Origin: Actinospica acidithermotolerans
Lineage (GTDB): Bacteria > Actinomycetota > Actinomycetes > Streptomycetales > Catenulisporaceae
NCBI RefSeq assembly: GCF_018139625.1
Contig: NZ_JAGSOH010000026.1
Location: 1-64,000 of the forward strand
DNA: 64,000 nucleotides
Direction of reading: 5' to 3'
Below are positions 1 through 64,000 of the stretch, piece after piece. Each line of letters begins with the position of its first letter. The stretch's first letter is position 1. The translations under genes were made by a program, and so were the position numbers. Under the pieces are notes generated by a model. The model worked only from the letters and a program-made list of their open reading frames with translations. It was not told the origin of the DNA and did no database searches.

Positions 1-1060
1 CGGCCTCACCCCGCACCCCAGCACCCCGCACCCGCGCCGCCGCTTCCGCGGCCTCGCCCTGACCGCCGCTCTCGTCCTGGCGACGGCCGGACTCGCCGGC
101 TGCGTCAGCGCGGCCGGCTCGACCACCAGCGCCGACGGGACCACGACCGTGACCATCGGCGTCGGCGGCAACATCTTCGACGTGCCGGTCAAGTTCGCCG
201 ACGCCGAGGGCTATTTCGCCAAGCAGGGCATCAAGGTCAAGTACGTGACCCTGACCTCGTCGACCGGCATCGCGGCCCTTCAATCCGGCTCCGTCCAGTT
301 CCTGACGGCGAGCCCGCTGGACATGGTCTCCGCGGTGAGCAAGCAGCTGCCGATCGAGGCCGTCTCGGTGATCGGCAGCGGAAATCCGCTCGGCCTGGTG
401 GTCAGCAAGAAGTTCGCCGCCGCGCACAACCTGAGCTCCTCGAGCCCGGCGGCGACGGTGGCCGCCGCGCTCGCCGGCTCGACGGCCGGATACAGCTCCT
501 CCAACACGAAGGCTGAGGCCGGGATCTACCTCAAGGCCTACGGCGTGGATCCGGGCACGGTGAACTGGATCGAGCTGCCGAGCCCCTCCGCCGACAAGAC
601 CGCGCTGAACACCGGCCAGATCGACTGGTTCGTCACCTCAGAGCCGATCCCGCTGGAGATCCAGAACTCCGGCGACGGCGTCGTCGTCGCCGATCCGCTG
701 AAGGTCCCGGCCTGGTCCGCCGCGGACGCGGGGTACGGCCTGTTCACCGCCGTCACGAAGAGCTACGCGTCGAGCGACCCGGCCGTCGTCAAGAAGGTCG
801 TCGCCGCCATCCAGCAGGCGACCGCGTACATGAGCGCGCACGCCGGCGACGGCGCAGTCCTCAAGGTCGCAGCCAGCACGCTGCCCGGCACCCCGAACGC
901 CGTGCTCGGCAGCAGTCTGCGGCAGGTCGTCTGGCCGGCGGACGCCTCGATGAGCCAGAGCGACTGGAACAAGACGCTCGCGTTCCTCGACAGCCTGGGC
1001 GCCATCTCCAGCGGCGCGAAGATCACCAGTGACAACTGGACCAACCAATTCGTCGCCTGA
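1..1060 (+). CDS. ABC transporter substrate-binding lipoprotein, NMT1/SsuA-like (5' partial)
   Basis: This is a periplasmic-type solute receptor of the nitrate/sulfonate/taurine/thiamine-precursor class (SsuA/TauA/NMT1 fold). The reading frame is open from base 2, so the true start lies upstream of the window. An Arg-rich n-region and hydrophobic stretch precede an LAGC lipobox whose Cys codon is at 101-103, so the mature protein is a lipid-anchored receptor. Family features are the early VGGN..DVPVKFADAEGYFAKQGI segment and the TGQIDWF region. The cognate permease follows 34 nt downstream, but no ATPase is visible and it may lie upstream. The ligand cannot be deduced from sequence. Confidence 0.88.
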   Translation, partial: GLTPHPSTPHPRRRFRGLALTAALVLATAGLAGCVSAAGSTTSADGTTTVTIGVGGNIFDVPVKFADAEGYFAKQGIKVKYVTLTSSTGIAALQSGSVQFLTASPLDMVSAVSKQLPIEAVSVIGSGNPLGLVVSKKFAAAHNLSSSSPAATVAAALAGSTAGYSSSNTKAEAGIYLKAYGVDPGTVNWIELPSPSADKTALNTGQIDWFVTSEPIPLEIQNSGDGVVVADPLKVPAWSAADAGYGLFTAVTKSYASSDPAVVKKVVAAIQQATAYMSAHAGDGAVLKVAASTLPGTPNAVLGSSLRQVVWPADASMSQSDWNKTLAFLDSLGAISSGAKITSDNWTNQFVA

Positions 1061-1094
1061 TGCGGACGGCGACGCCCGGAAAGGAGCGCACACC

Positions 1095-1946
1095 ATGGCG
1101 ATCATGACCGAGAAGGCAGCGAACGGCATCGGAGCACCGGCGCCGGCCGGCCGCGTCCGGGCCCGGCTGCGAAGCAGGGGAGTGCTGGTCATCGGCCTGC
1201 GCGTGCTGGCGATCGCGGCCGTCATCGGCTTCTGGCAGCTCGCCAGCGGCAGGCTGGTGCCCGACTACGCGATCAGCAGGCCGACCGAGGTCGTCACCGC
1301 GCTCCGCGACTACCTCGGCTCGAGCGCTGGCTGGCTCGACATCCAAACCACCGCCGAGGAGATCGTGCTCGGCTTCGCCCTCGGCGTCGCGCTGGGCGTC
1401 GTGATGGGCCTCGTGCTCGGCACCTTCCGGCTCGCCGGCCAGGTCCTCGAACCGCTCGTCGCGGCCGTCAACGGCATCCCGAAGATCGCGCTCGCACCGC
1501 TGTTCCTGCTGTTCTTCGGCATCGGCGAGTGGTCGAAGATCGCCATCGCGACCACCGGCGTGTCCTTCGTCGTGTTCTACAACATCTATCTCGGTCTGCG
1601 GCTGCGCGAGCGCGAGCTCGTCGAGATCGTCCAGGTGATGGGCGGCCGGCCGCACCACGTGCTGAGCTACGTGACGATCCCGACCCTCGCCGCGCCCTTC
1701 TTCGCCGCGCTCAAGACCGGCGGCCCGCTCGCCATCCTCGGCGTCATCGGCGGCGAGTTCATCGCCAGCTCCCAGGGCGTGGGCCACGAACTGTTCACCG
1801 CCGCCGAGAACCTCGACGCGGCCTCCGAATTCGCCGGCCTGATCGTGCTCGTCGCCCTGACGCTGATCCTCAACAGCATGCTGACCTGGCTCGACAACTT
1901 CGCACTCAAGCACCTCGGCCTGGCCGCGCGCGGCCGCCGGGCCTGA
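1095..1946 (+). CDS. ABC transporter permease, SsuC/TauC/NrtB-like
   Basis: This 283-residue inner-membrane permease has about six hydrophobic segments and the BPD_transp_1 cytoplasmic-loop region (around VQVMGGRPHHVLSYVTIPTLAAP) that contacts the ATPase. I chose the ATG at 1095 because AAGGAG at 1081-1086 lies 8 nt upstream; an in-frame extension to 1029 would overlap the preceding gene and lacks a ribosome site. It follows the NMT1-like receptor directly and is presumably its partner. The lactonase gene begins 17 nt downstream, so all three may be co-transcribed up to the hairpin at 3196. Confidence 0.9.
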   Translation: MAIMTEKAANGIGAPAPAGRVRARLRSRGVLVIGLRVLAIAAVIGFWQLASGRLVPDYAISRPTEVVTALRDYLGSSAGWLDIQTTAEEIVLGFALGVALGVVMGLVLGTFRLAGQVLEPLVAAVNGIPKIALAPLFLLFFGIGEWSKIAIATTGVSFVVFYNIYLGLRLRERELVEIVQVMGGRPHHVLSYVTIPTLAAPFFAALKTGGPLAILGVIGGEFIASSQGVGHELFTAAENLDAASEFAGLIVLVALTLILNSMLTWLDNFALKHLGLAARGRRA

Positions 1947-1963
1947 AAGGGGCTCTTCCCACG

Positions 1964-3181
1964 ATGACCGTCATTCCACCCGGAACCTCGCGGCGGCGAG
2001 TGCTCCGATCCGCTGCCGCGGCGGCCGCAGTCCCATTGCTGACCAACCTCCCGACTGCCGCCGCGGCCGCATCGCCGGCCGGGACCTCGGCCTCGGGGCA
2101 GACCGTGCCTCGCGAACTCGTCTACGTCGGAGCGTGGCAGGGCACGCAGGTGTTCGCCGCCTGGTTCGACCCGGCGCACGGCACGCTCGACCCCGTCGGC
2201 GCCGTCGCCGACATCACTTCCAACTGGACGACCACGCATCCGACCCTCCCCGTCCTCTACGTCGCAGGCGCCGATCTCGCCGGAAGCGTCACTCCGTACA
2301 CGATCGACGCCGCGACCGGCGCGCTCACACCCCACGGCGCAGCTGTCGGCACCGCCCCGTCGAACACGGCGGGCGGCGGCCTCGCCTTCATCACCGTCGA
2401 TCAGCCCTCGAACACGCTCCTCGTCGCCAACTTCGCGGCCGGCCTCGCCGCCGCGATCCCCATCGAGCGCGACGGCACGCTCGCCGCGCTCGCATCCAGC
2501 GTCCAGGACACCGGCTCCGGCCCGAACCCGCGCCAGACCGGGCCGCACGCGCACGACACCGTCGTCTCCCCGGACGGACGCTACGTCCTCATTCCCGACT
2601 TCGGTGCCGACCGCGTCTTCATTCGCCGCTTCGACCGGAAGAGGCACGAACTCTCGGCCGACGGCGTCCCCGGCGACGGCTACTACGCCACAGCCGCCGG
2701 ATCGGGCCCCCGACGCATCGTGTTCCACCCCGGCGGCCACACCGCTTACCTGGTCAACGAACTCGCCGCCGACATCCAGACCCTCGCCTGGGACCCGACC
2801 GGGGCCACTCTGACCCTGCGTCAAGACCTGTCCACCGACAGTGCGGCCTTCACCGGCACCAAGAGCGCCGCCGAACTCGCCATCAACCGCGACGGCCGCT
2901 TCGTCTACGTCTCCAACCGCGGCGAGAACACCCTGCTCGTCTACGCCGCGGACCCGGCAACCGGGCTTCTCACCCTTATCCAACGCACCGCCCCCGGAGG
3001 CACCAGTCCGTGGAGCTTCGCCTTGCACTCCAGCGGCCGCTGGCTCCTCGTCGCCAACCTCGTGAGCGACACCGTCAACGTCTTCAGCGTCGACCAATCC
3101 GTCGGCACCGTCACCGACACCGGAGCCTCGGTCTCGATCCCGAGCCCTGACTGCATCACGTTCGCAGCCGTCCGCACCTGA
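1964..3181 (+). CDS. exported lactonase-family beta-propeller protein
   Basis: This 405-residue protein resembles the 6-phosphogluconolactonase-like (Lactonase, PF10282) seven-bladed beta-propeller family. It starts with a clear twin-arginine signal (SRRRVLRSAAAAAAVPLL) ending near residue 35 in an Ala-rich stretch, so it is folded in the cytoplasm and exported. Repeated blade motifs such as VSPDGRYVLIPDFGADRVF, FHPGGHTAYLVNELAADI and INRDGRFVYVSNRGENTLLVY are visible. True cytosolic Pgl enzymes lack such a signal, so the substrate is probably an extracellular lactone or the protein is a binding propeller. The ATG at 1964 is preferred over an upstream extension, which would run inside the permease gene. 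Confidence 0.88.
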   Translation: MTVIPPGTSRRRVLRSAAAAAAVPLLTNLPTAAAAASPAGTSASGQTVPRELVYVGAWQGTQVFAAWFDPAHGTLDPVGAVADITSNWTTTHPTLPVLYVAGADLAGSVTPYTIDAATGALTPHGAAVGTAPSNTAGGGLAFITVDQPSNTLLVANFAAGLAAAIPIERDGTLAALASSVQDTGSGPNPRQTGPHAHDTVVSPDGRYVLIPDFGADRVFIRRFDRKRHELSADGVPGDGYYATAAGSGPRRIVFHPGGHTAYLVNELAADIQTLAWDPTGATLTLRQDLSTDSAAFTGTKSAAELAINRDGRFVYVSNRGENTLLVYAADPATGLLTLIQRTAPGGTSPWSFALHSSGRWLLVANLVSDTVNVFSVDQSVGTVTDTGASVSIPSPDCITFAAVRT

Positions 3182-3195
3182 TCGGAGAAACGGCG

Positions 3196-3227
3196 AAGGG
3201 CGCGGCTCCGACAGGAGCCGCGCCCTT
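3196..3227. terminator. bidirectional hairpin terminator
   Basis: A perfect inverted repeat has 14-bp arms (AAGGGCGCGGCTCC and its complement) and a GACA loop. It lies between the converging lactonase (+) and carboxylesterase (-) genes, where a shared terminator is expected. No long U tract follows, as is usual in high-GC actinobacteria. Confidence 0.85.
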
Positions 3228-3262
3228 ATCAGCCCTCTAGGCGAGGCCTAGTACGCGAATGT

Positions 3263-5032
3263 TCAGTAAGCAGTTGTCTGGGACTCGAGGTACCGCTTCA
3301 GGAACGCGTACTTCGCGGCGCTGTCGGCGGCGCCGACGGGGTCGAATTCGACACCGAGTTCCATGGAGAGCGGGCGGTTGGTCCGCAGTTCGGGCCAGGT
3401 CGGCAGGGAGCGGGAGTGGCCGGCCGGGGCGTTGGGGTTGCCGGTGGCGGCGAAGTTCGCGACGTAGGACGACATCGTGTCGGCGACGGCGTAGTCCCTG
3501 GCGGTCCAGGGCCGGTCGGTGCCGGAGAGGCCTCCGAAGATGTAGTAGAGGTCTGAGCCGTGGTACGCGCCGAGTTCCGCGGCGTCCTGACCGGGGGTGA
3601 TCGGGTTGCTGGTGTCGGTACCGGGCGGGACCTGGGTCCACCAGTAGTTGTAGATCGGGCTGGTGTTGCGGGCCGCGAGCCGGAACTGGGTGCCCCACAG
3701 GAAGGTGGAGACGCGCTCCTCGTCGTCGCAGTACCTGCAGTACTGCGCGGCGGCTTCGGCGTCGGTAGTTGCGGGGTAGAGCGCGAGGAACGCGGCGGCC
3801 TGGTCGCCGAAGGTGGTGGCGGCGAAGCTCTCGTAGTCGGCGACGGTCATGGTGAGGGTGGGCGAGGCGCCGTTCTCGTCCTTGCTGTTGCCGGTGAAGA
3901 CAGGCACGTCGATCTCGTGTCCGGGCTGCATGGCCTCGGTGTAGGTCATCGGCAGCACGTAGCCGTCGAGGACGTTGCCGAAGCTGGTGCCCTCGCTCGG
4001 GGCGTCCGCGGCGAAGACCTTGGCGACGATCTCTTCGGCGGTGAACGCCCGCAGTTCGGCGAGGGAGGAGGCGCCCATCAGGGAGGCGAACGCGGTGCCG
4101 TTGGCTTCGGCGTCGGCCAGCGAGGAGTAGCCGCCGGCGACGTGGCCGAGCGAGGGGTCCTTCGTGTACTGCACGCCGGACGAGAGCAGGGCGCGATGGA
4201 ACAGGCCGCGGGCCAGTCGCGAGATCATCAGGATGTTGGTGAACGAGGAGCCGTGCGACCAGCCCGCCAGGGTGACGCGGTCCGGGTCGCCGCCGAACGC
4301 GGCGATGTTGCGGTGCACCCATTCGAGTGCTGCGACGCTGTCGAGCACGCCCCAGTTGCCCGAGGCGTGGTGGCCGGATTCGGCGCTCAGCTCGGGGTAG
4401 GCGAGGTCGCCGAACGGTCCGACGCGGTGGTTGAAGGTGACCACGACGACGCCCTTGCTCGCGAGAGTCGAGCCGTCGTAGATCGGCTGGCCCGACCACA
4501 TCGCGGAGTTGCGGCCGCCGTAGATCCAGACGAACACCGGCCGGAGCTCGTCGGACTTCGTCGCGCGCCAGATGTTGAGGTTCAGGCAGTCCTCGCTGAG
4601 CGGCGGAACCTGGTCGGCCGGGATGCCGTCGACCGGCTGCGGGCAGGCCGGCCCCCAGGTGTCGGCAGCGCGCACGCCGGACCAGGACGGGGCCGGCTGC
4701 GGAGCGCGCCAGCGGTTCGGGCCGGCGGTGGATGCGGCGTACGGGATGCCCTTGTAGACGGTCACGCCGTCGACGGCCGCCGGGATGCCGGTGACCAGGC
4801 CGGACTCGGTGCGCAACGGCCGGTCCGATCCGCCGGACGCGGTGGACGACCGGGGCGCGGAGGAAGCAGCGGCCGAGGCCGTTCCCGGCGCGAGGGCGTC
4901 GAAGAGCACGGCGCCCGCCGCGAGTCCGGCGGCGCCGCCGAGCAGGCCGCGTCGGCCGACGGCGGGTCCGGGGACCCCGGCGCCGCGTTCCGTGGAGGTG
5001 TCGGAGGGGGTTGATTCGTTTCGCAAGCTCAC
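3263..5032 (-). CDS. exported carboxylesterase type B family protein
   Basis: This 589-residue alpha/beta hydrolase starts at a GTG with AGGGAG 6 nt upstream. A TAT-type leader (VGRRGLLGGAAGLAAGAVLF) occupies about residues 25-55. Family landmarks are the SEDCLNLNIW block near residue 147 and a nucleophile elbow GWSHG with Ser at about 259. The elbow is unusual: type-B esterases normally have GESAG, and the normal HGG oxyanion strand is YGG here. A C-terminal GAYHGSDLYYIFGG supplies a plausible catalytic His. It probably hydrolyses esters outside the cell. Its neighbours downstream on the same strand are the ceramidase-like hydrolases, 116 nt away. Confidence 0.88.
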   Translation of the reverse strand: MSLRNESTPSDTSTERGAGVPGPAVGRRGLLGGAAGLAAGAVLFDALAPGTASAAASSAPRSSTASGGSDRPLRTESGLVTGIPAAVDGVTVYKGIPYAASTAGPNRWRAPQPAPSWSGVRAADTWGPACPQPVDGIPADQVPPLSEDCLNLNIWRATKSDELRPVFVWIYGGRNSAMWSGQPIYDGSTLASKGVVVVTFNHRVGPFGDLAYPELSAESGHHASGNWGVLDSVAALEWVHRNIAAFGGDPDRVTLAGWSHGSSFTNILMISRLARGLFHRALLSSGVQYTKDPSLGHVAGGYSSLADAEANGTAFASLMGASSLAELRAFTAEEIVAKVFAADAPSEGTSFGNVLDGYVLPMTYTEAMQPGHEIDVPVFTGNSKDENGASPTLTMTVADYESFAATTFGDQAAAFLALYPATTDAEAAAQYCRYCDDEERVSTFLWGTQFRLAARNTSPIYNYWWTQVPPGTDTSNPITPGQDAAELGAYHGSDLYYIFGGLSGTDRPWTARDYAVADTMSSYVANFAATGNPNAPAGHSRSLPTWPELRTNRPLSMELGVEFDPVGAADSAAKYAFLKRYLESQTTAY

Positions 5033-5148
5033 TCGAGTCTCCCTGGGGCATGGAGGGATGGACGTTTCGCGCGCACGACGCTGTGCCCGGTCCCGCCTGC
5101 GAATGGGTAAGAGGGTTTATTGAGGTGATGCGTGCCGGAGCGGCGCGG

Positions 5149-6450
5149 TCAGCTCTCCGCGTCGCTCAGCAGGTCGCCGAGTCTGGCGGCGACGATCTCG
5201 GCGGTGCCCCGGGCGTAGCGCGAGTTCATCGCCTCATAGGTGCACCGGTCGTAGCTGTCCTGGTCGGCCATGTACTTGGCCCCGCCGTTGACCATCGTCG
5301 CGACCCAGGTCACCGGCGCGGTCGAGGCGGCCTTGAGCGCGAGCCCGGTCCGTACGCCGAGTTCGGCCTGCAGCCCGGCGATCGCGAGGTCGCCGATGCG
5401 CAGCAGGGTGACGGCGGCGTGGGTGCGGCCGTCTGCGCGGTACGGATAGGCGCGGGTCGGCCGGAGCGCGGCCAGCCCCGGCGGCGGGGTCTGCGCGTCG
5501 ACTTCGATGTGCTCGCTGACGACGCTGAGCGGGCTGGTGAGGTCGGCGGTGGCGATGGATTCGGCGGTGCGGTGCGCCTCCTGCGCCAGCCGTGACCCGA
5601 GGGCCGCGAGCAGCACGCGGGCTCCCGCCGGGTCGCTGGTCGTCAGGTACGGCGCCTGATCGCCTGCCGCGCCGGGGAGGAAGAGCGCTACAACGCCGTC
5701 ATCGCCATATCGCGCCTCGATCTCGCGGCAGGCCGCTCCCGCCAGGTCCGCGCTGATCTCGCGCTGCGCGGTGTGGGCTGCCGGGGACTGCATGACAGAG
5801 GACTGCACGGCGTAGTTGAGGACGAGCGCGAGCGGATGCCCGCGCTCGTCGTCTACGCGCAGTACGGAGACGGCGTGGTCGCTCGGACCGCCGTCGTCGG
5901 AACCGAGCCACCAGCCGTGCGCGGTGGGCACGTCCCGGTTGACGTTTACCCGGCACACGCCTTCGCCGACGCCCAGCCGCGCAGGCCGTAGGCCGGCGAC
6001 CGCGTCACCGGCCGCGTGCAGCACCGCGTCGTCGACGGCCTGGCTGATCAGCTCGTTGCGCGCGGCGTCCACGCCGGTCAGCCGCCCCGGCGGGAAGATG
6101 TGCGGGGCCGAGAAGGTGTGGCTGGCCACGGCGAGGCAGTGCTCGAACGCCGCGCCGGTGCTCTCGTGGAGCAGGCCGAGCAGCCGCGCCAACTGGTCCT
6201 CGAAGATCGAGGTCTGATCGACCACGGCCAGTGCCACCCGCGTCGTGCCGTCGTCGAGGACCAGCACGCGCGCCGAGAGCGGATCGTGCACGGTGTGGAA
6301 GCCCTCGAACGGCAGCGCCTCGGCCGGGATGGCGATCTGCGCGCGGCCGGCTCCGGCGCTCAGGACCGTGGTGCGCGGCGGGCCGTCGGCCGACGCGGCG
6401 GAGACTTCGGCGGCCGAGGCGGCGGCGGTCGCGGTCGTGCACGTACTCAT
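5149..6450 (-). CDS. neutral-ceramidase-like domain protein, paralogue A (degenerate metal site)
   Basis: This 433-residue protein is related to the N-terminal domain of neutral/alkaline ceramidase (PF04734-like). It is a paralogue of the adjacent upstream gene and its ATG overlaps that gene's TGA (ATGA). The segment LAVASHTFSAPHIFPP corresponds to the ceramidase THTHSGP zinc motif but has lost the second His. NYAVQSS replaces the NYAVHPT of its neighbour, so a second expected metal His is Gln. The nucleophile motif GDxSP reads GDQAP. It may be catalytically altered or a structural partner of paralogue B. No signal peptide is obvious. Confidence 0.75.
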   Translation of the reverse strand: MSTCTTATAAASAAEVSAASADGPPRTTVLSAGAGRAQIAIPAEALPFEGFHTVHDPLSARVLVLDDGTTRVALAVVDQTSIFEDQLARLLGLLHESTGAAFEHCLAVASHTFSAPHIFPPGRLTGVDAARNELISQAVDDAVLHAAGDAVAGLRPARLGVGEGVCRVNVNRDVPTAHGWWLGSDDGGPSDHAVSVLRVDDERGHPLALVLNYAVQSSVMQSPAAHTAQREISADLAGAACREIEARYGDDGVVALFLPGAAGDQAPYLTTSDPAGARVLLAALGSRLAQEAHRTAESIATADLTSPLSVVSEHIEVDAQTPPPGLAALRPTRAYPYRADGRTHAAVTLLRIGDLAIAGLQAELGVRTGLALKAASTAPVTWVATMVNGGAKYMADQDSYDRCTYEAMNSRYARGTAEIVAARLGDLLSDAES

Positions 6451-7691
6451 GGATTGCTCGCTTCGAGTAGCGCGAGGATGCCGTCGACGATGGCGCTCTC
6501 GGCGTGGCCGCGCACGACGGGGCAGCCGCGCACGGAGTGCACCGGGCGGTCGAAGCGCGCGTCGTCCGCGATGTAGCCGATGCGGTCGTTGGCGATCGAG
6601 ACCAGGAGCGTGTGCGCGAGCGGGGACGCCGCGCGCAGCCGTTCGCCGATCTCGGTGACGACCTCGCCGGAGACGCCCGCGAGCGCGACGTCGCCGAACC
6701 GCAACAGCGACAGGCGGAGCGGCACGGTCTCAGTGTCCTGCTGGCGCATGGTCTCCATGACGTTCTCGCCTGGCTTGCAGGGCAGTTCGATCGTGAGCTG
6801 CCCCGCCCTGATCCGGGCGGCGGGCGAGGTACGGGAGATCCCCTCCGCGACCCGTACCGCCTCGGCGCCGATCATCAGCCCCTGCGCCTCCATCGCGCGG
6901 TACGCGCGCGCGGCCTGCCTATCGTCCGGCGCGGCCCCGAACGGAAGGCCGAGGTCGATGCGTGGGGCCTGGTCGCCGATGGTCCCGGGCGTCCAGAGGC
7001 AGACGGCTTCGTCGTCGAAGTACTCTTCGACGTGACGGCACGCGACTCCGGCGAGATCCGCGCTCAGTTCGCCCGTTCCGAGCACCACAGTCGGGTGCAC
7101 CGCGTAGTTGACGAGGATTGCGATCGGCCGGCCGTCGAGGCCGTCGAAGCGCACGACCCGCACGGCCTTGTCCGAGGGCCCGTCCTGGTCGAAGCCCAGG
7201 ATCCACCGCCCGTCCGCGAAGACCTCGCGGTTGACGTTCACGTCGGCGATCCCGGTTCCGACCCCGATCGTGGCCGGCCGCCGGGCCGCGCGCGCGGATC
7301 GCAGCGCGTCGAGCATCGCCTCGTAGATCGTCTCGGTGTATTCGAGCGACTCCTTCGAACCCGCGTGCGCCAGCGCTCCCGGGCTGACGTCGCCGATGCG
7401 CGGGGCGCTGTGCGTGTGCGTCGCTGTGATGACGATGTGGTCGGACGGGATGCCGAGTTCGTCCTCGATGCGTCGTCGGACGTCGGTCATGTCGCCGGCT
7501 TCGACGAGGTCGAGGCTGATCAGGGCGATCTCGGCGGCGCCGTCGTCGGCGACCAGGGCGCGCAGGTGGATCGGGTCGTGCACGCGCTCGAAGGGCCGTC
7601 CCATCGGGTGCAGGCCGCTGAGATCGCTTGGTGTGATGTCCGACTTCGCCGCGCCGACGCGTAGCCGGGCCGGTTCGGTGGGGGTGGGCAA
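6447..7691 (-). CDS. neutral-ceramidase-like domain metallohydrolase, paralogue B
   Basis: This 414-residue ceramidase-fold protein keeps the zinc-type motif ATHTHSAP and a second His in NYAVHPT. The ceramidase Ser nucleophile motif is GDQAP, so hydrolysis of a ceramide by the classical route is unlikely and the substrate may be another amide or ester. I place the start at TTG 7691, preceded by AGGAGA 6 nt upstream; codons further upstream are in frame but are read out of phase from the neighbouring gene. It is translationally coupled to paralogue A. There is no signal peptide, so it probably acts inside the cell on imported material. Confidence 0.78.
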   Translation of the reverse strand: MPTPTEPARLRVGAAKSDITPSDLSGLHPMGRPFERVHDPIHLRALVADDGAAEIALISLDLVEAGDMTDVRRRIEDELGIPSDHIVITATHTHSAPRIGDVSPGALAHAGSKESLEYTETIYEAMLDALRSARAARRPATIGVGTGIADVNVNREVFADGRWILGFDQDGPSDKAVRVVRFDGLDGRPIAILVNYAVHPTVVLGTGELSADLAGVACRHVEEYFDDEAVCLWTPGTIGDQAPRIDLGLPFGAAPDDRQAARAYRAMEAQGLMIGAEAVRVAEGISRTSPAARIRAGQLTIELPCKPGENVMETMRQQDTETVPLRLSLLRFGDVALAGVSGEVVTEIGERLRAASPLAHTLLVSIANDRIGYIADDARFDRPVHSVRGCPVVRGHAESAIVDGILALLEASNP

Positions 7692-7761
7692 GGCGGTCTC
7701 CTGTGTGCTGGAGGTACGTGGTGCCGGATGTTCTCGGTGCGGGCCGGGCAGGCGCGCGCCG

Positions 7762-8277
7762 TCAGGCGGCCGCCGCGTGGGCCGGGCCGGGGAACGGGGG
7801 AGTGGCGCCGTCCGGCAGGTCCACCTCGAAGGCGTTGAGCAGCATGGCGAGGGCGGTGAACGTGCCGAGGCAGCCGACCAGGTCGACCGTCGCCTGCTCG
7901 CCGAAGCACTCCAGGGCCTCCTCGAACAGGCCGTCGTCCACGGCGTGGTTCCGCAGCAGTTGCCGTGCGAAGCGGTGCACCAATCGCTCGTCGTGTCGCG
8001 GGAAGCCGGGGTCCTCGCCGCGGGCGAGCCGGTCGAGCGCCGCGCCGTCGATGCCGCAGTCCCGAGCCTTTCCGACATGCGCGTGCCAGGAGTGCTGCGC
8101 CTCGAAAGCGCGTGCCGCCTCCAGGAGCGCCAGCTCGCGCAGCCGCAGCGGCAGCGCGGAGTCGGCGATGCAGTACGAGCTCAGCGCGCGCATCCGCGAG
8201 CCGAGCTCGGGGCTGCGCAGCAGGACCTGGAAGGGGCCCTGGGCCGGCGCCGCGGCTTCGAGGGGTTTCAGTCGCAC
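7762..8277 (-). CDS. carboxymuconolactone decarboxylase/AhpD-like family protein
   Basis: This 171-residue all-helical protein matches the CMD/AhpD fold, with a core of LRELALLEAARAFEAQHSWHAHVGKARDCGID and a later ECFGEQATVDLVGCLGTFTALAMLLNAF. The family includes decarboxylases and peroxidase-like enzymes. There is no CxxC motif, which argues against an AhpD-type thiol peroxidase. GTG 8277 is chosen because AGGAG lies about 7 nt upstream. It is the first gene of the minus-strand unit leading into the ceramidase-like pair, and it is divergent from a sugar-type ABC importer across a 398-nt control region. Confidence 0.82.
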   Translation of the reverse strand: MRLKPLEAAAPAQGPFQVLLRSPELGSRMRALSSYCIADSALPLRLRELALLEAARAFEAQHSWHAHVGKARDCGIDGAALDRLARGEDPGFPRHDERLVHRFARQLLRNHAVDDGLFEEALECFGEQATVDLVGCLGTFTALAMLLNAFEVDLPDGATPPFPGPAHAAAA

Positions 8278-8675
8278 GTTCGCTCCTGACTTCAGCGGGG
8301 TGGATTCACGGGGCCGACGGTTCTCCAGCATGTGGGGATTCGCCGAAGAAAGGAAATGGAGTTTCCCGATGTCGACTATCTGGGATCCCTATGAGGTGCC
8401 AAGGCACGTCTTCGGTCCATCCATGCTGGCCTTGACCTGCATGAACGATATTCCGGCGGGTTCGCCGAATGTGTGCACGAATAAATTGCACGGATGGAAT
8501 CTTGCATCGCCCGCGCCCGGGTGGCACGGTCGTCCATGCCCGGGTGTCCGCCGACGCACCCGCTGAGCGACTTTCCTGTTCGCAACCTCCGTGCCCCAGG
8601 CCGACGCTGCCTCCTGCCGCTTCCGCGCGGGCCTGCCGTTGCCATCCACAGATTGATCGAGGAGCTGAGCTGACA
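8278..8675. promoter_or_regulatory. 398-nt divergent control region
   Basis: This noncoding stretch separates the minus-strand hydrolase genes from the plus-strand ABC importer. An inverted repeat GTGCA-N9-TGCAC lies at 8473-8491, with a T-N11-A layout of the kind bound by LysR proteins; the LysR gene at the end of the importer operon is a candidate binder. A shorter repeat GGAAA-N5-TTTCC lies at 8352-8366. I could not assign -35/-10 boxes with confidence. No open reading frame here looks real. Confidence 0.45.
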
Positions 8676-10031
8676 ATGACGTCCATCTCGAAGAACCGCC
8701 GCAGACGCGGCGCACTCGCCGCCGGAGCTCTCGCGACCGTGCTGGCGGCGACCGCCGCGTGTTCAAACAGCATGGGAGCCGCCGGAAGCAGTGGCGGCGG
8801 CACCGCCGACTCGTCGCTGTTCGGCGGGCCCGCGGTCACCGGCGTGACGCTGACCGTCTGGCACAACACGGCCGACCCGCAGGCGCTCCTGGACCTCTAC
8901 AAGGCGTACGAGAAGGAGTCGGGCAACACGATCCAGCTCGTCGACATCCCGGCGAGCACGTTCCCGACCACCGTGCAGACCAAGTGGGCCACCGGCGCCC
9001 GGCCCGACATCCTCGAATGGCACGGCAACCGCACCGACCTGCTCTCGCTCAACGGCTCGCAGACGATGGTCGACCTGTCGAGCATGTCCTTCGTCGCCAA
9101 GGAAGGGCAGCTCGCGACGCTCTCCGGCAGCCTCGACGGCAAGACGTACGCCGCGACCATCGGCATGCCGACCGTCTTCGGGCTCTTCTACAACAAGTCC
9201 GTGCTCGCGAAGGCCGGGCTGTCGGTGCCGAAGTCGTACGCCGACCTGGCGGCCGACTGCACGGTGCTCAAGGCCAAGGACCCCGGCGTGATCCCGCTCT
9301 ACGAGGCGGGCGCCTCCGGCTGGCCGCAGCAGGTGCTCTCCTCGTTCGACTACGTGGCCCAGTACAACACCGGCGACAGCTACGCCTCCTCGATCCTCTC
9401 CGGCAAGACGAAGCTCAACGACCCGAACGGCCCGATCGTCAAGGGCCTCGAGGCATACGAGTCGCTCAAGGCCGCCGGCTGCTTCAACTCCGACGCCACC
9501 ACCGGCACCTGGGAGACCTCGCTGAAGTACGTGCTCTCCGGCAAGGCGGCGATGGTCGCGAACGGATCGGACAGCGTTCCGATGCTGGACGCGGACGCCG
9601 ACGGCGACACCGCGACCGTGGACGCGGCGGTCGGGTTCACCGGCGTGTCGGCGACCTCTTCCGTCGCCGGATACGCGCCGAGCCCGCTCGGCACCTACTA
9701 CGTGCCGAAGACCGGGAATACCACCAAGGAGCGCGCGGCGATCCAGTTCATCGAGTACGTCACCGGCGCGGGCTACGGCTCGTACATCCAGCAGGCGGGC
9801 ACCATTCCGACGCTCTCCGGCACGGCCACGCCGAAGATGCAGGGCCTCATGCAGGAGATCGACACCGCGTATCGGAACGGCGCCACCCTCACCTGGAACT
9901 CCCAGATCCCCGGCTCCGGCAACTTCGGCCCCGAGTCCGGCAAGCTGCTGGCCGGTCAGGAGACGCCGCAGGCGGTCGCCGACAAGATCGAGGCCTACTA
10001 CACGCAAGCCTCCGCCGCCGCCGGCGACTGA
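8676..10031 (+). CDS. sugar-type ABC transporter substrate-binding lipoprotein
   Basis: This 451-residue family-1 extracellular solute-binding protein (carbohydrate uptake CUT1 type) has an Arg-rich leader, a hydrophobic core and a TAAC lipobox near residue 29, so it is membrane-anchored. It then shows the expected LTVWHNTADPQALLDLYKAYEKESGN start of the mature domain and WATGARPDILEWHG. The ATG at 8676 has GGAG 12 nt upstream. It heads a three-gene importer with two permeases and no ATPase, as is usual in actinomycetes that share one MsiK-like ATPase. The ligand is unknown. Confidence 0.92.
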   Translation: MTSISKNRRRRGALAAGALATVLAATAACSNSMGAAGSSGGGTADSSLFGGPAVTGVTLTVWHNTADPQALLDLYKAYEKESGNTIQLVDIPASTFPTTVQTKWATGARPDILEWHGNRTDLLSLNGSQTMVDLSSMSFVAKEGQLATLSGSLDGKTYAATIGMPTVFGLFYNKSVLAKAGLSVPKSYADLAADCTVLKAKDPGVIPLYEAGASGWPQQVLSSFDYVAQYNTGDSYASSILSGKTKLNDPNGPIVKGLEAYESLKAAGCFNSDATTGTWETSLKYVLSGKAAMVANGSDSVPMLDADADGDTATVDAAVGFTGVSATSSVAGYAPSPLGTYYVPKTGNTTKERAAIQFIEYVTGAGYGSYIQQAGTIPTLSGTATPKMQGLMQEIDTAYRNGATLTWNSQIPGSGNFGPESGKLLAGQETPQAVADKIEAYYTQASAAAGD

Positions 10032-10049
10032 CCTGATTCGGATCGCACC

Positions 10050-11033
10050 ATGCCCTCACTGACGTCCCCCGCCCGCGCACCGCGCCCCGCGCGCGGTGCC
10101 CGCCGCGGCGGCCCCGTCGGCGACGCCGCGCTCCCCGCCCCGGGGAGCGCGGCACCGGTCCGCCGCCGTGGCCGCACGGTCTTCCGCTACGCCTTCGCCC
10201 TGCCCTCGATCCTGCTCGTCCTGCTGTTCTTCGCGATCCCGTTCATCGCCAACGGGCTGTTCGCCTTCACCCGGTGGACCGGCTACAGCTCGGTGATCAC
10301 ATGGGACGGACTCTCGAACTTCCGCCTGCTCCAGCAGCTCGGCGTGCTCAGCCACGCCACCGAGGTGACCGCGATCTACGCGGTGACCTCGATGCTCGTG
10401 CAGAACGTCGTCGGCCTCGCCCTCGCACTCGCGATGCAGCGCACCACCCGGGGCAACAGCGTCTTCCGTTCGCTGTTCTTCATCCCGGTCCTGATATCCC
10501 CGTTGGCCGCCGGCTACATCTGGAGCGCCGCGCTCGCCACGAACGGCCCCGTCAACGCCGTGATCTCAGTGTTCGTGCCCGGCGGCTTCCACTACGCCTG
10601 GCTCGGCCACAACCTGTCCGCGCTCATCTGCGTCGCGTGCGTGGACGCGTGGAAGTGGACCGGACTGGTCACGCTCGTCTACATCGCGGGCCTGAACCGG
10701 ATTCCGGAGCGGATCAGCGAGGCCGCGCTCCTCGACGGCGCCGGACCCTGGCGGCGCCTGCGCTCCGTCACCTTCCCGCTCCTCGCCCCCGCGCTCACCT
10801 TCAACGTGGTCATCACGCTCGTCGGCGCATTCAGCGCCCTGGACGTCGTGTTCTCCACCACCGGAGGCGGGCCGGGCGACGCGACCGCCGTGCTCAACGT
10901 CGCCCTCTACAACGAGTACGGCCAGAGCTTCTTCGGCATGGCCAGCTCGCTCGGCTTCGTGATCACGCTCCTGGTCGTGCTCACCGCCGTCCCGCTGATC
11001 ACCTGGCTGCGTCGACGAGAGGTGCAGATGTGA
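10050..11033 (+). CDS. ABC transporter permease, MalF-like (CUT1)
   Basis: This 327-residue permease has six predicted membrane spans after a basic, Pro-rich cytoplasmic N-terminus of about 45 residues. The EAA loop reads ISEAALLDGAGPWRRLRSVTFPLL, the site that docks the ATPase. It starts 18 nt after the binding-protein stop. Its last codons overlap the next permease through GTGA, so translation is coupled. Confidence 0.93.
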   Translation: MPSLTSPARAPRPARGARRGGPVGDAALPAPGSAAPVRRRGRTVFRYAFALPSILLVLLFFAIPFIANGLFAFTRWTGYSSVITWDGLSNFRLLQQLGVLSHATEVTAIYAVTSMLVQNVVGLALALAMQRTTRGNSVFRSLFFIPVLISPLAAGYIWSAALATNGPVNAVISVFVPGGFHYAWLGHNLSALICVACVDAWKWTGLVTLVYIAGLNRIPERISEAALLDGAGPWRRLRSVTFPLLAPALTFNVVITLVGAFSALDVVFSTTGGGPGDATAVLNVALYNEYGQSFFGMASSLGFVITLLVVLTAVPLITWLRRREVQM

Positions 11034-11866
11034 ACGCGCGGCCCGAGAAACGCCCCTGGCTGCGGTACGGACTGCTCGGCCTGTTCGCCGTGCCGTGGAT
11101 CGGCATCCCGCTGTGGATGCTGCTGGTCAACTCGTTCAAGACGCAGGGCGACGCGAGCGTGCTCTCGCTCGGCCTCCCGTCGCATTGGAACCTCGTCGGC
11201 AACTACCGGACCGTGATAGATCAGGGTTCGTACTTCACCGGCCTCGGCAACAGCCTGCTGATCGCGATCCCCACGATCCTCGCCGTGCTGCTGCTCGGCT
11301 CGATGGCCGCCTGGTCCTACGCGCGCTCGCGGTCCCGGTCGCTGCGCGTCGCGTACTACTGCACGACGCTCTCGATCGTGCTGCCCCCGGCCATCATCCC
11401 GACCGTGTACGTGCTCACCCAGCTCGGCCTCAACGGCTCCCGGCTCGGCTACATGCTCACCATCGCCGGCACCCGGCTCGGCGTCGTCGTCTTCCTCGCC
11501 ACCGGCTTCATCCGCACCCTGCCGGTCGACTTCGAGGAGGCCGCCGCGCTCGACGGCGCCGGAAAGTGGCAGATCTACCGGCGGATGATCCTGCCGCTGC
11601 TGGCGCCGGTCCTGGTCACGGCTTCCGTCATGCTGATCATCTCGGTGTGGAACGACTTCTTCTTCGCGCTGTTCCTGCTGCCGAACACGAACGAGTCCAC
11701 GCTGCCGCTCACCCTCTACCAGTTCGCCTCGACCTCGACCCACGGCGTCGCCTGGAACCTCGTGTTCGCGCACGTCGTGCTCTCGAGCCTGCCGCTGCTG
11801 ATCGCGTACGTGTTCCTGCAGCGGCGGGTGCTCTCCGGCCTCACCGAGGGCGGCGTGACCGGCTGA
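11030..11866 (+). CDS. ABC transporter permease, MalG-like (CUT1)
   Basis: This 278-residue second permease of the sugar importer has an EAA loop FEEAAALDGAGKWQIYRRMILPLL and ends with the typical FLQRRVLSGLTEGGVTG tail. The start is GTG 11030, embedded in the stop of the upstream gene (ATGTGA). Longer in-frame translations upstream are out-of-phase readings of the first permease. It converges on the LysR gene with 15 nt between stops. Confidence 0.93.
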   Translation: MNARPEKRPWLRYGLLGLFAVPWIGIPLWMLLVNSFKTQGDASVLSLGLPSHWNLVGNYRTVIDQGSYFTGLGNSLLIAIPTILAVLLLGSMAAWSYARSRSRSLRVAYYCTTLSIVLPPAIIPTVYVLTQLGLNGSRLGYMLTIAGTRLGVVVFLATGFIRTLPVDFEEAAALDGAGKWQIYRRMILPLLAPVLVTASVMLIISVWNDFFFALFLLPNTNESTLPLTLYQFASTSTHGVAWNLVFAHVVLSSLPLLIAYVFLQRRVLSGLTEGGVTG

Positions 11867-11881
11867 CGTCCGCCCGGCCGG

Positions 11882-12787
11882 CTAGGCGGTGGCGGCGAGC
11901 GCGGTGCGCAGCTCGCCGCGCAGCCAGCGGATTCCGGGGTCCGCGCTGCGACTGGGATGCCACAGCACCGACTCGGTGAACGTGGCCCGGTCGTAGCCCG
12001 GGACCTCGCGGATGGTGAACGCGCCGGACCGCGAGGCCCGCTGCGCGACCCGGCGCGGCAGCAGCGCGACCATGTCGGTGTCCTGCAGCAGCCACGGCAG
12101 GTTCGCCCACTCGTCCGTCAGCATCGCCACGCGCGCCCGCATCCCGAGCCCGTCGAGGAGCTTGTGCGCGATCGTCGGCGAGCCCGAGCGCCGTGTCACG
12201 CCGACGTGCGTGAGTTCGGAGAGCCGCTCGGCGGTGAGCTCCCCATCCGCGGCCGCCGGGTTGGCCGAGTCGAGCAGGCAGACGAAGTCGTCGCTGAACA
12301 GCTTCTCGCTCTCCGCCGGAACGCTGAAGCTCAGCGGCGCGATCACCAGGTCGGCCTCCAGCAGGTCCCGCTCGCCGAAACCGTCCTTCAGCGCGCAGAA
12401 CTGCACGGACAGCGTCGGCGACGCGCCGGCCAGGCGCGTGCTCAGCGGCCGCCCGATCACGCCGGTCGCGTAGCCCGAGCAGGAGATCACGAAGCGCCGC
12501 TCGCTGGTCGCCGGGTCGAACCCCGCGCGCGTGCGGAAGACGCTCTCGGCGGCCGTGAGGACCTCCGTCACCAGCGGCAGCAGCCGATGTCCCAGCGGAG
12601 TCAGCTCGTAGCCGCCGGTCCCGCGCACGATCAGCTCGTCGTCGAAGTACCGCCGCAGCCTGGCCAGGTACGCGCTCATCGTCGGCTGGCTCATGTGGCA
12701 CCGCTCGGCGGCCCGGGTGACGTGCCGGACCTCGAGCAGCGCATGCAGCGGCATGAGCGCGTTCATATCAAGTCCGCTGATGTCCAC
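11882..12787 (-). CDS. LysR-family transcriptional regulator (NodD-like N-terminus)
   Basis: This 301-residue regulator has an N-terminal winged helix-turn-helix (about residues 7-65: MPLHALLEVRHVTRAAERCHMSQPTMSAYLARLRRYFDDELIVR) followed by a LysR substrate-binding domain. GTG 12787 is chosen for the GGAGG 5 nt upstream and because it gives the usual family length. It is divergent from the GcvT-like gene (190-nt gap) and convergent with the sugar importer. By position it probably controls the GcvT-FAD-SRPBCC genes and perhaps the importer. The co-inducer is unknown. Confidence 0.92.
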   Translation of the reverse strand: MDISGLDMNALMPLHALLEVRHVTRAAERCHMSQPTMSAYLARLRRYFDDELIVRGTGGYELTPLGHRLLPLVTEVLTAAESVFRTRAGFDPATSERRFVISCSGYATGVIGRPLSTRLAGASPTLSVQFCALKDGFGERDLLEADLVIAPLSFSVPAESEKLFSDDFVCLLDSANPAAADGELTAERLSELTHVGVTRRSGSPTIAHKLLDGLGMRARVAMLTDEWANLPWLLQDTDMVALLPRRVAQRASRSGAFTIREVPGYDRATFTESVLWHPSRSADPGIRWLRGELRTALAATA

Positions 12788-12977
12788 GCGCACCTCCGGC
12801 GAAGATCCTAGCCCCGCCGCGCGCATCGGCCATCGCCGCGCGCTCCGAGCAGGTCCCCCCGCAGCTGTCATCACGATTCGCGGCAATCAAAGCGTTCGTC
12901 CGATGCGTCCGAGATCGGAGTAGAAAGAGTGGCACCCCGGAGCCGCGACGGCTCTGAACGACGGCGGCGAGGCGGCA

Positions 12978-14342
12978 ATGGACAACGGCGCGCGGCAACG
13001 GCAGACCTACGAAGACGTCGTGCGGCACCGGGAGGCTCCGTTCGTCGTGCAGCGCCCGCCGCTGTTCTCGCCCGCGGCCGCCGCGCAGGACGAGGCGAAT
13101 CCGCGCGGGGCGTTCGGCCATTTCGCGCAGATCATGCTGCCGTTGGAGTACACGGGTTGGGTCGATGAGTGCCGCGCGCACACGAGCACCTGCTACCTCG
13201 GCGACTGGACGTCGCTGAACAAGATTCTCGTGCGCGGTCCGCAGGCGCTGGAGTTCCTGTCCTGGCTCGGGATGAACGACCTCACGCGCTTCGCGCTCGG
13301 GCAGGTCAAGCACCACGTCCAGCTCGACGGGAACGGGTGGATCGCGTCCGAGGGCGTGCTGTGCCGCCTCGGCGAGGAGGAGTTCCTCTACACGGCGGGC
13401 AGCGGCGACTGGCTGGTCTGGCAGTTCTCCCAGGACCGGTGGGACGCCGAGGTCGAGGACGTGAGCCCGGATCGGTTCATCTTCGGGGTCCAGGGTCCCG
13501 CGTCCCTGTTCGCGCTCGAGAAGGCGGTCGGCGCCGGCCTGCGCGACATCGCGTTCAACCGCAGCCGCGAGGCGGAGATCGAGGGCATGCCGGTTCGGGT
13601 CCTGCGGACCGGGATCTCCGGCGAGCTCGGCTACGAGGTGCACGGCCGCTCCGCCGATGCGAACGAGGTCTGGTCCGCGATCGCCGACGCCGGCGCGGAA
13701 TTCGGCATCCGGCGCTTGGGCCTGCGCTCCCAGCCGGTCCAGCACATCGAGGCCGGAATCGCCACCAACGGCCTCGACTACCTGCCCTCCGCGATCCTGA
13801 CCCCGGGCGCACCCCGGCAGTTCCGGCGCGGCGAGATCGGCGGGAGCTTCGCGCCCACCGCGGTCAGCGACTACTTCCGCAAGCCGTCCGAGCTCGGCTG
13901 GGGCCGACGCGGCGCGACCGCTTCGCACGAGTTCCTCGGCCGCGACGCCGTGGTCGCCGACTCGGCGGAGGGGGGCGGCCGAAAGCTCATGGGCCTCGTC
14001 TGGAACGTCGAGGACGTGGCATCCGTGCTCACCTCCGTCCTCGGAGAGGCCGAGATCCCGGACCAGATGGAGCTGCCGCGCCAACCCGGCCCGAGCTTCG
14101 ACCAGGTGCTCGCGGCCGGAAGACCGGTCGGCGTCTCGTCGGGACGCACGCTCAGCGCGGGCCTGCGCTCGATGATCTCGTTGTGCGTCATCGACGCCGA
14201 GCATGCCGCCGCGGGCACCGCCGTGACCGTGCTGTGGGGCCGCCCGGGAACGCCGCAGCGCGAGATCCGCGCGACGGTCACGGAGCTCCCGTTCAAGCCC
14301 GATCACCGCCGCCTCGACGTCGGGAACCTCTCGGCCGGCTAG
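12978..14342 (+). CDS. GcvT-fold (aminomethyltransferase/folate-dependent demethylase) protein
   Basis: This 454-residue protein is of the glycine-cleavage T-protein fold. Recognisable blocks include a GDWTSLNKILVRGPQALEFLSWLGMND N-domain, FGVQGPASLFALEKA, LRTGISGELGYEVHG and a C-terminal beta-barrel ending TVTELPFKPDHRRLDVG. Length and the YTGWVDECRAHTSTCYLGDW segment are closer to tetrahydrofolate-dependent O- or N-demethylases (LigM/DmdA-like) than to the roughly 370-residue GcvT. No lipoyl H-protein or P-protein lies nearby, which also argues against a role in glycine cleavage. The next gene is a flavoprotein 104 nt downstream. The methyl donor is unknown. Confidence 0.8.
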   Translation: MDNGARQRQTYEDVVRHREAPFVVQRPPLFSPAAAAQDEANPRGAFGHFAQIMLPLEYTGWVDECRAHTSTCYLGDWTSLNKILVRGPQALEFLSWLGMNDLTRFALGQVKHHVQLDGNGWIASEGVLCRLGEEEFLYTAGSGDWLVWQFSQDRWDAEVEDVSPDRFIFGVQGPASLFALEKAVGAGLRDIAFNRSREAEIEGMPVRVLRTGISGELGYEVHGRSADANEVWSAIADAGAEFGIRRLGLRSQPVQHIEAGIATNGLDYLPSAILTPGAPRQFRRGEIGGSFAPTAVSDYFRKPSELGWGRRGATASHEFLGRDAVVADSAEGGGRKLMGLVWNVEDVASVLTSVLGEAEIPDQMELPRQPGPSFDQVLAAGRPVGVSSGRTLSAGLRSMISLCVIDAEHAAAGTAVTVLWGRPGTPQREIRATVTELPFKPDHRRLDVGNLSAG

Positions 14343-14374
14343 CCCCGGCTTTCTACGCAGAACCTACGCAAGTT

Positions 14375-14398
14375 GCCGAGTTCGCCCCCCGCGCTGGA
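14375..14398 (+). repeat. dispersed repeat, copy 1
   Basis: GCCGAGTTCGCCCC followed by a CGCGCTGGA tail occurs here and, with one extra base, at 40978-41002. In this copy, CCCCCCGCGCTGG is repeated 31 bp further on and encloses a GGTTGG-N5-CCAACC stem. It lies in the 104-nt leader of the FAD oxidoreductase gene. Confidence 0.45.
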
Positions 14399-14446
14399 GG
14401 TTGGAGGCACCAACCCCCCGCGCTGGTCGGGCGAAAGGATTCGGCC

Positions 14447-15694
14447 GTGGACCGTCCCTCCCAGGCTGCCGCCGTCGACGCCCTGATCATCGGCGCCGGT
14501 ATGGCCGGATTGACGTGCGCCCAGGACCTGTCGCGCGCCGGCTGGTCGGTCCGGGTCGTCGAGGCCGGCGACCGGCCCGGCGGCCGGATGCGCACGGACA
14601 CGCGCGACGGGTTCGTCCTCGACCGCGGGTTCCAGGTGTTCAACCCCGGCTACCCGCAGACGCGCCGCCGGATCCGCACCGCCTCGCTGGGGGTGCGGGA
14701 ACTGAGTCCGGGGTTCGCTCTGAGCGGAGGCGGAGTGCGCCGCAGGTTCGCCCACCCCGCGCGCGACCGGCACGTCTGGCGCGAGCTGTCAGCGGGCGGG
14801 CTCGGCCGGGCCGGGGACCTGGCACGGTTCGGGCTCTACAGCGCGCGCGTGGGTTTCGGCGGCGTGCGCGGCATCAAGTCAGGACTCGACGTTCCGGCAC
14901 GTCTCGCGCTCGGGCGCGGCGGTTGCTCCGCCGGGTTCATCGACGAGGTGCTGCGGCCCTTCTTCGCCGGGGTTTTCCTGGAGGACGACCTCGCCACGTC
15001 GAGCCGCGTCCTCGGCCTGGTCTGGCGCAGCATGCTGCGCGGTTCCGCGGTGCTCCCCGCGCAGGGTATCGGGGCGGTGGCACGGCAGATGGCCGAAGAC
15101 CTCCCCGCGGGCACGATCGCGTACGAGTGCACTGTGCGGACCCTGACCGACGACGGTGCGGTGCTGGCGGACGGGACCGAGCTCGGGGCCCGCCGGGTGA
15201 TCGTGGCCACCGATCCCTCGTCGGCCCGAGCGCTGCTGCCGAGTCTGCCGGAGGTTGAGGTCAACGCCGTCACGACGTACTACCACGTGGCACCGCGTGC
15301 GCCGATCGACGAGCCGCTCCTGGTGGTCGATGCCGATTCGATCGTCCTGAACAGCCTCGTCGTCTCGAACGTGCAGCCGAACTTCGCGCCGCGCGGCTAT
15401 GCCTTGATCTCCACATCCGCGCTCGGCACGCGGCCGATCGACGAGTCCAAGGTCCGCGCGCGCCTCGCTGAGCTCTACGACACCGACACGGCATCGTGGG
15501 AGCTGCTCGCCGCCTACCCCGTCCCGCAGGCGCTGCCGAGGATGACGCCGCCGTGGCCCCTGTCGCGGGGGACCGTGGTCGGCCCGCGCCTCCAGCTCTG
15601 CGGCGACCATCGCGCCACGGGCTCGGTCCAAGGCGCCATGGCCTCCGGCGCCCGCGCGGCACGTGAGGCACTCGCCGATGAGATCTCGCACTGA
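14447..15694 (+). CDS. FAD-dependent amine-oxidase/phytoene-desaturase-like oxidoreductase
   Basis: This 415-residue flavoprotein has a classic N-terminal dinucleotide-binding motif (IIGAGMAGLTCAQDLSRAGWSVRVVEAGDRPGGRM). Its C-terminal FAD contact (LQLCGDHRATGSVQGAMASGARAA) is typical of the amino-oxidase/protoporphyrinogen oxidase/phytoene desaturase clan. The GTG at 14447 has AAAGGA 7 nt upstream; an extension upstream would run through the GcvT-like gene out of phase. It is followed 32 nt later by a SRPBCC protein, which suggests oxidation of a hydrophobic ligand carried or modified by the partner. No carotenoid synthase genes are near, so a desaturase role is not supported. Confidence 0.85.
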   Translation: MDRPSQAAAVDALIIGAGMAGLTCAQDLSRAGWSVRVVEAGDRPGGRMRTDTRDGFVLDRGFQVFNPGYPQTRRRIRTASLGVRELSPGFALSGGGVRRRFAHPARDRHVWRELSAGGLGRAGDLARFGLYSARVGFGGVRGIKSGLDVPARLALGRGGCSAGFIDEVLRPFFAGVFLEDDLATSSRVLGLVWRSMLRGSAVLPAQGIGAVARQMAEDLPAGTIAYECTVRTLTDDGAVLADGTELGARRVIVATDPSSARALLPSLPEVEVNAVTTYYHVAPRAPIDEPLLVVDADSIVLNSLVVSNVQPNFAPRGYALISTSALGTRPIDESKVRARLAELYDTDTASWELLAAYPVPQALPRMTPPWPLSRGTVVGPRLQLCGDHRATGSVQGAMASGARAAREALADEISH

Positions 15695-15726
15695 GCAATC
15701 GACCTATCGCAACCGGAGGAAACCAC

Positions 15727-16158
15727 GTGGTCGCCGTCAGCCGCACCATCACCGTGTCCGCGCCAATGGAGCGGGTGCGGGACTACCTGAAGGACTTTAC
15801 GAACGCCGAGGAGTGGGACCCCGGTACGCACCAGTGCGTACGCTGCGACGACGGGCCGCTCCAGGTCGGCGCGGAGTGGATCAACACCTCGGAGTTCATG
15901 GGCCGGTCGGCCGTGCTGCGCTACCGGCTGGACGTCCTCGAGCCGGATCGGCTGGTGTTCCGCGGGACGAACGAGAATGCCGAAAGCGTGGACGACATGA
16001 GCTTCCAGCCGCTTCCCGCCGGCACCCGGATCACCTACAGCGCCCGCATCACCTTCGCCGGGTTGCTGCGCATGGTCTCCCCGCTCATGCGTCCGCCGTT
16101 CGAGCGACTGGCCGATCGGGTCGCCGAGCGCATGACCGAGGTGCTGAGCGAACTGTGA
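15727..16158 (+). CDS. SRPBCC (START/polyketide-cyclase-like) protein
   Basis: This 143-residue helix-grip protein begins VAVSRTITVSAPMERVRDYLKDFTNAEEWDPGT, the standard start of SRPBCC/polyketide cyclase 2 family members, and closes with the long C-terminal helix LMRPPFERLADRVAERMTEVLSEL. GTG start with GGAGG about 8 nt upstream. It probably binds a hydrophobic ligand and acts together with the FAD oxidoreductase encoded just upstream. Confidence 0.85.
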   Translation: MVAVSRTITVSAPMERVRDYLKDFTNAEEWDPGTHQCVRCDDGPLQVGAEWINTSEFMGRSAVLRYRLDVLEPDRLVFRGTNENAESVDDMSFQPLPAGTRITYSARITFAGLLRMVSPLMRPPFERLADRVAERMTEVLSEL

Positions 16159-16244
16159 CATGAATGCCAACGCGCCTCTCGACGAATGCCACATTCAGGG
16201 CGCAGGATGGGGCTCGGGGTTTTCGGGCGTAAGGAGGGCCGAGG

Positions 16245-16799
16245 GTGACGGCGACCGGGAAGCGACGCGAGGCTGCTTGGACGCGCATGAGGCGTGCGCG
16301 GTGGAGCAGGGCGCCCAAGATCGAAGCGCGCAGGATCGAGGTCTTCCGGCCCGGCCGGGTTCCTCCCGCCGCCCGGGTGCATCCGTTGCTCACGTTCTTC
16401 ATCGCCGAGGATGAACGTTCCTGGGCCGGTGCGCCGCAGCTGCAGGCGCTGTTCGCGCTGCTCGACACGGTCGGTGCCGCCGAGGTGCACCACCGCACGA
16501 CGGCGCGTACGTCGTGGCGCCTGCTGGATGCGGAGCAGCCGCGCGTCGCGCTGCGGCTGGAGATCACCCAGCCGACCGACGCGCGCGGCGTGATCGATCT
16601 GACGATGGACGCCGGGGTCTACGGAGAAGTCTGGAAGCAGATCCAGGGCGGCCAGTGGATCGGCATCACCACAGGTGACCGGCTGCGGCCGCACGCGGAC
16701 GGGTCGGGAACGATACTCGACGAGGCGTTCGCGGCGTGCATCCCGCTCGCCAGCGCCCCGCCGCCGGCCCTCGACGAGATGGCCCACGCCTCGCGCTGA
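16245..16799 (+). CDS. hypothetical protein
   Basis: I do not recognise this 184-residue protein. The start is GTG 16245, with a strong AAGGAGG at 16231-16237. The N-terminus is very basic (KRREAAWTRMRRARWSRAPK), followed by a soluble alpha/beta-looking body and a C-terminal acidic tail. There is no signal peptide or membrane span. A palindrome GAATG-CCA-CATTC at 16184-16196 lies upstream and could be an operator. It stands between the SRPBCC gene and a convergent small membrane protein gene. Confidence 0.6.
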   Translation: MTATGKRREAAWTRMRRARWSRAPKIEARRIEVFRPGRVPPAARVHPLLTFFIAEDERSWAGAPQLQALFALLDTVGAAEVHHRTTARTSWRLLDAEQPRVALRLEITQPTDARGVIDLTMDAGVYGEVWKQIQGGQWIGITTGDRLRPHADGSGTILDEAFAACIPLASAPPPALDEMAHASR

Positions 16800-16862
16800 G
16801 AGGTCTCCGGGGGAGCCCGACCTCGCCGGCCGGGAGCGCGTGAACGAGCGCGTCCGCGACGG

Positions 16863-17201
16863 TCAGCCGACGCGCTCGTCGCGGAACGCCGCGGCCGCCT
16901 GCCGCTGCTCGTCGGTCAGTTCCTCGCCGCGGACCGGGGTCACCAGGCTCCAGTGCCCGGCCACCGGGCAGCGCTGCATCCGCATCGGGCCGTAGCGCCC
17001 GACCGTGTGGGCGCTCTGCTCTGTCCACATCGTGGTGAACACGTGGTGGGCGCAGCAGCGGACCACGGTCTGCTCGCCGGGTTCGGTGCCGGCGTCGGCG
17101 ATCGTGCCGTTCTCGCGGCGGCGGCGCATGCCCGCCAGCGACCCGACGGCGATGATCGCGGCCAGCCCGGTTCCGCGTCGGACGAAGGTGTGAGCGGTCA
17201 T
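16863..17201 (-). CDS. hypothetical small membrane protein
   Basis: This 112-residue protein of unknown function has one short hydrophobic segment near the N-terminus (GTGLAAIIAVGSLAGM) followed by RRRR, so it is probably anchored with the rest in the cytoplasm. The remainder contains paired Cys (VVRCCAHHV) and a further Cys (MQRCPVAGH). It is divergent from the ECF sigma gene across 198 nt. GC and codon use match its neighbours. Confidence 0.55.
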   Translation of the reverse strand: MTAHTFVRRGTGLAAIIAVGSLAGMRRRRENGTIADAGTEPGEQTVVRCCAHHVFTTMWTEQSAHTVGRYGPMRMQRCPVAGHWSLVTPVRGEELTDEQRQAAAAFRDERVG

Positions 17202-17399
17202 GATCGGCCTTTCTGCTCTGCTGCTTCGGATTGCTGTGACTTCAGCGAAACATCGCCGTAGCGGCGCGGGCAGGGCCGAGAGTCCCGAGTTGGGCGGGCC
17301 CTCCGAGCGCCGTGAGCGATAGATTCTCGCCGTTTCTGTTTTTCCGTGGATCCGCGGCCGTCTCCTAGTCGTCCGAACGGAATCTGCCAGGGAGCGACG

Positions 17400-19715
17400 G
17401 TGTACGACAGGAGATCAGGCGGCGCGCCTGACGAGACGGCTCTGGTCACGGCGGCTCAGACCGGCGACCAGGCCGCGCTCGACGTGCTGGTGGACCGGTA
17501 CCTTCCACTGCTCTACAACATCGTGGGCCGCGCCCTGGACGGCAGCCACGAGGTCGACGACGTGGTCCAGGAGACCTTGTTCCGCGTCGTGGACCGGCTG
17601 CGGGAACTGCGCGACCCGGCCGCGTTCCGTTCCTGGACGGTGGCGATCGCGATGCGGCTGGTGCGGGACCGCTGGCGGTCGCGGCAGACGGAGTCGGCCG
17701 GCTTCGGGCGCGATCCGGAAGCGCAGCTGGACGCGGCCGATCCCGGCGCCGACTTCGTGGACCTGACGATCCTGCGGCTCGAGCTGACCGACCAGCGCCG
17801 GGAGACCGCGCTGGCCACGCGCTGGCTCGACGAGGAGGATCGCGAACTGCTGGCGCTCTGGTGGCTTGAGGCCGCCGGCGAGCTGACACGCGCGGATCTC
17901 GTCGCGGCACTCGGGTTGAGCCCAGGCCACGCATCGGTGCGCATCCAGCGGATGAAGGCGCAGCTGGAGACGGCCCGGACCGTCGTGCGGGCGATTCAGG
18001 CGGTTCCGCGATGCCAGGAATTCGCCGCCCTGGCACGGCGCTGGGACGGACGGCCGGCCTCCGCGTGGCGCAAGCTGTTCGCACGCCACGTCCGCGACTG
18101 CGTGACGTGCGCCGTGCACCGCGAGGGCCTGGTGCCCGCGGAACGGCTACTGGTCGGTCTCGGCCTCGTGCCGGTTCCCGCTCTGCTCGCGACCCGCATC
18201 GCGGGTGCCGGGCACGTGTCCGCGGCGGCGTCGAAGGCAGCTACGACGGCGACTGCCTCCGGGCCCACTCGGGCCGCCTCGCACGGCCGACGGGCCGTCA
18301 AGCACGGCCGCACCGCGCGCCGCGTCGCGCTGCACGGCTCGGCGAAGGTGGTCGCCGCAGTCCTCGTAGTCGCCACTGTCGCGGTGGGTACGGTCTACGC
18401 GGCCACGCGCCCCGCCCCCACCAACACGTCGGCGACGATCACGGTGGCCACCAAGGCGCCCGCCACCACCGCCAGAGCCAAGCTCACGCCGTCCGCCACG
18501 CACAGCGTCTCACCGAGCCCGGCCAAGGCCTCTTCCGCCTCGCACTCGGCGTCACCGGTCGCGGCGGGCGGCTGTGACCGGACCGCCGGGTCGTCGCCGG
18601 TGGTGCGCACGACGACGGTCGACGTCGGAGTCTCGGTCACGGGCTACGGAAGCCAGGCCGACACCGATCCCCTGCCGATGGCGATCGCGGCGACTCCGTC
18701 GGGCACCTCGTGGCTGGCCTGGCTCGGCACGAACGGCAACGTGTACCTCGGCAAGCTGGACTGCGCCGACCATCTGGTCGGCACGCCCACGAGCTTCACG
18801 GGCATCGATCTGGAGGACGTCGCGGCCGACGCGAACGGCGGCGTGCTGCTGCTGACCCGCAAGGGCAACTGCCACGACGGCCCGCTGTGCGGCGGCACGT
18901 CCAGCCCGTGCAACACCATGTGGATGATCCGCTTCGACAACTCGGGCCGCGAGGTATGGGAGCAGCAGGTCACGAACCTGACCAGCAGCCGCGGCGGCTA
19001 CGACGACGGCGCGAACTTCGTCTGGTGGTACCAGCATCACGGCCGGCTCGCGTACGACGGCACCGACTACGCGGCCTACTTCGCCGACGCCATCACCGTG
19101 CAGAACGGCAGCTGCGTGGACATCCACGAAGGCGACCGTATGCAGGTCGTCGGCCCGACCGGGAACCTGCTGTCAGGACACGGCAGTTTCGGCCTCGGAT
19201 GCAGCCATAGCTGGGACACGCACATCGTCTGGGATCCACGTGCCGGTCGCTTCGTCATGGTCTGCGCCACTGACAACGGCTGCCGGATAGCCCAGCCGGC
19301 CACGTATCAGACTGTGGCGACAGGCACCTGCGACGGCACGTTGTTCGGCGGCGACATCGTCCTGTCCAGCAACGCGGGGTACTGGGTCGGCTGGAGCCAG
19401 GGCGGCCACGCCCGCCTGGACCATTTCAGCACCGGCTCCTCGGACAAGACCGTCGAGACCGCCGCCGACACCAGCCACCCGCACCTGGTCACCTACGGCG
19501 GCCGGATGCTGCTCGCCTGGGGCTCGGGCTCGGAAATCGCCGCGCAGGTCTACAACTCCGGAACCGGCGCCACCGTGGGCGGCCGGTTCACGATCGACGT
19601 CCCCGACAACGCATACATGTCCTTCAAGGCTTACCCGGACGGCAGCGCCGCCTACGCGGCCGCAGGCAGCACCAGCACCTCGATCGTCGTGGCCCGGGTC
19701 ATGCCGATGAGCTGA
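17400..19715 (+). CDS. membrane-fused ECF sigma factor with extracellular sensor domain
   Basis: This 771-residue fusion carries a complete ECF sigma factor: region 2 at about residues 20-95 (DYxV-type HEVDDVVQETLFRVV) and region 4 at about 135-195 (LGLSPGHASVRIQRMKAQLE). A zinc-finger-like anti-sigma segment follows, with H230-x3-C234-x2-C237 (ARHVRDCVTCA) and C205. A His/Ala/Thr-rich linker leads to a single membrane helix (about 316-336), then a Ser/Pro/Thr-rich stalk and a roughly 350-residue extracellular beta-rich domain with Cys pairs and Trp/Gly repeats. The layout implies a sigma factor tethered by its own sensor. Similar fusions (ECF52/53-type) are known in actinobacteria. GTG start with GGGAG 6 nt upstream. 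Confidence 0.85.
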   Translation: MYDRRSGGAPDETALVTAAQTGDQAALDVLVDRYLPLLYNIVGRALDGSHEVDDVVQETLFRVVDRLRELRDPAAFRSWTVAIAMRLVRDRWRSRQTESAGFGRDPEAQLDAADPGADFVDLTILRLELTDQRRETALATRWLDEEDRELLALWWLEAAGELTRADLVAALGLSPGHASVRIQRMKAQLETARTVVRAIQAVPRCQEFAALARRWDGRPASAWRKLFARHVRDCVTCAVHREGLVPAERLLVGLGLVPVPALLATRIAGAGHVSAAASKAATTATASGPTRAASHGRRAVKHGRTARRVALHGSAKVVAAVLVVATVAVGTVYAATRPAPTNTSATITVATKAPATTARAKLTPSATHSVSPSPAKASSASHSASPVAAGGCDRTAGSSPVVRTTTVDVGVSVTGYGSQADTDPLPMAIAATPSGTSWLAWLGTNGNVYLGKLDCADHLVGTPTSFTGIDLEDVAADANGGVLLLTRKGNCHDGPLCGGTSSPCNTMWMIRFDNSGREVWEQQVTNLTSSRGGYDDGANFVWWYQHHGRLAYDGTDYAAYFADAITVQNGSCVDIHEGDRMQVVGPTGNLLSGHGSFGLGCSHSWDTHIVWDPRAGRFVMVCATDNGCRIAQPATYQTVATGTCDGTLFGGDIVLSSNAGYWVGWSQGGHARLDHFSTGSSDKTVETAADTSHPHLVTYGGRMLLAWGSGSEIAAQVYNSGTGATVGGRFTIDVPDNAYMSFKAYPDGSAAYAAAGSTSTSIVVARVMPMS

Positions 19716-19736
19716 GCGCGGCGCTCCCTTGGCGTT

Positions 19737-20720
19737 CTACGGCGTGAGGACGATGCGGCCGAAGACGGTGCCGTCGTCCATCTGGCGGTGCGCTTCGGCG
19801 GCATGATCGAGCGGCAGGACCTCGTGGACGACGGGGTGGAGGCGGCCGGTCGCGGCGGCGTCGAGGAGTTCCGCGCGGACGGCGTTGCGCTCGGGGACCG
19901 GGACGGTGTTGAGGCTGAAGGTCGCGAACGAGCGGGATCGCTGGAAGGAGTGCATCAGGCGCATTCCGAAGTCCGCCGGGGGCAGGCCCGCGACGATGCC
20001 GACGACGATCATGCGGCCGTTGGGCTTGAGGCGGTCGATGAACTCGCCGACGGCCGGTCCCCCGACGATGTCGATGACGACGTCGAACATGGCCGGCTCG
20101 GCGCGGTCGGCGTGCTCGTCATCGTCGCCGTGCCCTGCTCTGTCGAGGACGAGCGTCGCGCCGAGTTCTCTGAGGCGGCGGCCACGCTCGGCGGACGAGG
20201 TGGTGACCGCGATGAGGCCCGCACCGCCGCGGGCGGCCAACTCCACTGCGGCGATGCCGATGCTGCCTGCCGCGCCGCGTACGAGTACTGACTCGCCGGG
20301 GGCGGAATGGGCGTGGGCCAGGGCGAAGTGCGCGACGGTGGCTGCGCTGCCGAGGGTCACGGCATCGACCGCGGTGAGACCGTCCGGCAGCGGGGTGATG
20401 TCGTCGATGCGGGCGGTCGCCTGCTCGGCGTAGCCTCCGCCCGTTCCGGTGAAAGCCCAGACGCGTCGGCCGAGCCAGTACGGGTCGACGTCGCGGCCTA
20501 CGGCGGTGACGGTGCCGGCGACCTCGCTGCCGGGGATCAACCCCTCGGCGAATCCGTAGCCGCCGAGGGTTCCGCGGCGGATCACGGCGTCGACGCCGCC
20601 GACTCCGATCGCCTCGGTGCCGATCACGACCTGGCCCGCCACCGGCGGCGGCGGATCCGCGACCTCGCGTACCGCCATCCCGGACGGGTCGCCGAACTTC
20701 TCGATAACCACCGCGCGCAT
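19737..20720 (-). CDS. NADPH:quinone reductase-like zinc-free MDR oxidoreductase
   Basis: This 327-residue medium-chain dehydrogenase/reductase shows the N-terminal GroES-like domain (MRAVVIEKFGDPSGMAVREVADPPPPVAGQVVI) and a Rossmann domain with VLVRGAAGSIGIAAVELAARGGA. Catalytic and structural zinc Cys residues are absent, placing it with quinone oxidoreductase/enoyl reductase-type MDRs that use NADPH. ATG 20720 is preferred over an ATG seven codons upstream because AGGAG lies in front of it. It is divergent from a TetR regulator with a palindromic site between, a common self-regulated pair. Confidence 0.92.
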   Translation of the reverse strand: MRAVVIEKFGDPSGMAVREVADPPPPVAGQVVIGTEAIGVGGVDAVIRRGTLGGYGFAEGLIPGSEVAGTVTAVGRDVDPYWLGRRVWAFTGTGGGYAEQATARIDDITPLPDGLTAVDAVTLGSAATVAHFALAHAHSAPGESVLVRGAAGSIGIAAVELAARGGAGLIAVTTSSAERGRRLRELGATLVLDRAGHGDDDEHADRAEPAMFDVVIDIVGGPAVGEFIDRLKPNGRMIVVGIVAGLPPADFGMRLMHSFQRSRSFATFSLNTVPVPERNAVRAELLDAAATGRLHPVVHEVLPLDHAAEAHRQMDDGTVFGRIVLTP

Positions 20721-20772
20721 GGGAAGCCTCTCCTGATCCATCTGGCCTGTTCAGGTACCATGCGAACGGTAC

Positions 20773-20788
20773 TGGACGGGTGCGTCCA
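20773..20788. promoter_or_regulatory. palindromic TetR-type operator
   Basis: TGGACG-GGTG-CGTCCA is a perfect 6-bp inverted repeat in the 87-nt gap between the divergent oxidoreductase and TetR genes, 20 nt before the TetR start. GGTAC is also repeated 13 nt apart just upstream. Binding by the adjacent TetR protein would repress both genes. Confidence 0.6.
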
Positions 20789-20807
20789 CTTAGCGGAAGT
20801 GAGATCG

Positions 20808-21440
20808 ATGACCGGAGAAGTGACTCACAACCTGCGCGCGGACGCTCGGGAGAATCGCGACAAGATCCTGGAGGCGGCACGTGCGTTGTTCTCCGAACGC
20901 GGCCTTGACGCCTCGATGCGCGATGTGGCGCGCGACGCCGGCGTGGGTCCGGCGACGCTCTACCGGAGGTTCCCGACGAAGCAGGTGCTCATCGACGACG
21001 TGTTCGCGGACGAACTGCGGGCGTGCCGCGGGATCGTCGCGGACGGATGCGCCGATCCGGACGCCTGGCGCGGCTTCTCGTCCGTCATCGAGGAGTTGTG
21101 CGTGCTCAACGTCGAGAACACCGGGTTCGTCGACGCGTTCATGTCGGCCAACCCGCGGGCGCCCGTGTTCGCGCACCATCGGGCCGCCGTGCTGCGCCAA
21201 CTCGAAGAACTCGCCGCCCGGGCGCAGCGCGCCGGCCGGCTGCGACGCGACTTCGCCATCGACGACCTCGTACTCGTCCTGCTGTCCTGCCGCGGACTGT
21301 CGTCGATCCGCCCCTCGATCCGGGCCGCGGCGGCCCGCCGATTCGCCGCGCTCGCGCTGGACGGCCTGCGCGAGAACGCGACGAACGCCGCCTTGCCCCG
21401 CAAGCCGGATCTCGTCGACGAGGTGCTCCGTACCCCTTAG
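20808..21440 (+). CDS. TetR-family transcriptional regulator
   Basis: This 210-residue regulator has an N-terminal TetR helix-turn-helix (ENRDKILEAARALFSERGLDASMRDVARDAGVGPATLYRRFPTKQVLIDDVF) and a C-terminal ligand domain with a TetR_C_33-like pattern (SCRGLSSIRPSIRAAAARRFAALALDGLR). It is transcribed away from the quinone reductase-like gene and probably represses it and itself through the palindrome at 20773. The start could be ATG 20808 or the in-frame GTG four codons later. Confidence 0.92.
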   Translation: MTGEVTHNLRADARENRDKILEAARALFSERGLDASMRDVARDAGVGPATLYRRFPTKQVLIDDVFADELRACRGIVADGCADPDAWRGFSSVIEELCVLNVENTGFVDAFMSANPRAPVFAHHRAAVLRQLEELAARAQRAGRLRRDFAIDDLVLVLLSCRGLSSIRPSIRAAAARRFAALALDGLRENATNAALPRKPDLVDEVLRTP

Positions 21441-21508
21441 CCGATCCGGTCCGCATCCGCCTCCGGCGAGCACCGGCTTCCTGTTCTGCTTCAGCCCTGG
21501 ACGCGGCA

Positions 21509-21538
21509 GGGTCCGGCACTGGCAAGGGTGCCGGACCC
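21509..21538. terminator. hairpin terminator
   Basis: GGGTCCGGCAC and its exact complement (11-bp arms, 8-nt loop) lie between the converging TetR (+) and GH54 (-) genes, so it can end both transcripts. Confidence 0.8.
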
Positions 21539-21586
21539 GGCCGCGCCGCGGTTGGGCGACGACCTGCTACCTGCTACCCGCCACCG

Positions 21587-24376
21587 CTACGGCGCCCAGG
21601 CCGGTTGCGGGAGCCAGCTGACGTCGTCGGTCCAGGACGTCGAGCTGTCCCAGGCGGCGCTGCCTCCGTCGCTGGCGACGTAGACGTCGCCGTTGTAGTG
21701 GCGGAGGTAGTCGGCCGGGGTGGCGTTCCAGGAGAGGGACTCGCCTTGGCCGTTCTTGCCCGGGGTGGGGCAGAAGGTCGCGTCCGAGGCGAACTGGCCG
21801 GTGCCGTCGTTCTGCTGCTGGTAGACGGCGCCGCCGGTCTGCCTGAGGTAGCCGTTCGGGTAGTTCTTCGACTCGAACGAGACGCACGAGCTGTTCGCCA
21901 GGCCGGGCTCGACGATCCACGTCGCGTCCTGCTTGTCGGTCGTGGAGCTGGCGACCGTGATGGGGGAGATCACCGCGACGCCGTTCTGGTGGCGGATGAA
22001 GTCTCCCGTGCAGCAGGACGTGGTGGCCCGGAAGGAGACCTCCGTACCGGGTGCCAGCGCGACCGCGCCCAGGTAGCCGAACTGCTGCGAGGCGCCGCCG
22101 GTGCACGCCTCGATGTCGAGCTGCGTGCCGTTGGCCGTGTTGTCGGCCGGGTCGGTGAGGCAGAGGCCCGACTGCGGGTTGATCAGCGTGCCGTCCGGCT
22201 GCTGGACCCACTTCTGGCCGCCGATCCCGTTGCAGGCCCACAGTTCCACGTGCGCGCCCGAGGCGGTGCTGTCGCCGTCGATGTCGAGGCACTTGCCGAG
22301 GTCCTGGAGCGACTCGCTGGCCGAGTCGTAAGTCCAGTGCTGGTCCACGGCGTTCGGCTGGCAGTCCCAGATCTGCAGCTGGGGGCCGATGGCGCCGTAC
22401 AGGTCGTTGCCGGGCACGTCGACGCACTTGCCGCCCGGCGCGCTGATCGGGTGGCCGCTGTTGACGGAGAACAGCTGGTCGGCGGCGCCCGTACACGCCT
22501 CGATGTCGAGGACGGTGCCCGCGCTCGTACTGCCGCCGGGGTCGGTGAGGCAGAGGCCTGACTGCGGGTTGAGCAGCGTGCCGTTGGTCTGCTGTACCCA
22601 CTTCTGGCCGCCGACGCCGTTGCACGTCCAGAGTTCGACCTTCGTACCGGACGCGGTGACGTTGCCGTCGATGTCGAGGCACATGTTCAGCGCCGTGATC
22701 GATTCGTCGCCGTTCTGCCACCAGTACTGGTCGGCGTCCTCGCGGGCGCAGGAGGCGAGATCGACGGCCGTGCCGGCCACGGCTGCCGCCCCCGCAGTGC
22801 TCCCGACGCAGTCGCCCGCGGGCGCGGAGATCGTCTGCCCCTGGATCAGCCAGCCCGGGGAGATGAGGAACTGCTGGTCAGCGGCTGCCGTGCAGGCTTC
22901 GATATCAAGCACCGTGCCGTTGGCGGTGCTGCCGTTCGGACTGGTCAGGCAGAGGCCTGATTGCGGATTGAGCAGGGTGCCGTTCGACTGCGGCACCCAT
23001 TGCTGGCCGCCGACGCCGTTGCAGTCCCAGAGCTCTACCTTGGTGCCGGACGCGGTGCCGTCGCCGTCGATGTCCAGACAGCGTCCCATGGTGACGAGTT
23101 CCTCGGGATACTGCCACGAGGGCGCCGCCGTGTTGGACGGCAGTCCCTGGTCGGGGACGGTCCGCAGGTATTGCCAGTCCTGGTCGACGGCGTCGTGCTG
23201 GCAGCTCCAGATGTCGACGGCGGTGCCGTCGCCGCCGTTGTCGTTCCCGCTCACGTCCAGGCACGATCCGCCCGGACCGGTCACCGGCACGCCGGGGCCG
23301 CCGCCGCTGGTGCCCGCATAGGAGGCGGCGGCGATGTTCGACTGGACGGAGGCGATCGTGCTGTCCGAGGCGTAGCCGGAGACGATGGCGCCCTCGAAGA
23401 ACGCGCCGGGGGCCATGTCGCTCTGGTCGCCGCCCACGCCGAGCCCGATGCCGCCCTCCTGGTGCATCGGCGAGTAGCCGCTCGGAAGGGCGCCGGAATA
23501 GAGCGATGTCAGCGATGGCCCGGTGGCATCACCGCCATCCAAGGCGAATCGGCTTTGGCCGTCGTTGCGCAGCACGGCCGTGATGAACTTCGAGTTCTCG
23601 CTGACGTTGGACGGGTTGGCGCTCGACCCGTTGCCCATGTAGACGCCGTTCTCCATGTCCGCCTGGACCCACGGGCCCTTCCCGGTGCACGGCGAGACGC
23701 CGCACCACGTGGAGATGATCAGCGCGTCCATGTGCCCGGCGCCGGTGTCGGTCGCGCTGGTCTCCATGTTGCCGAAGTCGAAGCAGCAGTGGTCGGTGGC
23801 GTCGGTGCCGCTCGCGACCTCGTACATCGACTCGGGCTGGCCGTTGACCGCCATCCCGGGCGCCGGCGAGTTCGCCGTGGACGGGATGTAGCGGTAGCCG
23901 ACCTTCGCGGTGATCCGCACGCCGTACGCCTTGTGCCCGTTCACGGTCACCGGCAGGGCGTCCGCGCGGGCCGGGATGTTGGCGGAGCCCGAACTACCGG
24001 CCGGGCCCAGACCCAGATCGCTGTGACGGCCCGACTGGTCGTAGATCTTGGTGATCGTGCAGACCGTGTTCGCGCAGAACGAGTCCTGGGCGGCCGCGTC
24101 GGCGTAGCCGCCGGTGCCGAGCAGCCCGATGTCGGTGGTGGTCCCGTCGGACTGCCGGGTGACCTGGTAGAGCGGCCCGCTGTAGCCGCTGGAGAGCGCG
24201 CGGACCGTGCTGTAGGCGGCCACGCAGTTCTGACCGCCGGAGGCGAACACGTCGCACGGCAGCGTCGAGGTGCTCGCGCGCGCGGGCGGCGCGGCGGCTT
24301 GGGTGAGCATCGTGACCGCGAGGAGGACGACGCACACCAAGGACCACGTCTTCGTGGCGGCGGTGCGCAGCTTCAT
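21587..24376 (-). CDS. secreted GH54 alpha-L-arabinofuranosidase with three CBM13 and a CBM42
   Basis: This 929-residue modular enzyme releases arabinofuranose from arabinan or arabinoxylan outside the cell. After a Sec signal (about 1-35) comes a GH54 catalytic domain starting CDVFASGGQNCVAAYSTVRALSSGYSGPLYQV. It includes GPWVQADMENGVYMG, whose Glu aligns with the family nucleophile, and GGIGLGVGGDQSD, whose Asp aligns with the acid/base. Three tandem ricin-type CBM13 blocks (repeating CLDIDGDxTASGTKVELW, QSGLCLT and GTVLDIEACT) follow from about residue 350 to 780. A terminal CBM42 (AbfB) domain ends the protein. ATG 24376 has GGAGAG upstream; longer frames run into the control region and the LacI gene. 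It is probably repressed by that LacI. Confidence 0.93.
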   Translation of the reverse strand: MKLRTAATKTWSLVCVVLLAVTMLTQAAAPPARASTSTLPCDVFASGGQNCVAAYSTVRALSSGYSGPLYQVTRQSDGTTTDIGLLGTGGYADAAAQDSFCANTVCTITKIYDQSGRHSDLGLGPAGSSGSANIPARADALPVTVNGHKAYGVRITAKVGYRYIPSTANSPAPGMAVNGQPESMYEVASGTDATDHCCFDFGNMETSATDTGAGHMDALIISTWCGVSPCTGKGPWVQADMENGVYMGNGSSANPSNVSENSKFITAVLRNDGQSRFALDGGDATGPSLTSLYSGALPSGYSPMHQEGGIGLGVGGDQSDMAPGAFFEGAIVSGYASDSTIASVQSNIAAASYAGTSGGGPGVPVTGPGGSCLDVSGNDNGGDGTAVDIWSCQHDAVDQDWQYLRTVPDQGLPSNTAAPSWQYPEELVTMGRCLDIDGDGTASGTKVELWDCNGVGGQQWVPQSNGTLLNPQSGLCLTSPNGSTANGTVLDIEACTAAADQQFLISPGWLIQGQTISAPAGDCVGSTAGAAAVAGTAVDLASCAREDADQYWWQNGDESITALNMCLDIDGNVTASGTKVELWTCNGVGGQKWVQQTNGTLLNPQSGLCLTDPGGSTSAGTVLDIEACTGAADQLFSVNSGHPISAPGGKCVDVPGNDLYGAIGPQLQIWDCQPNAVDQHWTYDSASESLQDLGKCLDIDGDSTASGAHVELWACNGIGGQKWVQQPDGTLINPQSGLCLTDPADNTANGTQLDIEACTGGASQQFGYLGAVALAPGTEVSFRATTSCCTGDFIRHQNGVAVISPITVASSTTDKQDATWIVEPGLANSSCVSFESKNYPNGYLRQTGGAVYQQQNDGTGQFASDATFCPTPGKNGQGESLSWNATPADYLRHYNGDVYVASDGGSAAWDSSTSWTDDVSWLPQPAWAP

Positions 24377-24431
24377 GGATCTCTCCGATCGTGAGAGCTG
24401 TACGTCGATGGGCGGGTATGTCCACCGAACC

Positions 24432-24449
24432 TGCTGAATCGATTGAGCA
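24432..24449. promoter_or_regulatory. LacI-type operator O1
   Basis: TGCTGAATCGATTGAGCA is an 18-bp near-palindrome with one mismatched pair, 56 nt upstream of the GH54 start. It matches sites at 24668 and 24732 in sequence and length, so it is likely bound by the adjacent LacI protein to repress the arabinofuranosidase gene. Confidence 0.7.
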
Positions 24450-24667
24450 GACCTGTTCAGCGGGGCTGAGCTGCGGAGCGGGGAGTAGGGGTGGATCCGG
24501 CTGCTCCGGCCGCGCGCTGTGCGGCGGCGGAATCGATGCGGGCCGGTGGCGATGCAGACCATAGGCTCGCTCCAGGGCCCGGTCAAGGGAACCGGGGCGA
24601 TTCGGTCCCGCGCGCGGCAGGAGAAGCCGGGGTCTTGACATCCACCGGCGAGAGCCCCTAGCTTCCG

Positions 24668-24685
24668 TGCTGAAGCGTTAGAGCA
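24668..24685. promoter_or_regulatory. LacI-type operator O2 (weaker)
   Basis: TGCTGAAGCGTTAGAGCA shares the outer TGCT...AGCA arms and central CG of O1 and O3 but is less symmetric. Its centre is 64 bp from that of O3, so a looping or cooperative role is possible. Confidence 0.55.
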
Positions 24686-24731
24686 GCCGAATCCCCCCGA
24701 TCGATTTTCGCTGCGAACGGCTTTGCCAGAG

Positions 24732-24749
24732 TGCTCAAACGATTGAGCA
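24732..24749. promoter_or_regulatory. LacI-type operator O3
   Basis: TGCTCAAACGATTGAGCA has 7-bp perfect arms around ACGA, 33 nt before the LacI start codon. The position fits autorepression. Confidence 0.72.
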
Positions 24750-24781
24750 ACCGAGATCGACGGCCACCGAAGGAAGCGCCG

Positions 24782-25864
24782 ATGTCTGAGTCCGAGAACG
24801 CGACGGCCCCGAGCCCGAAGCCGCAGTCGGCCCGCGGCCGCGGTCCCGCGACGCTGCGCAGCATCGCCTCGGTGGTCGGCGTCTCGCCGAGCGCGGTGTC
24901 GATGGCCCTCGCGGACCACCCGCGGATCGGCCGGGAGACGAAGGAGGCGGTGCGCGCGGCGGCCCGCGACCTGGGGTACGTCGCGAACTCGGCCGGCCGG
25001 GCGCTGCGCGCCGGGCGCTCGACCTCGATCGCGGTCGTGGTCCCGAACACCGCGCAGCACGTGTTCGGCCACCCCTACTTCATGCACCTGCTGGTCGGGG
25101 TGAACGAGGCGGCCAACGCGCAGGACACCGCGGTGCTGATCTCCACCAACCCCGCCACCGACCACGATCCGGCGGCCTACGACCGGATCCTGCGCTCGCA
25201 GGCGGCGGCCGGGGCGATCATCGCGTCGGCCGCGATCAACGATCCGAACGTCAGCCGCATGGTCGACGGCGGGCTGCCGGTGGTGCTGATCGGCCGCTAC
25301 CCGCACCTGCCGCACGCGGTGTCGGTCGGCATGGACGACGTCGCCGGCGCGGCCGCGGCCACCCGGCATCTGATCGCCGAGCACGGGCTGCGCCGGATCG
25401 GGCACATCAGCGGCCCGCTCGAGCACCAGACCGCGCTGGATCGCTACCAGGGCTTCCGCGATGCCATCGCCGAGAGCCCCGAACCGTGCGTGCAGAGCCT
25501 CGCGGTCGGCGACTTCAGCGAGGAGGCCGGGCGCGCCTGCGCCGCGCAGCTGCTCGACGGCATGCCCGGACTCCAGGCGATCTTCGCCGCGAACGACGAG
25601 ATGGCCTACGGCGCGCTGCTGGAACTGCGCTCGCGCGGGCTGCGCGTCCCGCAGGACGTCGCCCTGGTCGGCTATGACGACTTCGGCGTCTCCCGGCTGA
25701 CCACCCCGGCGATCACCACGGTCCGGGTGCCCGCCGAGGAGCTCGGCCGCCGCGCGGCGCGGCGGCTGTTCGACCTGATCGACGGCGCCGCCGAGCCGGT
25801 CACGCACGAGAACGTGCCGATCGAGCTCGTCGCCCGCGAATCCTGCGGCTGCCCGCCCGACTGA
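24782..25864 (+). CDS. LacI-family transcriptional regulator of arabinan utilisation
   Basis: This 360-residue regulator has an N-terminal HTH and hinge (TLRSIASVVGVSPSAVSMALADHPRIGRETKEAVRAAARDLGYVANSAGRALRAG) and a periplasmic-binding-protein-like effector domain ending VGYDDFGVSRLTTPAITTVRVP. A long basic/Pro-rich tail of about 20 residues precedes the HTH. ATG 24782 follows AAGGAAG. It is divergent from the GH54 gene and upstream of the ABC importer and GH51 genes. The three TGCT-AGCA palindromes nearby are its probable operators and arabinose or an arabino-oligosaccharide its likely effector (inference). Confidence 0.93.
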   Translation: MSESENATAPSPKPQSARGRGPATLRSIASVVGVSPSAVSMALADHPRIGRETKEAVRAAARDLGYVANSAGRALRAGRSTSIAVVVPNTAQHVFGHPYFMHLLVGVNEAANAQDTAVLISTNPATDHDPAAYDRILRSQAAAGAIIASAAINDPNVSRMVDGGLPVVLIGRYPHLPHAVSVGMDDVAGAAAATRHLIAEHGLRRIGHISGPLEHQTALDRYQGFRDAIAESPEPCVQSLAVGDFSEEAGRACAAQLLDGMPGLQAIFAANDEMAYGALLELRSRGLRVPQDVALVGYDDFGVSRLTTPAITTVRVPAEELGRRAARRLFDLIDGAAEPVTHENVPIELVARESCGCPPD

Positions 25865-25911
25865 GCCCGGGCACGAGCCCGGCCGTCTGAGCCCGGGCAC
25901 GAGCCCGGGCT
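25862..25911 (+). terminator. duplicated hairpin after the LacI gene
   Basis: The stop codon region TGAGCCCGGGCACGAGCCCGG is duplicated with a 26-bp period. The second copy forms a perfect stem (AGCCCGGGC, ACGA loop, GCCCGGGCT) at 25890-25911. It separates the LacI gene from the importer operon and probably ends the regulator transcript. Confidence 0.7.
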
Positions 25912-26010
25912 CCCTGGACCGGACCTTTCGAACCCGGTGCCGCGCACAGCCGCGCGGTGCCCGTATCCCGCAATGCGCACCATCAACCGATAATGAGGAG
26001 CCTGATAACG

Positions 26011-27294
26011 ATGTCAGCTTTCGGTCGACGCGGAAGAGCGACCTGTCTGGCGGCCGCGGTCGCGGCCGTGACCCTGGTGGCCGGATGCGGGAACAACGGA
26101 GTGAGCACCGGCTCCTCCGGCGGCGTGGTGCAGCTGAGCATGCTCACCGGGTTCACCGGACCCGACGAGGCCTCCTACCAGGCGCTCGTCACCGAGTTCA
26201 ACACGTCGCACCCGGACATCCACGTCACCATGACCGCGGAGCCGTGGGCGACGGTGGCGCAGAAGCTGCCGGCCGCCTGGGCCACCGGCGGCGGCCCCGA
26301 CCTGGCCACGCCGAGCTCGGACCCGGGCTCGATCTTCAACTACATCAAGACGAACTCGGTGCTGCCGCTCGACAGCGCCGTCGGCACCGGCTCCGGGCAG
26401 ATCGACTCCTCGGCCTTCCCGAGCGTCGTGCGCAACGCCTTCACCGTCGACGGCAAGCTCTACGCGGTGCCCGCGAACATGGCCACGCTCGTCCTGTACT
26501 ACAACAAGGACATGTTCGCCGCGGCGGGCATCAAGGCGGCGCCGACGACCGAGGCCGACTTCATCGCCGACGCCAAGAAGCTCACCGTCTCCTCCGGCGG
26601 CAAGGTCTCGCAGTACGGGCTCTCCCTCGCGGACAACAACACCATCCAGATGTGGCCGATCCTGCAGTGGATGAGCGGCGGCGACATCGTCGACTCCAAG
26701 GGCTGCGCCACCGTGAACAGCGCGGCCAGCGTCAGCGCGCTGACCCAGTGGAGCCAGCTCGTCATCCAGGACCACATCAGCCCGGTCGGCCAGGCCGGCG
26801 CCGACGCGGACACGCTGTTCTCCTCGAAGAAGGCCGCGATGGAGATCAACGGGCCGTGGGCGGCCTCCGGCTACACCTCCGCCGGCATCAACCTCGGCAT
26901 GGTGAAGGTGCCCGTCGGCTCCGCCGGACCGGTCACCCTCGCCTCGACGGTGCCGCTGATGATCGAGCGCAACGGCCCGCACACCGCCCAGGCCGAGCAG
27001 TTCCTCGCCTGGTACACCGGCAAGGCGGCGCAGCTGAAGTTCTCCCAGATCTCCGGCTTCCCGCCGGCCCGCACCGACCTCGGCAGCGCGCTGTCCGGGA
27101 ACGCGACGGTCTCGCTGTTCGCCTCGGCGCTGCCCGACGCGAAGCTCTACCTCGCCGGCCTTCCCGAGGCCACCTCGATCGACTCGGACGTCTACGTCCC
27201 GATGATCCAGCGGATCGAGCGCGGCGCGAACGTCGCCTCGGCCACCGCCGCCGCGGCCACCCAGATCAACAAGCTCACCGGCTGCGCCTCCTGA
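26011..27294 (+). CDS. arabino-oligosaccharide-type ABC substrate-binding lipoprotein
   Basis: This 427-residue family-1 solute-binding protein has a basic leader and a VAGC lipobox around residue 28. The mature domain begins VQLSMLTGFTGPDEASYQALVTEFNTSHPDIHVTMTAEPWATVAQKLPAAWATGGGPD. ATG 26011 has AGGAG 10 nt upstream. It is the first gene of an importer followed by GH51. That context points to arabino-oligosaccharides, although the ligand is not readable from the sequence itself. Confidence 0.92.
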   Translation: MSAFGRRGRATCLAAAVAAVTLVAGCGNNGVSTGSSGGVVQLSMLTGFTGPDEASYQALVTEFNTSHPDIHVTMTAEPWATVAQKLPAAWATGGGPDLATPSSDPGSIFNYIKTNSVLPLDSAVGTGSGQIDSSAFPSVVRNAFTVDGKLYAVPANMATLVLYYNKDMFAAAGIKAAPTTEADFIADAKKLTVSSGGKVSQYGLSLADNNTIQMWPILQWMSGGDIVDSKGCATVNSAASVSALTQWSQLVIQDHISPVGQAGADADTLFSSKKAAMEINGPWAASGYTSAGINLGMVKVPVGSAGPVTLASTVPLMIERNGPHTAQAEQFLAWYTGKAAQLKFSQISGFPPARTDLGSALSGNATVSLFASALPDAKLYLAGLPEATSIDSDVYVPMIQRIERGANVASATAAAATQINKLTGCAS

Positions 27295-27307
27295 GCTCGG
27301 AGAGACC

Positions 27308-28219
27308 ATGACCAGCCTCAGCCCTTCGTCGGGCGCGCCGCGTCGGCGCTCCCGGCGGAGGTTCAACTCGGCCTACCTGTTCGTCGCCCCGAGCGTCGTG
27401 CTCATCGCCGTCTTCATCGCCGAGCCGATCCTGCAGTCCGCGTGGATGAGCCTGCACGACTGGACGATCGGCTCCGCCGACAACCCGTTCACCGGCCTGG
27501 CGAACTACCGCTCGCTGTGGCAGGACTCGCGGTTCTGGAACGCCCTGCGGGTCACCGCGATCTACACCGCCGCGGTGACCGTCGGGCAGGTCGTGCTCGG
27601 ACTCGCGATCGCATCCCGGCTACGCCGCACCACGTGGTACTCCTCGCTGCTGCGCACGGCCTACTTCTTCCCGTTCGTCGCCTCGCTCGTGGTCGTCGGC
27701 ATCGTGTGGAAGTTCCTGCTCGACCCGCAGGTCGGGCTGATCGACGCCTGGCTCGGCGACCTCGGGGTCTCCAACCCGCCGCAGTGGCTGCAGTCCACCT
27801 CGCTCGCGCTGCCGACGGTGATCGCCGTCGGCATCTGGAAGAACGTCGGCTTCACGATGATCGTGCTGCTCGCCGGGATGCAGCAGGTGCCGGCGGACCT
27901 GTACGAGGCGGCGATGCTCGACGGCGCGGGACCCTGGCGGCGCTTCACCGCCGTGACCCTGCCGGCGCTGCGGCCCGCGCTGCTGTTCACCACGCTGATC
28001 GCCACCATCACCGGGCTCCAGCTGTTCGACCTCGTCTTCGCGATGACCGGAGGCGGGCCGGTGTTCAGCACCGAATCGGTGGTCATGTACCTGTACGAGA
28101 AGGGCTTCGTGGAGTTCCAGATGGGATACGCCAGCGCGATCGCGTGGGTCCTGTTCATCATCATCCTGGCGGTCTCGGCCGTCCAGCTGAGGGTCGCGAG
28201 GAACCGCGATGGCGACTAG
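27308..28219 (+). CDS. ABC transporter permease, MalF-like (arabinan locus)
   Basis: This 303-residue CUT1 permease has six spans and the EAA loop LYEAAMLDGAGPWRRFTAVTLPAL. It starts 13 nt after the receptor stop. Its 3' end overlaps the next permease by 11 nt, so the two are translationally coupled. No dedicated ATPase is encoded nearby. Confidence 0.94.
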   Translation: MTSLSPSSGAPRRRSRRRFNSAYLFVAPSVVLIAVFIAEPILQSAWMSLHDWTIGSADNPFTGLANYRSLWQDSRFWNALRVTAIYTAAVTVGQVVLGLAIASRLRRTTWYSSLLRTAYFFPFVASLVVVGIVWKFLLDPQVGLIDAWLGDLGVSNPPQWLQSTSLALPTVIAVGIWKNVGFTMIVLLAGMQQVPADLYEAAMLDGAGPWRRFTAVTLPALRPALLFTTLIATITGLQLFDLVFAMTGGGPVFSTESVVMYLYEKGFVEFQMGYASAIAWVLFIIILAVSAVQLRVARNRDGD

Positions 28220-29126
28220 CGAACTGACCTCCCCGCGCGCCGCGGCCGGCCGCAGGAACGGCCGTCCCCCCGCACTGCGCTCCGGCGGACCGCGCCGCCT
28301 CGCCCGGATCGCCGGGCGCCTCGGGGCCGGGGTGTCCTGGCTGGTGGTCGTCGTGGGCGCGGCCGCGATCGTGCTGCCGTTCCTGTGGATGCTCGGCGTC
28401 GGCTTCCGCACCAGCGGAGACCTCTACGCCGACCCGGCGCGGCTGTGGCCGGACCAGTGGACCCTGCACGGCGTGCGCGCGGTGCTCGACCAGCTGCCGT
28501 TCACCCGCCTGATCGTCAACACCTTCGTCTTCGCGGGCGGCACGACCGTCCTGCTGCTGCTGTTCGACTCGATGACCGCGTTCGCGCTGGCCCGGCTGCG
28601 CTTCCGCGGCCGGAACGCGCTGTTCGTGCTGATCCTCGCGACGCTGATGGTGCCGTTCCAGGTCACCCTGGTGCCGGTGTTCCTGACGATCTACCACTTC
28701 GGCTGGCTCAACAGCTACCAGGGCCTGATCATCCCGCGGGCCACCAGCGCGCTCGGCATCTTCCTGCTGCGCCAGTTCTTCCAGCAGCTGCCGCGCGAGC
28801 TCGACGAGGCGGCGCGCATCGACGGGGCCAACGACTTCACCGTCTACTGGCGGATCATCCTGCCCAACGCCAAGCCGATCCTGGCGACGCTGTTCATCAT
28901 CCAGTTCGCGGCGCTCTGGAACGACTTCCTGTGGCCGCTGGTCATCAGCAGCCAGACCCGGATGCAGACCCTGCCCGCCGCGCTGACCCTGTTCTCCAGC
29001 CAGTCCGGCGTGGACCACTCCGCGCTGATGGCGGGTGCCGCGATCTCGCTGACCCCGCTGGCCATCGCCTTCCTGCTGCTGCAGCGCTACTTCGTGCAGG
29101 GCGTGGCCACCACCGGCATCAAGTAA
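28209..29126 (+). CDS. ABC transporter permease, MalG-like (arabinan locus)
   Basis: This 305-residue second permease has an EAA loop LDEAARIDGANDFTVYWRIILPNAKP and the C-terminal LLLQRYFVQGVATTGIK typical of MalG-type subunits. It has an Arg-rich cytoplasmic N-terminus of about 40 residues. Its start lies inside the end of the previous gene, and the GH51 gene follows 42 nt later. Confidence 0.94.
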   Translation: MATSELTSPRAAAGRRNGRPPALRSGGPRRLARIAGRLGAGVSWLVVVVGAAAIVLPFLWMLGVGFRTSGDLYADPARLWPDQWTLHGVRAVLDQLPFTRLIVNTFVFAGGTTVLLLLFDSMTAFALARLRFRGRNALFVLILATLMVPFQVTLVPVFLTIYHFGWLNSYQGLIIPRATSALGIFLLRQFFQQLPRELDEAARIDGANDFTVYWRIILPNAKPILATLFIIQFAALWNDFLWPLVISSQTRMQTLPAALTLFSSQSGVDHSALMAGAAISLTPLAIAFLLLQRYFVQGVATTGIK

Positions 29127-29168
29127 GACCTCGAACATCTTCAAGCAAGACTCGGAAACGGAGCCCGC

Positions 29169-30683
29169 GTGTTCACCACCACCGCCACGATCGATCCCGA
29201 CTTCACCGTCGCGACGGTCCCACCGCGTCTGTTCGGCTCCTTCGTCGAGCACATGGGACGCTGCGTCTACGGCGGCGTCTACGACCCGGACCACCCGTCC
29301 GCCGACGCCGACGGGCTGCGCTCCGACGTGCTCGACCTGGTCCGCGAGCTCGGGGTGAGCGTGGTGCGCTACCCCGGCGGGAACTTCGTGTCCGGCTACC
29401 GCTGGGAGGACGGCGTCGGCCCCCGGGAGGGCCGGCCGGTGACCCTGGACACCGCGTGGAGCTCCATCGAGCGCAACACCTTCGGGCTCAACGAGTTCAT
29501 GACCTGGGCCAAGCGCGCCCGGGTGGAGCCGATGATGGCGGTCAACCTCGGCACCCGGGGCGTCGAGGACGCCTGCAACCTGCTCGAGTACGCGAACTTC
29601 GGCAAGGGCACGCGGTACTCCGACCTGCGCATCTCCCACGGCGTGCGCGAACCGCACGGCATCCGGCTGTGGTGCCTGGGCAACGAGATGGACGGGCCCT
29701 GGCAGATCGGCCAGAAGACCGCGACCCAGTACGGCCAGCTCGCCGCGGAGACCGCCAAGGCGATGCGCCGGATCGACCCGGAGCTCGAACTCGTCGCCTG
29801 CGGCAGCTCGAACGAGCGCATGCCCACCTTCGGCAGCTGGGAGGCGGAGGTGCTCGACCACGCCTACGAGTACGTCGACTACATCTCGCTGCACGCCTAC
29901 TTCGAGCAGACCCCGACCAACCGCGCGCAGTTCCTCGCCTCCGCGCACACCATGGACACCTTCATCGAGGGCGTCGTCGCCACCTGCGACCACATCGGCG
30001 CGAAGAAGCGCTCGCGCCGCAAGCTCAAGCTCTCCTTCGACGAGTGGAACCTCTGGTACGAGAGCCGCTTCGCCGGCCAGGACAACCTCGACTGGGCCGA
30101 GGCGCCGCGGCTGATCGAGGACGAGTACACCACCGAGGACGCGGTCGTCGTCGGCAGCCTGCTGATGAGCCTGCTGCGGCACGCGGACCGGATCGGCGTG
30201 GCCTGCCTGGCCCAGCTGGTGAACGTCATCGCCCCGATCCGCACCGAGCCCGACGCCGACGCCTGGCGTCAGACGATCTTCCACCCCTTCGCCCTGACTG
30301 CGCGGCACGCCCGCGGCGAGGTCCTGCGCGTGGAGCCGGCCGGCCCGGCGGCCGAGGGCGCCGAAGACCTCGGCGCGCCCGCCGTCGACGTGACCGCGAC
30401 CCGCGACCCGGAGACCGGCGAGATCGCGGTCTTCGCCGTCAACCGCGACGAGGCCCGGTCCGGCAAGCTCGAACTGAAGGTGCGTTCCACGGCGCCGCTG
30501 CGCGTCGTCGAGCACGTGCTGATGGGCGGCGCCGACCTGCTGGAGACCAACTCCCGGCAGAAGCCGGACCGCGTCACCCCGCGCCCGAGCACCCGCCACG
30601 AGCTCGTCGGCGAGCGGCTCACTGCCGAGCTGCCCCCGGTGTCCTGGAGCATGATCCGGCTGGCTCCGGCCGAAGGCGCGTGA
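29169..30683 (+). CDS. abfA: intracellular GH51 alpha-L-arabinofuranosidase
   Basis: This 504-residue retaining arabinofuranosidase has a TIM barrel plus C-terminal beta domain. The acid/base Glu173 lies in WCLGNEMDG and the nucleophile Glu292 in LSFDEWNLWY, matching the spacing in characterised GH51 enzymes. No signal peptide is present, so it acts in the cytoplasm on imported arabino-oligosaccharides produced by the secreted GH54 enzyme. GTG start with GGAG 6 nt upstream. It is the last gene of the importer operon and converges on a monooxygenase gene 60 nt away. Confidence 0.95.
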   Translation: MFTTTATIDPDFTVATVPPRLFGSFVEHMGRCVYGGVYDPDHPSADADGLRSDVLDLVRELGVSVVRYPGGNFVSGYRWEDGVGPREGRPVTLDTAWSSIERNTFGLNEFMTWAKRARVEPMMAVNLGTRGVEDACNLLEYANFGKGTRYSDLRISHGVREPHGIRLWCLGNEMDGPWQIGQKTATQYGQLAAETAKAMRRIDPELELVACGSSNERMPTFGSWEAEVLDHAYEYVDYISLHAYFEQTPTNRAQFLASAHTMDTFIEGVVATCDHIGAKKRSRRKLKLSFDEWNLWYESRFAGQDNLDWAEAPRLIEDEYTTEDAVVVGSLLMSLLRHADRIGVACLAQLVNVIAPIRTEPDADAWRQTIFHPFALTARHARGEVLRVEPAGPAAEGAEDLGAPAVDVTATRDPETGEIAVFAVNRDEARSGKLELKVRSTAPLRVVEHVLMGGADLLETNSRQKPDRVTPRPSTRHELVGERLTAELPPVSWSMIRLAPAEGA

Positions 30684-30743
30684 CGGCAGCGGCACGATGC
30701 GCCGCCGGTCGCCGTTCGGCCGCCGCCGGTCGCCGCCTCAGGC

Positions 30744-31931
30744 TCAGGCCACGGCGTCGTACTTGTAGATCCAGCTGCTCGCCGCCAGCGGACCGGCGGC
30801 GGCGAGCGCCCTGTCCCGCGCGCGCTGCTCGGAGCCGTCCGGCAGATGGTTGATACGGCTCAGGTCGCGTCCGGCGCGCTGCAGCTTCGCGATGCGCGGG
30901 ATGCGGGAGCCCTGATAGAGCTGGAGGGCGGTGGCCGGCTGGTCGATGTGCTCGGCGAGGCAGGCCGCGAGGACGGCCGCGTCCTCGATGGCCTGGGCGG
31001 CGCTCTGAGCGAAGTCGGGTGCCAGCGGGTGCGCCGCGTCGCCGAGGAGCGTGATGCGGGAGGTGCTCCAGCGGGGGAGGGGCTTGTGATGCAGCACCGA
31101 CCAGCGGCCCGGCCGTCCGCCGGCGCGGATCAGCTCGGCGACGCGCGGATCCCAGCCTTCGAACTCGGCCAGGAACTCCTTCCTGGCCGCGGTCGCGCTC
31201 CAGGACTCCTTCGCCCCGGGCGCGGCCGGGGCGAAGCCGAGCAGGTTGACCGAGCGTCCGCCGTCGACGGGGTAGTGCACGAGATGCCGTCCTGGGCCGA
31301 CCCAGAGAGTCTGGGCGCGGCGCAGCGCGAAGGTCGGCGCCAGCTCCGCCGGGACGATCGAGCGGAAGGCACACATGCCTGACTCGGCCGGCGTCGTCGT
31401 CTCCGCGACCGCGTCGCGTACGACCGAGTGCACGCCGTCCGCGCCGATCACGATGTCCGCCTTGGTAGAACTGCCGTCCGCGAACTTCAGCCGTATCTCG
31501 CCCGGACGCTCCTCGATCGCCGCGCAACGCGCTCCGAGGTCGATCGCGTCCTCGGGCACGGCCGAGCGGATCGCGTCGAGCAGGGCCGCACGGCCGGCCA
31601 CGTAGGTGCGCTCGCCGTAGAGCCGTTCGCAGACGCCCGCGAGCTGCTCCCGGGCAAGCACCGTGCCGTCCTGCCAGCGCCGGAACTCCCAGCCCCAGTC
31701 CAGCGGCGCGGCGTCCCGGCGCAGCCGGTCGAGGACGCCGAGCCGCCGCAGCAGCCGCGCGGCGTTCGGTGTGATCACCAGTCCGCCGCCGACCCCGCCG
31801 AATTCCCGCGCCTGCTCGAAGACCTTGGCGCTCAGCCCGGCCTGCCGCAGGAACGCGGCCACGGCCAGGCCGCCGACGCCGCCGCCGACGACGGCTATGC
31901 GCGGGCCGTCTCCGGCGGATGGGCGCCGCAA
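30744..31931 (-). CDS. group-A FAD-dependent monooxygenase (salicylate/3-hydroxybenzoate hydroxylase-like)
   Basis: This 395-residue single-component flavoprotein has the three family signatures: IAVVGGGVGGLAVAAFLRQAGL (FAD), IGADGVHSVVR (FAD/NADPH) and LLGDAAHPLAPDFAQSAAQAIEDA (FAD ribityl). The likely start is TTG 31931, 5 nt after the etfA stop with AAGGG upstream, so it is the fourth gene of the dehydrogenase-etfB-etfA unit. It probably uses NAD(P)H and O2 to hydroxylate a ring or oxidise an amine-linked intermediate; the exact substrate is not readable. Confidence 0.87.
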   Translation of the reverse strand: MRRPSAGDGPRIAVVGGGVGGLAVAAFLRQAGLSAKVFEQAREFGGVGGGLVITPNAARLLRRLGVLDRLRRDAAPLDWGWEFRRWQDGTVLAREQLAGVCERLYGERTYVAGRAALLDAIRSAVPEDAIDLGARCAAIEERPGEIRLKFADGSSTKADIVIGADGVHSVVRDAVAETTTPAESGMCAFRSIVPAELAPTFALRRAQTLWVGPGRHLVHYPVDGGRSVNLLGFAPAAPGAKESWSATAARKEFLAEFEGWDPRVAELIRAGGRPGRWSVLHHKPLPRWSTSRITLLGDAAHPLAPDFAQSAAQAIEDAAVLAACLAEHIDQPATALQLYQGSRIPRIAKLQRAGRDLSRINHLPDGSEQRARDRALAAAGPLAASSWIYKYDAVA

Positions 31932-31936
31932 CCGGA

Positions 31937-32890
31937 TCAGCCCTTGCGCCTGGCGACTTCGGCGGTGAGCGCCGGAAGGACGGTGTCGAGGTCGCCGACG
32001 ACGCCGAAATCGGCGATGGCGAAGATCGGGGCCTCGGCGTCCTTGTTGACCGCGACGATGGTCTTCGAGGTCTGCATTCCGGCGCGGTGCTGAATGGCCC
32101 CGGAGATGCCGTTGGCGACGTAGAGCCGCGGCGAGACGGTCTTGCCGGTCTGGCCGACCTGGAAGGCGTAGGGGATCCAGCCGGAGTCGACGGCGGCGCG
32201 GGAGGCGCCGACGGCCGCGCCGAGGGCGTCGGCGAGCCGTTCGACTTCGGCGAAGTCGCCGTTGGTGCCGCGTCCGCCGGAGACGACGATCGCGGCCTCG
32301 GTCAGCTCGGGGCGGCCGGTGGATTGACGCGGCTCGCGCTTCTCGACGACGGCGGTCTTCGCGCCCTCCGAGATCGTCACGTCGACGTGCTCGATGATGC
32401 CGGACCCGGGGGAAGCCTCGGGCGCGGCGGAGTTCGGCTTCACCGTGATGATCGGCGTGCCCTTGGTGACCCGCGCGGTGACGGAGTATCCGCCCGCGAA
32501 GACGGACTGCGTCGTCGTGCCGTCGGCGGCGACGTCGACGGCGTCCGTGATCAGGCCGGACTGCAGCTTGACGGCGAGTCGGCCGGCGATCTCCTTGTTC
32601 TCCGCCGACGACGGCAGCAGGATCGCGGCCACGTCCCTGCCGGCGGCGAGCTGTTGCAGCGCCTCGGCCTTCGGCGCGACGAGATAGTCCCGCAGACCGG
32701 CGTCGTCGATCGGGTAGAGCTTGTCCGCGCCGTACTCGCGCACCTGCTCGACCACGCCCTCGACGTGCTCAGGTGAGCCGATGAAGACGGCCGACGGGGA
32801 GCCGAGCCGCTTGGCGATGGTCAGCAGTTCGAAGGTGGGCTTGCGCACCGAGCCCGCCACGTGGTCGATCAGGACCAGGACCTCAGACAT
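31937..32890 (-). CDS. etfA: electron transfer flavoprotein alpha subunit
   Basis: This 317-residue ETF alpha subunit has an N-terminal domain beginning SEVLVLIDHVAGSVRKPTFELLTIAKRLG. The C-terminal FAD-binding domain contains SGGRGTNGDF, QVGQTGKTVSPRLYVANGISGAIQHRAGM and AIADFGVVGDL. With EtfB it accepts electrons from flavoprotein dehydrogenases and passes them to the respiratory chain through ETF:quinone oxidoreductase. It lies 13 nt downstream of etfB and in the same operon as the trimethylamine-dehydrogenase-like gene, whose characterised relatives use ETF as acceptor. Confidence 0.96.
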   Translation of the reverse strand: MSEVLVLIDHVAGSVRKPTFELLTIAKRLGSPSAVFIGSPEHVEGVVEQVREYGADKLYPIDDAGLRDYLVAPKAEALQQLAAGRDVAAILLPSSAENKEIAGRLAVKLQSGLITDAVDVAADGTTTQSVFAGGYSVTARVTKGTPIITVKPNSAAPEASPGSGIIEHVDVTISEGAKTAVVEKREPRQSTGRPELTEAAIVVSGGRGTNGDFAEVERLADALGAAVGASRAAVDSGWIPYAFQVGQTGKTVSPRLYVANGISGAIQHRAGMQTSKTIVAVNKDAEAPIFAIADFGVVGDLDTVLPALTAEVARRKG

Positions 32891-32903
32891 TGACGCAGCC
32901 TCC

Positions 32904-33695
32904 TTAGATGAACTTCTCGGCGGTCAGGAACTCGGCCAGCGCCGCGGCGCCTGAACCGTCCTCGTCGGTCACGATCTCGCCCGCGGTGCGCGGCGGCCGC
33001 GCGACGGTCTCGGTGACGGTGCTCCACGCGGCGCTCAAGCCCACCTGATCGGCTTCGACGCCGATGTCCGCGAGACTCCACGTATCAAGGGGCTTTTTCT
33101 TCGCCGCCATGATGCCCTTGAACGAGGGGTAGCGTGCCTCGCCGGATCGGTCGGTGACCGACAGGACCAGCGGCAGTGTCGCGCTGACGACCTCGGTCGC
33201 GGTGTCGGTGTCGCGCTCGATCCGCAGTGCCCCGCCGCTCGCCTCCACGGACGACGCGCCGGTCAGCTGCGGCAGCCCGAGGCGCTCGGCGAGCATCGAC
33301 GGCAGCACGGACATGCCCGCGTCGGTCGAGGCCAGGCCGCCGACGACGAGGTCGACCGGCCCCAGCTTCTCGACGGCCTTGGCCAGGACGAGCGACGTCG
33401 CGATCGCGTCGGAGCCGGCGACGGCGTCGTCGAGCACGTGCACGGCCTTGTCCGCGCCCATCTGCAGCGCCTTGCGCACCGCGTCCACGGCCTGCTCGGG
33501 CCCGACGGTCAGCGCGATGACCACGGCGTCGTCCCCGTCCCGCGACTCCTTGATGCGCAGCGCCTGCTCGACGGCGTACTCGTCGAGCTCGGAGAGCAGG
33601 CCGTCGACGTCCACGCGGTCCACGGTGTGGTCCGCCTCGAACCGGCGGTCGGCGCCGGCGTCCGGCACGTGCTTCACACAAACGACGATGTTCAT
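32904..33695 (-). CDS. etfB: electron transfer flavoprotein beta subunit
   Basis: This 263-residue ETF beta subunit begins MNIVVCVKHVPDAGADRRFE and carries the AMP/adenine-binding VVGGLASTDAGMSVLPSMLAERLGLPQLTG and the C-terminal recognition-loop region ATLPLVLSVTDRSGEARYPSFKGIMAAKKKP. ATG 33695 gives the standard N-terminus; a longer in-frame start would overlap the upstream gene. It sits 28 nt after the dehydrogenase gene and is presumably a dedicated acceptor rather than the housekeeping fatty-acid ETF. Confidence 0.96.
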   Translation of the reverse strand: MNIVVCVKHVPDAGADRRFEADHTVDRVDVDGLLSELDEYAVEQALRIKESRDGDDAVVIALTVGPEQAVDAVRKALQMGADKAVHVLDDAVAGSDAIATSLVLAKAVEKLGPVDLVVGGLASTDAGMSVLPSMLAERLGLPQLTGASSVEASGGALRIERDTDTATEVVSATLPLVLSVTDRSGEARYPSFKGIMAAKKKPLDTWSLADIGVEADQVGLSAAWSTVTETVARPPRTAGEIVTDEDGSGAAALAEFLTAEKFI

Positions 33696-33723
33696 GGGAG
33701 AGTTCGAATTTCCTTCCGGCGGT

Positions 33724-35799
33724 TCAGTAGGTTTCCGCGAGCCGGGTGACCTCGCGGCGGAACTGGACATCGTCGTTGGGGGCGAGTTCGGTGTCGAATT
33801 CCTCGGCGTAGCGGCGGCCGGACCAGACGGCGGCGGCGATGGTGCTCGGCGCGTAGGCGTCGCCGATGGCTCGCAGGGTCTTGATCTGCCCGAGTTCGAG
33901 CGCGCCGGTCAGGTCTTGGAACAGGGACTCCTCGGGCAGCCGTGCTGTCACCAGGACCACGCTGTCCGCCGCGAGCGAGTCCGCTGCTCCGTTGTATGCG
34001 TTGGCGGTCTCCACACTGTCCGCGCGGACCGCGTTCACCGTCGTGTTCAGGTGCAGGTGGACGCCGTTGTTCAGCAGCCGCCTGGCGATCTTGGCGACCT
34101 CCATCGTGTTGTACGTCCACGCCGAGGCGCGCGCTTCCGGGGTGACGAGGTGGACCTCGTGGCCCTCCTTCGCGAGCAGTTCGGCCAGCACGCCGCCCAT
34201 GTAGTAGTGGTCGTCGTCGAACAGCACGACGCGGTTGCCGCGCGGCCTGCGGCCGGCGATCAGGTCGTCCGGCGTGAGGACGTCGGCGGCCGGGTCGACC
34301 GGGATCGGGTGGGTGTGCCAGCGGGCCACGCCATCGCGCCGCCAGGTCGCCCCCGTGGCCACGGCCACGTGCTCGAAGCCGAACTCGAGGATGTCCTCGC
34401 GGTTCATCGGGCTCTCCCGGTAGACCTCGACGTTCTTCATGTCGCCGATGGCCTGCGCGCGGTAGTCCAGCACGCGAATCCACGCCGAGAGCCCCGGCAG
34501 GCGCGCCTCCTTCGCGACGCGTCCGCCGAGCTCGCGGCCCGCCTCGGCCAGCACGACGTCGTACCCGCGCACACCCAGCGCCCGCGCCGCCTCCAGTCCG
34601 GCCGGTCCCGAGCCGACGACCAGGATGCGGGAGTCGGAGCCGCGGACCTTGATGCGCTCGGGGTGCCAGCCGCGGCGGAACTCCTCGCCCATGCTCGGGT
34701 TCTGGGTGCAGCGGATCGGCGACATGGTGAAGTCGCCGGACACGCAGATGTTGCAGCCGATGCACTCGCGGATCGTCTCGAGGCGCCCCTCGCGGATCTT
34801 GTTCGGCAGGAACGGGTCGGCGATCGAGGGGCGGGCCGCTCCGATGAAGTCCAGGATCCCGGCCTTGACCTGGTGCACCATGAAGTCGGGCGAGGTGAAC
34901 CGGCCGACGCCCACGACCGGCTTGCTGGTCAGGGCCTTGAGGCCGGCGACGTACTGCTCGGACTCGCCCTCCGGTCCGAAGCGGGAGGTGTTCGAGTCGT
35001 CCTCCCAGCTGCCGACGACCAGGTCCCACAGGTCGGGGATCTCGCCGAGCTCGCCGATGACCTCCTCGATGTCCGCACGTGTGATCCCGGCGTCGCCGAT
35101 CATCTCGTCGACGGTGATCCGGCAGGCTACGCCGGCGCGTCCGTCGACCTCTTCCATGGTCTCCTCGAGGACTTCGCGCAGCAGCCGCATGCGGTTGCGG
35201 ATCGAGCCGCCGTACTCGTCGGTGCGCAGGTTGTACCGCGGGGAGAGGAAGTGGTGGAAGCCGCCGAACGCGTGGCCGGAGTAGATGTCGATGACGTCGT
35301 ATCCGGCCTGCAGCGACCGGCGTACGGCGTTGCGGTGCCAGCGGCGCAGGTCGGCGATGTCGGCCTTCGTCATCGCGCGGGCCTGCACCGGGTCGGCGGT
35401 GTACGTCGCCACCGGAAGCGGGCTCGGCGAGAGCGGGGTCTCCCGGCTGTAGAGGTTAGGCGCGTTCAGGCCGCTGTGCACGAGCTCGATGCCGGCCAGC
35501 GCGCCGCCCTCGTGGATGGCGTCGGCGATCCGGGCCAGCGCGGGCACATCCTGGTCCTCCCAGATGCGGCCCTCGATGAACGGCGCGATGTCGGAGGTCG
35601 CGTGGATCTCGACCTGCTCGGTGAACACGACCGCCCAGCCGCCCTCGGCCTTCACCCGCCGCATGGCCGCCTGCGCGCTCGGGTCGCGGTAGCCCATGCC
35701 GTTGCAGTGCGGAACCTGGATGAACCGGTTCTTCGCCGTGACCGGGCCGATCCGGACCGGTTCGAACAGGATGTCGTAAGGCGACGGCTGCGTGCTCAC
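33724..35799 (-). CDS. trimethylamine/dimethylamine dehydrogenase-like iron-sulfur flavoprotein
   Basis: This 691-residue protein aligns along its whole length with the trimethylamine dehydrogenase family: FMN TIM barrel, 4Fe-4S cluster, then ADP-binding domains. VPHC32NGMG keeps the Cys that forms 6-S-cysteinyl-FMN. The cluster motif is C346-x2-C349-x2-C352-x11-C364. The TMADH substrate Tyr60 is Gln62 (in TEQVE), as in dimethylamine dehydrogenases, but the TMADH Ser74 and Trp105 positions look like Glu and Val, so the substrate may be a larger N-methyl amine. GTG start with GGGAGG 6 nt upstream. Electron acceptor: the EtfAB encoded next. Confidence 0.88.
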   Translation of the reverse strand: MSTQPSPYDILFEPVRIGPVTAKNRFIQVPHCNGMGYRDPSAQAAMRRVKAEGGWAVVFTEQVEIHATSDIAPFIEGRIWEDQDVPALARIADAIHEGGALAGIELVHSGLNAPNLYSRETPLSPSPLPVATYTADPVQARAMTKADIADLRRWHRNAVRRSLQAGYDVIDIYSGHAFGGFHHFLSPRYNLRTDEYGGSIRNRMRLLREVLEETMEEVDGRAGVACRITVDEMIGDAGITRADIEEVIGELGEIPDLWDLVVGSWEDDSNTSRFGPEGESEQYVAGLKALTSKPVVGVGRFTSPDFMVHQVKAGILDFIGAARPSIADPFLPNKIREGRLETIRECIGCNICVSGDFTMSPIRCTQNPSMGEEFRRGWHPERIKVRGSDSRILVVGSGPAGLEAARALGVRGYDVVLAEAGRELGGRVAKEARLPGLSAWIRVLDYRAQAIGDMKNVEVYRESPMNREDILEFGFEHVAVATGATWRRDGVARWHTHPIPVDPAADVLTPDDLIAGRRPRGNRVVLFDDDHYYMGGVLAELLAKEGHEVHLVTPEARASAWTYNTMEVAKIARRLLNNGVHLHLNTTVNAVRADSVETANAYNGAADSLAADSVVLVTARLPEESLFQDLTGALELGQIKTLRAIGDAYAPSTIAAAVWSGRRYAEEFDTELAPNDDVQFRREVTRLAETY

Positions 35800-35860
35800 C
35801 AGGCACCTCCCATGAATGGTTCTTCGGCTGCGCGACTGTTGACGGCGCGCCGTTCACCTA

Positions 35861-35928
35861 GCATCACCATGGCTTCGGCCTCGTGTCCAAGTCATGTATC
35901 CGGGCGATCGCATCGACTAAACCGATCC
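35861..35928 (-). promoter_or_regulatory. operator and promoter of the dehydrogenase-etfBA unit
   Basis: Read on the minus strand, an operator GGATCGGTTTAGTCGATGC (35928-35910) is followed after 19 nt by a -35 box TTGGAC (35890-35885), and after 18 nt by a GATGCT -10 (35866-35861). The same operator/-35 geometry recurs before the cupin, APC permease and flavin monooxygenase genes. The weak -10 suggests that the promoter depends on an activator. Confidence 0.7.
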
Positions 35929-35936
35929 AAGGGTCT

Positions 35937-36004
35937 GCATCGATTGAATCGATGCTTGAGGCCAGAATCATCGGCTCGACAGTCCTCAGCCGCATATTTA
36001 CGCT
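35937..36004 (+). promoter_or_regulatory. perfect palindromic operator and promoter of the DUF1028-M20-aspA unit
   Basis: GCATCGATTGAATCGATGC (35937-35955) has perfect 9-bp arms around one base and a T-N11-A core. After 20 nt comes the -35 TCGACA (35976-35981), 17-nt spacing and the -10 TACGCT (35999-36004). The operator centre is about -65 from the expected start, the classical LysR recognition position. Confidence 0.75.
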
Positions 36005-36044
36005 TTCTGGACATGACTGAATCTCTCGTACAGGGCGGTGTGCT

Positions 36045-36710
36045 GTGACGTTCTCCGTCTTGGCCACCGACGGGCAGGCGGTAGGCATGGCCGTCACCTC
36101 GTCCAGCCCGGCGGTTGCCGCGCGCTGCATCCATCTTCGATCCGGAGTGGGCGGGGCGGCCTCCCAGAACGTCACCGATCCGCGTCTCGGCACGAAGCTG
36201 CTGGACGCGATGGAATACGGCATGGGTGCGCGCGGCGCGCTGGCGAACGTCGTCCGCGATCGCGAGCTAATCGAGTACCGGCAGCTCACCGTGCTGGAGC
36301 TGGGCGGCGAGGCGGCGGCGTATTCGGGCGCCGAGACGCTGGGCGTGCACCATGACCGCGTCGGCGCGGGTGTCGTCGCCGCCGGCAACATGCTCGCCGG
36401 GACCGAGGTGATCGACGCGGTCATCGAGGGCTTCGAGGCATCCTCCGGTGAGCTGGAGTCACGCCTGCTCGCCGCACTGGAGGCAGGTCTGGCGGCGGGC
36501 GGTGAGGCCGGACCGGTGCACTCGGCGGGCCTCGCGGTCGTCCGCGTAGTGCCGTGGCGCGAGACCGACCTGCGGGTGGACTGGAGCGAGACGCCCGTCG
36601 AGGACCTTCGTCGCCTTCTCGACCTCTGGCTTCCGCAACGCGACGATTACGTCACGCGCGGCCTCGACCCGCGCAGCGCTCCGTCGTACGGCGTTCCCGG
36701 AGATGAGTGA
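36045..36710 (+). CDS. DUF1028 family protein (Ntn-hydrolase-like)
   Basis: This 221-residue member of DUF1028 begins TFSVLATDGQAVGMAVTSSSPAVAARCIHLRSGVGGAASQNVTDPRLG, the conserved N-terminal sheet of the family. DUF1028 proteins have an Ntn-hydrolase-like fold and often sit next to peptidases or RidA, but their reaction is uncertain. GTG 36045 is the natural start. It overlaps the following M20 gene by 8 nt and is the first gene behind the perfect ATCGAT palindrome, so it belongs to the LysR-linked regulon. Confidence 0.9.
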   Translation: MTFSVLATDGQAVGMAVTSSSPAVAARCIHLRSGVGGAASQNVTDPRLGTKLLDAMEYGMGARGALANVVRDRELIEYRQLTVLELGGEAAAYSGAETLGVHHDRVGAGVVAAGNMLAGTEVIDAVIEGFEASSGELESRLLAALEAGLAAGGEAGPVHSAGLAVVRVVPWRETDLRVDWSETPVEDLRRLLDLWLPQRDDYVTRGLDPRSAPSYGVPGDE

Positions 36711-37851
36711 CGACATGCGCGACAAGCAGAACGCGCAGCGCACGGTCACGGCGGATGCCGAGCGACTGATCCAGCTCTCCGAACAGCTTCACGCGCATCC
36801 GGAAACGGCGTGGGAGGAGCACAAGTCCTCGCGCTGGGTCGCCGAAGCCCTGGACGAGGCCGGGTTCACGGTCACGCCCGCGTATCTCGGCCTGGAGACC
36901 GCGTTCCACGCCAGCTACGGCAGCGGCCCGTTCCGGCTCGGGCTCTGCGCCGAGTACGACGCGCTGCCCGGCCTCGGACACGCCTGCGGGCACAACCTGA
37001 TCTCGGCGATCACCGTGGGCGCCGCCCGCGCGCTCGCGCCCCTCGCGGACGCGGCGGGCCTGACGATCGAGGTCTACGGCACGCCGGCCGAGGAGGGCGG
37101 CGGCGGCAAGATAGAGCTGCTGGAGCGCGGAGCGTTCGCAGGCCTCGACCTCGCGATGATGGCGCATCCGGCTCCGGTGGACGTCGCAGAGGCCGAGCCG
37201 TTCGCCGTCTCGCACTCGCACGTCTCCTACCAGGGCAAGGCCGCGCACGCCGCCGCGTACCCCGAGCAGGGTGTGAACGCGTCCGACGCGTTCACGATCG
37301 CGCAGGTCGCCGTCGGGCTGCTGCGCCAGCAACTGCCGTCGTCGGTCCGCGTGCACGGTGTGATGACCAACGGTGGAGAGGCTCCGAACGCGATCCCGGC
37401 GCGGACCGAGGGCCGCTGGTACGTGCGCGCCGGCTCGCTCGCGCAGCTCGCCGAGACCGAGGAGAAGGTCTGGCGCTGCTTCGAGGCCGGCGCACTGGCC
37501 ACCGGCTGCCAGCTGGAGATCGTGCCGGAGTCCAAACCGTACGCCGAATTCCGCACCGACCAGGCCGCGCTGCGCGCCTACATCGGCAACGCATCGCGGC
37601 TCGGCCGGCTCTTCGACACCGGGTCTCCGGCGCGCCGGATGAACCGCGCGTCGACCGACATGGGCAACGTCTCCCAGGTCGTCCCCGCCATCCACCCCTA
37701 CATCGGCATCGGCTCGCTGCCCGCCCTCAATCACCAGCCCGAGTTCGCAGCGCACTGCGTCGGCGGCGACGCGGAGAAGGCTCTGCTCGACGCTGCCGTG
37801 GCTCTCGCGTGGACCGCACTCGACGTCGCCGAGGAGAGTGGTGCGCGATGA
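36703..37851 (+). CDS. M20-family amidohydrolase (AbgA/AbgB-like)
   Basis: This 382-residue zinc-dependent amidohydrolase of the M20 peptidase clan has LSEQLHAHPETAWEEHKSSRWVAEAL at the N-terminus, a metal motif GLGHACGHNLISA, EVYGTPAEEGGGGK (catalytic Glu and metal Glu) and MMAHP. It probably hydrolyses an N-acyl or dipeptide-like bond. No signal peptide is present. It is translationally coupled to DUF1028 upstream (8-nt overlap) and aspartase downstream (ATGA), suggesting that an amide-linked aspartate derivative is cleaved before deamination (inference). Confidence 0.9.
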   Translation: MSDDMRDKQNAQRTVTADAERLIQLSEQLHAHPETAWEEHKSSRWVAEALDEAGFTVTPAYLGLETAFHASYGSGPFRLGLCAEYDALPGLGHACGHNLISAITVGAARALAPLADAAGLTIEVYGTPAEEGGGGKIELLERGAFAGLDLAMMAHPAPVDVAEAEPFAVSHSHVSYQGKAAHAAAYPEQGVNASDAFTIAQVAVGLLRQQLPSSVRVHGVMTNGGEAPNAIPARTEGRWYVRAGSLAQLAETEEKVWRCFEAGALATGCQLEIVPESKPYAEFRTDQAALRAYIGNASRLGRLFDTGSPARRMNRASTDMGNVSQVVPAIHPYIGIGSLPALNHQPEFAAHCVGGDAEKALLDAAVALAWTALDVAEESGAR

Positions 37852-39317
37852 ACGTCGCCGCAGTCCGGATCGAGCGCGATTCCCTGGGCCCGCACGAGGT
37901 CCCCGAGTCGGCGTACTGGGGCGTGCACACCGCCCGCGCGCTGACGAACTTCCCGATCAGCGGCACGACGGTCGGCAGCCACCGCGAGCTCGTCGCCGCG
38001 CTCGGCGCGGTCAAGCTCGCGGCCGCGCGCGCCAACCACGACCTCGGGCTGCTCGACGATCGTCAGTACGCTGCCATCAGGCAGGCCGCGGACGAGGTGC
38101 GTGCGGGCAAGCTGGACGCGCAGTTCGTCGTCGACGTCATCCAGGGTGGCGCCGGCACCTCCACGAACATGAACGCCAACGAGGTCATCGCCAACCGCGC
38201 ACTGGAGATCCTCGGCCTGCCGCGCGGCGCGTACGACGTCATCGACCCGCTCGACCACGTCAACCGCTGCCAGTCGACCAACGACGTCTACCCGACCGCC
38301 GTCCGTCTCGCGCTGCTCACCGCGATCGACCGCCTGGCCCGCTCGACGGCCGCGCTCGCCGACGCGTTCGCCGCGAAGGCCGCGGAGTTCCGCACCGTCC
38401 CCAAGATCGGGCGGACGCAGCTGCAGGACGCCGTGCCGATGACGGTCGGCCAGGAGCTCGGCGCGTTCGCCGTGACCCTGCGCGAGGAACTCGCCCGGCT
38501 GGCCGACTCCGGCTCGCTGCTGCGCGAGGTCAACCTCGGCGCCACCGCGATCGGCACCGGCATCACCGCCCACCCCGACTACCGGCAGCGGGCCCTGGCA
38601 TACCTCGCCGAGATCACCGGCCGGCCCGTCGTCGGCGCGGGCGACCTCGTCGAGGCGACGATGGACACCGGCGCGTTCGTCCAGGTGTCGAGCGTGCTCA
38701 AGCGAGTCGTCGTCAAGGCCTCGAAGGTGTGCAACGACCTGCGCCTGCTCGGCTCGGGCCCGCAGGCAGGCCTCGCCGAGCTGCTGCTCCCGGCGCGCCA
38801 GGCCGGATCGAGCATCATGCCCGGCAAGGTCAACCCCGTGATCCCCGAGATGGTCAACCAGGTCGCCTTCTGGGTCATCGGCACCGACCTGACGGTCACC
38901 ATGGCCGCCGAGGGCGGACAGCTCCAGCTCAACGCATTCGAGCCGGTCATCTGCCACGGCCTGCTTCAGGGCTTCAACTGGACCGCCGCCGCCTTCGACT
39001 CGCTGCGCGAGCTGTGCGTCGACGGCATCCGCGTCGACGAGCCGAGGCTCACCGCGGCAGCGGCCCGCAACGTCGGCCTCGTCACCGCGCTGACTCCGCA
39101 GCTCGGCTACGCCCGCGCCGCCGAGATCGCCAAGGCCGTCCTCAGCGGCGCCGGCGACGTCCGCGCCCTGGCCCTGGCCACCGGAACCCTCGACGCCGAA
39201 GCCCTCGACGCGCTGCTGCGTCCGGAGACGCTCGCCAACCTCGCGCCGCTTCAGGTACCCGTTCCGGTCCCGCTTCCGGTTCCGGTCGGGAGCGAAGAGA
39301 GCATCGACGGCGCGTGA
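37848..39317 (+). CDS. aspA: aspartate ammonia-lyase (aspartase)
   Basis: This 489-residue member of the aspartase/fumarase superfamily has the signature GSSIMPGKVNPVIPEMVNQ, plus VIQGGAGTSTNMNANEVIANRALE and the CQSTNDVYPTA substrate segment characteristic of aspartases (EspSTND-type region). It converts L-aspartate to fumarate and ammonium. It ends with an unusual Pro/Val tail (VPVPVPLPVPVG). Start ATG 37848 overlaps the M20 stop. Its role here is probably to channel carbon from the substrate into the TCA cycle; a related lyase acting on an N-substituted aspartate cannot be excluded. Confidence 0.88.
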   Translation: MNVAAVRIERDSLGPHEVPESAYWGVHTARALTNFPISGTTVGSHRELVAALGAVKLAAARANHDLGLLDDRQYAAIRQAADEVRAGKLDAQFVVDVIQGGAGTSTNMNANEVIANRALEILGLPRGAYDVIDPLDHVNRCQSTNDVYPTAVRLALLTAIDRLARSTAALADAFAAKAAEFRTVPKIGRTQLQDAVPMTVGQELGAFAVTLREELARLADSGSLLREVNLGATAIGTGITAHPDYRQRALAYLAEITGRPVVGAGDLVEATMDTGAFVQVSSVLKRVVVKASKVCNDLRLLGSGPQAGLAELLLPARQAGSSIMPGKVNPVIPEMVNQVAFWVIGTDLTVTMAAEGGQLQLNAFEPVICHGLLQGFNWTAAAFDSLRELCVDGIRVDEPRLTAAAARNVGLVTALTPQLGYARAAEIAKAVLSGAGDVRALALATGTLDAEALDALLRPETLANLAPLQVPVPVPLPVPVGSEESIDGA

Positions 39318-39329
39318 GGCCGGCCGGCG

Positions 39330-40811
39330 TCAGCCGCGAAGTCTGCGGGTTCTGACACCGACTACGGCCAGCAGGACCACGACGGTGCCGAGGGTGAACG
39401 TCTCGAAAGTGCCCTGCGACAGGCCCCAGGAGTCGGTGAAGCTGTAGGACTGGCCGAGCAGGCTGTTGAGCGTGCCGGGGAACAGGGCGACCCAGGAACC
39501 GACCACGATCCACGCGTAGACGACGCACATGCAGACCCGGAAGCCGATGCTGCCCCCCGGGACGCGGTAGGGGCGCACGATCTCGGGCTGCTTCTTGCGG
39601 AGCGTGCCGAGCGCCGGGACGATCACCAGGTAGGACAGCAGCAGTGTGGTCACGGCGACGGTCAGCACGACGGTGAAGTCGGCCGCCGCGCTGCCGTTCA
39701 CGAACACCGTGGCCGCGACGGTGAAGACGGTCGCGGTGATGCCGGAGACCATGTTCATCCGCACCGGCGTGCCGAGCTTGGGATGGAAGGCGCCGAGGGA
39801 GCGGCCGAAGAAGCCGCCGTCGGCCGCGGCCATCGCCTGCATCCGGTCGCTGACGATCATCCACGCGCTGCCCTGAGTCAGCAGCACGAAGCAGAACATC
39901 ACCGCGGTCGCGGTCAGCAGCGGGCCGCCCCAGGAGCCGAACGCGCCGAACACGAGGCCGGCGGTGTCCATGAACCCGGCCACGCCGGTGACCTTGTCCG
40001 CCGGGACGACGGCCAGGATGGCGACCACTGGCAGCAGGTAGCAGCACGCCGCGACGCCCGCGGAGATCCCGATCGAGACCGGTACGTCCTTCTTCGGGTT
40101 GTTCATCTCGTCGCCGGCCGCGTTGGGCGCCTCGAAACCGGACAGGGCGAACAGCAGAACCGGCGCGAGCGCCAGGAATCCGGCGACGGTCGGCCGGTAG
40201 CCGGTGCTGTGCAGGCCGTCGAAGCCGTGCTGGAAGCCGTACACCAGCGCGGTGACGGTCACCGCGAGTACGACGAAGACCTTGGCGATAGCGCCGATGA
40301 TGGTGATCCACTTGCCGCGGCTGAGCGAGATGATCGCGGTCAGGATCGAGAGCCAGATGAACACGAGCTTGAACGCGTAGTCGCCGAACGTCCCGCTGCC
40401 CAGGTGGAACACGTGCGAGTTCCAGGCGGCAGTGGCTCCGAACACCAGCGAGCCGCCGAGCCAGACGGGGTTGGTGACCCAGTAGAACATCGTCGTCATC
40501 GCGGCGACCGTGCGGCCGTAGGCGAGCTTGACCCACACGTACGGGCCGCCCTCCTGCGGGAACGCCGCCCCGGTCTCGGCGAAGATCAGCGCGTAGGGCA
40601 CCAGGAAGAGCAGGGCCAGCACCACGGTCCACGTGATGGCCTCGCCGCCGCCGGTCGCGATCTGCCCGATCGTGTCGACGCCGATGACCGCGGCGACGCC
40701 GAGGGCCACGATGTCGAAGCGGCGCAGATTCCGGTGCAGATGGGCGATTTCGACGACCGGTGAATCGGTTCGGTCCGGTATGTCACTCGATTGCGTGGCG
40801 CTCTGCGTCAT
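39330..40811 (-). CDS. APC-family amino acid/amine permease
   Basis: This 493-residue transporter has about 12 membrane spans of the amino acid-polyamine-organocation superfamily. The consensus start is HRNLRRFDIVALGVAAVIGVDTIGQIATGGG and the second span region ETGAAFPQEGGPYVWVKLAYGR is well preserved, as is FSGFEAPNAAGDEMNNPKKDVP. ATG 40811 has AAGGA 5 nt upstream; the longer frame would enter the operator region. It most likely imports the substrate of the surrounding catabolic genes and carries the same ATCGAT-type operator upstream. Confidence 0.92.
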   Translation of the reverse strand: MTQSATQSSDIPDRTDSPVVEIAHLHRNLRRFDIVALGVAAVIGVDTIGQIATGGGEAITWTVVLALLFLVPYALIFAETGAAFPQEGGPYVWVKLAYGRTVAAMTTMFYWVTNPVWLGGSLVFGATAAWNSHVFHLGSGTFGDYAFKLVFIWLSILTAIISLSRGKWITIIGAIAKVFVVLAVTVTALVYGFQHGFDGLHSTGYRPTVAGFLALAPVLLFALSGFEAPNAAGDEMNNPKKDVPVSIGISAGVAACCYLLPVVAILAVVPADKVTGVAGFMDTAGLVFGAFGSWGGPLLTATAVMFCFVLLTQGSAWMIVSDRMQAMAAADGGFFGRSLGAFHPKLGTPVRMNMVSGITATVFTVAATVFVNGSAAADFTVVLTVAVTTLLLSYLVIVPALGTLRKKQPEIVRPYRVPGGSIGFRVCMCVVYAWIVVGSWVALFPGTLNSLLGQSYSFTDSWGLSQGTFETFTLGTVVVLLAVVGVRTRRLRG

Positions 40812-40875
40812 CGACGAGTCCTTGTCGTGTAGTCGGCCTCCGGTGGCTTCCACTATGGACAGCGGATTACCGGCT

Positions 40876-40919
40876 GTATAACAGAGAAAATGCGGCATCG
40901 GCAGCGGCGAAATCGATGC
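40876..40919 (-). promoter_or_regulatory. operator and promoter of the APC permease gene
   Basis: An operator copy at 40901-40919 (plus strand ending AAATCGATGC, left arm degenerate) is 19 nt from a -35-like TTATAC (minus strand 40881-40876). Spacing is identical to the other regulon promoters. A further half site TCATCGAT lies at 40925-40932. Confidence 0.55.
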
Positions 40920-40993
40920 AGAAGTCATCGATACCTCCATCGAATTCGCCGCGAGGGAACTCGGCTGTCCCGCACTCGCCGAGTTCGCCCCGC

Positions 40994-41031
40994 GGCGCTG
41001 GATCCCGCCTAATGGCGCTGGATCCCGCCTA
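40994..41031. repeat. 20-bp tandem duplication at the cupin stop codon
   Basis: GGCGCTGGATCCCGCCTA occurs twice with a 20-bp period; the copy at 41014 contains the cupin stop codon and last codons. It looks like a slippage duplication. A dispersed repeat copy (40978-41002, related to 14375-14398) overlaps its left end. Confidence 0.6.
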
Positions 41032-41379
41032 GTTCGGGCTGGCGGCGGCGAAGAGCTTGAGGAAAGGCTCGTGCACCCGCCAGGTGCCGGCCCAGCCGGC
41101 CTCGATGGTGAAGCTCTCGCCCGCCTTGAAGGTGTGCGACTCGCCCTCGTCGGCGGTCAGCGTCACCGAGCCGCGCAGCACGGTGCAGAACTCGTCGCTC
41201 GGGTAGGCGTCGATGTGCTCGGTGTAGGGCTGGGCCTCCCACGCGCCGATCACGAACCCGTCGCGCGCGAAGTACGTGTGCTCGCGCTCCTGCGGGTCGC
41301 CCTCGATGAGGGTTTCAGCGGTGACGTAGGCGCACGGGGTGAACTTCACGTCGGCGGAGGCGGGCTTGACGGATGGCAT
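41029..41379 (-). CDS. small cupin-domain protein (Cupin_3/EutQ-like)
   Basis: This 116-residue single-domain cupin contains YPSDEFCTVLRGSVTLTADEGESHTFKAGESFTIEAGWAGTWRVHEPFLKLF, the Cupin_3 (DUF861) pattern with the W..TW..HE end. Such proteins bind a metal or sugar/amine ligand and often accompany amine or ureide catabolism. ATG 41379 has AAGGAG 6 nt upstream. It is preceded by its own regulon promoter and by the LysR gene, and is followed 217 nt later by the permease. Confidence 0.85.
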   Translation of the reverse strand: MPSVKPASADVKFTPCAYVTAETLIEGDPQEREHTYFARDGFVIGAWEAQPYTEHIDAYPSDEFCTVLRGSVTLTADEGESHTFKAGESFTIEAGWAGTWRVHEPFLKLFAAASPN

Positions 41380-41429
41380 GGTAGCTCCTTGATTTCGTTG
41401 ACTTTCGCGGCCGATGGCGCCGGAGCTCT

Positions 41430-41498
41430 AGCTTCACCAACCGGGCGGACCGGTGTCCAAGTCATGTATCCGAGTGTTGGGATCGGCGAAATCGATGC
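41430..41498 (-). promoter_or_regulatory. operator and promoter of the cupin gene
   Basis: Read on the minus strand: operator GCATCGATTTCGCCGATCC (41498-41480), 19 nt, -35 TTGGAC (41460-41455), 19-nt spacer, -10 GAAGCT (41435-41430). The 16-nt block around the -35 is the same as at 35881-35900 before the dehydrogenase gene (GTCCAAGTCATGTATC on the plus strand). Confidence 0.7.
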
Positions 41499-41567
41499 AG
41501 CCTGGTCACGGCCGCCGTGGCTGTCAAGGGCCGCCGTGACCGCCGTAACCGTCAAGGGCCGTCGGCC

Positions 41568-42494
41568 CTACTCCTCGCGCGTCACGTGCTCCGCACCTCG
41601 GCGGCGCAGCACCTCGGCGCAGATGGCCGCGACGGCCGCCGCGCGGCGCGTGGGGCGTCCGCCGGCCGCGGTGACGAGCACGACTTCGAGCGGCGCGCCG
41701 CCTTCGAGCGGGACCGACGCGACGGGGTGCCCGTCCAACGAGGTGGCGACGGCGGGCTTGAGGTTGAGCAGCGTGTACGCGAGGCCGCGGCCCACCAGCG
41801 CGCGCAGCGTCTCGACGTTGCGGCTCTGGTAGCGGACGTTCGGCTCGACCCCGGCCGCGGCGAACATCGCGCGGAAGTAGTCGCGGCTGTGCGGCAGGTC
41901 AAGCAGCGCCAGCGGTTCCCCGGCCAGCTGGGCGAGGCTGATGCGGCGGCGGCCGGCGAGCTCGTGGTCCGCCGGGAGCAGGGCGTAGGGCGGCAGGCTG
42001 AACACGCTCTCGACGGCCAGGCGCGGATTGGGCACGAGCTGGTAGCCGAGGCCGAGCTCGAAACGCCCGGCCAGCACGCCCTCCGCCAGCGCGTCGAGGT
42101 CGACCTCCTGCGTGTTCAGCCGCAGCTCCGGGTACCGCTCGGCGCAGGTGGCCAGCAGATCCGGCAGCACGTACGGCGCGAGCACGCCGAAGCAGCCGAT
42201 CGTGAGCGAGCCGCTGAGCCGGTGCCCGAGGCTGAGGGCCTCGTGCTTGAGGTCGTCGGCCTGGGACAGCAGCCGCCGCGTGGCCACGAGCAGCTGCTCG
42301 CCGGCTGCCGTCAGCGTCACGCCGCGGGCGTGATGGCGAAGCAGCAGCTGGACGTCCAGTGCCTGCTCCAGGTCGGCCAGCGCGGCCGACATCGCGGACT
42401 GCGAGAGGTGGACCCGCTCCGCGGCTCCGGTGACGCTCCCGGCCTCGGCCACCGCGACGAAGTACTCCAGCTGCCGCAGCGTGTACTCAGCCAT
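41568..42494 (-). CDS. LysR-family regulator, candidate master of the amine regulon
   Basis: This 308-residue LysR regulator has HTH at about residues 3-60 (YTLRQLEYFVAVAEAGSVTGAAERVHLSQSAMSAALADLEQALDVQLLLRHHARG) and a CbnR-like effector domain. ATG 42494 has GGAG upstream. It is the only regulator inside the 31-46 kb catabolic block. The shared operators have the T-N11-A core and about -65 placement expected for LysR activators, so it is the best candidate for binding them (inference). It does not carry that operator in its own leader. Confidence 0.92.
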   Translation of the reverse strand: MAEYTLRQLEYFVAVAEAGSVTGAAERVHLSQSAMSAALADLEQALDVQLLLRHHARGVTLTAAGEQLLVATRRLLSQADDLKHEALSLGHRLSGSLTIGCFGVLAPYVLPDLLATCAERYPELRLNTQEVDLDALAEGVLAGRFELGLGYQLVPNPRLAVESVFSLPPYALLPADHELAGRRRISLAQLAGEPLALLDLPHSRDYFRAMFAAAGVEPNVRYQSRNVETLRALVGRGLAYTLLNLKPAVATSLDGHPVASVPLEGGAPLEVVLVTAAGGRPTRRAAAVAAICAEVLRRRGAEHVTREE

Positions 42495-42533
42495 ACCACT
42501 CCAAGCCCTCTTGCTCCCGCGGGATCCGTGTAA

Positions 42534-42558
42534 CGAACCTTAGCCGCCGGAAGGTTCG
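42534..42558. promoter_or_regulatory. inverted repeat between flavin monooxygenase and LysR genes
   Basis: CGAACCTT and its exact complement are separated by 9 nt, 40 nt upstream of the LysR start and 22 nt after the monooxygenase stop. It could be an operator for the LysR gene or a weak terminator for the monooxygenase; the sequence alone does not decide. Confidence 0.5.
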
Positions 42559-42580
42559 CCACACGGCTGCGTCGGACCCC

Positions 42581-43837
42581 TTAGGCCGACTGATCGTACG
42601 CGAGGTAGCCGCGGCTGATCGCGATGTGGTCCGCGACGTACCTGGCGTCGTGCCAGACGCCCCAGATGAAGCTGGATCCGCGGCGGGAGAGCCAGGGCAG
42701 GCCGAGGAAGTAGACGCCGGGCTCGGTGGAGACGCCGCGGCGCTGCCTGGGCCGGCCGCGCTCGTCGAACGCGTCGACCTTGAGCCAGCCGTAGTCGGCG
42801 GCGAAGCCGGTCGCCCAGACGATCGAGGTCACCCCGGCCTCGGCGAGGTCGAGTTCGAGCACCGGGTTCGTCAGGCAGTCCGGGTCGGCGCCGAGTTCGC
42901 GGGCCTCCGGCTCCTCGGGCAGGTCCAGGCCGTTGCGCGCGATGTAGGCGTCGGCGGCGTCGAGCAGGGAGAGGTAGTTCGCGTCGCCGTTGGCGATGTT
43001 GCCGGCGAGGTCGGGGGCGAAGCGCAGGATGCCGTCGTCGTACGCGGCCGTCAGCCCGACGAGGGTGATGCCGCGCCGGCCGAGTTCGCGGAAGTCGACG
43101 GTGTGGCCGCCGCGTGCGCCGCTGACCGCGATCGTCACGTGCTCAGCACCCTGCGGCGGCGTCTCCGCGTCCCAGAGCCCGAGCACGCCGAGCCACCAGC
43201 AGAAGTCGCGGCCGCGGTACCGGCGCGGCGGACGGTCGTGCGGGCCGACGGAGAGGTACACCCGACGCCCCGAGCGGTGCAGTTCGTCGGCGATCTGCAC
43301 GCCGGACGAGCCCGCGCCGATCACCACCACCGCGCCCTCGGGCAGCTGGTCCGGGTTGCGGTAGGCGCTGGAGTGGATCTGCCGCGGTCCGGCGTTCTCG
43401 GGGACGATCGGCGGGATCACCGGACGCTGGAACGGCCCGGTGGCGGCTACGACGTAGCGCGCGTCGATCGTCGTGCCGTCCGAGGCCTGCGCCCGGAAGC
43501 CCGGCCGGTCGGCGTGCCGGGTCACGGAGGTGACCTCGACCCCGGTCCGGATCGGCGCGTTGATCTTCTCGGCGTAGGCGACGAAGTAGTCCGCGACCTG
43601 CTCCTTGCCGGCGAAGGCGTCCGGGTCCAGATCGACGAACTCCAGGCCGGGGAAGCGGTCGTGCCAGGCGGGCCCGTTCGCGACCAGCGAGTCCCAGCGC
43701 TCCGAGCGCCAGCGCTCGGCGATGCGACTGCGCTCCAGCACCAGATGCGGGACGCCGCCCTCACTCAGATGCTCGCTCATCGCCAGGCCGGCCTGGCCCC
43801 CGCCGACCACGAGGACCTCTACCTCTTGGCTCGACAT
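42581..43837 (-). CDS. class-B flavin monooxygenase-like protein (CzcO-like)
   Basis: This 418-residue FAD/NADPH protein has two Rossmann motifs, VLVVGGGQAGLAMSEHLSEGG near the N-terminus and VVVIGAGSSGVQIADELHRSG mid-protein, plus the ATGF hinge (IVWATGFAADYGWLKV). The architecture is that of N- or S-oxygenating flavin monooxygenases. ATG 43837 has GGAGG 6 nt upstream; a longer frame would run through the promoter. It is divergent from the aldehyde dehydrogenase and shares its double-operator region. A plausible role is N-oxygenation of an amine (inference). Confidence 0.86.
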   Translation of the reverse strand: MSSQEVEVLVVGGGQAGLAMSEHLSEGGVPHLVLERSRIAERWRSERWDSLVANGPAWHDRFPGLEFVDLDPDAFAGKEQVADYFVAYAEKINAPIRTGVEVTSVTRHADRPGFRAQASDGTTIDARYVVAATGPFQRPVIPPIVPENAGPRQIHSSAYRNPDQLPEGAVVVIGAGSSGVQIADELHRSGRRVYLSVGPHDRPPRRYRGRDFCWWLGVLGLWDAETPPQGAEHVTIAVSGARGGHTVDFRELGRRGITLVGLTAAYDDGILRFAPDLAGNIANGDANYLSLLDAADAYIARNGLDLPEEPEARELGADPDCLTNPVLELDLAEAGVTSIVWATGFAADYGWLKVDAFDERGRPRQRRGVSTEPGVYFLGLPWLSRRGSSFIWGVWHDARYVADHIAISRGYLAYDQSA

Positions 43838-43879
43838 CCCAACCTCCACTTCGTCCGGTAACTCCTCGTACCGTTCGAA

Positions 43880-43947
43880 ATGCTTCTCGGCGGCAATGCT
43901 CCTGTCCAACAGGATTTCTTGCCCTTCTAGTTCTGATTGATCGATCC
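43880..43947 (-). promoter_or_regulatory. operator and promoter of the flavin monooxygenase gene
   Basis: A half-degenerate operator (minus strand GGATCGATCAATCAGAACT, 43947-43929) is followed after exactly 19 nt by -35 TTGGAC (43909-43904) and a GAAGCA-like -10 about 17 nt further. The -35 and spacing equal those of the dehydrogenase and cupin promoters. Confidence 0.6.
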
Positions 43948-43952
43948 ACGGG

Positions 43953-44021
43953 TCATCGATCGAATCGATGCCCAAAGCCGGATAGACCGTCTCGACAGGT
44001 TCGGGCCGCTCTTCCTAGGCT
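43953..44021 (+). promoter_or_regulatory. operator and promoter of the aldehyde dehydrogenase-ridA unit
   Basis: Operator TCATCGATCGAATCGATGC (43953-43971, two differences from the perfect copy) is followed after 20 nt by -35 TCGACA (43992-43997), 18 nt, and -10 TAGGCT (44016-44021). The same -35 and 20-nt gap occur before the DUF1028 gene. Confidence 0.72.
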
Positions 44022-44057
44022 TTCGGCTGTATCCGTCACCGGAAGGGAACAGCGCAG

Positions 44058-45548
44058 ATGACCAAGACCGCCGACGAGTGGCGATCGCTCGCCGTCCGGA
44101 TTCAGCCGCGCGACCAGCTCTGGATCGACGGCGAGTTCGTGCCCGCCGCCTCCGGCGCGCGCGCCGCGACGGTCGATCCCGCGACCGGAACCGTGATCGC
44201 GCAGGTCGCCCAGGCGGAAGCCGCCGACGTCGACCGCGCGGTGGCGGCGGCGCGCCGGGCCTTCGAGACCGGGGTGTGGCGGCTGCAGGCGCCCGCGGAG
44301 CGCAAGGCGCTGCTGCTGCGGCTGGCCGAGCTCATCCGCGCGAACGCCGACGAGTTCGCGCTGCTCGACACCCTCGACGCCGGCAAGCCCATCGCCGACA
44401 CCTCGGCGATCGACGCGCCGGGCACCGCCGCGATTCTGCAGTGGTACGCCGAGGCGATCGACAAGCTCTACGGCGAGATCGCGCCGACCCCGCCCGGCCA
44501 GCTCGCGCTCGTCAGCCGCGAGCCGCTCGGCGTGATCGCCGCCGTCGTTCCGTGGAACTACCCGCTCGAGACGGCGATGTGGAAGCTCGCGCCCGCCCTG
44601 GCCGCGGGCAACTCCGTCGTGCTCAAGCCCTCGGAGGAGTCGCCGCTGTCCGTGCTGCGGCTCGCCGAGCTGGCGGCGGAGGCGGGACTGCCCGCCGGCG
44701 TGCTCAACGTCGTGCCCGGCCGCGGCGAGGTCGCCGGCCGCGCGCTCGGCCTGCACCCGGACGTCGACGCCGTGGCCTTCACCGGCTCGACCGAGGTCGG
44801 CAAGCTCTTCCTGCAGTACAGCGGCCAGTCGAACATCAAGCCGGTCTGGCTCGAATGCGGCGGCAAGAGCGCGAACCTGGTCCTCGCCGATGTCGCGGAC
44901 CTCGACGCCGTCGCCGCGGGCGTGTGCGCCGGCGTCTTCTTCAACTCCGGCCAGGTCTGCTCGGCCAACTCACGGCTTCTCGTCCAGCGCTCGATCAAGG
45001 ATCGGCTGCTGGAGAAGGTGCTGGAGCGCGCGGCCGAGATCGTGCCCGGCGACCCGCTCGACCCGGCCACGAGGATGGGCCCGCTCGTCAGCGAGGCGCA
45101 CGCGGCCCGCGTTCGCGCGTACATCGACATCGCGAGCCGCGAGGGCAAGATCCTTCTCGGCGGCCCGATCCTGGACGGCGCCCCGACCACGGCCTATGTG
45201 CCGCCGACGATCGTCGACGCCGTCGCCCCGTCGGCCGTCCTCGCCCGCGAGGAGGTCTTCGGCCCGGTGCTCGCCGTGATCGAGGTCGAGGACGAGGCCG
45301 AGGCGATCGCCGTCGCCAACGACTCGATCTACGCGCTGGCCGCCTCGGTCTGGACCGACGACCTGCGCCGGGCGCACCGCGTCTCGGCCGCTCTTCGGGC
45401 CGGGACCGTCTCCGTCAACACGGTCGACGCGCTGAGCGTCGCGACGCCGTTCGGGGGATTCAAGCAGTCGGGCTTCGGCCGGGACCTCTCGCTGCACGCC
45501 CTGCTCAACTACACCGCGCTCAAGACCACGTGGTTCGACAATGCCTGA
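44058..45548 (+). CDS. PuuC-like aldehyde dehydrogenase
   Basis: This 496-residue NAD(P)+-dependent aldehyde dehydrogenase has catalytic Cys301 in FFNSGQVCSANSR, general base Glu266 in VWLECGGKS and cofactor loop FTGSTEVGK. Blocks such as IQWYAEAIDKLYGE and the C-terminal FGGFKQSGFGRDLSLHALLNYTALKTTW strongly resemble gamma-glutamyl-gamma-aminobutyraldehyde dehydrogenase (PuuC) and betaine-aldehyde dehydrogenases. It probably oxidises an amino- or ammonio-aldehyde produced by the amine-oxidising enzymes of the cluster. Start ATG 44058 with AAGGGA upstream; its end overlaps ridA by 8 nt. Confidence 0.92.
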   Translation: MTKTADEWRSLAVRIQPRDQLWIDGEFVPAASGARAATVDPATGTVIAQVAQAEAADVDRAVAAARRAFETGVWRLQAPAERKALLLRLAELIRANADEFALLDTLDAGKPIADTSAIDAPGTAAILQWYAEAIDKLYGEIAPTPPGQLALVSREPLGVIAAVVPWNYPLETAMWKLAPALAAGNSVVLKPSEESPLSVLRLAELAAEAGLPAGVLNVVPGRGEVAGRALGLHPDVDAVAFTGSTEVGKLFLQYSGQSNIKPVWLECGGKSANLVLADVADLDAVAAGVCAGVFFNSGQVCSANSRLLVQRSIKDRLLEKVLERAAEIVPGDPLDPATRMGPLVSEAHAARVRAYIDIASREGKILLGGPILDGAPTTAYVPPTIVDAVAPSAVLAREEVFGPVLAVIEVEDEAEAIAVANDSIYALAASVWTDDLRRAHRVSAALRAGTVSVNTVDALSVATPFGGFKQSGFGRDLSLHALLNYTALKTTWFDNA

Positions 45549-46011
45549 GAGTGAGGACGCTGTGAGCGCACCGAACGCCCCGATCGTCGTGGGCGGGCAC
45601 ACCCGGATCCGCCCGTTCAACACCCGGGACACCTACCCCGAGCAGAACCTCGACAACGACCTGTGCCAGGCCGTCGTCGCCGGGAACACCGTGTACGTGC
45701 GCGGGCAGATCGGGCAGAACCTCGACACCAGCGAGTCCGTCGGCGTCGGCGACGTCGAGGCGCAGACCGAGCAGGCGATGGCGAACATCAGCATGCTGCT
45801 GCTTGAGGCCGGCGCCCGGATGGAGCACCTGGTCAAGCTGACGATCTACATCGTCGACCCGCGCTACCGCGAGACCGTGTACCGGACGATCGGCCGCTGG
45901 ACGAAGGGCGTGCACCCGATCTCCACCGGCCTGGTCATCTCCGCGCTCGCCCGCCCGGAATGGCTGGTCGAGGTCGACGCGATCGCCGTGATCCCGGACG
46001 GAGACCGCTGA
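45541..46011 (+). CDS. ridA: RidA-family imine/enamine deaminase
   Basis: This 156-residue YjgF/YER057c/UK114 protein has the conserved region GQIGQNLDTSESVGVGDVEAQTEQAMANISMLLLEAGARMEHLVKLTIYIVDPRY and the substrate Arg in ALARPEWLVEVDAIAVIP. RidA proteins hydrolyse reactive 2-imino/enamine intermediates from amine oxidation. The first ATG (45541) overlaps the dehydrogenase gene; GTG 45562, preceded by GAGGA, is an equally good start that removes seven residues. Its presence fits an amine-catabolic unit that generates imines. Confidence 0.9.
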   Translation: MPESEDAVSAPNAPIVVGGHTRIRPFNTRDTYPEQNLDNDLCQAVVAGNTVYVRGQIGQNLDTSESVGVGDVEAQTEQAMANISMLLLEAGARMEHLVKLTIYIVDPRYRETVYRTIGRWTKGVHPISTGLVISALARPEWLVEVDAIAVIPDGDR

Positions 46012-46023
46012 CGCTGTGACTCG

Positions 46024-46059
46024 GAGCGCCCCGATCCGGCTTCCCGGATCGGGGCGCTC
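46024..46059 (+). terminator. strong hairpin terminator
   Basis: A perfect inverted repeat with 16-bp arms (46024-46039 and 46044-46059) and a CTTC tetraloop lies 12 nt after the ridA stop. It marks the end of the aldehyde dehydrogenase-ridA unit and of the amine regulon. Confidence 0.92.
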
Positions 46060-46133
46060 AGCGCTTCGGGCCCGCTGGTACGGTCGTTGCGCCCGGGCAG
46101 GCGGATGCGGATGGAGCAGGAGGCGACGGACGA

Positions 46134-46724
46134 ATGCTGCGGCGCTGGGAGGATCTCGAGGCGAAGCCGTGGAAGAACGGCGGAGGCAGCACGCGTGACG
46201 TCGCGGCGTCGCCGGAGGGGGCGACGCTTGCGGACTTCGACTGGCGGGTGAGCGTCGCCGAGGTCGAGCGGGACGGGCCGTTCTCCGCGTTTCCCGACAT
46301 CGACCGCGTGATCATGCTGCTCGAAGGCGGCGAGATGGTCCTGACCGTCAACGGGACGCCGCACACCCTCGGCCGGCTCGACACGCTCGCGTTCGCGGGT
46401 GAGGACGACACGGCGTGCCGGGTGCCGGGCGGCGCCACACGGGATCTGAACCTGATGACACGCCGGGGACGGGCGGCGGGATCGATGCGCGTCGTCGAGG
46501 TCGCGGGGGATCACGAGGTTGCGGTGAGCGGGGGAGAAGGCGGTGCTGTCGTCCTGCTGGCGCTCACCGGCGGGCTGGCGCTCGAACCGGCGGACGGATC
46601 AGAGCCGGTGACGACGCTGCGTGCGCTGGACTCCGTCGTCGAGGGCGCGGTCGGATCGCATATCCGCGTCGCGGGTACCGGCACGCTCGTCGAGTTGAGG
46701 ATCACCGTGGCGCCGCACGGATAG
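46134..46724 (+). CDS. hutD: HutD/Ves-family cupin protein
   Basis: This 196-residue HutD-like protein opens with LRRWEDLEAKPWKNGGGSTRDVAASPEG and continues DFDWRVSVAEVERDGPFSAFPDIDRVIMLLEGGEMVLTVNG, both diagnostic for the HutD/Ves cupin family. HutD is usually linked to histidine utilisation, where it may limit pathway flux. No hut enzymes are nearby, so here it is an orphan. It lies beyond the terminator at 46059 and converges on the ROK gene with 25 nt between stops. Confidence 0.88.
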   Translation: MLRRWEDLEAKPWKNGGGSTRDVAASPEGATLADFDWRVSVAEVERDGPFSAFPDIDRVIMLLEGGEMVLTVNGTPHTLGRLDTLAFAGEDDTACRVPGGATRDLNLMTRRGRAAGSMRVVEVAGDHEVAVSGGEGGAVVLLALTGGLALEPADGSEPVTTLRALDSVVEGAVGSHIRVAGTGTLVELRITVAPHG

Positions 46725-46749
46725 GCGGAGCACGGCGGCGATACGCGGT

Positions 46750-47979
46750 CTATCGGGAGGGCGAGCCGGCCTCGCTGTCGTTGACGGCTGCGAGCGCGCC
46801 GTAGGCGATGGCGTCGCGGAGTTGCCCGCGTACGACGGCGAGTTCCTCGGCCAGGCGGGGCGGGCAGCGGCGGGCGAGTTCGGCACGCAGGCCGCTGATC
46901 AGGGGTGCGGCGGTGTGCCGGAGTTCGGCGTCGATGACGAGGACGTCGGGGTCGAGCAGCACGATCGTGGCGGCGAGGGTCTTGGCGAGCAGGGCGCCGA
47001 GGTCGGAGAAGAACCGGAGGGCGACGGCGTCGCCGTCCGCGGTCAGTTCTTCGAGGTCGTCGAAGCTCGGCTCGTGGCCGTAGCGGTTGGTCAGCGCCTC
47101 GATCTTGAAGGGGTCGAAGCTCTGGGTGACCAGGCAGCCGCGGTTGCCGCACATGCAGTACGGGCCGTCCTCGACGATCTGGACGTGCCCGACCTCGCCG
47201 GCCATGCCGCGCGCACCGGTGATCATCTTGCCGCGGACGATCACGCCGGCGCCGGCGCCGTGCCGGATGAGCAGGTGGACGGCGGTCGTGGCATCGCGGG
47301 CGGCGCCGCGGCGGGCCTCGCCGAGCGCGGCGAGGTTGGCGTCGTTGATCATGGTGACGGGTCGGCGGAGCAGTTCGGCGACGGCGGGTCGGGGGTCGTG
47401 CGCGATCCACTCGGGGAAGTCCGGGAAGTCCGGCAGGACCCGGGCCCGCGCGGCGGCGCGGGAGGCGGAAGGCTGCCGCCCGGCCAGGGGGTCGGCCTCC
47501 GGGGCGCCGTGGCCGTCCTCGACCGGGAAGGGCGCGGCGAGCACGACGTGGCGGGCCGGGAGTTCGCTGGCGGACTCGAGCTGCGCGAGCGCCTCGCGGA
47601 CGGCCGGAGCCCAGATGTCCCACGGCTGCAGCCAGCTGACCCGGGTGTCGAGCTCGGCGATCGGGCCGTCCTCGCCGACCAGGCTGACCTGCGTGGGCAT
47701 GCGATGGGCGATGCGGACGAGCGCGACGGGCGCGGCCATCGCGGTGCGCCGGTAGCTCAGCGAGGGACGTCCCCGGGTCCCGGTCGGCGCGGGCGTGGCC
47801 GACTCGCTCAGCTCGCCGCGCGCGGCGAGCGCGGTGACGAGCGCGGTGACGGTGGGACGCGACAGGCCGGTGGCTTCGACGAGTTGGGGCCGGGTGAGCG
47901 CGCCGTATCCGTCGAAGGCGTCCAGCACGATGCGTTCGAGCACGGTGTGGGACGAGCGGGGTCCGCGGGGGTCGGCCAT
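46750..47979 (-). CDS. ROK-family transcriptional regulator
   Basis: This 409-residue ROK protein has an N-terminal winged HTH (LTRPQLVEATGLSRPTVTALVTALAARGELSE) followed by the sugar-kinase-like fold. The zinc motif GEVGH...CMCGNRGCL is intact. The presence of the HTH indicates a repressor rather than a glucokinase. It lies upstream, on the same strand, of the GH3 beta-glucosidase gene (244 nt apart), so it may regulate it in response to a sugar, but separate promoters are likely. Confidence 0.92.
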   Translation of the reverse strand: MADPRGPRSSHTVLERIVLDAFDGYGALTRPQLVEATGLSRPTVTALVTALAARGELSESATPAPTGTRGRPSLSYRRTAMAAPVALVRIAHRMPTQVSLVGEDGPIAELDTRVSWLQPWDIWAPAVREALAQLESASELPARHVVLAAPFPVEDGHGAPEADPLAGRQPSASRAAARARVLPDFPDFPEWIAHDPRPAVAELLRRPVTMINDANLAALGEARRGAARDATTAVHLLIRHGAGAGVIVRGKMITGARGMAGEVGHVQIVEDGPYCMCGNRGCLVTQSFDPFKIEALTNRYGHEPSFDDLEELTADGDAVALRFFSDLGALLAKTLAATIVLLDPDVLVIDAELRHTAAPLISGLRAELARRCPPRLAEELAVVRGQLRDAIAYGALAAVNDSEAGSPSR

Positions 47980-48017
47980 TGGGGCATCCTACGAGGTGAT
48001 CGGCGCTGTCGGGGCCC

Positions 48018-48071
48018 GATGGAGTTCGGGGACGTGATGGAGTCCGGGGACGTGATGGAGTCCGGGGGCGC
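48018..48071. repeat. three tandem 18-bp repeats
   Basis: Three adjacent copies of GATGGAGTYCGGGGACGT (the last diverged at its end) lie in the noncoding gap between the ROK and GH3 genes. The period is a multiple of three, but no gene covers them. Confidence 0.7.
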
Positions 48072-48089
48072 TGGCGGAGGATGCCGCGC

Positions 48090-48133
48090 GGCGCGAAGTT
48101 CGGGGGGTCCGCCTCCGCCCCGAACTCCGCGCC
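48090..48133 (-). terminator. hairpin terminator of the GH3 gene
   Basis: A 16-bp stem with one mismatched pair (48090-48105 against 48118-48133) and a 12-nt loop lies 91 nt beyond the GH3 stop on the minus strand. Confidence 0.75.
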
Positions 48134-48223
48134 GTTCACTGTGCCCGGGCGACGTCCCTCGCCCTGGACCAGTGGATCGAGCGGTGTTTCCGGTGTTGCC
48201 GAGCTGTGCCTACCTGGTACGGC

Positions 48224-50890
48224 CTACTTGGTGCTGATGTCGACGGTCGCGCTCAGCTGGTTGCCGCGCTCGTTGTCGCTGACGAGGATCGGCCGGTCGC
48301 CGGTCGCGGTGACCCAGCCGGATGCGTCGGTCCAGTACTGCAGTTGGCGCAGCGGCACGTGCAGGGTCACGGTCTTGCTCTGGCCGGGGGCGAGGGTGAC
48401 TCGTCCGTACGCGGCCAGGGCCTTGTCCGCGAACTGCACGCCGGTCGGGATCGTGGCCGGGGCGCCGAGATAGACCTGCGGCACCGCGGTTCCAGCGGCC
48501 GCGCCGGAGTTGCGAACGGTGAGGGTGACGTTGAGGCCGCCGTCGCTCGCCTTGGCCGTGGTCATGCCGGAGTACGCGAAGTTCGTGTACGACAGGCCGT
48601 AGCCGAAGGGATAGAGCGGGGTCTCGTTCGTCGCGTCGAAGTAGCGGTAGCCGATGTCCAGGCCCTCGGAGTACGTGGTCGTACACACCGTGGTCGACGG
48701 GGTGGACGCGCTGCACGCATTGCCGGACGAGTCGACGCCGTAGTCCGAGCGCTCGGGGTGGGCCGAGTCGTGCGCGACCTCCTGGTCGAGGGACTTGGGC
48801 CAGGTGAAGGGCAGGTGCCCGCTCGGGTCGGTTTCGCCGAGCAGTAGGTCCGCCGCCGCGACGCCGGCCTGGTCGCCGCCGTAGTAGGTGTCCAGGACCG
48901 ATTTCACGCTGCTGAGCCAGGGCATGGCGACCGGCTGGTTGGCCTGGAGCACCACGATGGTGTTCGGGTTGACGGCCGCGACCTTCTCGATCAGCTGGTC
49001 CTGGCCGTCCGGCAGTGCGGTGGACAGGTCGCCGGAGCCGGTGTCCCAGACGAACACGACCGCGGTCTTGGCCTTCCTGGCCGCCGCGACCGCCGCGTCG
49101 GTGTTCGCCTGCTGCTGGGCCGGGGTCACCCAGTTCAGCCGCACCTGCACCGGGTTGCCGGACGCGTCCGGGTTCTCGGTGACCGACAGGGTGTGTGCGC
49201 CGGCCGTGAGATTGACCAAGGTCCGGTCGTTGGCCAGACCGTCGGTCGTCGCGGTCGGAGCGCTGCCGTCGGTGGCGTGCACGACGCCGTAGCGCGGCGC
49301 GGTCGTGAAGCCGGCGCCGACCGTGGCCAGCGTCTTGCCGTCCACGGTCAGGCCGGCGGTGCCGCCGAGGGCCTGGATGTTGAGCCAGTACTCGCCGGTG
49401 CTCGGAACGGTGAGGGTTCCGGCCCAGGACACGGTGCTGCCGGCCTTGAGCGCGTTGCCGCCCTTGGTCGTGAAGTTGAGCTGCGGGTCCACCGTCGTCG
49501 TGGAGGATCCGGTCGTGGTGCGCACCAGGCCCGACGTGCCGTTGTGCGACAGGGCCGAGGCGGGCACGGGAGTGCCGGTCAGGTCGTCGGCCACCGCGTA
49601 GTCGATGTTCGCGCCGGTGCCCTTGGTGTCGGCCGTCAGGGCACTGAGAGCGCTGGTCTGCTGGCTGAGCAGGCCGCCGGCGGCCTCGCCGCCGCTGTTG
49701 GTGGCGATGGTCTGCCCGGCGCCCGGCCCGATCAGGGCGAGCGAGGACAGGGAACCCGACGAGAGGGGCAGTGCGTTGCCGTTGTTCTGCAGCAGCGTCG
49801 CCGAATCCTGAGCCGTGGCCAGCACGGTCGCCTCGTCGGCCTTCGTGTTCTCCGGCGTGACGTTGTGCTTGGAGGCGCCGGTCAGCAGGCCGAAGCGGTC
49901 CATCTCGTAGAGGATCCGGCCGACCGCCGTGTTGATCGCGGAGACCTGCACGGAGCCGGAGGCGATCGCCGCCTTCATCGCGGAGGAGCTGAAGTACGTC
50001 GGGATGACGCCCGGAATCGGTCCGCCGTTGCCGGGCATCTCCATGTCCAGCCCGGAGTTGATGTAGGTCGTGCCGTGGTCGGCGCCCCAGTCCGAGGTCA
50101 CGAAGCCCTTGAACCCGAGCTCGTCGCGCAGGATCGAGGTCAGGGTCTGCGCGTTGCCGCAGGACTGGTAGCCGTTGATCTCGTTGTAGGAGCACATCAC
50201 CGACGAGACCCCGGCCTGGACCGCGTCGTCGAACGGCTGCAGGTAGATCTCCTGCAGCGTCTGCGAATCCACCTCGACGTTGTTCCCGCCGTCGTAGGCG
50301 ATGTAGTGCTTGACCTGGGCCATCTCGCCCTGGCCCTGGATGCCGGTGATCTCCGCCGCGCCGGTCTGGCCGGTGAGCAGCGGGTCCTCGCCGAAGGTGT
50401 TGAACCCGCGGCCCCAGGAGGTGTCGCGGTCCATGTTGACGAAGGGCTCGAGCACGACGTCCTGGCCCAGGGCCTTCGCGTCGGAGCCGATGACCTTGCC
50501 GTTCGCCTGCGCGTCGGACGTGGAGAACGTCGCGGCCACGCCCATCGTGGACGTCATGCCGGTCGAGTCCTGCTTGGTGATCACCCCGGGCGGCCCGTCG
50601 CTGAGCTTGAGCGAGGGGATCCCCAGCCGCGCCACGCCGGGCAGGTACCCGGCCTGGTACTGGTCGGCGGAATTCGCGACCTCGGCCTCGCCCTCGATCA
50701 TCGAGAGCTTCTCGTCGAGCGTCATCTCGCTCAGCAGCCGGTCGACCCGGGCGTCACCGGTCACGGCCGGGACGGGGCTCTGATGTGCGGCGGCGGACGC
50801 CGTGCCGCCGCACACGGCGGCGGTCAGGGCGCTGAGGGCGGTGACGGCGGCCAGCAGCTTGGGCCGCCGTGATTTATGTCTTAAGTACAC
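48224..50890 (-). CDS. secreted GH3 beta-glucosidase/beta-xylosidase-like enzyme
   Basis: This 888-residue GH3 enzyme has a Sec signal (about 1-33), the (alpha/beta)8 domain with nucleophile Asp267 in FVTSDWGAD, the KHYIAYDGGNN substrate segment and the second alpha/beta-sandwich domain. Within it lies a PA14-like beta insert (about residues 480-570: WAGTLTVPSTGEYWLNIQALGGTAGLTVDGK). A C-terminal fibronectin-III-like domain follows (LTVRNSGAAAGTAVPQVYLGAP). GTG 50890 has GGAG 6 nt upstream. It releases glucose or related sugars from oligosaccharides or glycosides outside the cell. The exact specificity is not readable. Confidence 0.93.
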   Translation of the reverse strand: MYLRHKSRRPKLLAAVTALSALTAAVCGGTASAAAHQSPVPAVTGDARVDRLLSEMTLDEKLSMIEGEAEVANSADQYQAGYLPGVARLGIPSLKLSDGPPGVITKQDSTGMTSTMGVAATFSTSDAQANGKVIGSDAKALGQDVVLEPFVNMDRDTSWGRGFNTFGEDPLLTGQTGAAEITGIQGQGEMAQVKHYIAYDGGNNVEVDSQTLQEIYLQPFDDAVQAGVSSVMCSYNEINGYQSCGNAQTLTSILRDELGFKGFVTSDWGADHGTTYINSGLDMEMPGNGGPIPGVIPTYFSSSAMKAAIASGSVQVSAINTAVGRILYEMDRFGLLTGASKHNVTPENTKADEATVLATAQDSATLLQNNGNALPLSSGSLSSLALIGPGAGQTIATNSGGEAAGGLLSQQTSALSALTADTKGTGANIDYAVADDLTGTPVPASALSHNGTSGLVRTTTGSSTTTVDPQLNFTTKGGNALKAGSTVSWAGTLTVPSTGEYWLNIQALGGTAGLTVDGKTLATVGAGFTTAPRYGVVHATDGSAPTATTDGLANDRTLVNLTAGAHTLSVTENPDASGNPVQVRLNWVTPAQQQANTDAAVAAARKAKTAVVFVWDTGSGDLSTALPDGQDQLIEKVAAVNPNTIVVLQANQPVAMPWLSSVKSVLDTYYGGDQAGVAAADLLLGETDPSGHLPFTWPKSLDQEVAHDSAHPERSDYGVDSSGNACSASTPSTTVCTTTYSEGLDIGYRYFDATNETPLYPFGYGLSYTNFAYSGMTTAKASDGGLNVTLTVRNSGAAAGTAVPQVYLGAPATIPTGVQFADKALAAYGRVTLAPGQSKTVTLHVPLRQLQYWTDASGWVTATGDRPILVSDNERGNQLSATVDISTK

Positions 50891-51023
50891 CTAATCTCCA
50901 GGGTCAGAGCGAGGTTCGCCGCGCGCTTGACGCCGTCGGGGCACGCCGAAATGGCGCGTAGGGTGACGCGCTTCTGGCATGTTGACGGTGTGTTGCGCCT
51001 TTGGGACGTGTGCGGCAACGGGA

Positions 51024-51052
51024 ACGTTACAAACGCTCAGTGCGGCGGTCAA
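51024..51052 (-). promoter_or_regulatory. GH3 promoter with overlapping AACGTT site
   Basis: On the minus strand, TTGACC (51052-51047), a 17-nt spacer and TAACGT (51029-51024) form a good sigma-70-type promoter about 130 nt upstream of the GH3 start. GGAACGTTAC overlaps the -10 and resembles the AACGTT core of LacI-family operators, suggesting sugar repression. Confidence 0.6.
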
Positions 51053-51149
51053 GGCTCGGATGAGCAATTCATTTATGTCTTGTCAGTGCATAACTCGCGC
51101 CGCGTGGGCCCGGGCCCGAAGGGGTCGACCGGAGCCCTGCCGAGGATTC

Positions 51150-51190
51150 ATGCTACGAAGCATTGACGACCCTGCAGAAGTCTGTAGAGT
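51150..51190 (+). promoter_or_regulatory. box operon promoter with palindrome
   Basis: TTGACG (51163-51168), 16 nt and TAGAGT (51185-51190) precede boxC. An inverted repeat ATGCT-ACGA-AGCAT (51150-51163) abuts the -35, a position suited to repression, possibly by the PaaX-type regulator encoded at the other end of the cluster. Confidence 0.62.
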
Positions 51191-51222
51191 TTCAGCTACC
51201 TCAACGGATGAAGGAGTCCCTG

Positions 51223-52950
51223 ATGGCCGACCTGGTGACCGAAGCCGTCCCCGAGGCGTCGGGCAGCGCTGACAGCCCGAGCACGGCCGGCGCGAGGGTC
51301 GAGTTCCTTACCGATCCGTCCCGCTACCGGCACTGGCGACTGTCCGTCGACGGCCCGGTCGCGACGATCATCATGGATGTCGACGAACGGGGCGGCCTGG
51401 TCCCGGGGTACGAGCTGAAGCTCAACTCCTACGACCTCGGTGTCGACATCGAGCTCTACGACGCCGTGCAGCGGCTGCGCTTCGAGCATCCGGAGGTCCG
51501 GACGGTCGTGATGACCGGCGGCAAGGAGAAGGTGTTCTGCGCGGGCGCGAACATCCGGATGCTGGCGGCGTCGGAGCACTCGTGGAAGGTGAACTTCTGC
51601 AAGTTCACCAACGAGACCCGCAACGGCATGGAGGACGCGAGCGAGAGCTCCGGCCAGACCTACGTGGCCGCTCTCAACGGGACCGCGTCCGGAGGCGGGT
51701 ACGAGCTGGCGCTCGCGTGCGAGCACATCATGCTGATCGACGATCGGTCCTCCGCGGTGTCGCTGCCCGAGCTTCCGCTGCTCGGGGTGCTGCCGGGTAC
51801 CGGCGGGCTGACGCGGGTGGTCGACAAGCGGCACGTGCGCCGCGACCTGGCCGACTACTTCTCCACCCGCTCCGAGGGCGTGTCCGGCGCGAAGGCCGTG
51901 CGCTGGCGGCTGGTGGACGAGGCGGTCCCGCGCGCGGCGTGGGACGCTACGGTCGCCGAACGGGCCGCGGAGTTCGCGGCGCGCTCGAACCGGCCGGAGC
52001 GCGCCGCGGGTGTGGCCCTGGTGCCGCTTGCCAAGTCGCGCACGGACGAGAAGGTCGCCTACCCCTTCGTCACCGCCGCGCTCGACCACTCCCGCGGCGT
52101 CGCCGAGATCACGATCTCGGGCCCTGATACAGATGCGCCGGCCGGCATCGCCGCCGTGCACGCGCAGGGCGCCGGCTTCTGGACCCTGGCCGTGACCCGC
52201 GCGCTCGACGACCTGATCCTCGACCTGCGCACGAACGAGAACGAGCTCGGGACCTGGGTCATCCGCACCGAGGGCGCCGCCGAGAAGGTGCTGGCGTACG
52301 ACGAGCTGCTGCTGGCGAACGCCGGCGACTGGCTGGCGAACGAGATCCTGCACTACCTCAAGCGCACGCTCAAGCGCCTGGACGTGACCAGCCGGAGCAT
52401 CATCGCCCTGATCGAGCCCGGTAGCTGCTTCGCCGGATCGCTGCTGGAGCTCGCGCTCGCGGCCGATCGCGGCTACCAGCTGGCGGGCGTGTTCGAGGAG
52501 ATCGATCCGGGTGCCGATCCGGCTGCGATCGTCATCGGGCCGATGAACCTCGGTCCGCTGCCGATGGGCAACGGGCTGACCCGGCTTGCGACCCGCTTTC
52601 ACGGCGACGCCGAGGCACTGGCCGCCGCGCGGGCCGCCGAGGGCAAGGCGCTGACTGCCGAGGAGGCCGAGCGGCTCGGCCTGGTCACCTTCGCGCCCGA
52701 CGACATCGACTGGGACGAGGAGGTGCGCATCGCGATCGAGGAGCGCGCCAGCTTCAGCCCGGACGCGCTGACCGGCCTCGAGGCCAACTACCGGTTCGCC
52801 GGCCCGGAGACGCTGGAGACGAAGATCTTCGGCCGGCTCTCGGCGTGGCAGAACTGGATCTTCTACCGGCCGAACGCCTCCGGCCCCGAGGGCGCGCTGC
52901 GCGCCTTCGGCACCGGGCGCCGCGCCGCCTTCGACCGCAAGCGAGTGTGA
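51223..52950 (+). CDS. boxC: 2,3-epoxybenzoyl-CoA dihydrolase (BoxC)
   Basis: This roughly 575-residue protein is of the crotonase-superfamily BoxC type, with two enoyl-CoA hydratase-like halves. Diagnostic blocks are the SRYRHWRLSVDGPVATIIMDVDE start, VFCAGANIRMLAASEHSWKVNFCKFTNETRNGMED and NGTASGGGYELALACEHIMLIDD in the first half, and IIALIEPGSCFAGSLLELALAADR in the second. The enzyme opens the epoxybenzoyl-CoA ring to 3,4-dehydroadipyl-CoA semialdehyde and formate. ATG 51223 has AAGGAG 6 nt upstream. It is the first gene of the benzoate operon. Confidence 0.96.
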   Translation: MADLVTEAVPEASGSADSPSTAGARVEFLTDPSRYRHWRLSVDGPVATIIMDVDERGGLVPGYELKLNSYDLGVDIELYDAVQRLRFEHPEVRTVVMTGGKEKVFCAGANIRMLAASEHSWKVNFCKFTNETRNGMEDASESSGQTYVAALNGTASGGGYELALACEHIMLIDDRSSAVSLPELPLLGVLPGTGGLTRVVDKRHVRRDLADYFSTRSEGVSGAKAVRWRLVDEAVPRAAWDATVAERAAEFAARSNRPERAAGVALVPLAKSRTDEKVAYPFVTAALDHSRGVAEITISGPDTDAPAGIAAVHAQGAGFWTLAVTRALDDLILDLRTNENELGTWVIRTEGAAEKVLAYDELLLANAGDWLANEILHYLKRTLKRLDVTSRSIIALIEPGSCFAGSLLELALAADRGYQLAGVFEEIDPGADPAAIVIGPMNLGPLPMGNGLTRLATRFHGDAEALAAARAAEGKALTAEEAERLGLVTFAPDDIDWDEEVRIAIEERASFSPDALTGLEANYRFAGPETLETKIFGRLSAWQNWIFYRPNASGPEGALRAFGTGRRAAFDRKRV

Positions 52951-52958
52951 GGGCCACC

Positions 52959-54377
<1,419 letters not shown>

Positions 54378-54413
54378 TCAGCCCCCGACCCCGTTTCGCG
54401 CAAAGGTGCGCCC

Positions 54414-56018
54414 ATGACCACGGTGTTCGATCACGGCACGTTCAACGCCAGTACCTACCTGCTCGACCGGCACATCGAGCAGGGCGACGGCGATCGCCTC
54501 GCGCTCACCGGCGTGCGCGGCGAAACGACGTACGCGCAGCTGCACGAGCGCGTGGCACGCACGGCGTCCGGGCTGCGGGCGATCGGCCTGCAGCCTGAGC
54601 AGCGGGTGATGATGTACATGGCCGACTCGCCCGAGTTCGTCGTGATGTTCCTCGCGGCGATGCGCATCGGCGCGATCCCGGTGCCGGTCTCCACAATGAC
54701 GCACGCGGACGGGCTGACCGAGCTGCTGCGAGACTCCCGCGCGCGGCTGCTCGCGACGACCCCGGAGTTCCGCGCGGCGGGGGAGAAGGCCGCTGCGCTG
54801 GCGCCCGATCTCGGCGGCGTCGTCATCGCCGAAGACTGCGGCTTCACCGCGAGCGTCCCGGTGCACACCTTCGCAGAACTCGAACGCCACGAGCCGACGC
54901 CGGCGCCCTACCCGACCACCGCCGACTCACCCGCTTTCTGGCTCTACACCTCCGGCACCACCGGAAATCCGAAGGCTGCGATGCACCGGCACGGCGCGAT
55001 CCGCGTCGTGTGCGAGACGTACGGTTTGTTGGTCTTGGGTATCAGGCCCGATGATCGGTGCCTGTCCGCGGCCAAGGCGTTCTTCGCCTACGGCCTGGGC
55101 AACTCGGTGCTCTTCCCGCTCTCGGTCGGCGCTGCCACGATCCTCGAACCGTCCCCGTCACGGCCGGACGTGCTGGCCGAGCGGGCACGCGAGTACGGCG
55201 CGACGCTCTTCTTCGCCGGCCCGACGTTCTTCGCGAACATGCTGCACGCCGACCTGCCCGCGGACGCCCTCGCCGGAGTCCGGCTCAGCGCCTCGGCCGG
55301 CGAGCCGCTGCCCGAAGCGCTCTACCGCCGCTGGACCGGGCGCTTCGGCGTGGACATCCTCGACGGCATCGGCATGACCGAGATGCTGCACATCTTCCTC
55401 TCGAACCGGGAGGGCGAGGTGCGCCCGGGCACGACGGGCGTCGCAGTGCCCGGATACGACCTGCGCATCCTCGACGACGAGGGCGCTCCGGTGGGGCCGG
55501 GAACCCCCGGCACGCTCTATGTGCGCGGCGGCTCGACGGCGATCGGCTACTGGTCGCGCTACGACGCCTCCCGGCAGGTGTTCCAGGGCGACTGGCTGTG
55601 CACCGGCGACACCTACGTGCGGGACGCCGACGGCTACTACGCCTGCCTCGGCCGTACCGGCGACATGATCAAGGCGAGCGGCATGTGGGTCTCGCCCGCC
55701 GAGGTCGAGACCCGGCTGCTGCAGCATCCGGCGATCGACCAAGTGGCCGTCGTGGCGAGCCGAGACGCGGACGGCCTGGAGAAACCGGTCGCCTACGCCG
55801 TGCTCGCCTCGTCGGCGGTGACTTCGGACCCTGTTGCACTGGAAGCGGAGATCATCGAGTTCTGCCGCGGGGGCCTGCCGTCGTTCAAGCGCCCGCGCCG
55901 CGTCGTGTTCCTGGACGCGCTGCCGACGACCGCCACCGGCAAGATCCGCCGCGTCGAACTGCGTGCCGCGGCCTCTCGCCTGCTGTCCGATCCCGCGAAC
56001 GAAGCGAGCGCGCCATGA
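54414..56018 (+). CDS. bclA: benzoate-CoA ligase
   Basis: This 534-residue ANL-family adenylate-forming enzyme has the P-loop-like LYTSGTTGNPKAAMHRHG, the benzoate-CoA-ligase-type FFAYGLGNSVLFPLSVGAATIL and GIGMTEMLHIFLSN segments, and the catalytic Lys motif TATGKIRRVELR near the end. It activates benzoate with ATP and CoA for BoxB. ATG 54414 follows AAAGGTG. Its stop overlaps the reductase start (ATGA). Confidence 0.94.
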   Translation: MTTVFDHGTFNASTYLLDRHIEQGDGDRLALTGVRGETTYAQLHERVARTASGLRAIGLQPEQRVMMYMADSPEFVVMFLAAMRIGAIPVPVSTMTHADGLTELLRDSRARLLATTPEFRAAGEKAAALAPDLGGVVIAEDCGFTASVPVHTFAELERHEPTPAPYPTTADSPAFWLYTSGTTGNPKAAMHRHGAIRVVCETYGLLVLGIRPDDRCLSAAKAFFAYGLGNSVLFPLSVGAATILEPSPSRPDVLAERAREYGATLFFAGPTFFANMLHADLPADALAGVRLSASAGEPLPEALYRRWTGRFGVDILDGIGMTEMLHIFLSNREGEVRPGTTGVAVPGYDLRILDDEGAPVGPGTPGTLYVRGGSTAIGYWSRYDASRQVFQGDWLCTGDTYVRDADGYYACLGRTGDMIKASGMWVSPAEVETRLLQHPAIDQVAVVASRDADGLEKPVAYAVLASSAVTSDPVALEAEIIEFCRGGLPSFKRPRRVVFLDALPTTATGKIRRVELRAAASRLLSDPANEASAP

Positions 56019-57004
56019 ACGTCATCGAAGCCGACCTGCTGGTCGTCGGCGCCGGGCCGGTCGGCCTGTACGCCGCGTACTACGCCGGATTCCGCGGCCT
56101 GTCCACGGTCGTGGCCGATTCGCTGCCGGAGGTCGGAGGCCAGGTCAGCGCGATGTACCCGGAGAAGCCGATCTACGATGTCGCGGGCTTCCCAATGGTC
56201 AGGGGCCGCGACCTGGTCGCCAGGCTCGCCGCGCAGGCGGCCGTGTTCGATCCGACCTACCTGCTCGGGCATCGCGTGCAGGAGCTGGTGCGCGAGCACG
56301 ACGGCACCATCGTCGCGACCACGCATACCGGCACCGAGGTTCGCTGCCGTGCCGTGGTGATCAGCGGCGGGATCGGCACGTTCACGCCGCGTCCGCTGCC
56401 GGCCGGCGAGACGTGGCTCGGGCGAGGCCTGTCCTACTTCGTGCCCTCGCTCGGCGCGCACGCCGGACAGGACGTCGTCGTGGTCGGCGGCGGGGACAGC
56501 GCGGTCGATTGGGCCCTGAGCCTCGAACCGATCGCCCGCAGCGTCACCCTCGTGCACAGGCGCGCCGCGTTCCGCGCGCACGAACACAGCGTGGCCCGCC
56601 TGCGTTCCTCCAGCGTCGAGATCATCACCGACGCCGAGGTCACCGCCCTCGACGGCGGCGACCTCCTGACGACGGTGGTGGTGACCGGCCCCGGCGGCAG
56701 CGCGGCGCGCCCGGCGCAGGCCGTGATCGCAGCACTCGGCTTCACCGCCAACCTCGGCCCGATCCGGTCCTGGGGGATCGAGGTGATCGGCAACCGCTAT
56801 CTGCCGGTGAACACGGCGATGGCCACCGATGTGCCGGGCGTGTTCGCGGCCGGCGACATCACCGAATACCCCGGCAAGGTGCGGCTGATCGTGGTCGGCT
56901 TCGGCGAGGCCGCCACCGCGGTCAACAACGCCGCCGTCCTGATCAACCCCGACGAGGCGCTGTTCCCCGGCCACTCCTCGGACGCCGCACCGGCCCTGGT
57001 CTGA
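56015..57004 (+). CDS. NAD(P)H:ferredoxin reductase, thioredoxin-reductase type
   Basis: This 329-residue flavoprotein resembles TrxR-type ferredoxin-NADP reductases: FAD motif LLVVGAGPVGLYAAYYAGFRGL, NADPH motif VVVVGGGDSAVDWALSL and C-terminal FAAGDITEYPGKVRLIVVGFGEAATAVNNA. The redox CxxC of thioredoxin reductase is absent, as expected for FNR. It is coupled to the ligase gene (ATGA) and lies 16 nt before a 7Fe ferredoxin. Together they could supply BoxB with electrons in place of the missing BoxA. Confidence 0.92.
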   Translation: MNVIEADLLVVGAGPVGLYAAYYAGFRGLSTVVADSLPEVGGQVSAMYPEKPIYDVAGFPMVRGRDLVARLAAQAAVFDPTYLLGHRVQELVREHDGTIVATTHTGTEVRCRAVVISGGIGTFTPRPLPAGETWLGRGLSYFVPSLGAHAGQDVVVVGGGDSAVDWALSLEPIARSVTLVHRRAAFRAHEHSVARLRSSSVEIITDAEVTALDGGDLLTTVVVTGPGGSAARPAQAVIAALGFTANLGPIRSWGIEVIGNRYLPVNTAMATDVPGVFAAGDITEYPGKVRLIVVGFGEAATAVNNAAVLINPDEALFPGHSSDAAPALV

Positions 57005-57020
57005 AAAGGAGACACCTGAC

Positions 57021-57356
57021 ATGCCGTACGTCATCGGCGCCGACTGCATCGACACGATGGACCGCTCGTGCATCGAGGAATGCCCGGTCGACTGCATCTA
57101 CGAGGGCGACCGCAAGCTGTACATCAACCCCCGCGAATGCATCGACTGCGGCGCCTGCGAGCCGGTCTGCCCGGTCTCCGCCATCAGCCAGGACCGTCGC
57201 GTGCCGGCGGATCAGGTCGAGTTCGTCGCCGACAACGCTCGCTTCTTCACCGATCCGCTGCCCGGGCGCGAGGAACCGCTCGGCATGGCGGGCGGCGCGA
57301 ACGCCGTCGGGCCGCTCGGCGTGGACACGGATCTCGTCGCCTCCTACCAGGGTTGA
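57021..57356 (+). CDS. fdxA: 7Fe ferredoxin (FdxA type)
   Basis: This 111-residue ferredoxin has the actinobacterial FdxA pattern: YVIGADCIDTMDRSCIEECPVDCIYEGDRKLYINPRECIDCGACEPVCPV. The wider N-terminal Cys spacing (C-x7-C-x3-C) fits a 3Fe-4S cluster and C-x2-C-x2-C a 4Fe-4S cluster. The C-terminal extension of about 50 residues is also typical. It sits between the reductase and an amidohydrolase gene and probably carries electrons to BoxB. Confidence 0.94.
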   Translation: MPYVIGADCIDTMDRSCIEECPVDCIYEGDRKLYINPRECIDCGACEPVCPVSAISQDRRVPADQVEFVADNARFFTDPLPGREEPLGMAGGANAVGPLGVDTDLVASYQG

Positions 57357-57362
57357 CCGCGG

Positions 57363-58388
57363 ATGCTCGACGGCATGACGTTGATCGACGTCCACCTGCA
57401 CGCGGCCCGGCTGCCCACGCTGAAACCGGCGTGGCGCGCGTGGGCCCATCAATTCGGCGACTCCGAACTCCTCGCGGAGGTCTACGACGGCGACGGCACC
57501 GTCAAACCCGCCGCATTCGACGCTTACCTGGCCCGCGAAGGCGTGGACGTGGCGCTGCTGCTGTCCGAGTACAGCCCGAAGGCCACCGGCATCCAGCCCA
57601 TCGAGGACCTGCTGCCGCTCACGTCGGAGAACCCGTCCCGCATCAAGGCGATCGCGAACATCAACCCGCACTACCACTATCCGGTCGACGAGGAATTGGA
57701 GCGCCAACTCGCTCTCGGCGCCGTCGCCTGCAAGCTCCATCCCGTGCACGCGGGCGTCGCCGCCAACGACCGCAGCCTCTATCCCGCGTACGAGGTCTGC
57801 CAGGCCGTCGGCATCCCGCTCGTCGTGCACTGCGGCACGAGCAGCTTTCCCGGCTCCAGCAACAAGTTCGCCGATCCGGTGCTCCTCGACGACGTGCTGC
57901 GCGACTTCCGCACGCTGAACATCGCACTCGCCCACGGCGGCCGCGGCTGGTGGTACGACGCGGCGGCGTTCATGGCGCTGTCGAACGAGCGCGTGTGGAT
58001 CGAACTGTCCGGCCTCCCGCCCTCCCGACTGCAGGCCTACTACGCGCGGCACGACTGGAAGCGGCTGACCCGCCGCATGATCTTCGGCACCGACTGGCCA
58101 GGCGTGCCCGGGATCGCCCGCAACGCGCGCGCCATCGCGGCCATCTGCCCGGACGAGGAAACCGCCGCGCTCGTGCTCGCCGGAAACGCCGCGCGCGTCT
58201 ACCACCTCAAGCCGCGAGGTGATGCCGAGCGCGTCTCCGACCTTGAGCCGCGAGGTGATGTCGGGCGCGTCTCCCGCCTCAAGCCGCAAGGTGATGATGT
58301 CGGGCGCGTCTCCGACCTCGAGCCGCGAGGTGATGCCGGGCGCGTCTCCGACCTCGAGCCGCACGGTGATGCGGCCGATGCCCACTGA
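57363..58388 (+). CDS. amidohydrolase_2 family metal-dependent hydrolase with repeat tail
   Basis: This 341-residue TIM-barrel hydrolase has DVHLHAA at the N-terminus (HxH metal pair), CKLHPVHAG, LVVHCGTSSFPGS, IALAHGGRGWWYDA and IFGTDWPGVPG (late metal Asp), the amidohydrolase_2 (PF04909) order. The barrel ends about residue 280 (NAARVYHL). The remaining roughly 60 residues are a hydrophilic 12-residue repeat (L-x-P-x-G-D-x-x-R-V-S) encoded by a 36-bp minisatellite. The tail runs up to a boxD remnant, so the original 3' end may have been altered by rearrangement. Its role in benzoate metabolism is unknown. Confidence 0.85.
   Translation: MLDGMTLIDVHLHAARLPTLKPAWRAWAHQFGDSELLAEVYDGDGTVKPAAFDAYLAREGVDVALLLSEYSPKATGIQPIEDLLPLTSENPSRIKAIANINPHYHYPVDEELERQLALGAVACKLHPVHAGVAANDRSLYPAYEVCQAVGIPLVVHCGTSSFPGSSNKFADPVLLDDVLRDFRTLNIALAHGGRGWWYDAAAFMALSNERVWIELSGLPPSRLQAYYARHDWKRLTRRMIFGTDWPGVPGIARNARAIAAICPDEETAALVLAGNAARVYHLKPRGDAERVSDLEPRGDVGRVSRLKPQGDDVGRVSDLEPRGDAGRVSDLEPHGDAADAH
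58206..58370 (+). repeat. 36-bp coding minisatellite, about 4.5 units
   Basis: Units begin CTCAAGCCGCGAGGTGATG and start at 58206, 58242, 58278 (39 bp, one extra codon), 58317 and 58353 (partial). They encode LKPRGDAERVSD-type peptides at the C-terminus of the amidohydrolase. Confidence 0.85.
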
Positions 58389-58654
58389 GAAGACTCAGCA
58401 CCCTGCTTCCCTACGCGACTCTCGACGAGGTCGTCACCGCCGCGGCACGAGGCGGCGGAAGCCTGGTCGGCTCGATCGTCTCCGCAGACCCTGCCTCCAC
58501 CCGCGAGCTGATCACCAGGCTCGCGCCGTGGCACGGCCGACTGCTCGTGCTCAACGGCGGCGGCGAAGAACTCGGCGGCCTGCGCGCACTCACCCACTAC
58601 ATGCAGCGCACCGGAGTCCAGGGCCCGCCCGACCTGCTCGCCACCCTCACGTGA
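58388..58654 (+). pseudogene. boxD/paaZ-type aldehyde dehydrogenase remnant
   Basis: The plus frame ending at TGA 58652-58654 reads RRLSTLLPYATLDEVV, then AARGGGSLVGSI, LAPWHGRLLVLN, and GGGEELGGLRALTHYMQRTGVQG. This is the C-terminus of the 3,4-dehydroadipyl-CoA semialdehyde dehydrogenase/PaaZ aldehyde dehydrogenase type. About 84 codons of a roughly 500-codon gene survive. The usual segment between LVLN and GGGEELGG (about 20 residues with CxxESTGHGSPLP) is deleted, there is no start, and the N-terminal four-fifths are gone. It abuts the amidohydrolase stop and the 79-bp repeats, so this locus has been rearranged. Confidence 0.82.
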
Positions 58655-58889
58655 CCGAATAAGCGCACGATTCCGGCGGTCGACTCGCGCGCATTTACGC
58701 GTCGGCCGCCACCTAACCGCGCCCGGTGCTTGACCGAACCTGCGCACCATTCCGGCGGTCGACTCGCGCGCATTTACGCGTGGGCCGCCACCTAACCGCG
58801 CCCGGTGCTTGACCGGATCAGCGCACCTATCCGGCGGTCGACTCGCGCACACCTACGCGTCGGCCGCCAACTAACCGCGCCCGGTGCTT
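58652..58889. repeat. three tandem 79-bp repeats
   Basis: Units start with TGACCG at 58652, 58731 and 58810; the first begins at the stop codon of the boxD remnant. Each contains TCCGGCGGTCGACTCGCG and a copy of the region CTACGCGTCGGCCGCCAACT, which matches the 3' end of the PaaX gene (58898 onward). This whole gap between the remnant and PaaX contains nothing else. Confidence 0.88.
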
Positions 58890-58897
58890 CTGCTCAC

Positions 58898-59755
58898 CTA
58901 CGCGTCGGCCGCCAACTGCGCCCAGCGCTCCCGGGCGGCGGCGTTCCACTGCTGATGCAGGTCGGTGAAGACGTTCGCCGCGCGCAGGCCGATCCAGTCG
59001 GGCGGGAGCAGTTCCAGGGGAAGCTGCGGGTCGAGCCGGGGGAAGCGGCGCCAGGAGTCGACCAGCCGGATCTGCGCGTAGAGCTTCTCGTCGGGGGAGA
59101 CGGGGCGCGAGCCGGCGAACCGGGAGAGGAAGTCCTCGTATTCCTCGGACAGCTCGCCGAGGTGCCACGCCTGGTCCACCATCGTGCGCTCCGAGCCGAC
59201 CCCGGCGAACGCGCCGCTGAAGGAGAGCGCAACCGACTCGAGGCCGAGTTCCTCGACCACCTGCTTGGCCTCGGCCTCCCGCGTCGCGTGCGGGCTCACC
59301 CACACGCCGGGCGTCGGGCTTCCCAGCCCCGCCCAGGTCAGTCCGTTGCGCAGCCGGTGGCGCAGGTCGCGCTGCGACTCGGGCACGCTCACCAGCAGGA
59401 CCAGCCAGCGCCCGTCCCAGGACTCGCGGTCGCGGCCGAAGGAGTAGATGCGTTCCGCGCCCTCGGTCAGGAACGTCGTGCCGTGCTCGGTGAGCGCCCA
59501 GCGCACGCGGCGCCCGTCGCGTTCCGAGACGAGCCAGCCGTCCCCGGACAGCCGGTTGAGCGCCTGGCGCGCGGCCTTCTCCTCGATCCCGAGTCCGTCG
59601 GCCACGAGCAGCAGCGTCGAGGTCCACACCGGCACGCCGGACGGTCGCACGTACTCGCCGAGCACCGTCAGCAGCAGCGAGCGGGCGCTGCGTCCCCCCG
59701 TCTGCTGACGCCGCGTGTAGGACGGAACGACCTCTGCCTCATCGCCCTCACGCAT
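58898..59755 (-). CDS. PaaX-family transcriptional regulator
   Basis: This regulator of about 285 residues has the PaaX N-terminal winged helix (ARSLLLTVLGEYVRPSGVPVWTSTLLLVADGLGIEEKAARQALNRLSGDGWLVSERDGRRVRWALTEHG) and the PaaX C-terminal domain (VPESQRDLRHRLRNGLTWAGLGSPTPGVWVSPH). PaaX proteins sense aryl-CoA thioesters and repress aromatic catabolism, so benzoyl-CoA control of the box operon is a reasonable inference. The start is either ATG 59755 or GTG 59785. Its 3' end has been copied into the adjacent repeats. Confidence 0.92.
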   Translation of the reverse strand: MREGDEAEVVPSYTRRQQTGGRSARSLLLTVLGEYVRPSGVPVWTSTLLLVADGLGIEEKAARQALNRLSGDGWLVSERDGRRVRWALTEHGTTFLTEGAERIYSFGRDRESWDGRWLVLLVSVPESQRDLRHRLRNGLTWAGLGSPTPGVWVSPHATREAEAKQVVEELGLESVALSFSGAFAGVGSERTMVDQAWHLGELSEEYEDFLSRFAGSRPVSPDEKLYAQIRLVDSWRRFPRLDPQLPLELLPPDWIGLRAANVFTDLHQQWNAAARERWAQLAADA

Positions 59756-59841
59756 GGTCAGCGCGTCCCTCCCTCGGGGTTCCACCCAGTCCGGTCGCTC
59801 TCAGTCTACGTGAATCTGTCGACACACCAACGATCCGTGAA

Positions 59842-60291
59842 CTATGCGACCAGAGCACTGGCCAGCAGCGCGAAGGCCGCGATGATGACCGCGACGCGCA
59901 GGTAGTGGAAGCGATTCCAGCGGTCCAGCTGCTGCCGCCAGTCGGCCGGCCGGTTCTCGGGCGTCCACGTCTTGTTCCGGTTGTTGATCGGGACGAGCAG
60001 CAGGAGCGACATGACCACGCTGACGATCAGCAGGCCGGCGGCGGTGACGACGAGGCCGGCGCCGTGATGACTCCATCCGGCGACGGCCCAGACCGCGCTG
60101 AGTATGAGCGAGCCGACGTACCAGAACGGCATCACGGCGCCGAGCATCCGTCCGCCGTGCGCATGACCGAGCTGACCGGCGTCGCCGGGGAGCGCGTCGA
60201 GAATCCGCTTGAAGACGACCGCGACGGCGAACTCCACCCCCACCATCACGCCGACGACGACGGTGGCGAAGACCTCGAGTGCGTTGAGCAT
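59842..60291 (-). CDS. DUF1772 family membrane protein
   Basis: This 149-residue integral membrane protein has four hydrophobic segments and the DUF1772 (anthrone-oxygenase-like) pattern: EFAVAVVFKRILDALP, GGRMLGAVMPFWYVGSLILS, LLLLVPINNRNKTW and DWRQQLDRWNRFHYLRVAVIIAAFALL. ATG 60291 follows AAAGGG. It is divergent from a TetR regulator across 90 nt containing repeated CTAGC-GCTAG operators, so it is probably the main target of that regulator. Confidence 0.88.
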   Translation of the reverse strand: MLNALEVFATVVVGVMVGVEFAVAVVFKRILDALPGDAGQLGHAHGGRMLGAVMPFWYVGSLILSAVWAVAGWSHHGAGLVVTAAGLLIVSVVMSLLLLVPINNRNKTWTPENRPADWRQQLDRWNRFHYLRVAVIIAAFALLASALVA

Positions 60292-60308
60292 GATGACCCT
60301 TTCAGGAT

Positions 60309-60372
60309 CTAGCGTTGCTAGCTGACAATGCAACGCTAGCTCTGCTGCCGCTATCTTGTCTAGCGGTGCTAG
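60309..60372. promoter_or_regulatory. repeated TetR operators CTAGCG(T/G)TGCTAG
   Basis: CTAGCGTTGCTAG (60309-60321) and CTAGCGGTGCTAG (60360-60372) are two 13-bp palindromic sites. The first also forms a 10-bp perfect inverted repeat with GCAACGCTAG at 60330-60339. They fill the gap between the divergent DUF1772 and TetR genes. Confidence 0.72.
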
Positions 60373-60381
60373 GATCGAGTC

Positions 60382-60960
60382 ATGTCGGTACAGGAACGCA
60401 AGGAGCGCGAACGGGCCGAGCGCGAGCGGCTGATCGTGGCCACGGCCCGCGAACTCGCCGAGCAGCAGGGCTGGGACGCCGTGACCACCCGCCAGCTCGC
60501 CGAGCGCATCGAGTACAGCCAGCCCGTCCTCTATAGCCACTTCCACGGCAAGCGCGAGATCATCGGCGCCGTTGCCCTCGAAGGCGCCACCGAGATGGCC
60601 GCCGCAGTACGCGCCGCGACCTCCGCCGCCGAAGGCCCCCGCGCCCGCGCCGCCGCCCTGGCCCGCGCCTACCTGGACTTCGCCGCGAGCAACCCCGCCG
60701 TCTACGACGCCATGTTCCAACTCGACGGCGGCCTGGCCTTCGCCGTCGACGACACCCCGCCCCCGCTCAAGGACGCCTTCGCCGCCCTCCTCGAGACCCT
60801 CACCGAGGTCGCCGGCGAAGGCGTCCACCCAGGCCTGTTCACCGAGGTCTTCTGGGCGTCCCTGCACGGGCTCGCCACGCTGGCCCGCGCAGGACGCCTA
60901 CACCCGGAGTTCGCCGAACGGAGAGTGGAACTGCTGGTAGACCGCCTGGCCGTGCTCTGA
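60382..60960 (+). CDS. TetR-family transcriptional regulator
   Basis: This 192-residue TetR protein has the HTH ERLIVATARELAEQQGWDAVTTRQLAERIEYSQPVLYSHFHGKREIIGAVAL and a TetR_C (WHG-like) domain with FWASLHGLATLARAGRL. It is divergent from the DUF1772 gene. The palindromes at 60309-60372 are its likely sites, giving autorepression and control of the membrane protein. It converges on a hypothetical gene 25 nt away. Confidence 0.93.
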   Translation: MSVQERKERERAERERLIVATARELAEQQGWDAVTTRQLAERIEYSQPVLYSHFHGKREIIGAVALEGATEMAAAVRAATSAAEGPRARAAALARAYLDFAASNPAVYDAMFQLDGGLAFAVDDTPPPLKDAFAALLETLTEVAGEGVHPGLFTEVFWASLHGLATLARAGRLHPEFAERRVELLVDRLAVL

Positions 60961-60985
60961 CGGGCCATGGTCTGACATCCCGGGG

Positions 60986-61549
60986 TCAGACGGGCAGGGG
61001 CGAGGCGGCGATGTCGGCTATGGACCTGTCGACGAACTGAGCCAACTGGTCGGCGGAGTCCGGGGTCAGGCGGTAGAAGCCCTGAAGGCTGAGGGAGCGT
61101 TCGAGGCGGCCGTCGACCACGTATTTCAAGCCACGGGTCTGGCCGCGGCGGTTGCGCCAGGTCAGGCCTTCGAGCATGTCGCCGGGCAGCGGCATGTCGA
61201 AGGTGACCGGGGTCGCGTCGACGTGTACTGCCGTGGCGCCGCAGCCGTCGGCGCCGAGCATCGCCCACGCGCCGTGGCCGGGGTGCTTGGGGTCGCGCCA
61301 CGTGGCCGGGGCCGTGCCGCAGCAATCGCGACGTTCCATGTCGATCACGCGCATGCGGCTCACCACGTACACGACGCACTTCTTGACATGCAGCGCGTAC
61401 ACCTCGTCTCCGGGCTGGGCGCCGGACCAGGCCGGCAGAGACGAGTGGACTCCGCTGAAGGCGACCGGCGGACGGTCGTTGACGCGGCCTTCCTTGCGCA
61501 GGGCGCGGCAGGTGTCGTGGGTCCACAGGACGGTGAAGGCATCAGACAT
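60986..61549 (-). CDS. hypothetical protein
   Basis: I do not recognise this 187-residue soluble protein. The N-terminal third (FTVLWTHDTCRALRKEGRVNDRPPVAFSGVHSSLPAWSGAQPGDEVYALHVKKCVVYVVSRMRV) looks like a small beta-barrel domain, with paired Cys later (RRDCCGTAP). A C-terminal region reads GFYRLTPDSADQLAQFVDRSIADI. There is no signal peptide or membrane span. Codon use matches the neighbours and the ATG start is clean, so it is probably real. Confidence 0.65.
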   Translation of the reverse strand: MSDAFTVLWTHDTCRALRKEGRVNDRPPVAFSGVHSSLPAWSGAQPGDEVYALHVKKCVVYVVSRMRVIDMERRDCCGTAPATWRDPKHPGHGAWAMLGADGCGATAVHVDATPVTFDMPLPGDMLEGLTWRNRRGQTRGLKYVVDGRLERSLSLQGFYRLTPDSADQLAQFVDRSIADIAASPLPV

Positions 61550-61619
61550 GCCGCGATCGTATGAGGCGGGTCTGACAGGACACTGGGTTGTGGGGGTTCG
61601 GTCGGGCGCTGCCTCGCGG

Positions 61620-63458
61620 CTAGGCGGACACCGGTTTGCCGTTGCGGGTGGGGCCGTAGGCCGAGCCCGCGACGACGGCGGCCCAGTCGATCGTGAACGT
61701 GCAGATCCCGTCGTCGACCGCGACCGGGCGCGCTCTGCTGCCGGTGATGGTGACCACGTCGCCGGCGATGTTCTTCTCGTAGAACCACTGGGCGTCCTCG
61801 GTACGGCAGTGCACGCAGCCGTGCGAGTCGTCGTTGGCCGAGCCGATGTCCGGGTCCCACGGCGCCGCGTGCACGTACGTGCCGCTCCAGGTGATCTGGG
61901 TGGCCCAGTTGACGAAGTCGTCGTAGACGTCCCCTCCGCCGTAGTTGCCCTTCATCTCGACCGGGTTGCCCTTGCCGAGGACGGCCATCGTGCCGGTGTA
62001 GGTGACGAAGGTTTCGGACGAGGTGATCCCGGTGTCGATGGGGAAGGTCCTGATGGCCTGTCCGTTCTCGTAGCACGTGGCGCGGTAGCTGTCCTTGTCG
62101 ATGACCAGGCGCAGGTCGCGGTCGCTGATCGTGAACGCGTGGGCCGGGTAGTTCTCGGCGCCATACCGCTGGTCGCCGAGGTGCACGCCGTTGAGGTTGA
62201 ACGCGATGGACACCTGCGTGCCGGGTGCCCAGAACGTCTCGGGCCGCCAGTCGACGACCGCGCCGTTCGAGTCGTTGGACACCCAGTACCAGGCGCCGGT
62301 CACCGGCGGGTTCGTGGTGACGACGCAGGCCTTTTCGAACGCGGCCTTGTACTCGGCCGGAACCGAGCCGGTGAGGGTCACCCGGATGGGGTGCCCGACC
62401 CCGACCGTGGCTCCCCGCGGTGGAGCGACCGAAGCGATGCCGAGGGTCGCGGTGGGGGTGAGCGTCCTGAACGACGTGGTGACGGTGTGCTCGGTGCTGA
62501 GGGAGTTCAGCGTGTTGACCGTCAGGCGGTAATCGGTGTTCACGCCCAGCCCGCCGTCGAACACCCAGGAGTGCCGGTCGTTCGAGATCGTGCCGGCGGC
62601 CGGTTGGCCGGACAGTTGCACGGACGTGATCGCACCGCCGCTGACGTGCACGATTACCGGCTTCGAGGGGTCGATGCCGGTGGCGCCGTTCACGGGCACG
62701 GTGCTCACGGTCGGGGGCGGGGGCGTGGCGCTTCGGCGCGGACCCAGCGCGATACCGGCTGCTACCGCTCCGACGGTTGCGGCCGCGGCGCCGCCGACCC
62801 GGAGGATCGCGCGTCGCTCGGCGAGCGCGCGGACCGGTCCGCCGCCGCCAGCGGGAGGTGAGGGCGGGCCTGACGAGCCATTGGGCGGCGCGGCGGCCAT
62901 CCCCACCCCTCGGCCGCAGGTGACGCCGGCGGCTCCACTCAAGGCCACGTCCGGCCCGGACCCCGCGGCTGCTTCGGCCGCGTCGGCCGCCGTAGCCGTG
63001 TCGGTAGCGCCAGCAGTAGGCGTGCCGGTAGCGTCGGCCGCCGTAGCCGTGTCGGTAGCGCCAGCAGTAGGCGTGCCGGTGGCATCGGCCGCCGTAGCCG
63101 TGTCGGTAGCGCCAGCAGTAGGCGTGCCGGTAGCGTCGGCCGCCGTAGCCGTGTCGGTAGCGCCAGCAGTAGGCGTGCCGGTGGCATCGGCCGCCGCAGC
63201 CGTGGCGGTAGCGTCGGCCGCCGATTTGGATGCCGTCGAATCCGCTGCCGGCGGCCTGGGTTCGAGCTTCACGCTCTCGGCCCGGAGTTCGTCCGGCCTG
63301 GGGTCGAGCTTCACGTTCTCGGCCCGGAGTTCGTCCGGCCTGGGTTCGAGCTTCACGCTCTCGGCCCGGAGTTCGCCCGCACCTTTGTCGGCCGGCGTCG
63401 ATATGGGCCGGTCCGCGCCGGCATCCTCGCAGCCGGCCGTGCTCGTCGTGTTCGCCAT
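61620..63458 (-). CDS. L,D-transpeptidase with long repeat-rich N-terminal region
   Basis: This 612-residue enzyme forms 3-3 cross-links in peptidoglycan. The YkuD domain lies at the C-terminus, with the catalytic motif DDSHGCVHCR (His at about 546, Cys at about 548), preceded by Ig-like domains (about 245-440). A membrane helix at about 219-239 follows basic residues. Unusually, about 215 residues precede it: three DELRAESVKLEPRP-type 14-mers and four ADATGTPTAGATDTATA 17-mers, encoded by 42-bp and 51-bp DNA repeats. This would place a long, disordered, Ala/Thr-rich segment in the cytoplasm. Alternative upstream ATGs exist near 63506. Confidence 0.88.
   Translation of the reverse strand: MANTTSTAGCEDAGADRPISTPADKGAGELRAESVKLEPRPDELRAENVKLDPRPDELRAESVKLEPRPPAADSTASKSAADATATAAAADATGTPTAGATDTATAADATGTPTAGATDTATAADATGTPTAGATDTATAADATGTPTAGATDTATAADAAEAAAGSGPDVALSGAAGVTCGRGVGMAAAPPNGSSGPPSPPAGGGGPVRALAERRAILRVGGAAAATVGAVAAGIALGPRRSATPPPPTVSTVPVNGATGIDPSKPVIVHVSGGAITSVQLSGQPAAGTISNDRHSWVFDGGLGVNTDYRLTVNTLNSLSTEHTVTTSFRTLTPTATLGIASVAPPRGATVGVGHPIRVTLTGSVPAEYKAAFEKACVVTTNPPVTGAWYWVSNDSNGAVVDWRPETFWAPGTQVSIAFNLNGVHLGDQRYGAENYPAHAFTISDRDLRLVIDKDSYRATCYENGQAIRTFPIDTGITSSETFVTYTGTMAVLGKGNPVEMKGNYGGGDVYDDFVNWATQITWSGTYVHAAPWDPDIGSANDDSHGCVHCRTEDAQWFYEKNIAGDVVTITGSRARPVAVDDGICTFTIDWAAVVAGSAYGPTRNGKPVSA
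62985..63205. repeat. 51-bp coding minisatellite, four units
   Basis: The motif CGTAGCCGTGTCGGTAGCG recurs at 62991, 63042, 63093 and 63144, an exact 51-bp period, with a degenerate fifth copy. It encodes the Ala/Thr-rich 17-residue repeats of the L,D-transpeptidase. Confidence 0.88.
63253..63378. repeat. 42-bp coding minisatellite, three units
   Basis: GGCCTGGGTTCGAGCTTCAC-type units start at 63253, 63295 and 63337. They encode the 14-residue DELRAESVKLEPRP repeats near the N-terminus of the L,D-transpeptidase. Confidence 0.88.
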
Positions 63459-63702
63459 CCCGCGACCCTTCTTCCGCACCCGAGTCCTCGCCCGCGGATA
63501 GATCATCGTCAGCGTATTCAGTACTGATACGTCCTGGCACCCGCTCAGGTCCGGTCGGATGAACGCCACTTCGCCTCGCGCTGATGGGGAGTCAACTCGG
63601 CCCGCCGGCCGCATTCGCCCGACCGGGGGAGGCCCCACGCGGGCCGACGTGCCTCGTGCCGTCCTGCGAAAGCACTGGCCAACGCCATTGTTTGGCTAAT
63701 CC

Positions 63703-63731
63703 TTGACGGCAGTAGGAACTGTGCCTACTGT
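63703..63731 (+). promoter_or_regulatory. MFS transporter promoter with embedded palindrome
   Basis: TTGACG (63703-63708), a 17-nt spacer and TACTGT (63726-63731) form a good promoter. CAGTAGG-N7-CCTACTG (63710-63716/63724-63730) sits inside it and overlaps the -10, as expected for a repressor site. The rest of the 353-nt gap 63459-63811 holds nothing else that I recognise. Confidence 0.65.
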
Positions 63732-63811
63732 TTCCGGCACCAGGCGAACCGCCTTCGCGCTCGCGGGCACCGCACGCCCTCCCAGAACTTCGTTCGGAAG
63801 CGAGATTCAAC

Positions 63812-64000
63812 GTGGAATCCCAGTCATCCGGCACGTCCCCGACACCTTCATCCGCCCCCGAGGGGCGCGACACGCTGACCGGCTGGACGCTCGCCGCGGC
63901 CTGTGTGGCCGTGTGCGTCGCGCAGATCGCGCTCGCGATGCCGGCCACCCTCAACGGCCTGTTCCAGGCCGACCTGCATCCGGTCGGCACCCAGCTGACC
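63812..64000 (+). CDS. MFS transporter (3' partial)
   Basis: A plus frame opens at GTG 63812 and runs off the window without a stop. After a Ser/Pro-rich cytoplasmic start (ESQSSGTSPTPSSAPEGRDTL), a first membrane helix GWTLAAACVAVCVAQIALAM leads to PATLNGLFQADLHPVGTQLT, typical of the first loop of DHA-type major facilitator transporters. A strong promoter with an internal palindrome lies about 80 nt upstream. The substrate is unknown. Confidence 0.7.
   Translation, partial: MESQSSGTSPTPSSAPEGRDTLTGWTLAAACVAVCVAQIALAMPATLNGLFQADLHPVGTQLT

What the first reader, a model, noticed from the sequence alone, without database searches (positions are those of the whole stretch)
17400..19715. One-protein sigma/anti-sigma/sensor fusion
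A full ECF sigma factor is continuous with an HxxxCxxC zinc-finger-like segment, one membrane helix and a roughly 350-residue extracellular domain. Such a design needs proteolytic release or works as a membrane-tethered sigma factor. ECF52/53-type fusions are known, but the extracellular domain here is not one I can name.
Basis: partly seen in the sequence, partly recalled or inferred. Interest (0 to 1): 0.7.

Follow-up and report, generated by a model that had tools for sequence, protein, structure and literature searches.

The report
Membrane-tethered sigma factor with propeller sensor
A single bacterial gene joins an RNA-polymerase sigma factor, its zinc-finger inhibitor, one membrane helix and an outside beta-propeller that many other bacteria display on their surface without a sigma factor, so it is probably a one-protein outside-to-gene switch whose own on-site in DNA could be located.

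Summary
Window 17400-19715 encodes one intact 771-residue protein: ECF sigma factor, zinc-anti-sigma-type segment (C205-x24-H230-x3-C234-x2-C237), one membrane helix, Ser/Thr-rich linker and a 379-residue ectodomain. The fusion is no frameshift: a same-genus orthologue is fused likewise, with dN/dS at or below 0.2 in every folded part.

The ectodomain matches no Pfam or NCBIfam family. It is predicted to be a beta-propeller and belongs to an unnamed surface-protein family, 50-84% identical in Actinobacteria and Myxococcota, where it occurs without sigma as lipoproteins, signal-anchored proteins or lectin/CBM fusions.

The sigma-zinc-membrane module belongs to a family (72 members collected; all four zinc ligands invariant) whose ectodomains vary: CAP, GH128-like, GH99-like, AbfB, ricin-B, beta-helix, propeller. 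It is not ECF52; architecture suggests ECF53, which I could not test.

New: a self-promoter, TGTTAT-N17/18-GTCTCC (TGTTTT here, 17337-17365), precedes 40 of 72 members. Across ten related genomes this site occurs 16 times (0 in the reversed control): nine before family genes, seven before secreted alginate-lyase-like or repeat-rich proteins.

Most likely: an auto-inhibited sigma factor released by intramembrane proteolysis when the propeller binds an extracellular, probably polysaccharide, ligand. Release and ligand are inferred.

The parts
17337..17365 (+). inferred self-promoter: -35 TGTTTT (17337-17342), 17-nt spacer, -10 GTCTCC (17360-17365)
   Evidence: family motif TGTTAT/TGTTTT/TGTGAC-N17/18-GTCTCC in 40 of 72 upstream regions (looser form; strict form 32, 0.1 expected); conserved in G002 although the upstream genes differ
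17389..17394 (+). ribosome-binding site AGGGAG, five bases before GTG 17400
   Evidence: sequence
17400..19715 (+). gene of the 771-aa sigma-ZAS-TM-propeller protein
17487..17687 (+). sigma region 2 (aa 30-96)
   Evidence: PF04542 E 1.7e-13
17808..17999 (+). sigma region 4, promoter -35 reading domain (about aa 137-200)
   Evidence: TIGR02937 covers 26-191; helices 132-142, 145-158, 164-171, 175-200 in the model
18012..18110 (+). zinc anti-sigma (ZAS)-like segment, ligands C205, H230, C234, C237
   Evidence: all four invariant in 72/72 family members, 24 or 29 residues between C and H; helices with pLDDT 87-96
18348..18404 (+). transmembrane helix aa 317-335, basic residues on the N-terminal (cytoplasmic) side
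18405..18575 (+). Ser/Thr/Ala/Pro-rich extracellular linker aa 336-392
   Evidence: sequence; among the fastest-evolving parts, dN/dS 0.43
18576..19712 (+). extracellular beta-propeller, aa 393-771
   Evidence: AF2 pTM 0.80, all-beta; Foldseek/VIA leading hits are propellers; conserved D-x-H-x2-D ... G-C-x-H site

Best explanation
The protein is a membrane-tethered, auto-inhibited ECF sigma factor. The N-terminal sigma domain stays in the cytoplasm and is held inactive by the zinc anti-sigma-like segment fused directly behind region 4. A single membrane helix carries a surface-exposed beta-propeller as the sensor. When the propeller binds its extracellular ligand, most likely a polysaccharide or other wall, plant or fungal glycan, the chain is cut by regulated intramembrane proteolysis. 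The freed sigma-ZAS piece is trimmed or rearranged and directs RNA polymerase to its own promoter (TGTTTT-N17-GTCTCC, window 17337-17365) and a small set of secreted proteins. Shown: architecture, conservation, predicted fold, family, promoter motif. Inferred: auto-inhibition, proteolysis, ligand class, regulon of this particular member.
For: Full ECF sigma. Complete CHCC zinc quartet invariant in 72/72 family members. AF2 model of sigma+ZAS: its best Foldseek matches are sigma chains from anti-sigma complexes, led by SigW bound to the zinc anti-sigma RsiW (rmsd 5.9-6.2 A) with CnrH-CnrY at 5.7 A, against about 25 A for RNAP-bound ECF sigmas. A TM candidate follows the zinc segment in the members examined, usually with basic residues before it. 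M50 (site-2-protease-type) peptidases in the genome. Family-wide self-promoter; in ten related genomes 16 exact sites, reversed control 0: nine precede family genes, three precede secreted alginate-lyase-family proteins, four precede secreted proteins of which two tested have PATR repeats. Sister modules carry GH128-like, GH99-like, AbfB, ricin-B and beta-helix ectodomains. Some sigma-free homologues of the propeller are joined to ricin-B lectin or CBM2. Purifying selection on every folded part.
Against: No member was tested experimentally here. The Pfam zinc-finger anti-sigma model (PF13490) matches none of the 72, so ZAS rests on ligand spacing, position and helices. Free ECF sigmas can also be compact, and the model's pTM is only 0.66. 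In the window's own genome the exact promoter pattern gives hardly more than the gene itself (4 sites against 2 in the reversed control), so no further target of this member is shown. CAP, the commonest sister ectodomain, is not a known glycan enzyme. No adjacent conserved gene hints at the ligand.
Confidence: 0.6

Rival explanations
1. Membrane-tethered sigma factor that works without cleavage: ligand binding outside changes the conformation of the chain, the ZAS lets go, and the holoenzyme forms at the membrane next to target DNA.
For: Nothing in the sequence demands cleavage; the cytoplasmic stretch between ZAS and TM is about 80 residues, much of it poorly conserved and probably flexible (dN/dS 0.43 over 44 codons), enough to reach RNA polymerase.
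Against: IutY, the one characterised protein of like architecture, is activated by cleavage (PMC8999054); M50 proteases are present.
Confidence: 0.17
2. The main input is cytoplasmic: the CHCC zinc site is a redox or zinc switch like RsrA, and the ectodomain mainly anchors or performs a surface task.
For: Cys as first ligand and the spacing C-x24-H-x3-C-x2-C recall thiol-reactive ZAS proteins such as RsrA (own knowledge; RsrA is the subject of PMC4960319, listed); the four ligands are among the few strictly invariant residues of the module.
Against: Ectodomains differ widely between members while the module stays, which fits input diversity on the outside; a redox switch would not need them.
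Confidence: 0.13
3. The ectodomain is primarily a surface enzyme or adhesin and the sigma part reports on its export or loss (cargo sensing).
For: Sigma-free homologues of the same propeller are common surface proteins; D182, H184, D187, C209, H211 and D233 are invariant from Actinobacteria to Myxococcota and Chloroflexota, as expected of a catalytic or metal site; GH145/PL27-type enzymes are among the fold matches.
Against: Fold matches alone show no activity, and no catalytic residues could be transferred at about 10% identity.
Confidence: 0.15
4. Assembly artefact or fusion of two neighbouring genes.
For: None found; the genome is in 422 contigs.
Against: Same fusion in an independent genome assembled as one contig and same module order in a family of 72; selection across the junction.
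Confidence: 0.01

Closest known systems
ECF53 group (Actinobacteria), described in PMC8999054 and PMC10766802
   Same: ECF sigma with C-terminal zinc-finger segment, TM helix and long extension; some members predicted to carry glycosyl hydrolase or carbohydrate-binding domains, as sister genes here do
   Different: group HMM or reference protein WP_030276194.1 was not available, so membership is untested; no propeller ectodomain is mentioned in the texts I could read
ECF52, SCO4117 of Streptomyces coelicolor (PMC5826349)
   Same: order sigma - zinc finger - TM - linker - sensor; autoregulation proposed; cleavage proposed
   Different: sigma domain only about 22% identical (E 0.02 at best), sensor is NPCBM, reported promoter motif CSGYN-17bp-SRHA differs from TGTTAT-N17/18-GTCTCC
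IutY (ECF243) of Pseudomonas putida
   Same: sigma and membrane anti-sigma in one chain; cleavage by Prc and RseP activates it (PMC8999054): same expected working
   Different: siderophore receptor input; Gram-negative; no propeller
RsgI/SigI polysaccharide sensors of Clostridium thermocellum (PMC12203970)
   Same: membrane anti-sigma that senses extracellular substrates, is cut by RseP, and controls cellulosome genes
   Different: two proteins, different sigma and anti-sigma families
SigW-RsiW (PDB 5wuq)
   Same: zinc anti-sigma bound to an ECF sigma; closest solved chain to the AF2 model
   Different: separate proteins
ECF57 with WD40-like extensions (PMC8999054)
   Same: sigma plus propeller-type repeats
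   Different: WD40-like repeats there are proposed to work by protein interaction; here the propeller lies outside, behind ZAS and TM, and is not WD40 by Pfam

Membership tests
ECF sigma factor | sigma regions 2 and 4 of the ECF type | tested here: met
   TIGR02937 62.8 bits (cut-off 42.9) residues 26-191; PF04542 50.6 bits; profile hits to SigE, AlgU, CnrH, SigW chains
Zinc anti-sigma (ZAS) domain | C/H - about 25 residues - H-x3-C-x2-C in a helical domain next to the sigma factor | tested here: met
   C205-x24-H230-x3-C234-x2-C237, invariant in 72/72, helical with high pLDDT
Zinc anti-sigma (ZAS) domain | match to Pfam zf-HC2 PF13490 | tested here: not met
   none of 72 members matches at E 0.01
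Zinc anti-sigma (ZAS) domain | zinc binding and inhibition of sigma | not testable with these tools
   needs purified protein
ECF52 | sigma domain of the SCO4117 group | tested here: not met
   SCO4117-like proteins from Streptomyces: at best E 0.02, about 22% identity in the sigma region
ECF52 | carbohydrate-binding NPCBM domain after a Pro-rich linker | tested here: not met
   no NPCBM match in the window's genome; ectodomain is a predicted propeller
ECF53 | C-terminal zinc finger, TM and long extension, Actinobacteria | tested here: met
   sister members with GH128-like and GH99-like domains
ECF53 | assignment by the group's HMM or tree with the reference protein | not testable with these tools
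   the classification papers were not held and no group HMM or reference sequence was on hand
beta-propeller (seven-bladed) | all-beta toroid matching solved propellers over the whole domain | tested here: met
   VIA Z up to 24.5 over about 290-320 residues against YncE, PLL lectins, GH145/PL27, CylK; blade number seven is taken from the matches, not counted in coordinates
GH145/PL27 glycan enzymes | catalytic residues and glycan cleavage | tested here: inconclusive
   fold match only, 7-9% identity
PLL lectins | repeated sugar-binding sites | tested here: inconclusive
   fold match only, about 10% identity

The most novel reading that the evidence does not exclude
A modular family of one-protein signal transducers in which one sigma-ZAS-membrane cassette is fitted with different extracellular glycan-facing domains, here with an unannotated propeller closely related to sigma-free surface proteins, and in which members read a common promoter code (TGTTAT-N17/18-GTCTCC and close variants) to switch on themselves and secreted polysaccharide-acting proteins.
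Probability: 0.4. Interest if true: 0.68.

Novelty: new variant of a known kind. Interest (0 to 1): 0.55.

Why it matters
One-protein sigma/anti-sigma/sensor fusions are known from bioinformatics, but according to PMC8999054 only IutY has its proteolytic activation characterised, and for the actinobacterial ECF52/53 domains PMC10766802 notes that experimental validation is missing. This work gives a concrete promoter sequence for the family, candidate target genes (secreted alginate-lyase-family and repeat proteins) and a set of interchangeable ectodomains, so ligand, cleavage and promoter can be tested with a simple reporter. It also defines a widespread surface propeller family with no Pfam or NCBIfam model. 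If domain exchange works naturally, the cassette is a ready scaffold for biosensors of extracellular glycans.

Tried and rejected
Frameshift/assembly artefact: rejected (G002, family of 72, dN/dS). ECF52 membership: rejected by comparison with SCO4117-like proteins. Sequence search of solved structures with the ectodomain profile gave nothing meaningful (best E 0.23); Pfam and NCBIfam on ten ectodomains gave only noise. Viral, phage and plasmid collections were not searched, since all leads were cellular. Gene neighbourhood: nothing but the promoter-plus-gene block 17316-19716 is conserved with G002, so neighbours give no clue. ECF sigma genes near sigma-free propellers: 12 ORFs in 66 loci, scattered, only about twice what density alone would give by my rough estimate, not followed. 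Regulon search with TGTKWY and TGTTTT versions in the window's genome, G001/G002 and G011: few sites, near the reversed control, no convincing target besides the gene itself. Tree test that all four fused propellers form one clade: not decided (AU p 0.12), because the sister-genus ectodomains L103/L115 are on a saturated branch. The ECF classification papers were not held.

Full report
Check of the observation. Window 17400-19715 (+) is one open frame of 771 codons. Pfam and NCBIfam see a complete ECF sigma factor (PF04542, residues 30-96; TIGR02937, residues 26-191, above its cut-off). Behind it lie an H-x3-C-x2-C motif, a hydrophobic segment (317-335) with basic residues on its N-terminal side, a Ser/Thr/Ala/Pro-rich linker and a 379-residue domain without a family. 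A same-genus genome, G002, assembled as one contig, has the same fused protein, 84-87% identical. Nei-Gojobori dN/dS between the two is 0.15 and 0.06 in sigma regions 2 and 4, 0.12 in the zinc segment, 0.15 in the membrane helix and 0.20 in the ectodomain. Between the two genomes only the block 17316-19716 is conserved; the flanks differ. A frameshift artefact is therefore excluded.

The cytoplasmic module is a family. Searching the first 337 residues gave matches in 14 of 14 genomes of the same taxonomic family (up to eight per genome) and in 40 of 395 genomes sampled from the class. I extracted 72 full-length members, the window's own included. Pfam's PF13490 does not recognise it, so the assignment rests on the ligands, the place and the predicted helices. 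An AlphaFold2 model of residues 1-265 from 53 sequences (pLDDT 81.7, pTM 0.66) has region 4 running into well-predicted zinc-segment helices. Foldseek's closest solved chains are sigma factors caught with their anti-sigma factors, first SigW with the zinc anti-sigma RsiW; SigW and CnrH superpose at 5.7-6.2 A, whereas RNA-polymerase-bound ECF sigmas lie at about 25 A. This is consistent with an auto-inhibited chain but does not prove it, since free sigma factors can be compact too.

Ectodomains vary. Of the 72, 41 carry a CAP domain, 11 Glyco_hydro_cc (GH128-type), 7 an unrecognised domain, 4 Glyco_hydro_99, 4 the propeller, 2 AbfB, 2 a beta-helix, 1 ricin-B. On the module tree these labels need 11 changes (29.5 when shuffled; seven is the least possible), so ectodomains were exchanged several times but mostly stay within clades. 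The four propeller members form one group (SH-aLRT 98; quick tree). The window's genome has two further members, with GH128-type and CAP ectodomains.

The ectodomain. AlphaFold2 gives an all-beta model (pTM 0.80, mean pLDDT 72.9). The leading matches in the PDB are beta-propellers: YncE, PLL lectins, the CylK propeller, and GH145/PL27 glycan enzymes, at about 10% identity, so they show fold, not function. A scan of 84,980 species genomes found 66 loci, nearly all 50-84% identical, in a Streptomyces, Micromonosporaceae, Frankiaceae, Kineosporia, Glycomyces, Myxococcota and, more remotely, Chloroflexota. Where the N-terminus can be read none is fused to a sigma factor: they are lipoproteins, signal-anchored single-pass proteins with the same kind of linker, or fusions to ricin-B lectin (L035, L044) or CBM2 (L047). 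The window's propeller is closest, after G002, to a sigma-free ricin-B-propeller protein of Streptomyces phyllanthi (84%; support 100/99) and nests among actinobacterial sigma-free forms (99/97). The fused propellers of the sister genus, whose sigma modules are 66-67% identical, match it at only 28%. A replacement of the ectodomain by a surface-protein domain is the simplest reading, but the test is undecided (AU p 0.12). Residues D182, H184, D187, C209, H211, C230 and D233 of the domain are invariant in all 29 aligned sequences, including the remote ones, which points to a binding or active site.

A promoter for the family. Upstream regions share TGTTAT-N17/18-GTCTCC, or TGTGAC and TGTTTT variants, mostly 30-100 bases before the start: 32 of 72 with a strict pattern (mean 0.1, at most 2, in 200 Markov shuffles; 1 on the reverse strand), 40 of 72 with a slightly looser one. 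Related members share ancestry, so these are not 40 independent events; but the motif recurs in CAP, GH128, propeller, beta-helix and unrecognised-domain members. All four propeller members have TGTTTT. In the window it lies at 17337-17365, and it is kept in G002. Searching TGTTAT-N17/18-GTCTCC in ten related genomes gave 16 sites and none for the reversed pattern. Nine precede family members. The other seven precede secreted proteins: three Tat-type alginate-lyase-family proteins (PF05426 in the two scanned), at least one ending in an LAxTG-like wall-anchoring signal, and four related proteins with Sec-type signals, PATR repeats in the two scanned. This links the family to secreted, probably glycan-directed, proteins. 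For the window's own member no target besides itself was found.

Mechanism. The most likely working is outside-in: ligand on the propeller, cleavage by regulated intramembrane proteolysis (M50 proteases exist in the genome), release of the sigma part, transcription of its own gene and of secreted proteins. IutY of Pseudomonas putida is the proven precedent for cleavage of such a fusion (PMC8999054), and RsgI of Clostridium thermocellum for substrate sensing through a membrane anti-sigma cleaved by RseP (PMC12203970, abstract). That ligand binding, cleavage and inhibition occur here is inference.

Comparison with what is known. ECF52 is excluded by sigma sequence. ECF53 is the likely home by architecture (PMC8999054, PMC10766802), untested. 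What is new to me is the propeller sensor, the wide sigma-free surface family behind it, the invariant CHCC site across diverse ectodomains, and the family promoter with secreted targets. I found no paper describing these, within an open-access library only, and the classification papers that define ECF53 could not be read, so parts may be recorded there.

Noticed in passing
L227, L231, L232, L241 (streptomycete genomes G014, G037, G021, G047): The family promoter TGTTAT-N17/18-GTCTCC also stands before related secreted proteins in four genomes; the two scanned have PATR repeats.
   Followed up: partly
L235, L236, L237 (G047, G017, G042): The same promoter stands before Tat-signal alginate-lyase-family proteins; L235 ends in an LAATG-like sortase signal, a wall-anchored polysaccharide lyase candidate.
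   Followed up: partly
L124, L104, L109, L110, L177, L172, L158: Seven sigma-ZAS-TM fusions carry a further ectodomain that no Pfam model recognises, ending in a VRDTGxDxAPVPQYLTR-like motif.
   Followed up: no
L161, L106 and L162 (G008 contig 47): Four module copies in two neighbouring opposite-strand pairs; one of each pair ends soon after the zinc segment and lacks TM and ectodomain, perhaps soluble or decayed forms.
   Followed up: no
L168 (G011:C223) and L169 (G002:C1:2862893): Module copies interrupted by stop codons near the zinc segment or linker: probably decaying paralogues.
   Followed up: no
window 21587-25900 (-): Large frame with arabinofuranosidase B (GH54) catalytic domain, ricin-B domains and AbfB domain, about 2 kb from the sigma gene but not conserved beside it in G002.
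   Followed up: partly
L074, L077, L089-L092: Myxococcota MAG loci encode the same propeller at 50-63% identity behind Asp/Ser- or Gly/Ala-rich linkers; where the start is readable most look like lipoproteins, so the domain crosses phyla.
   Followed up: partly
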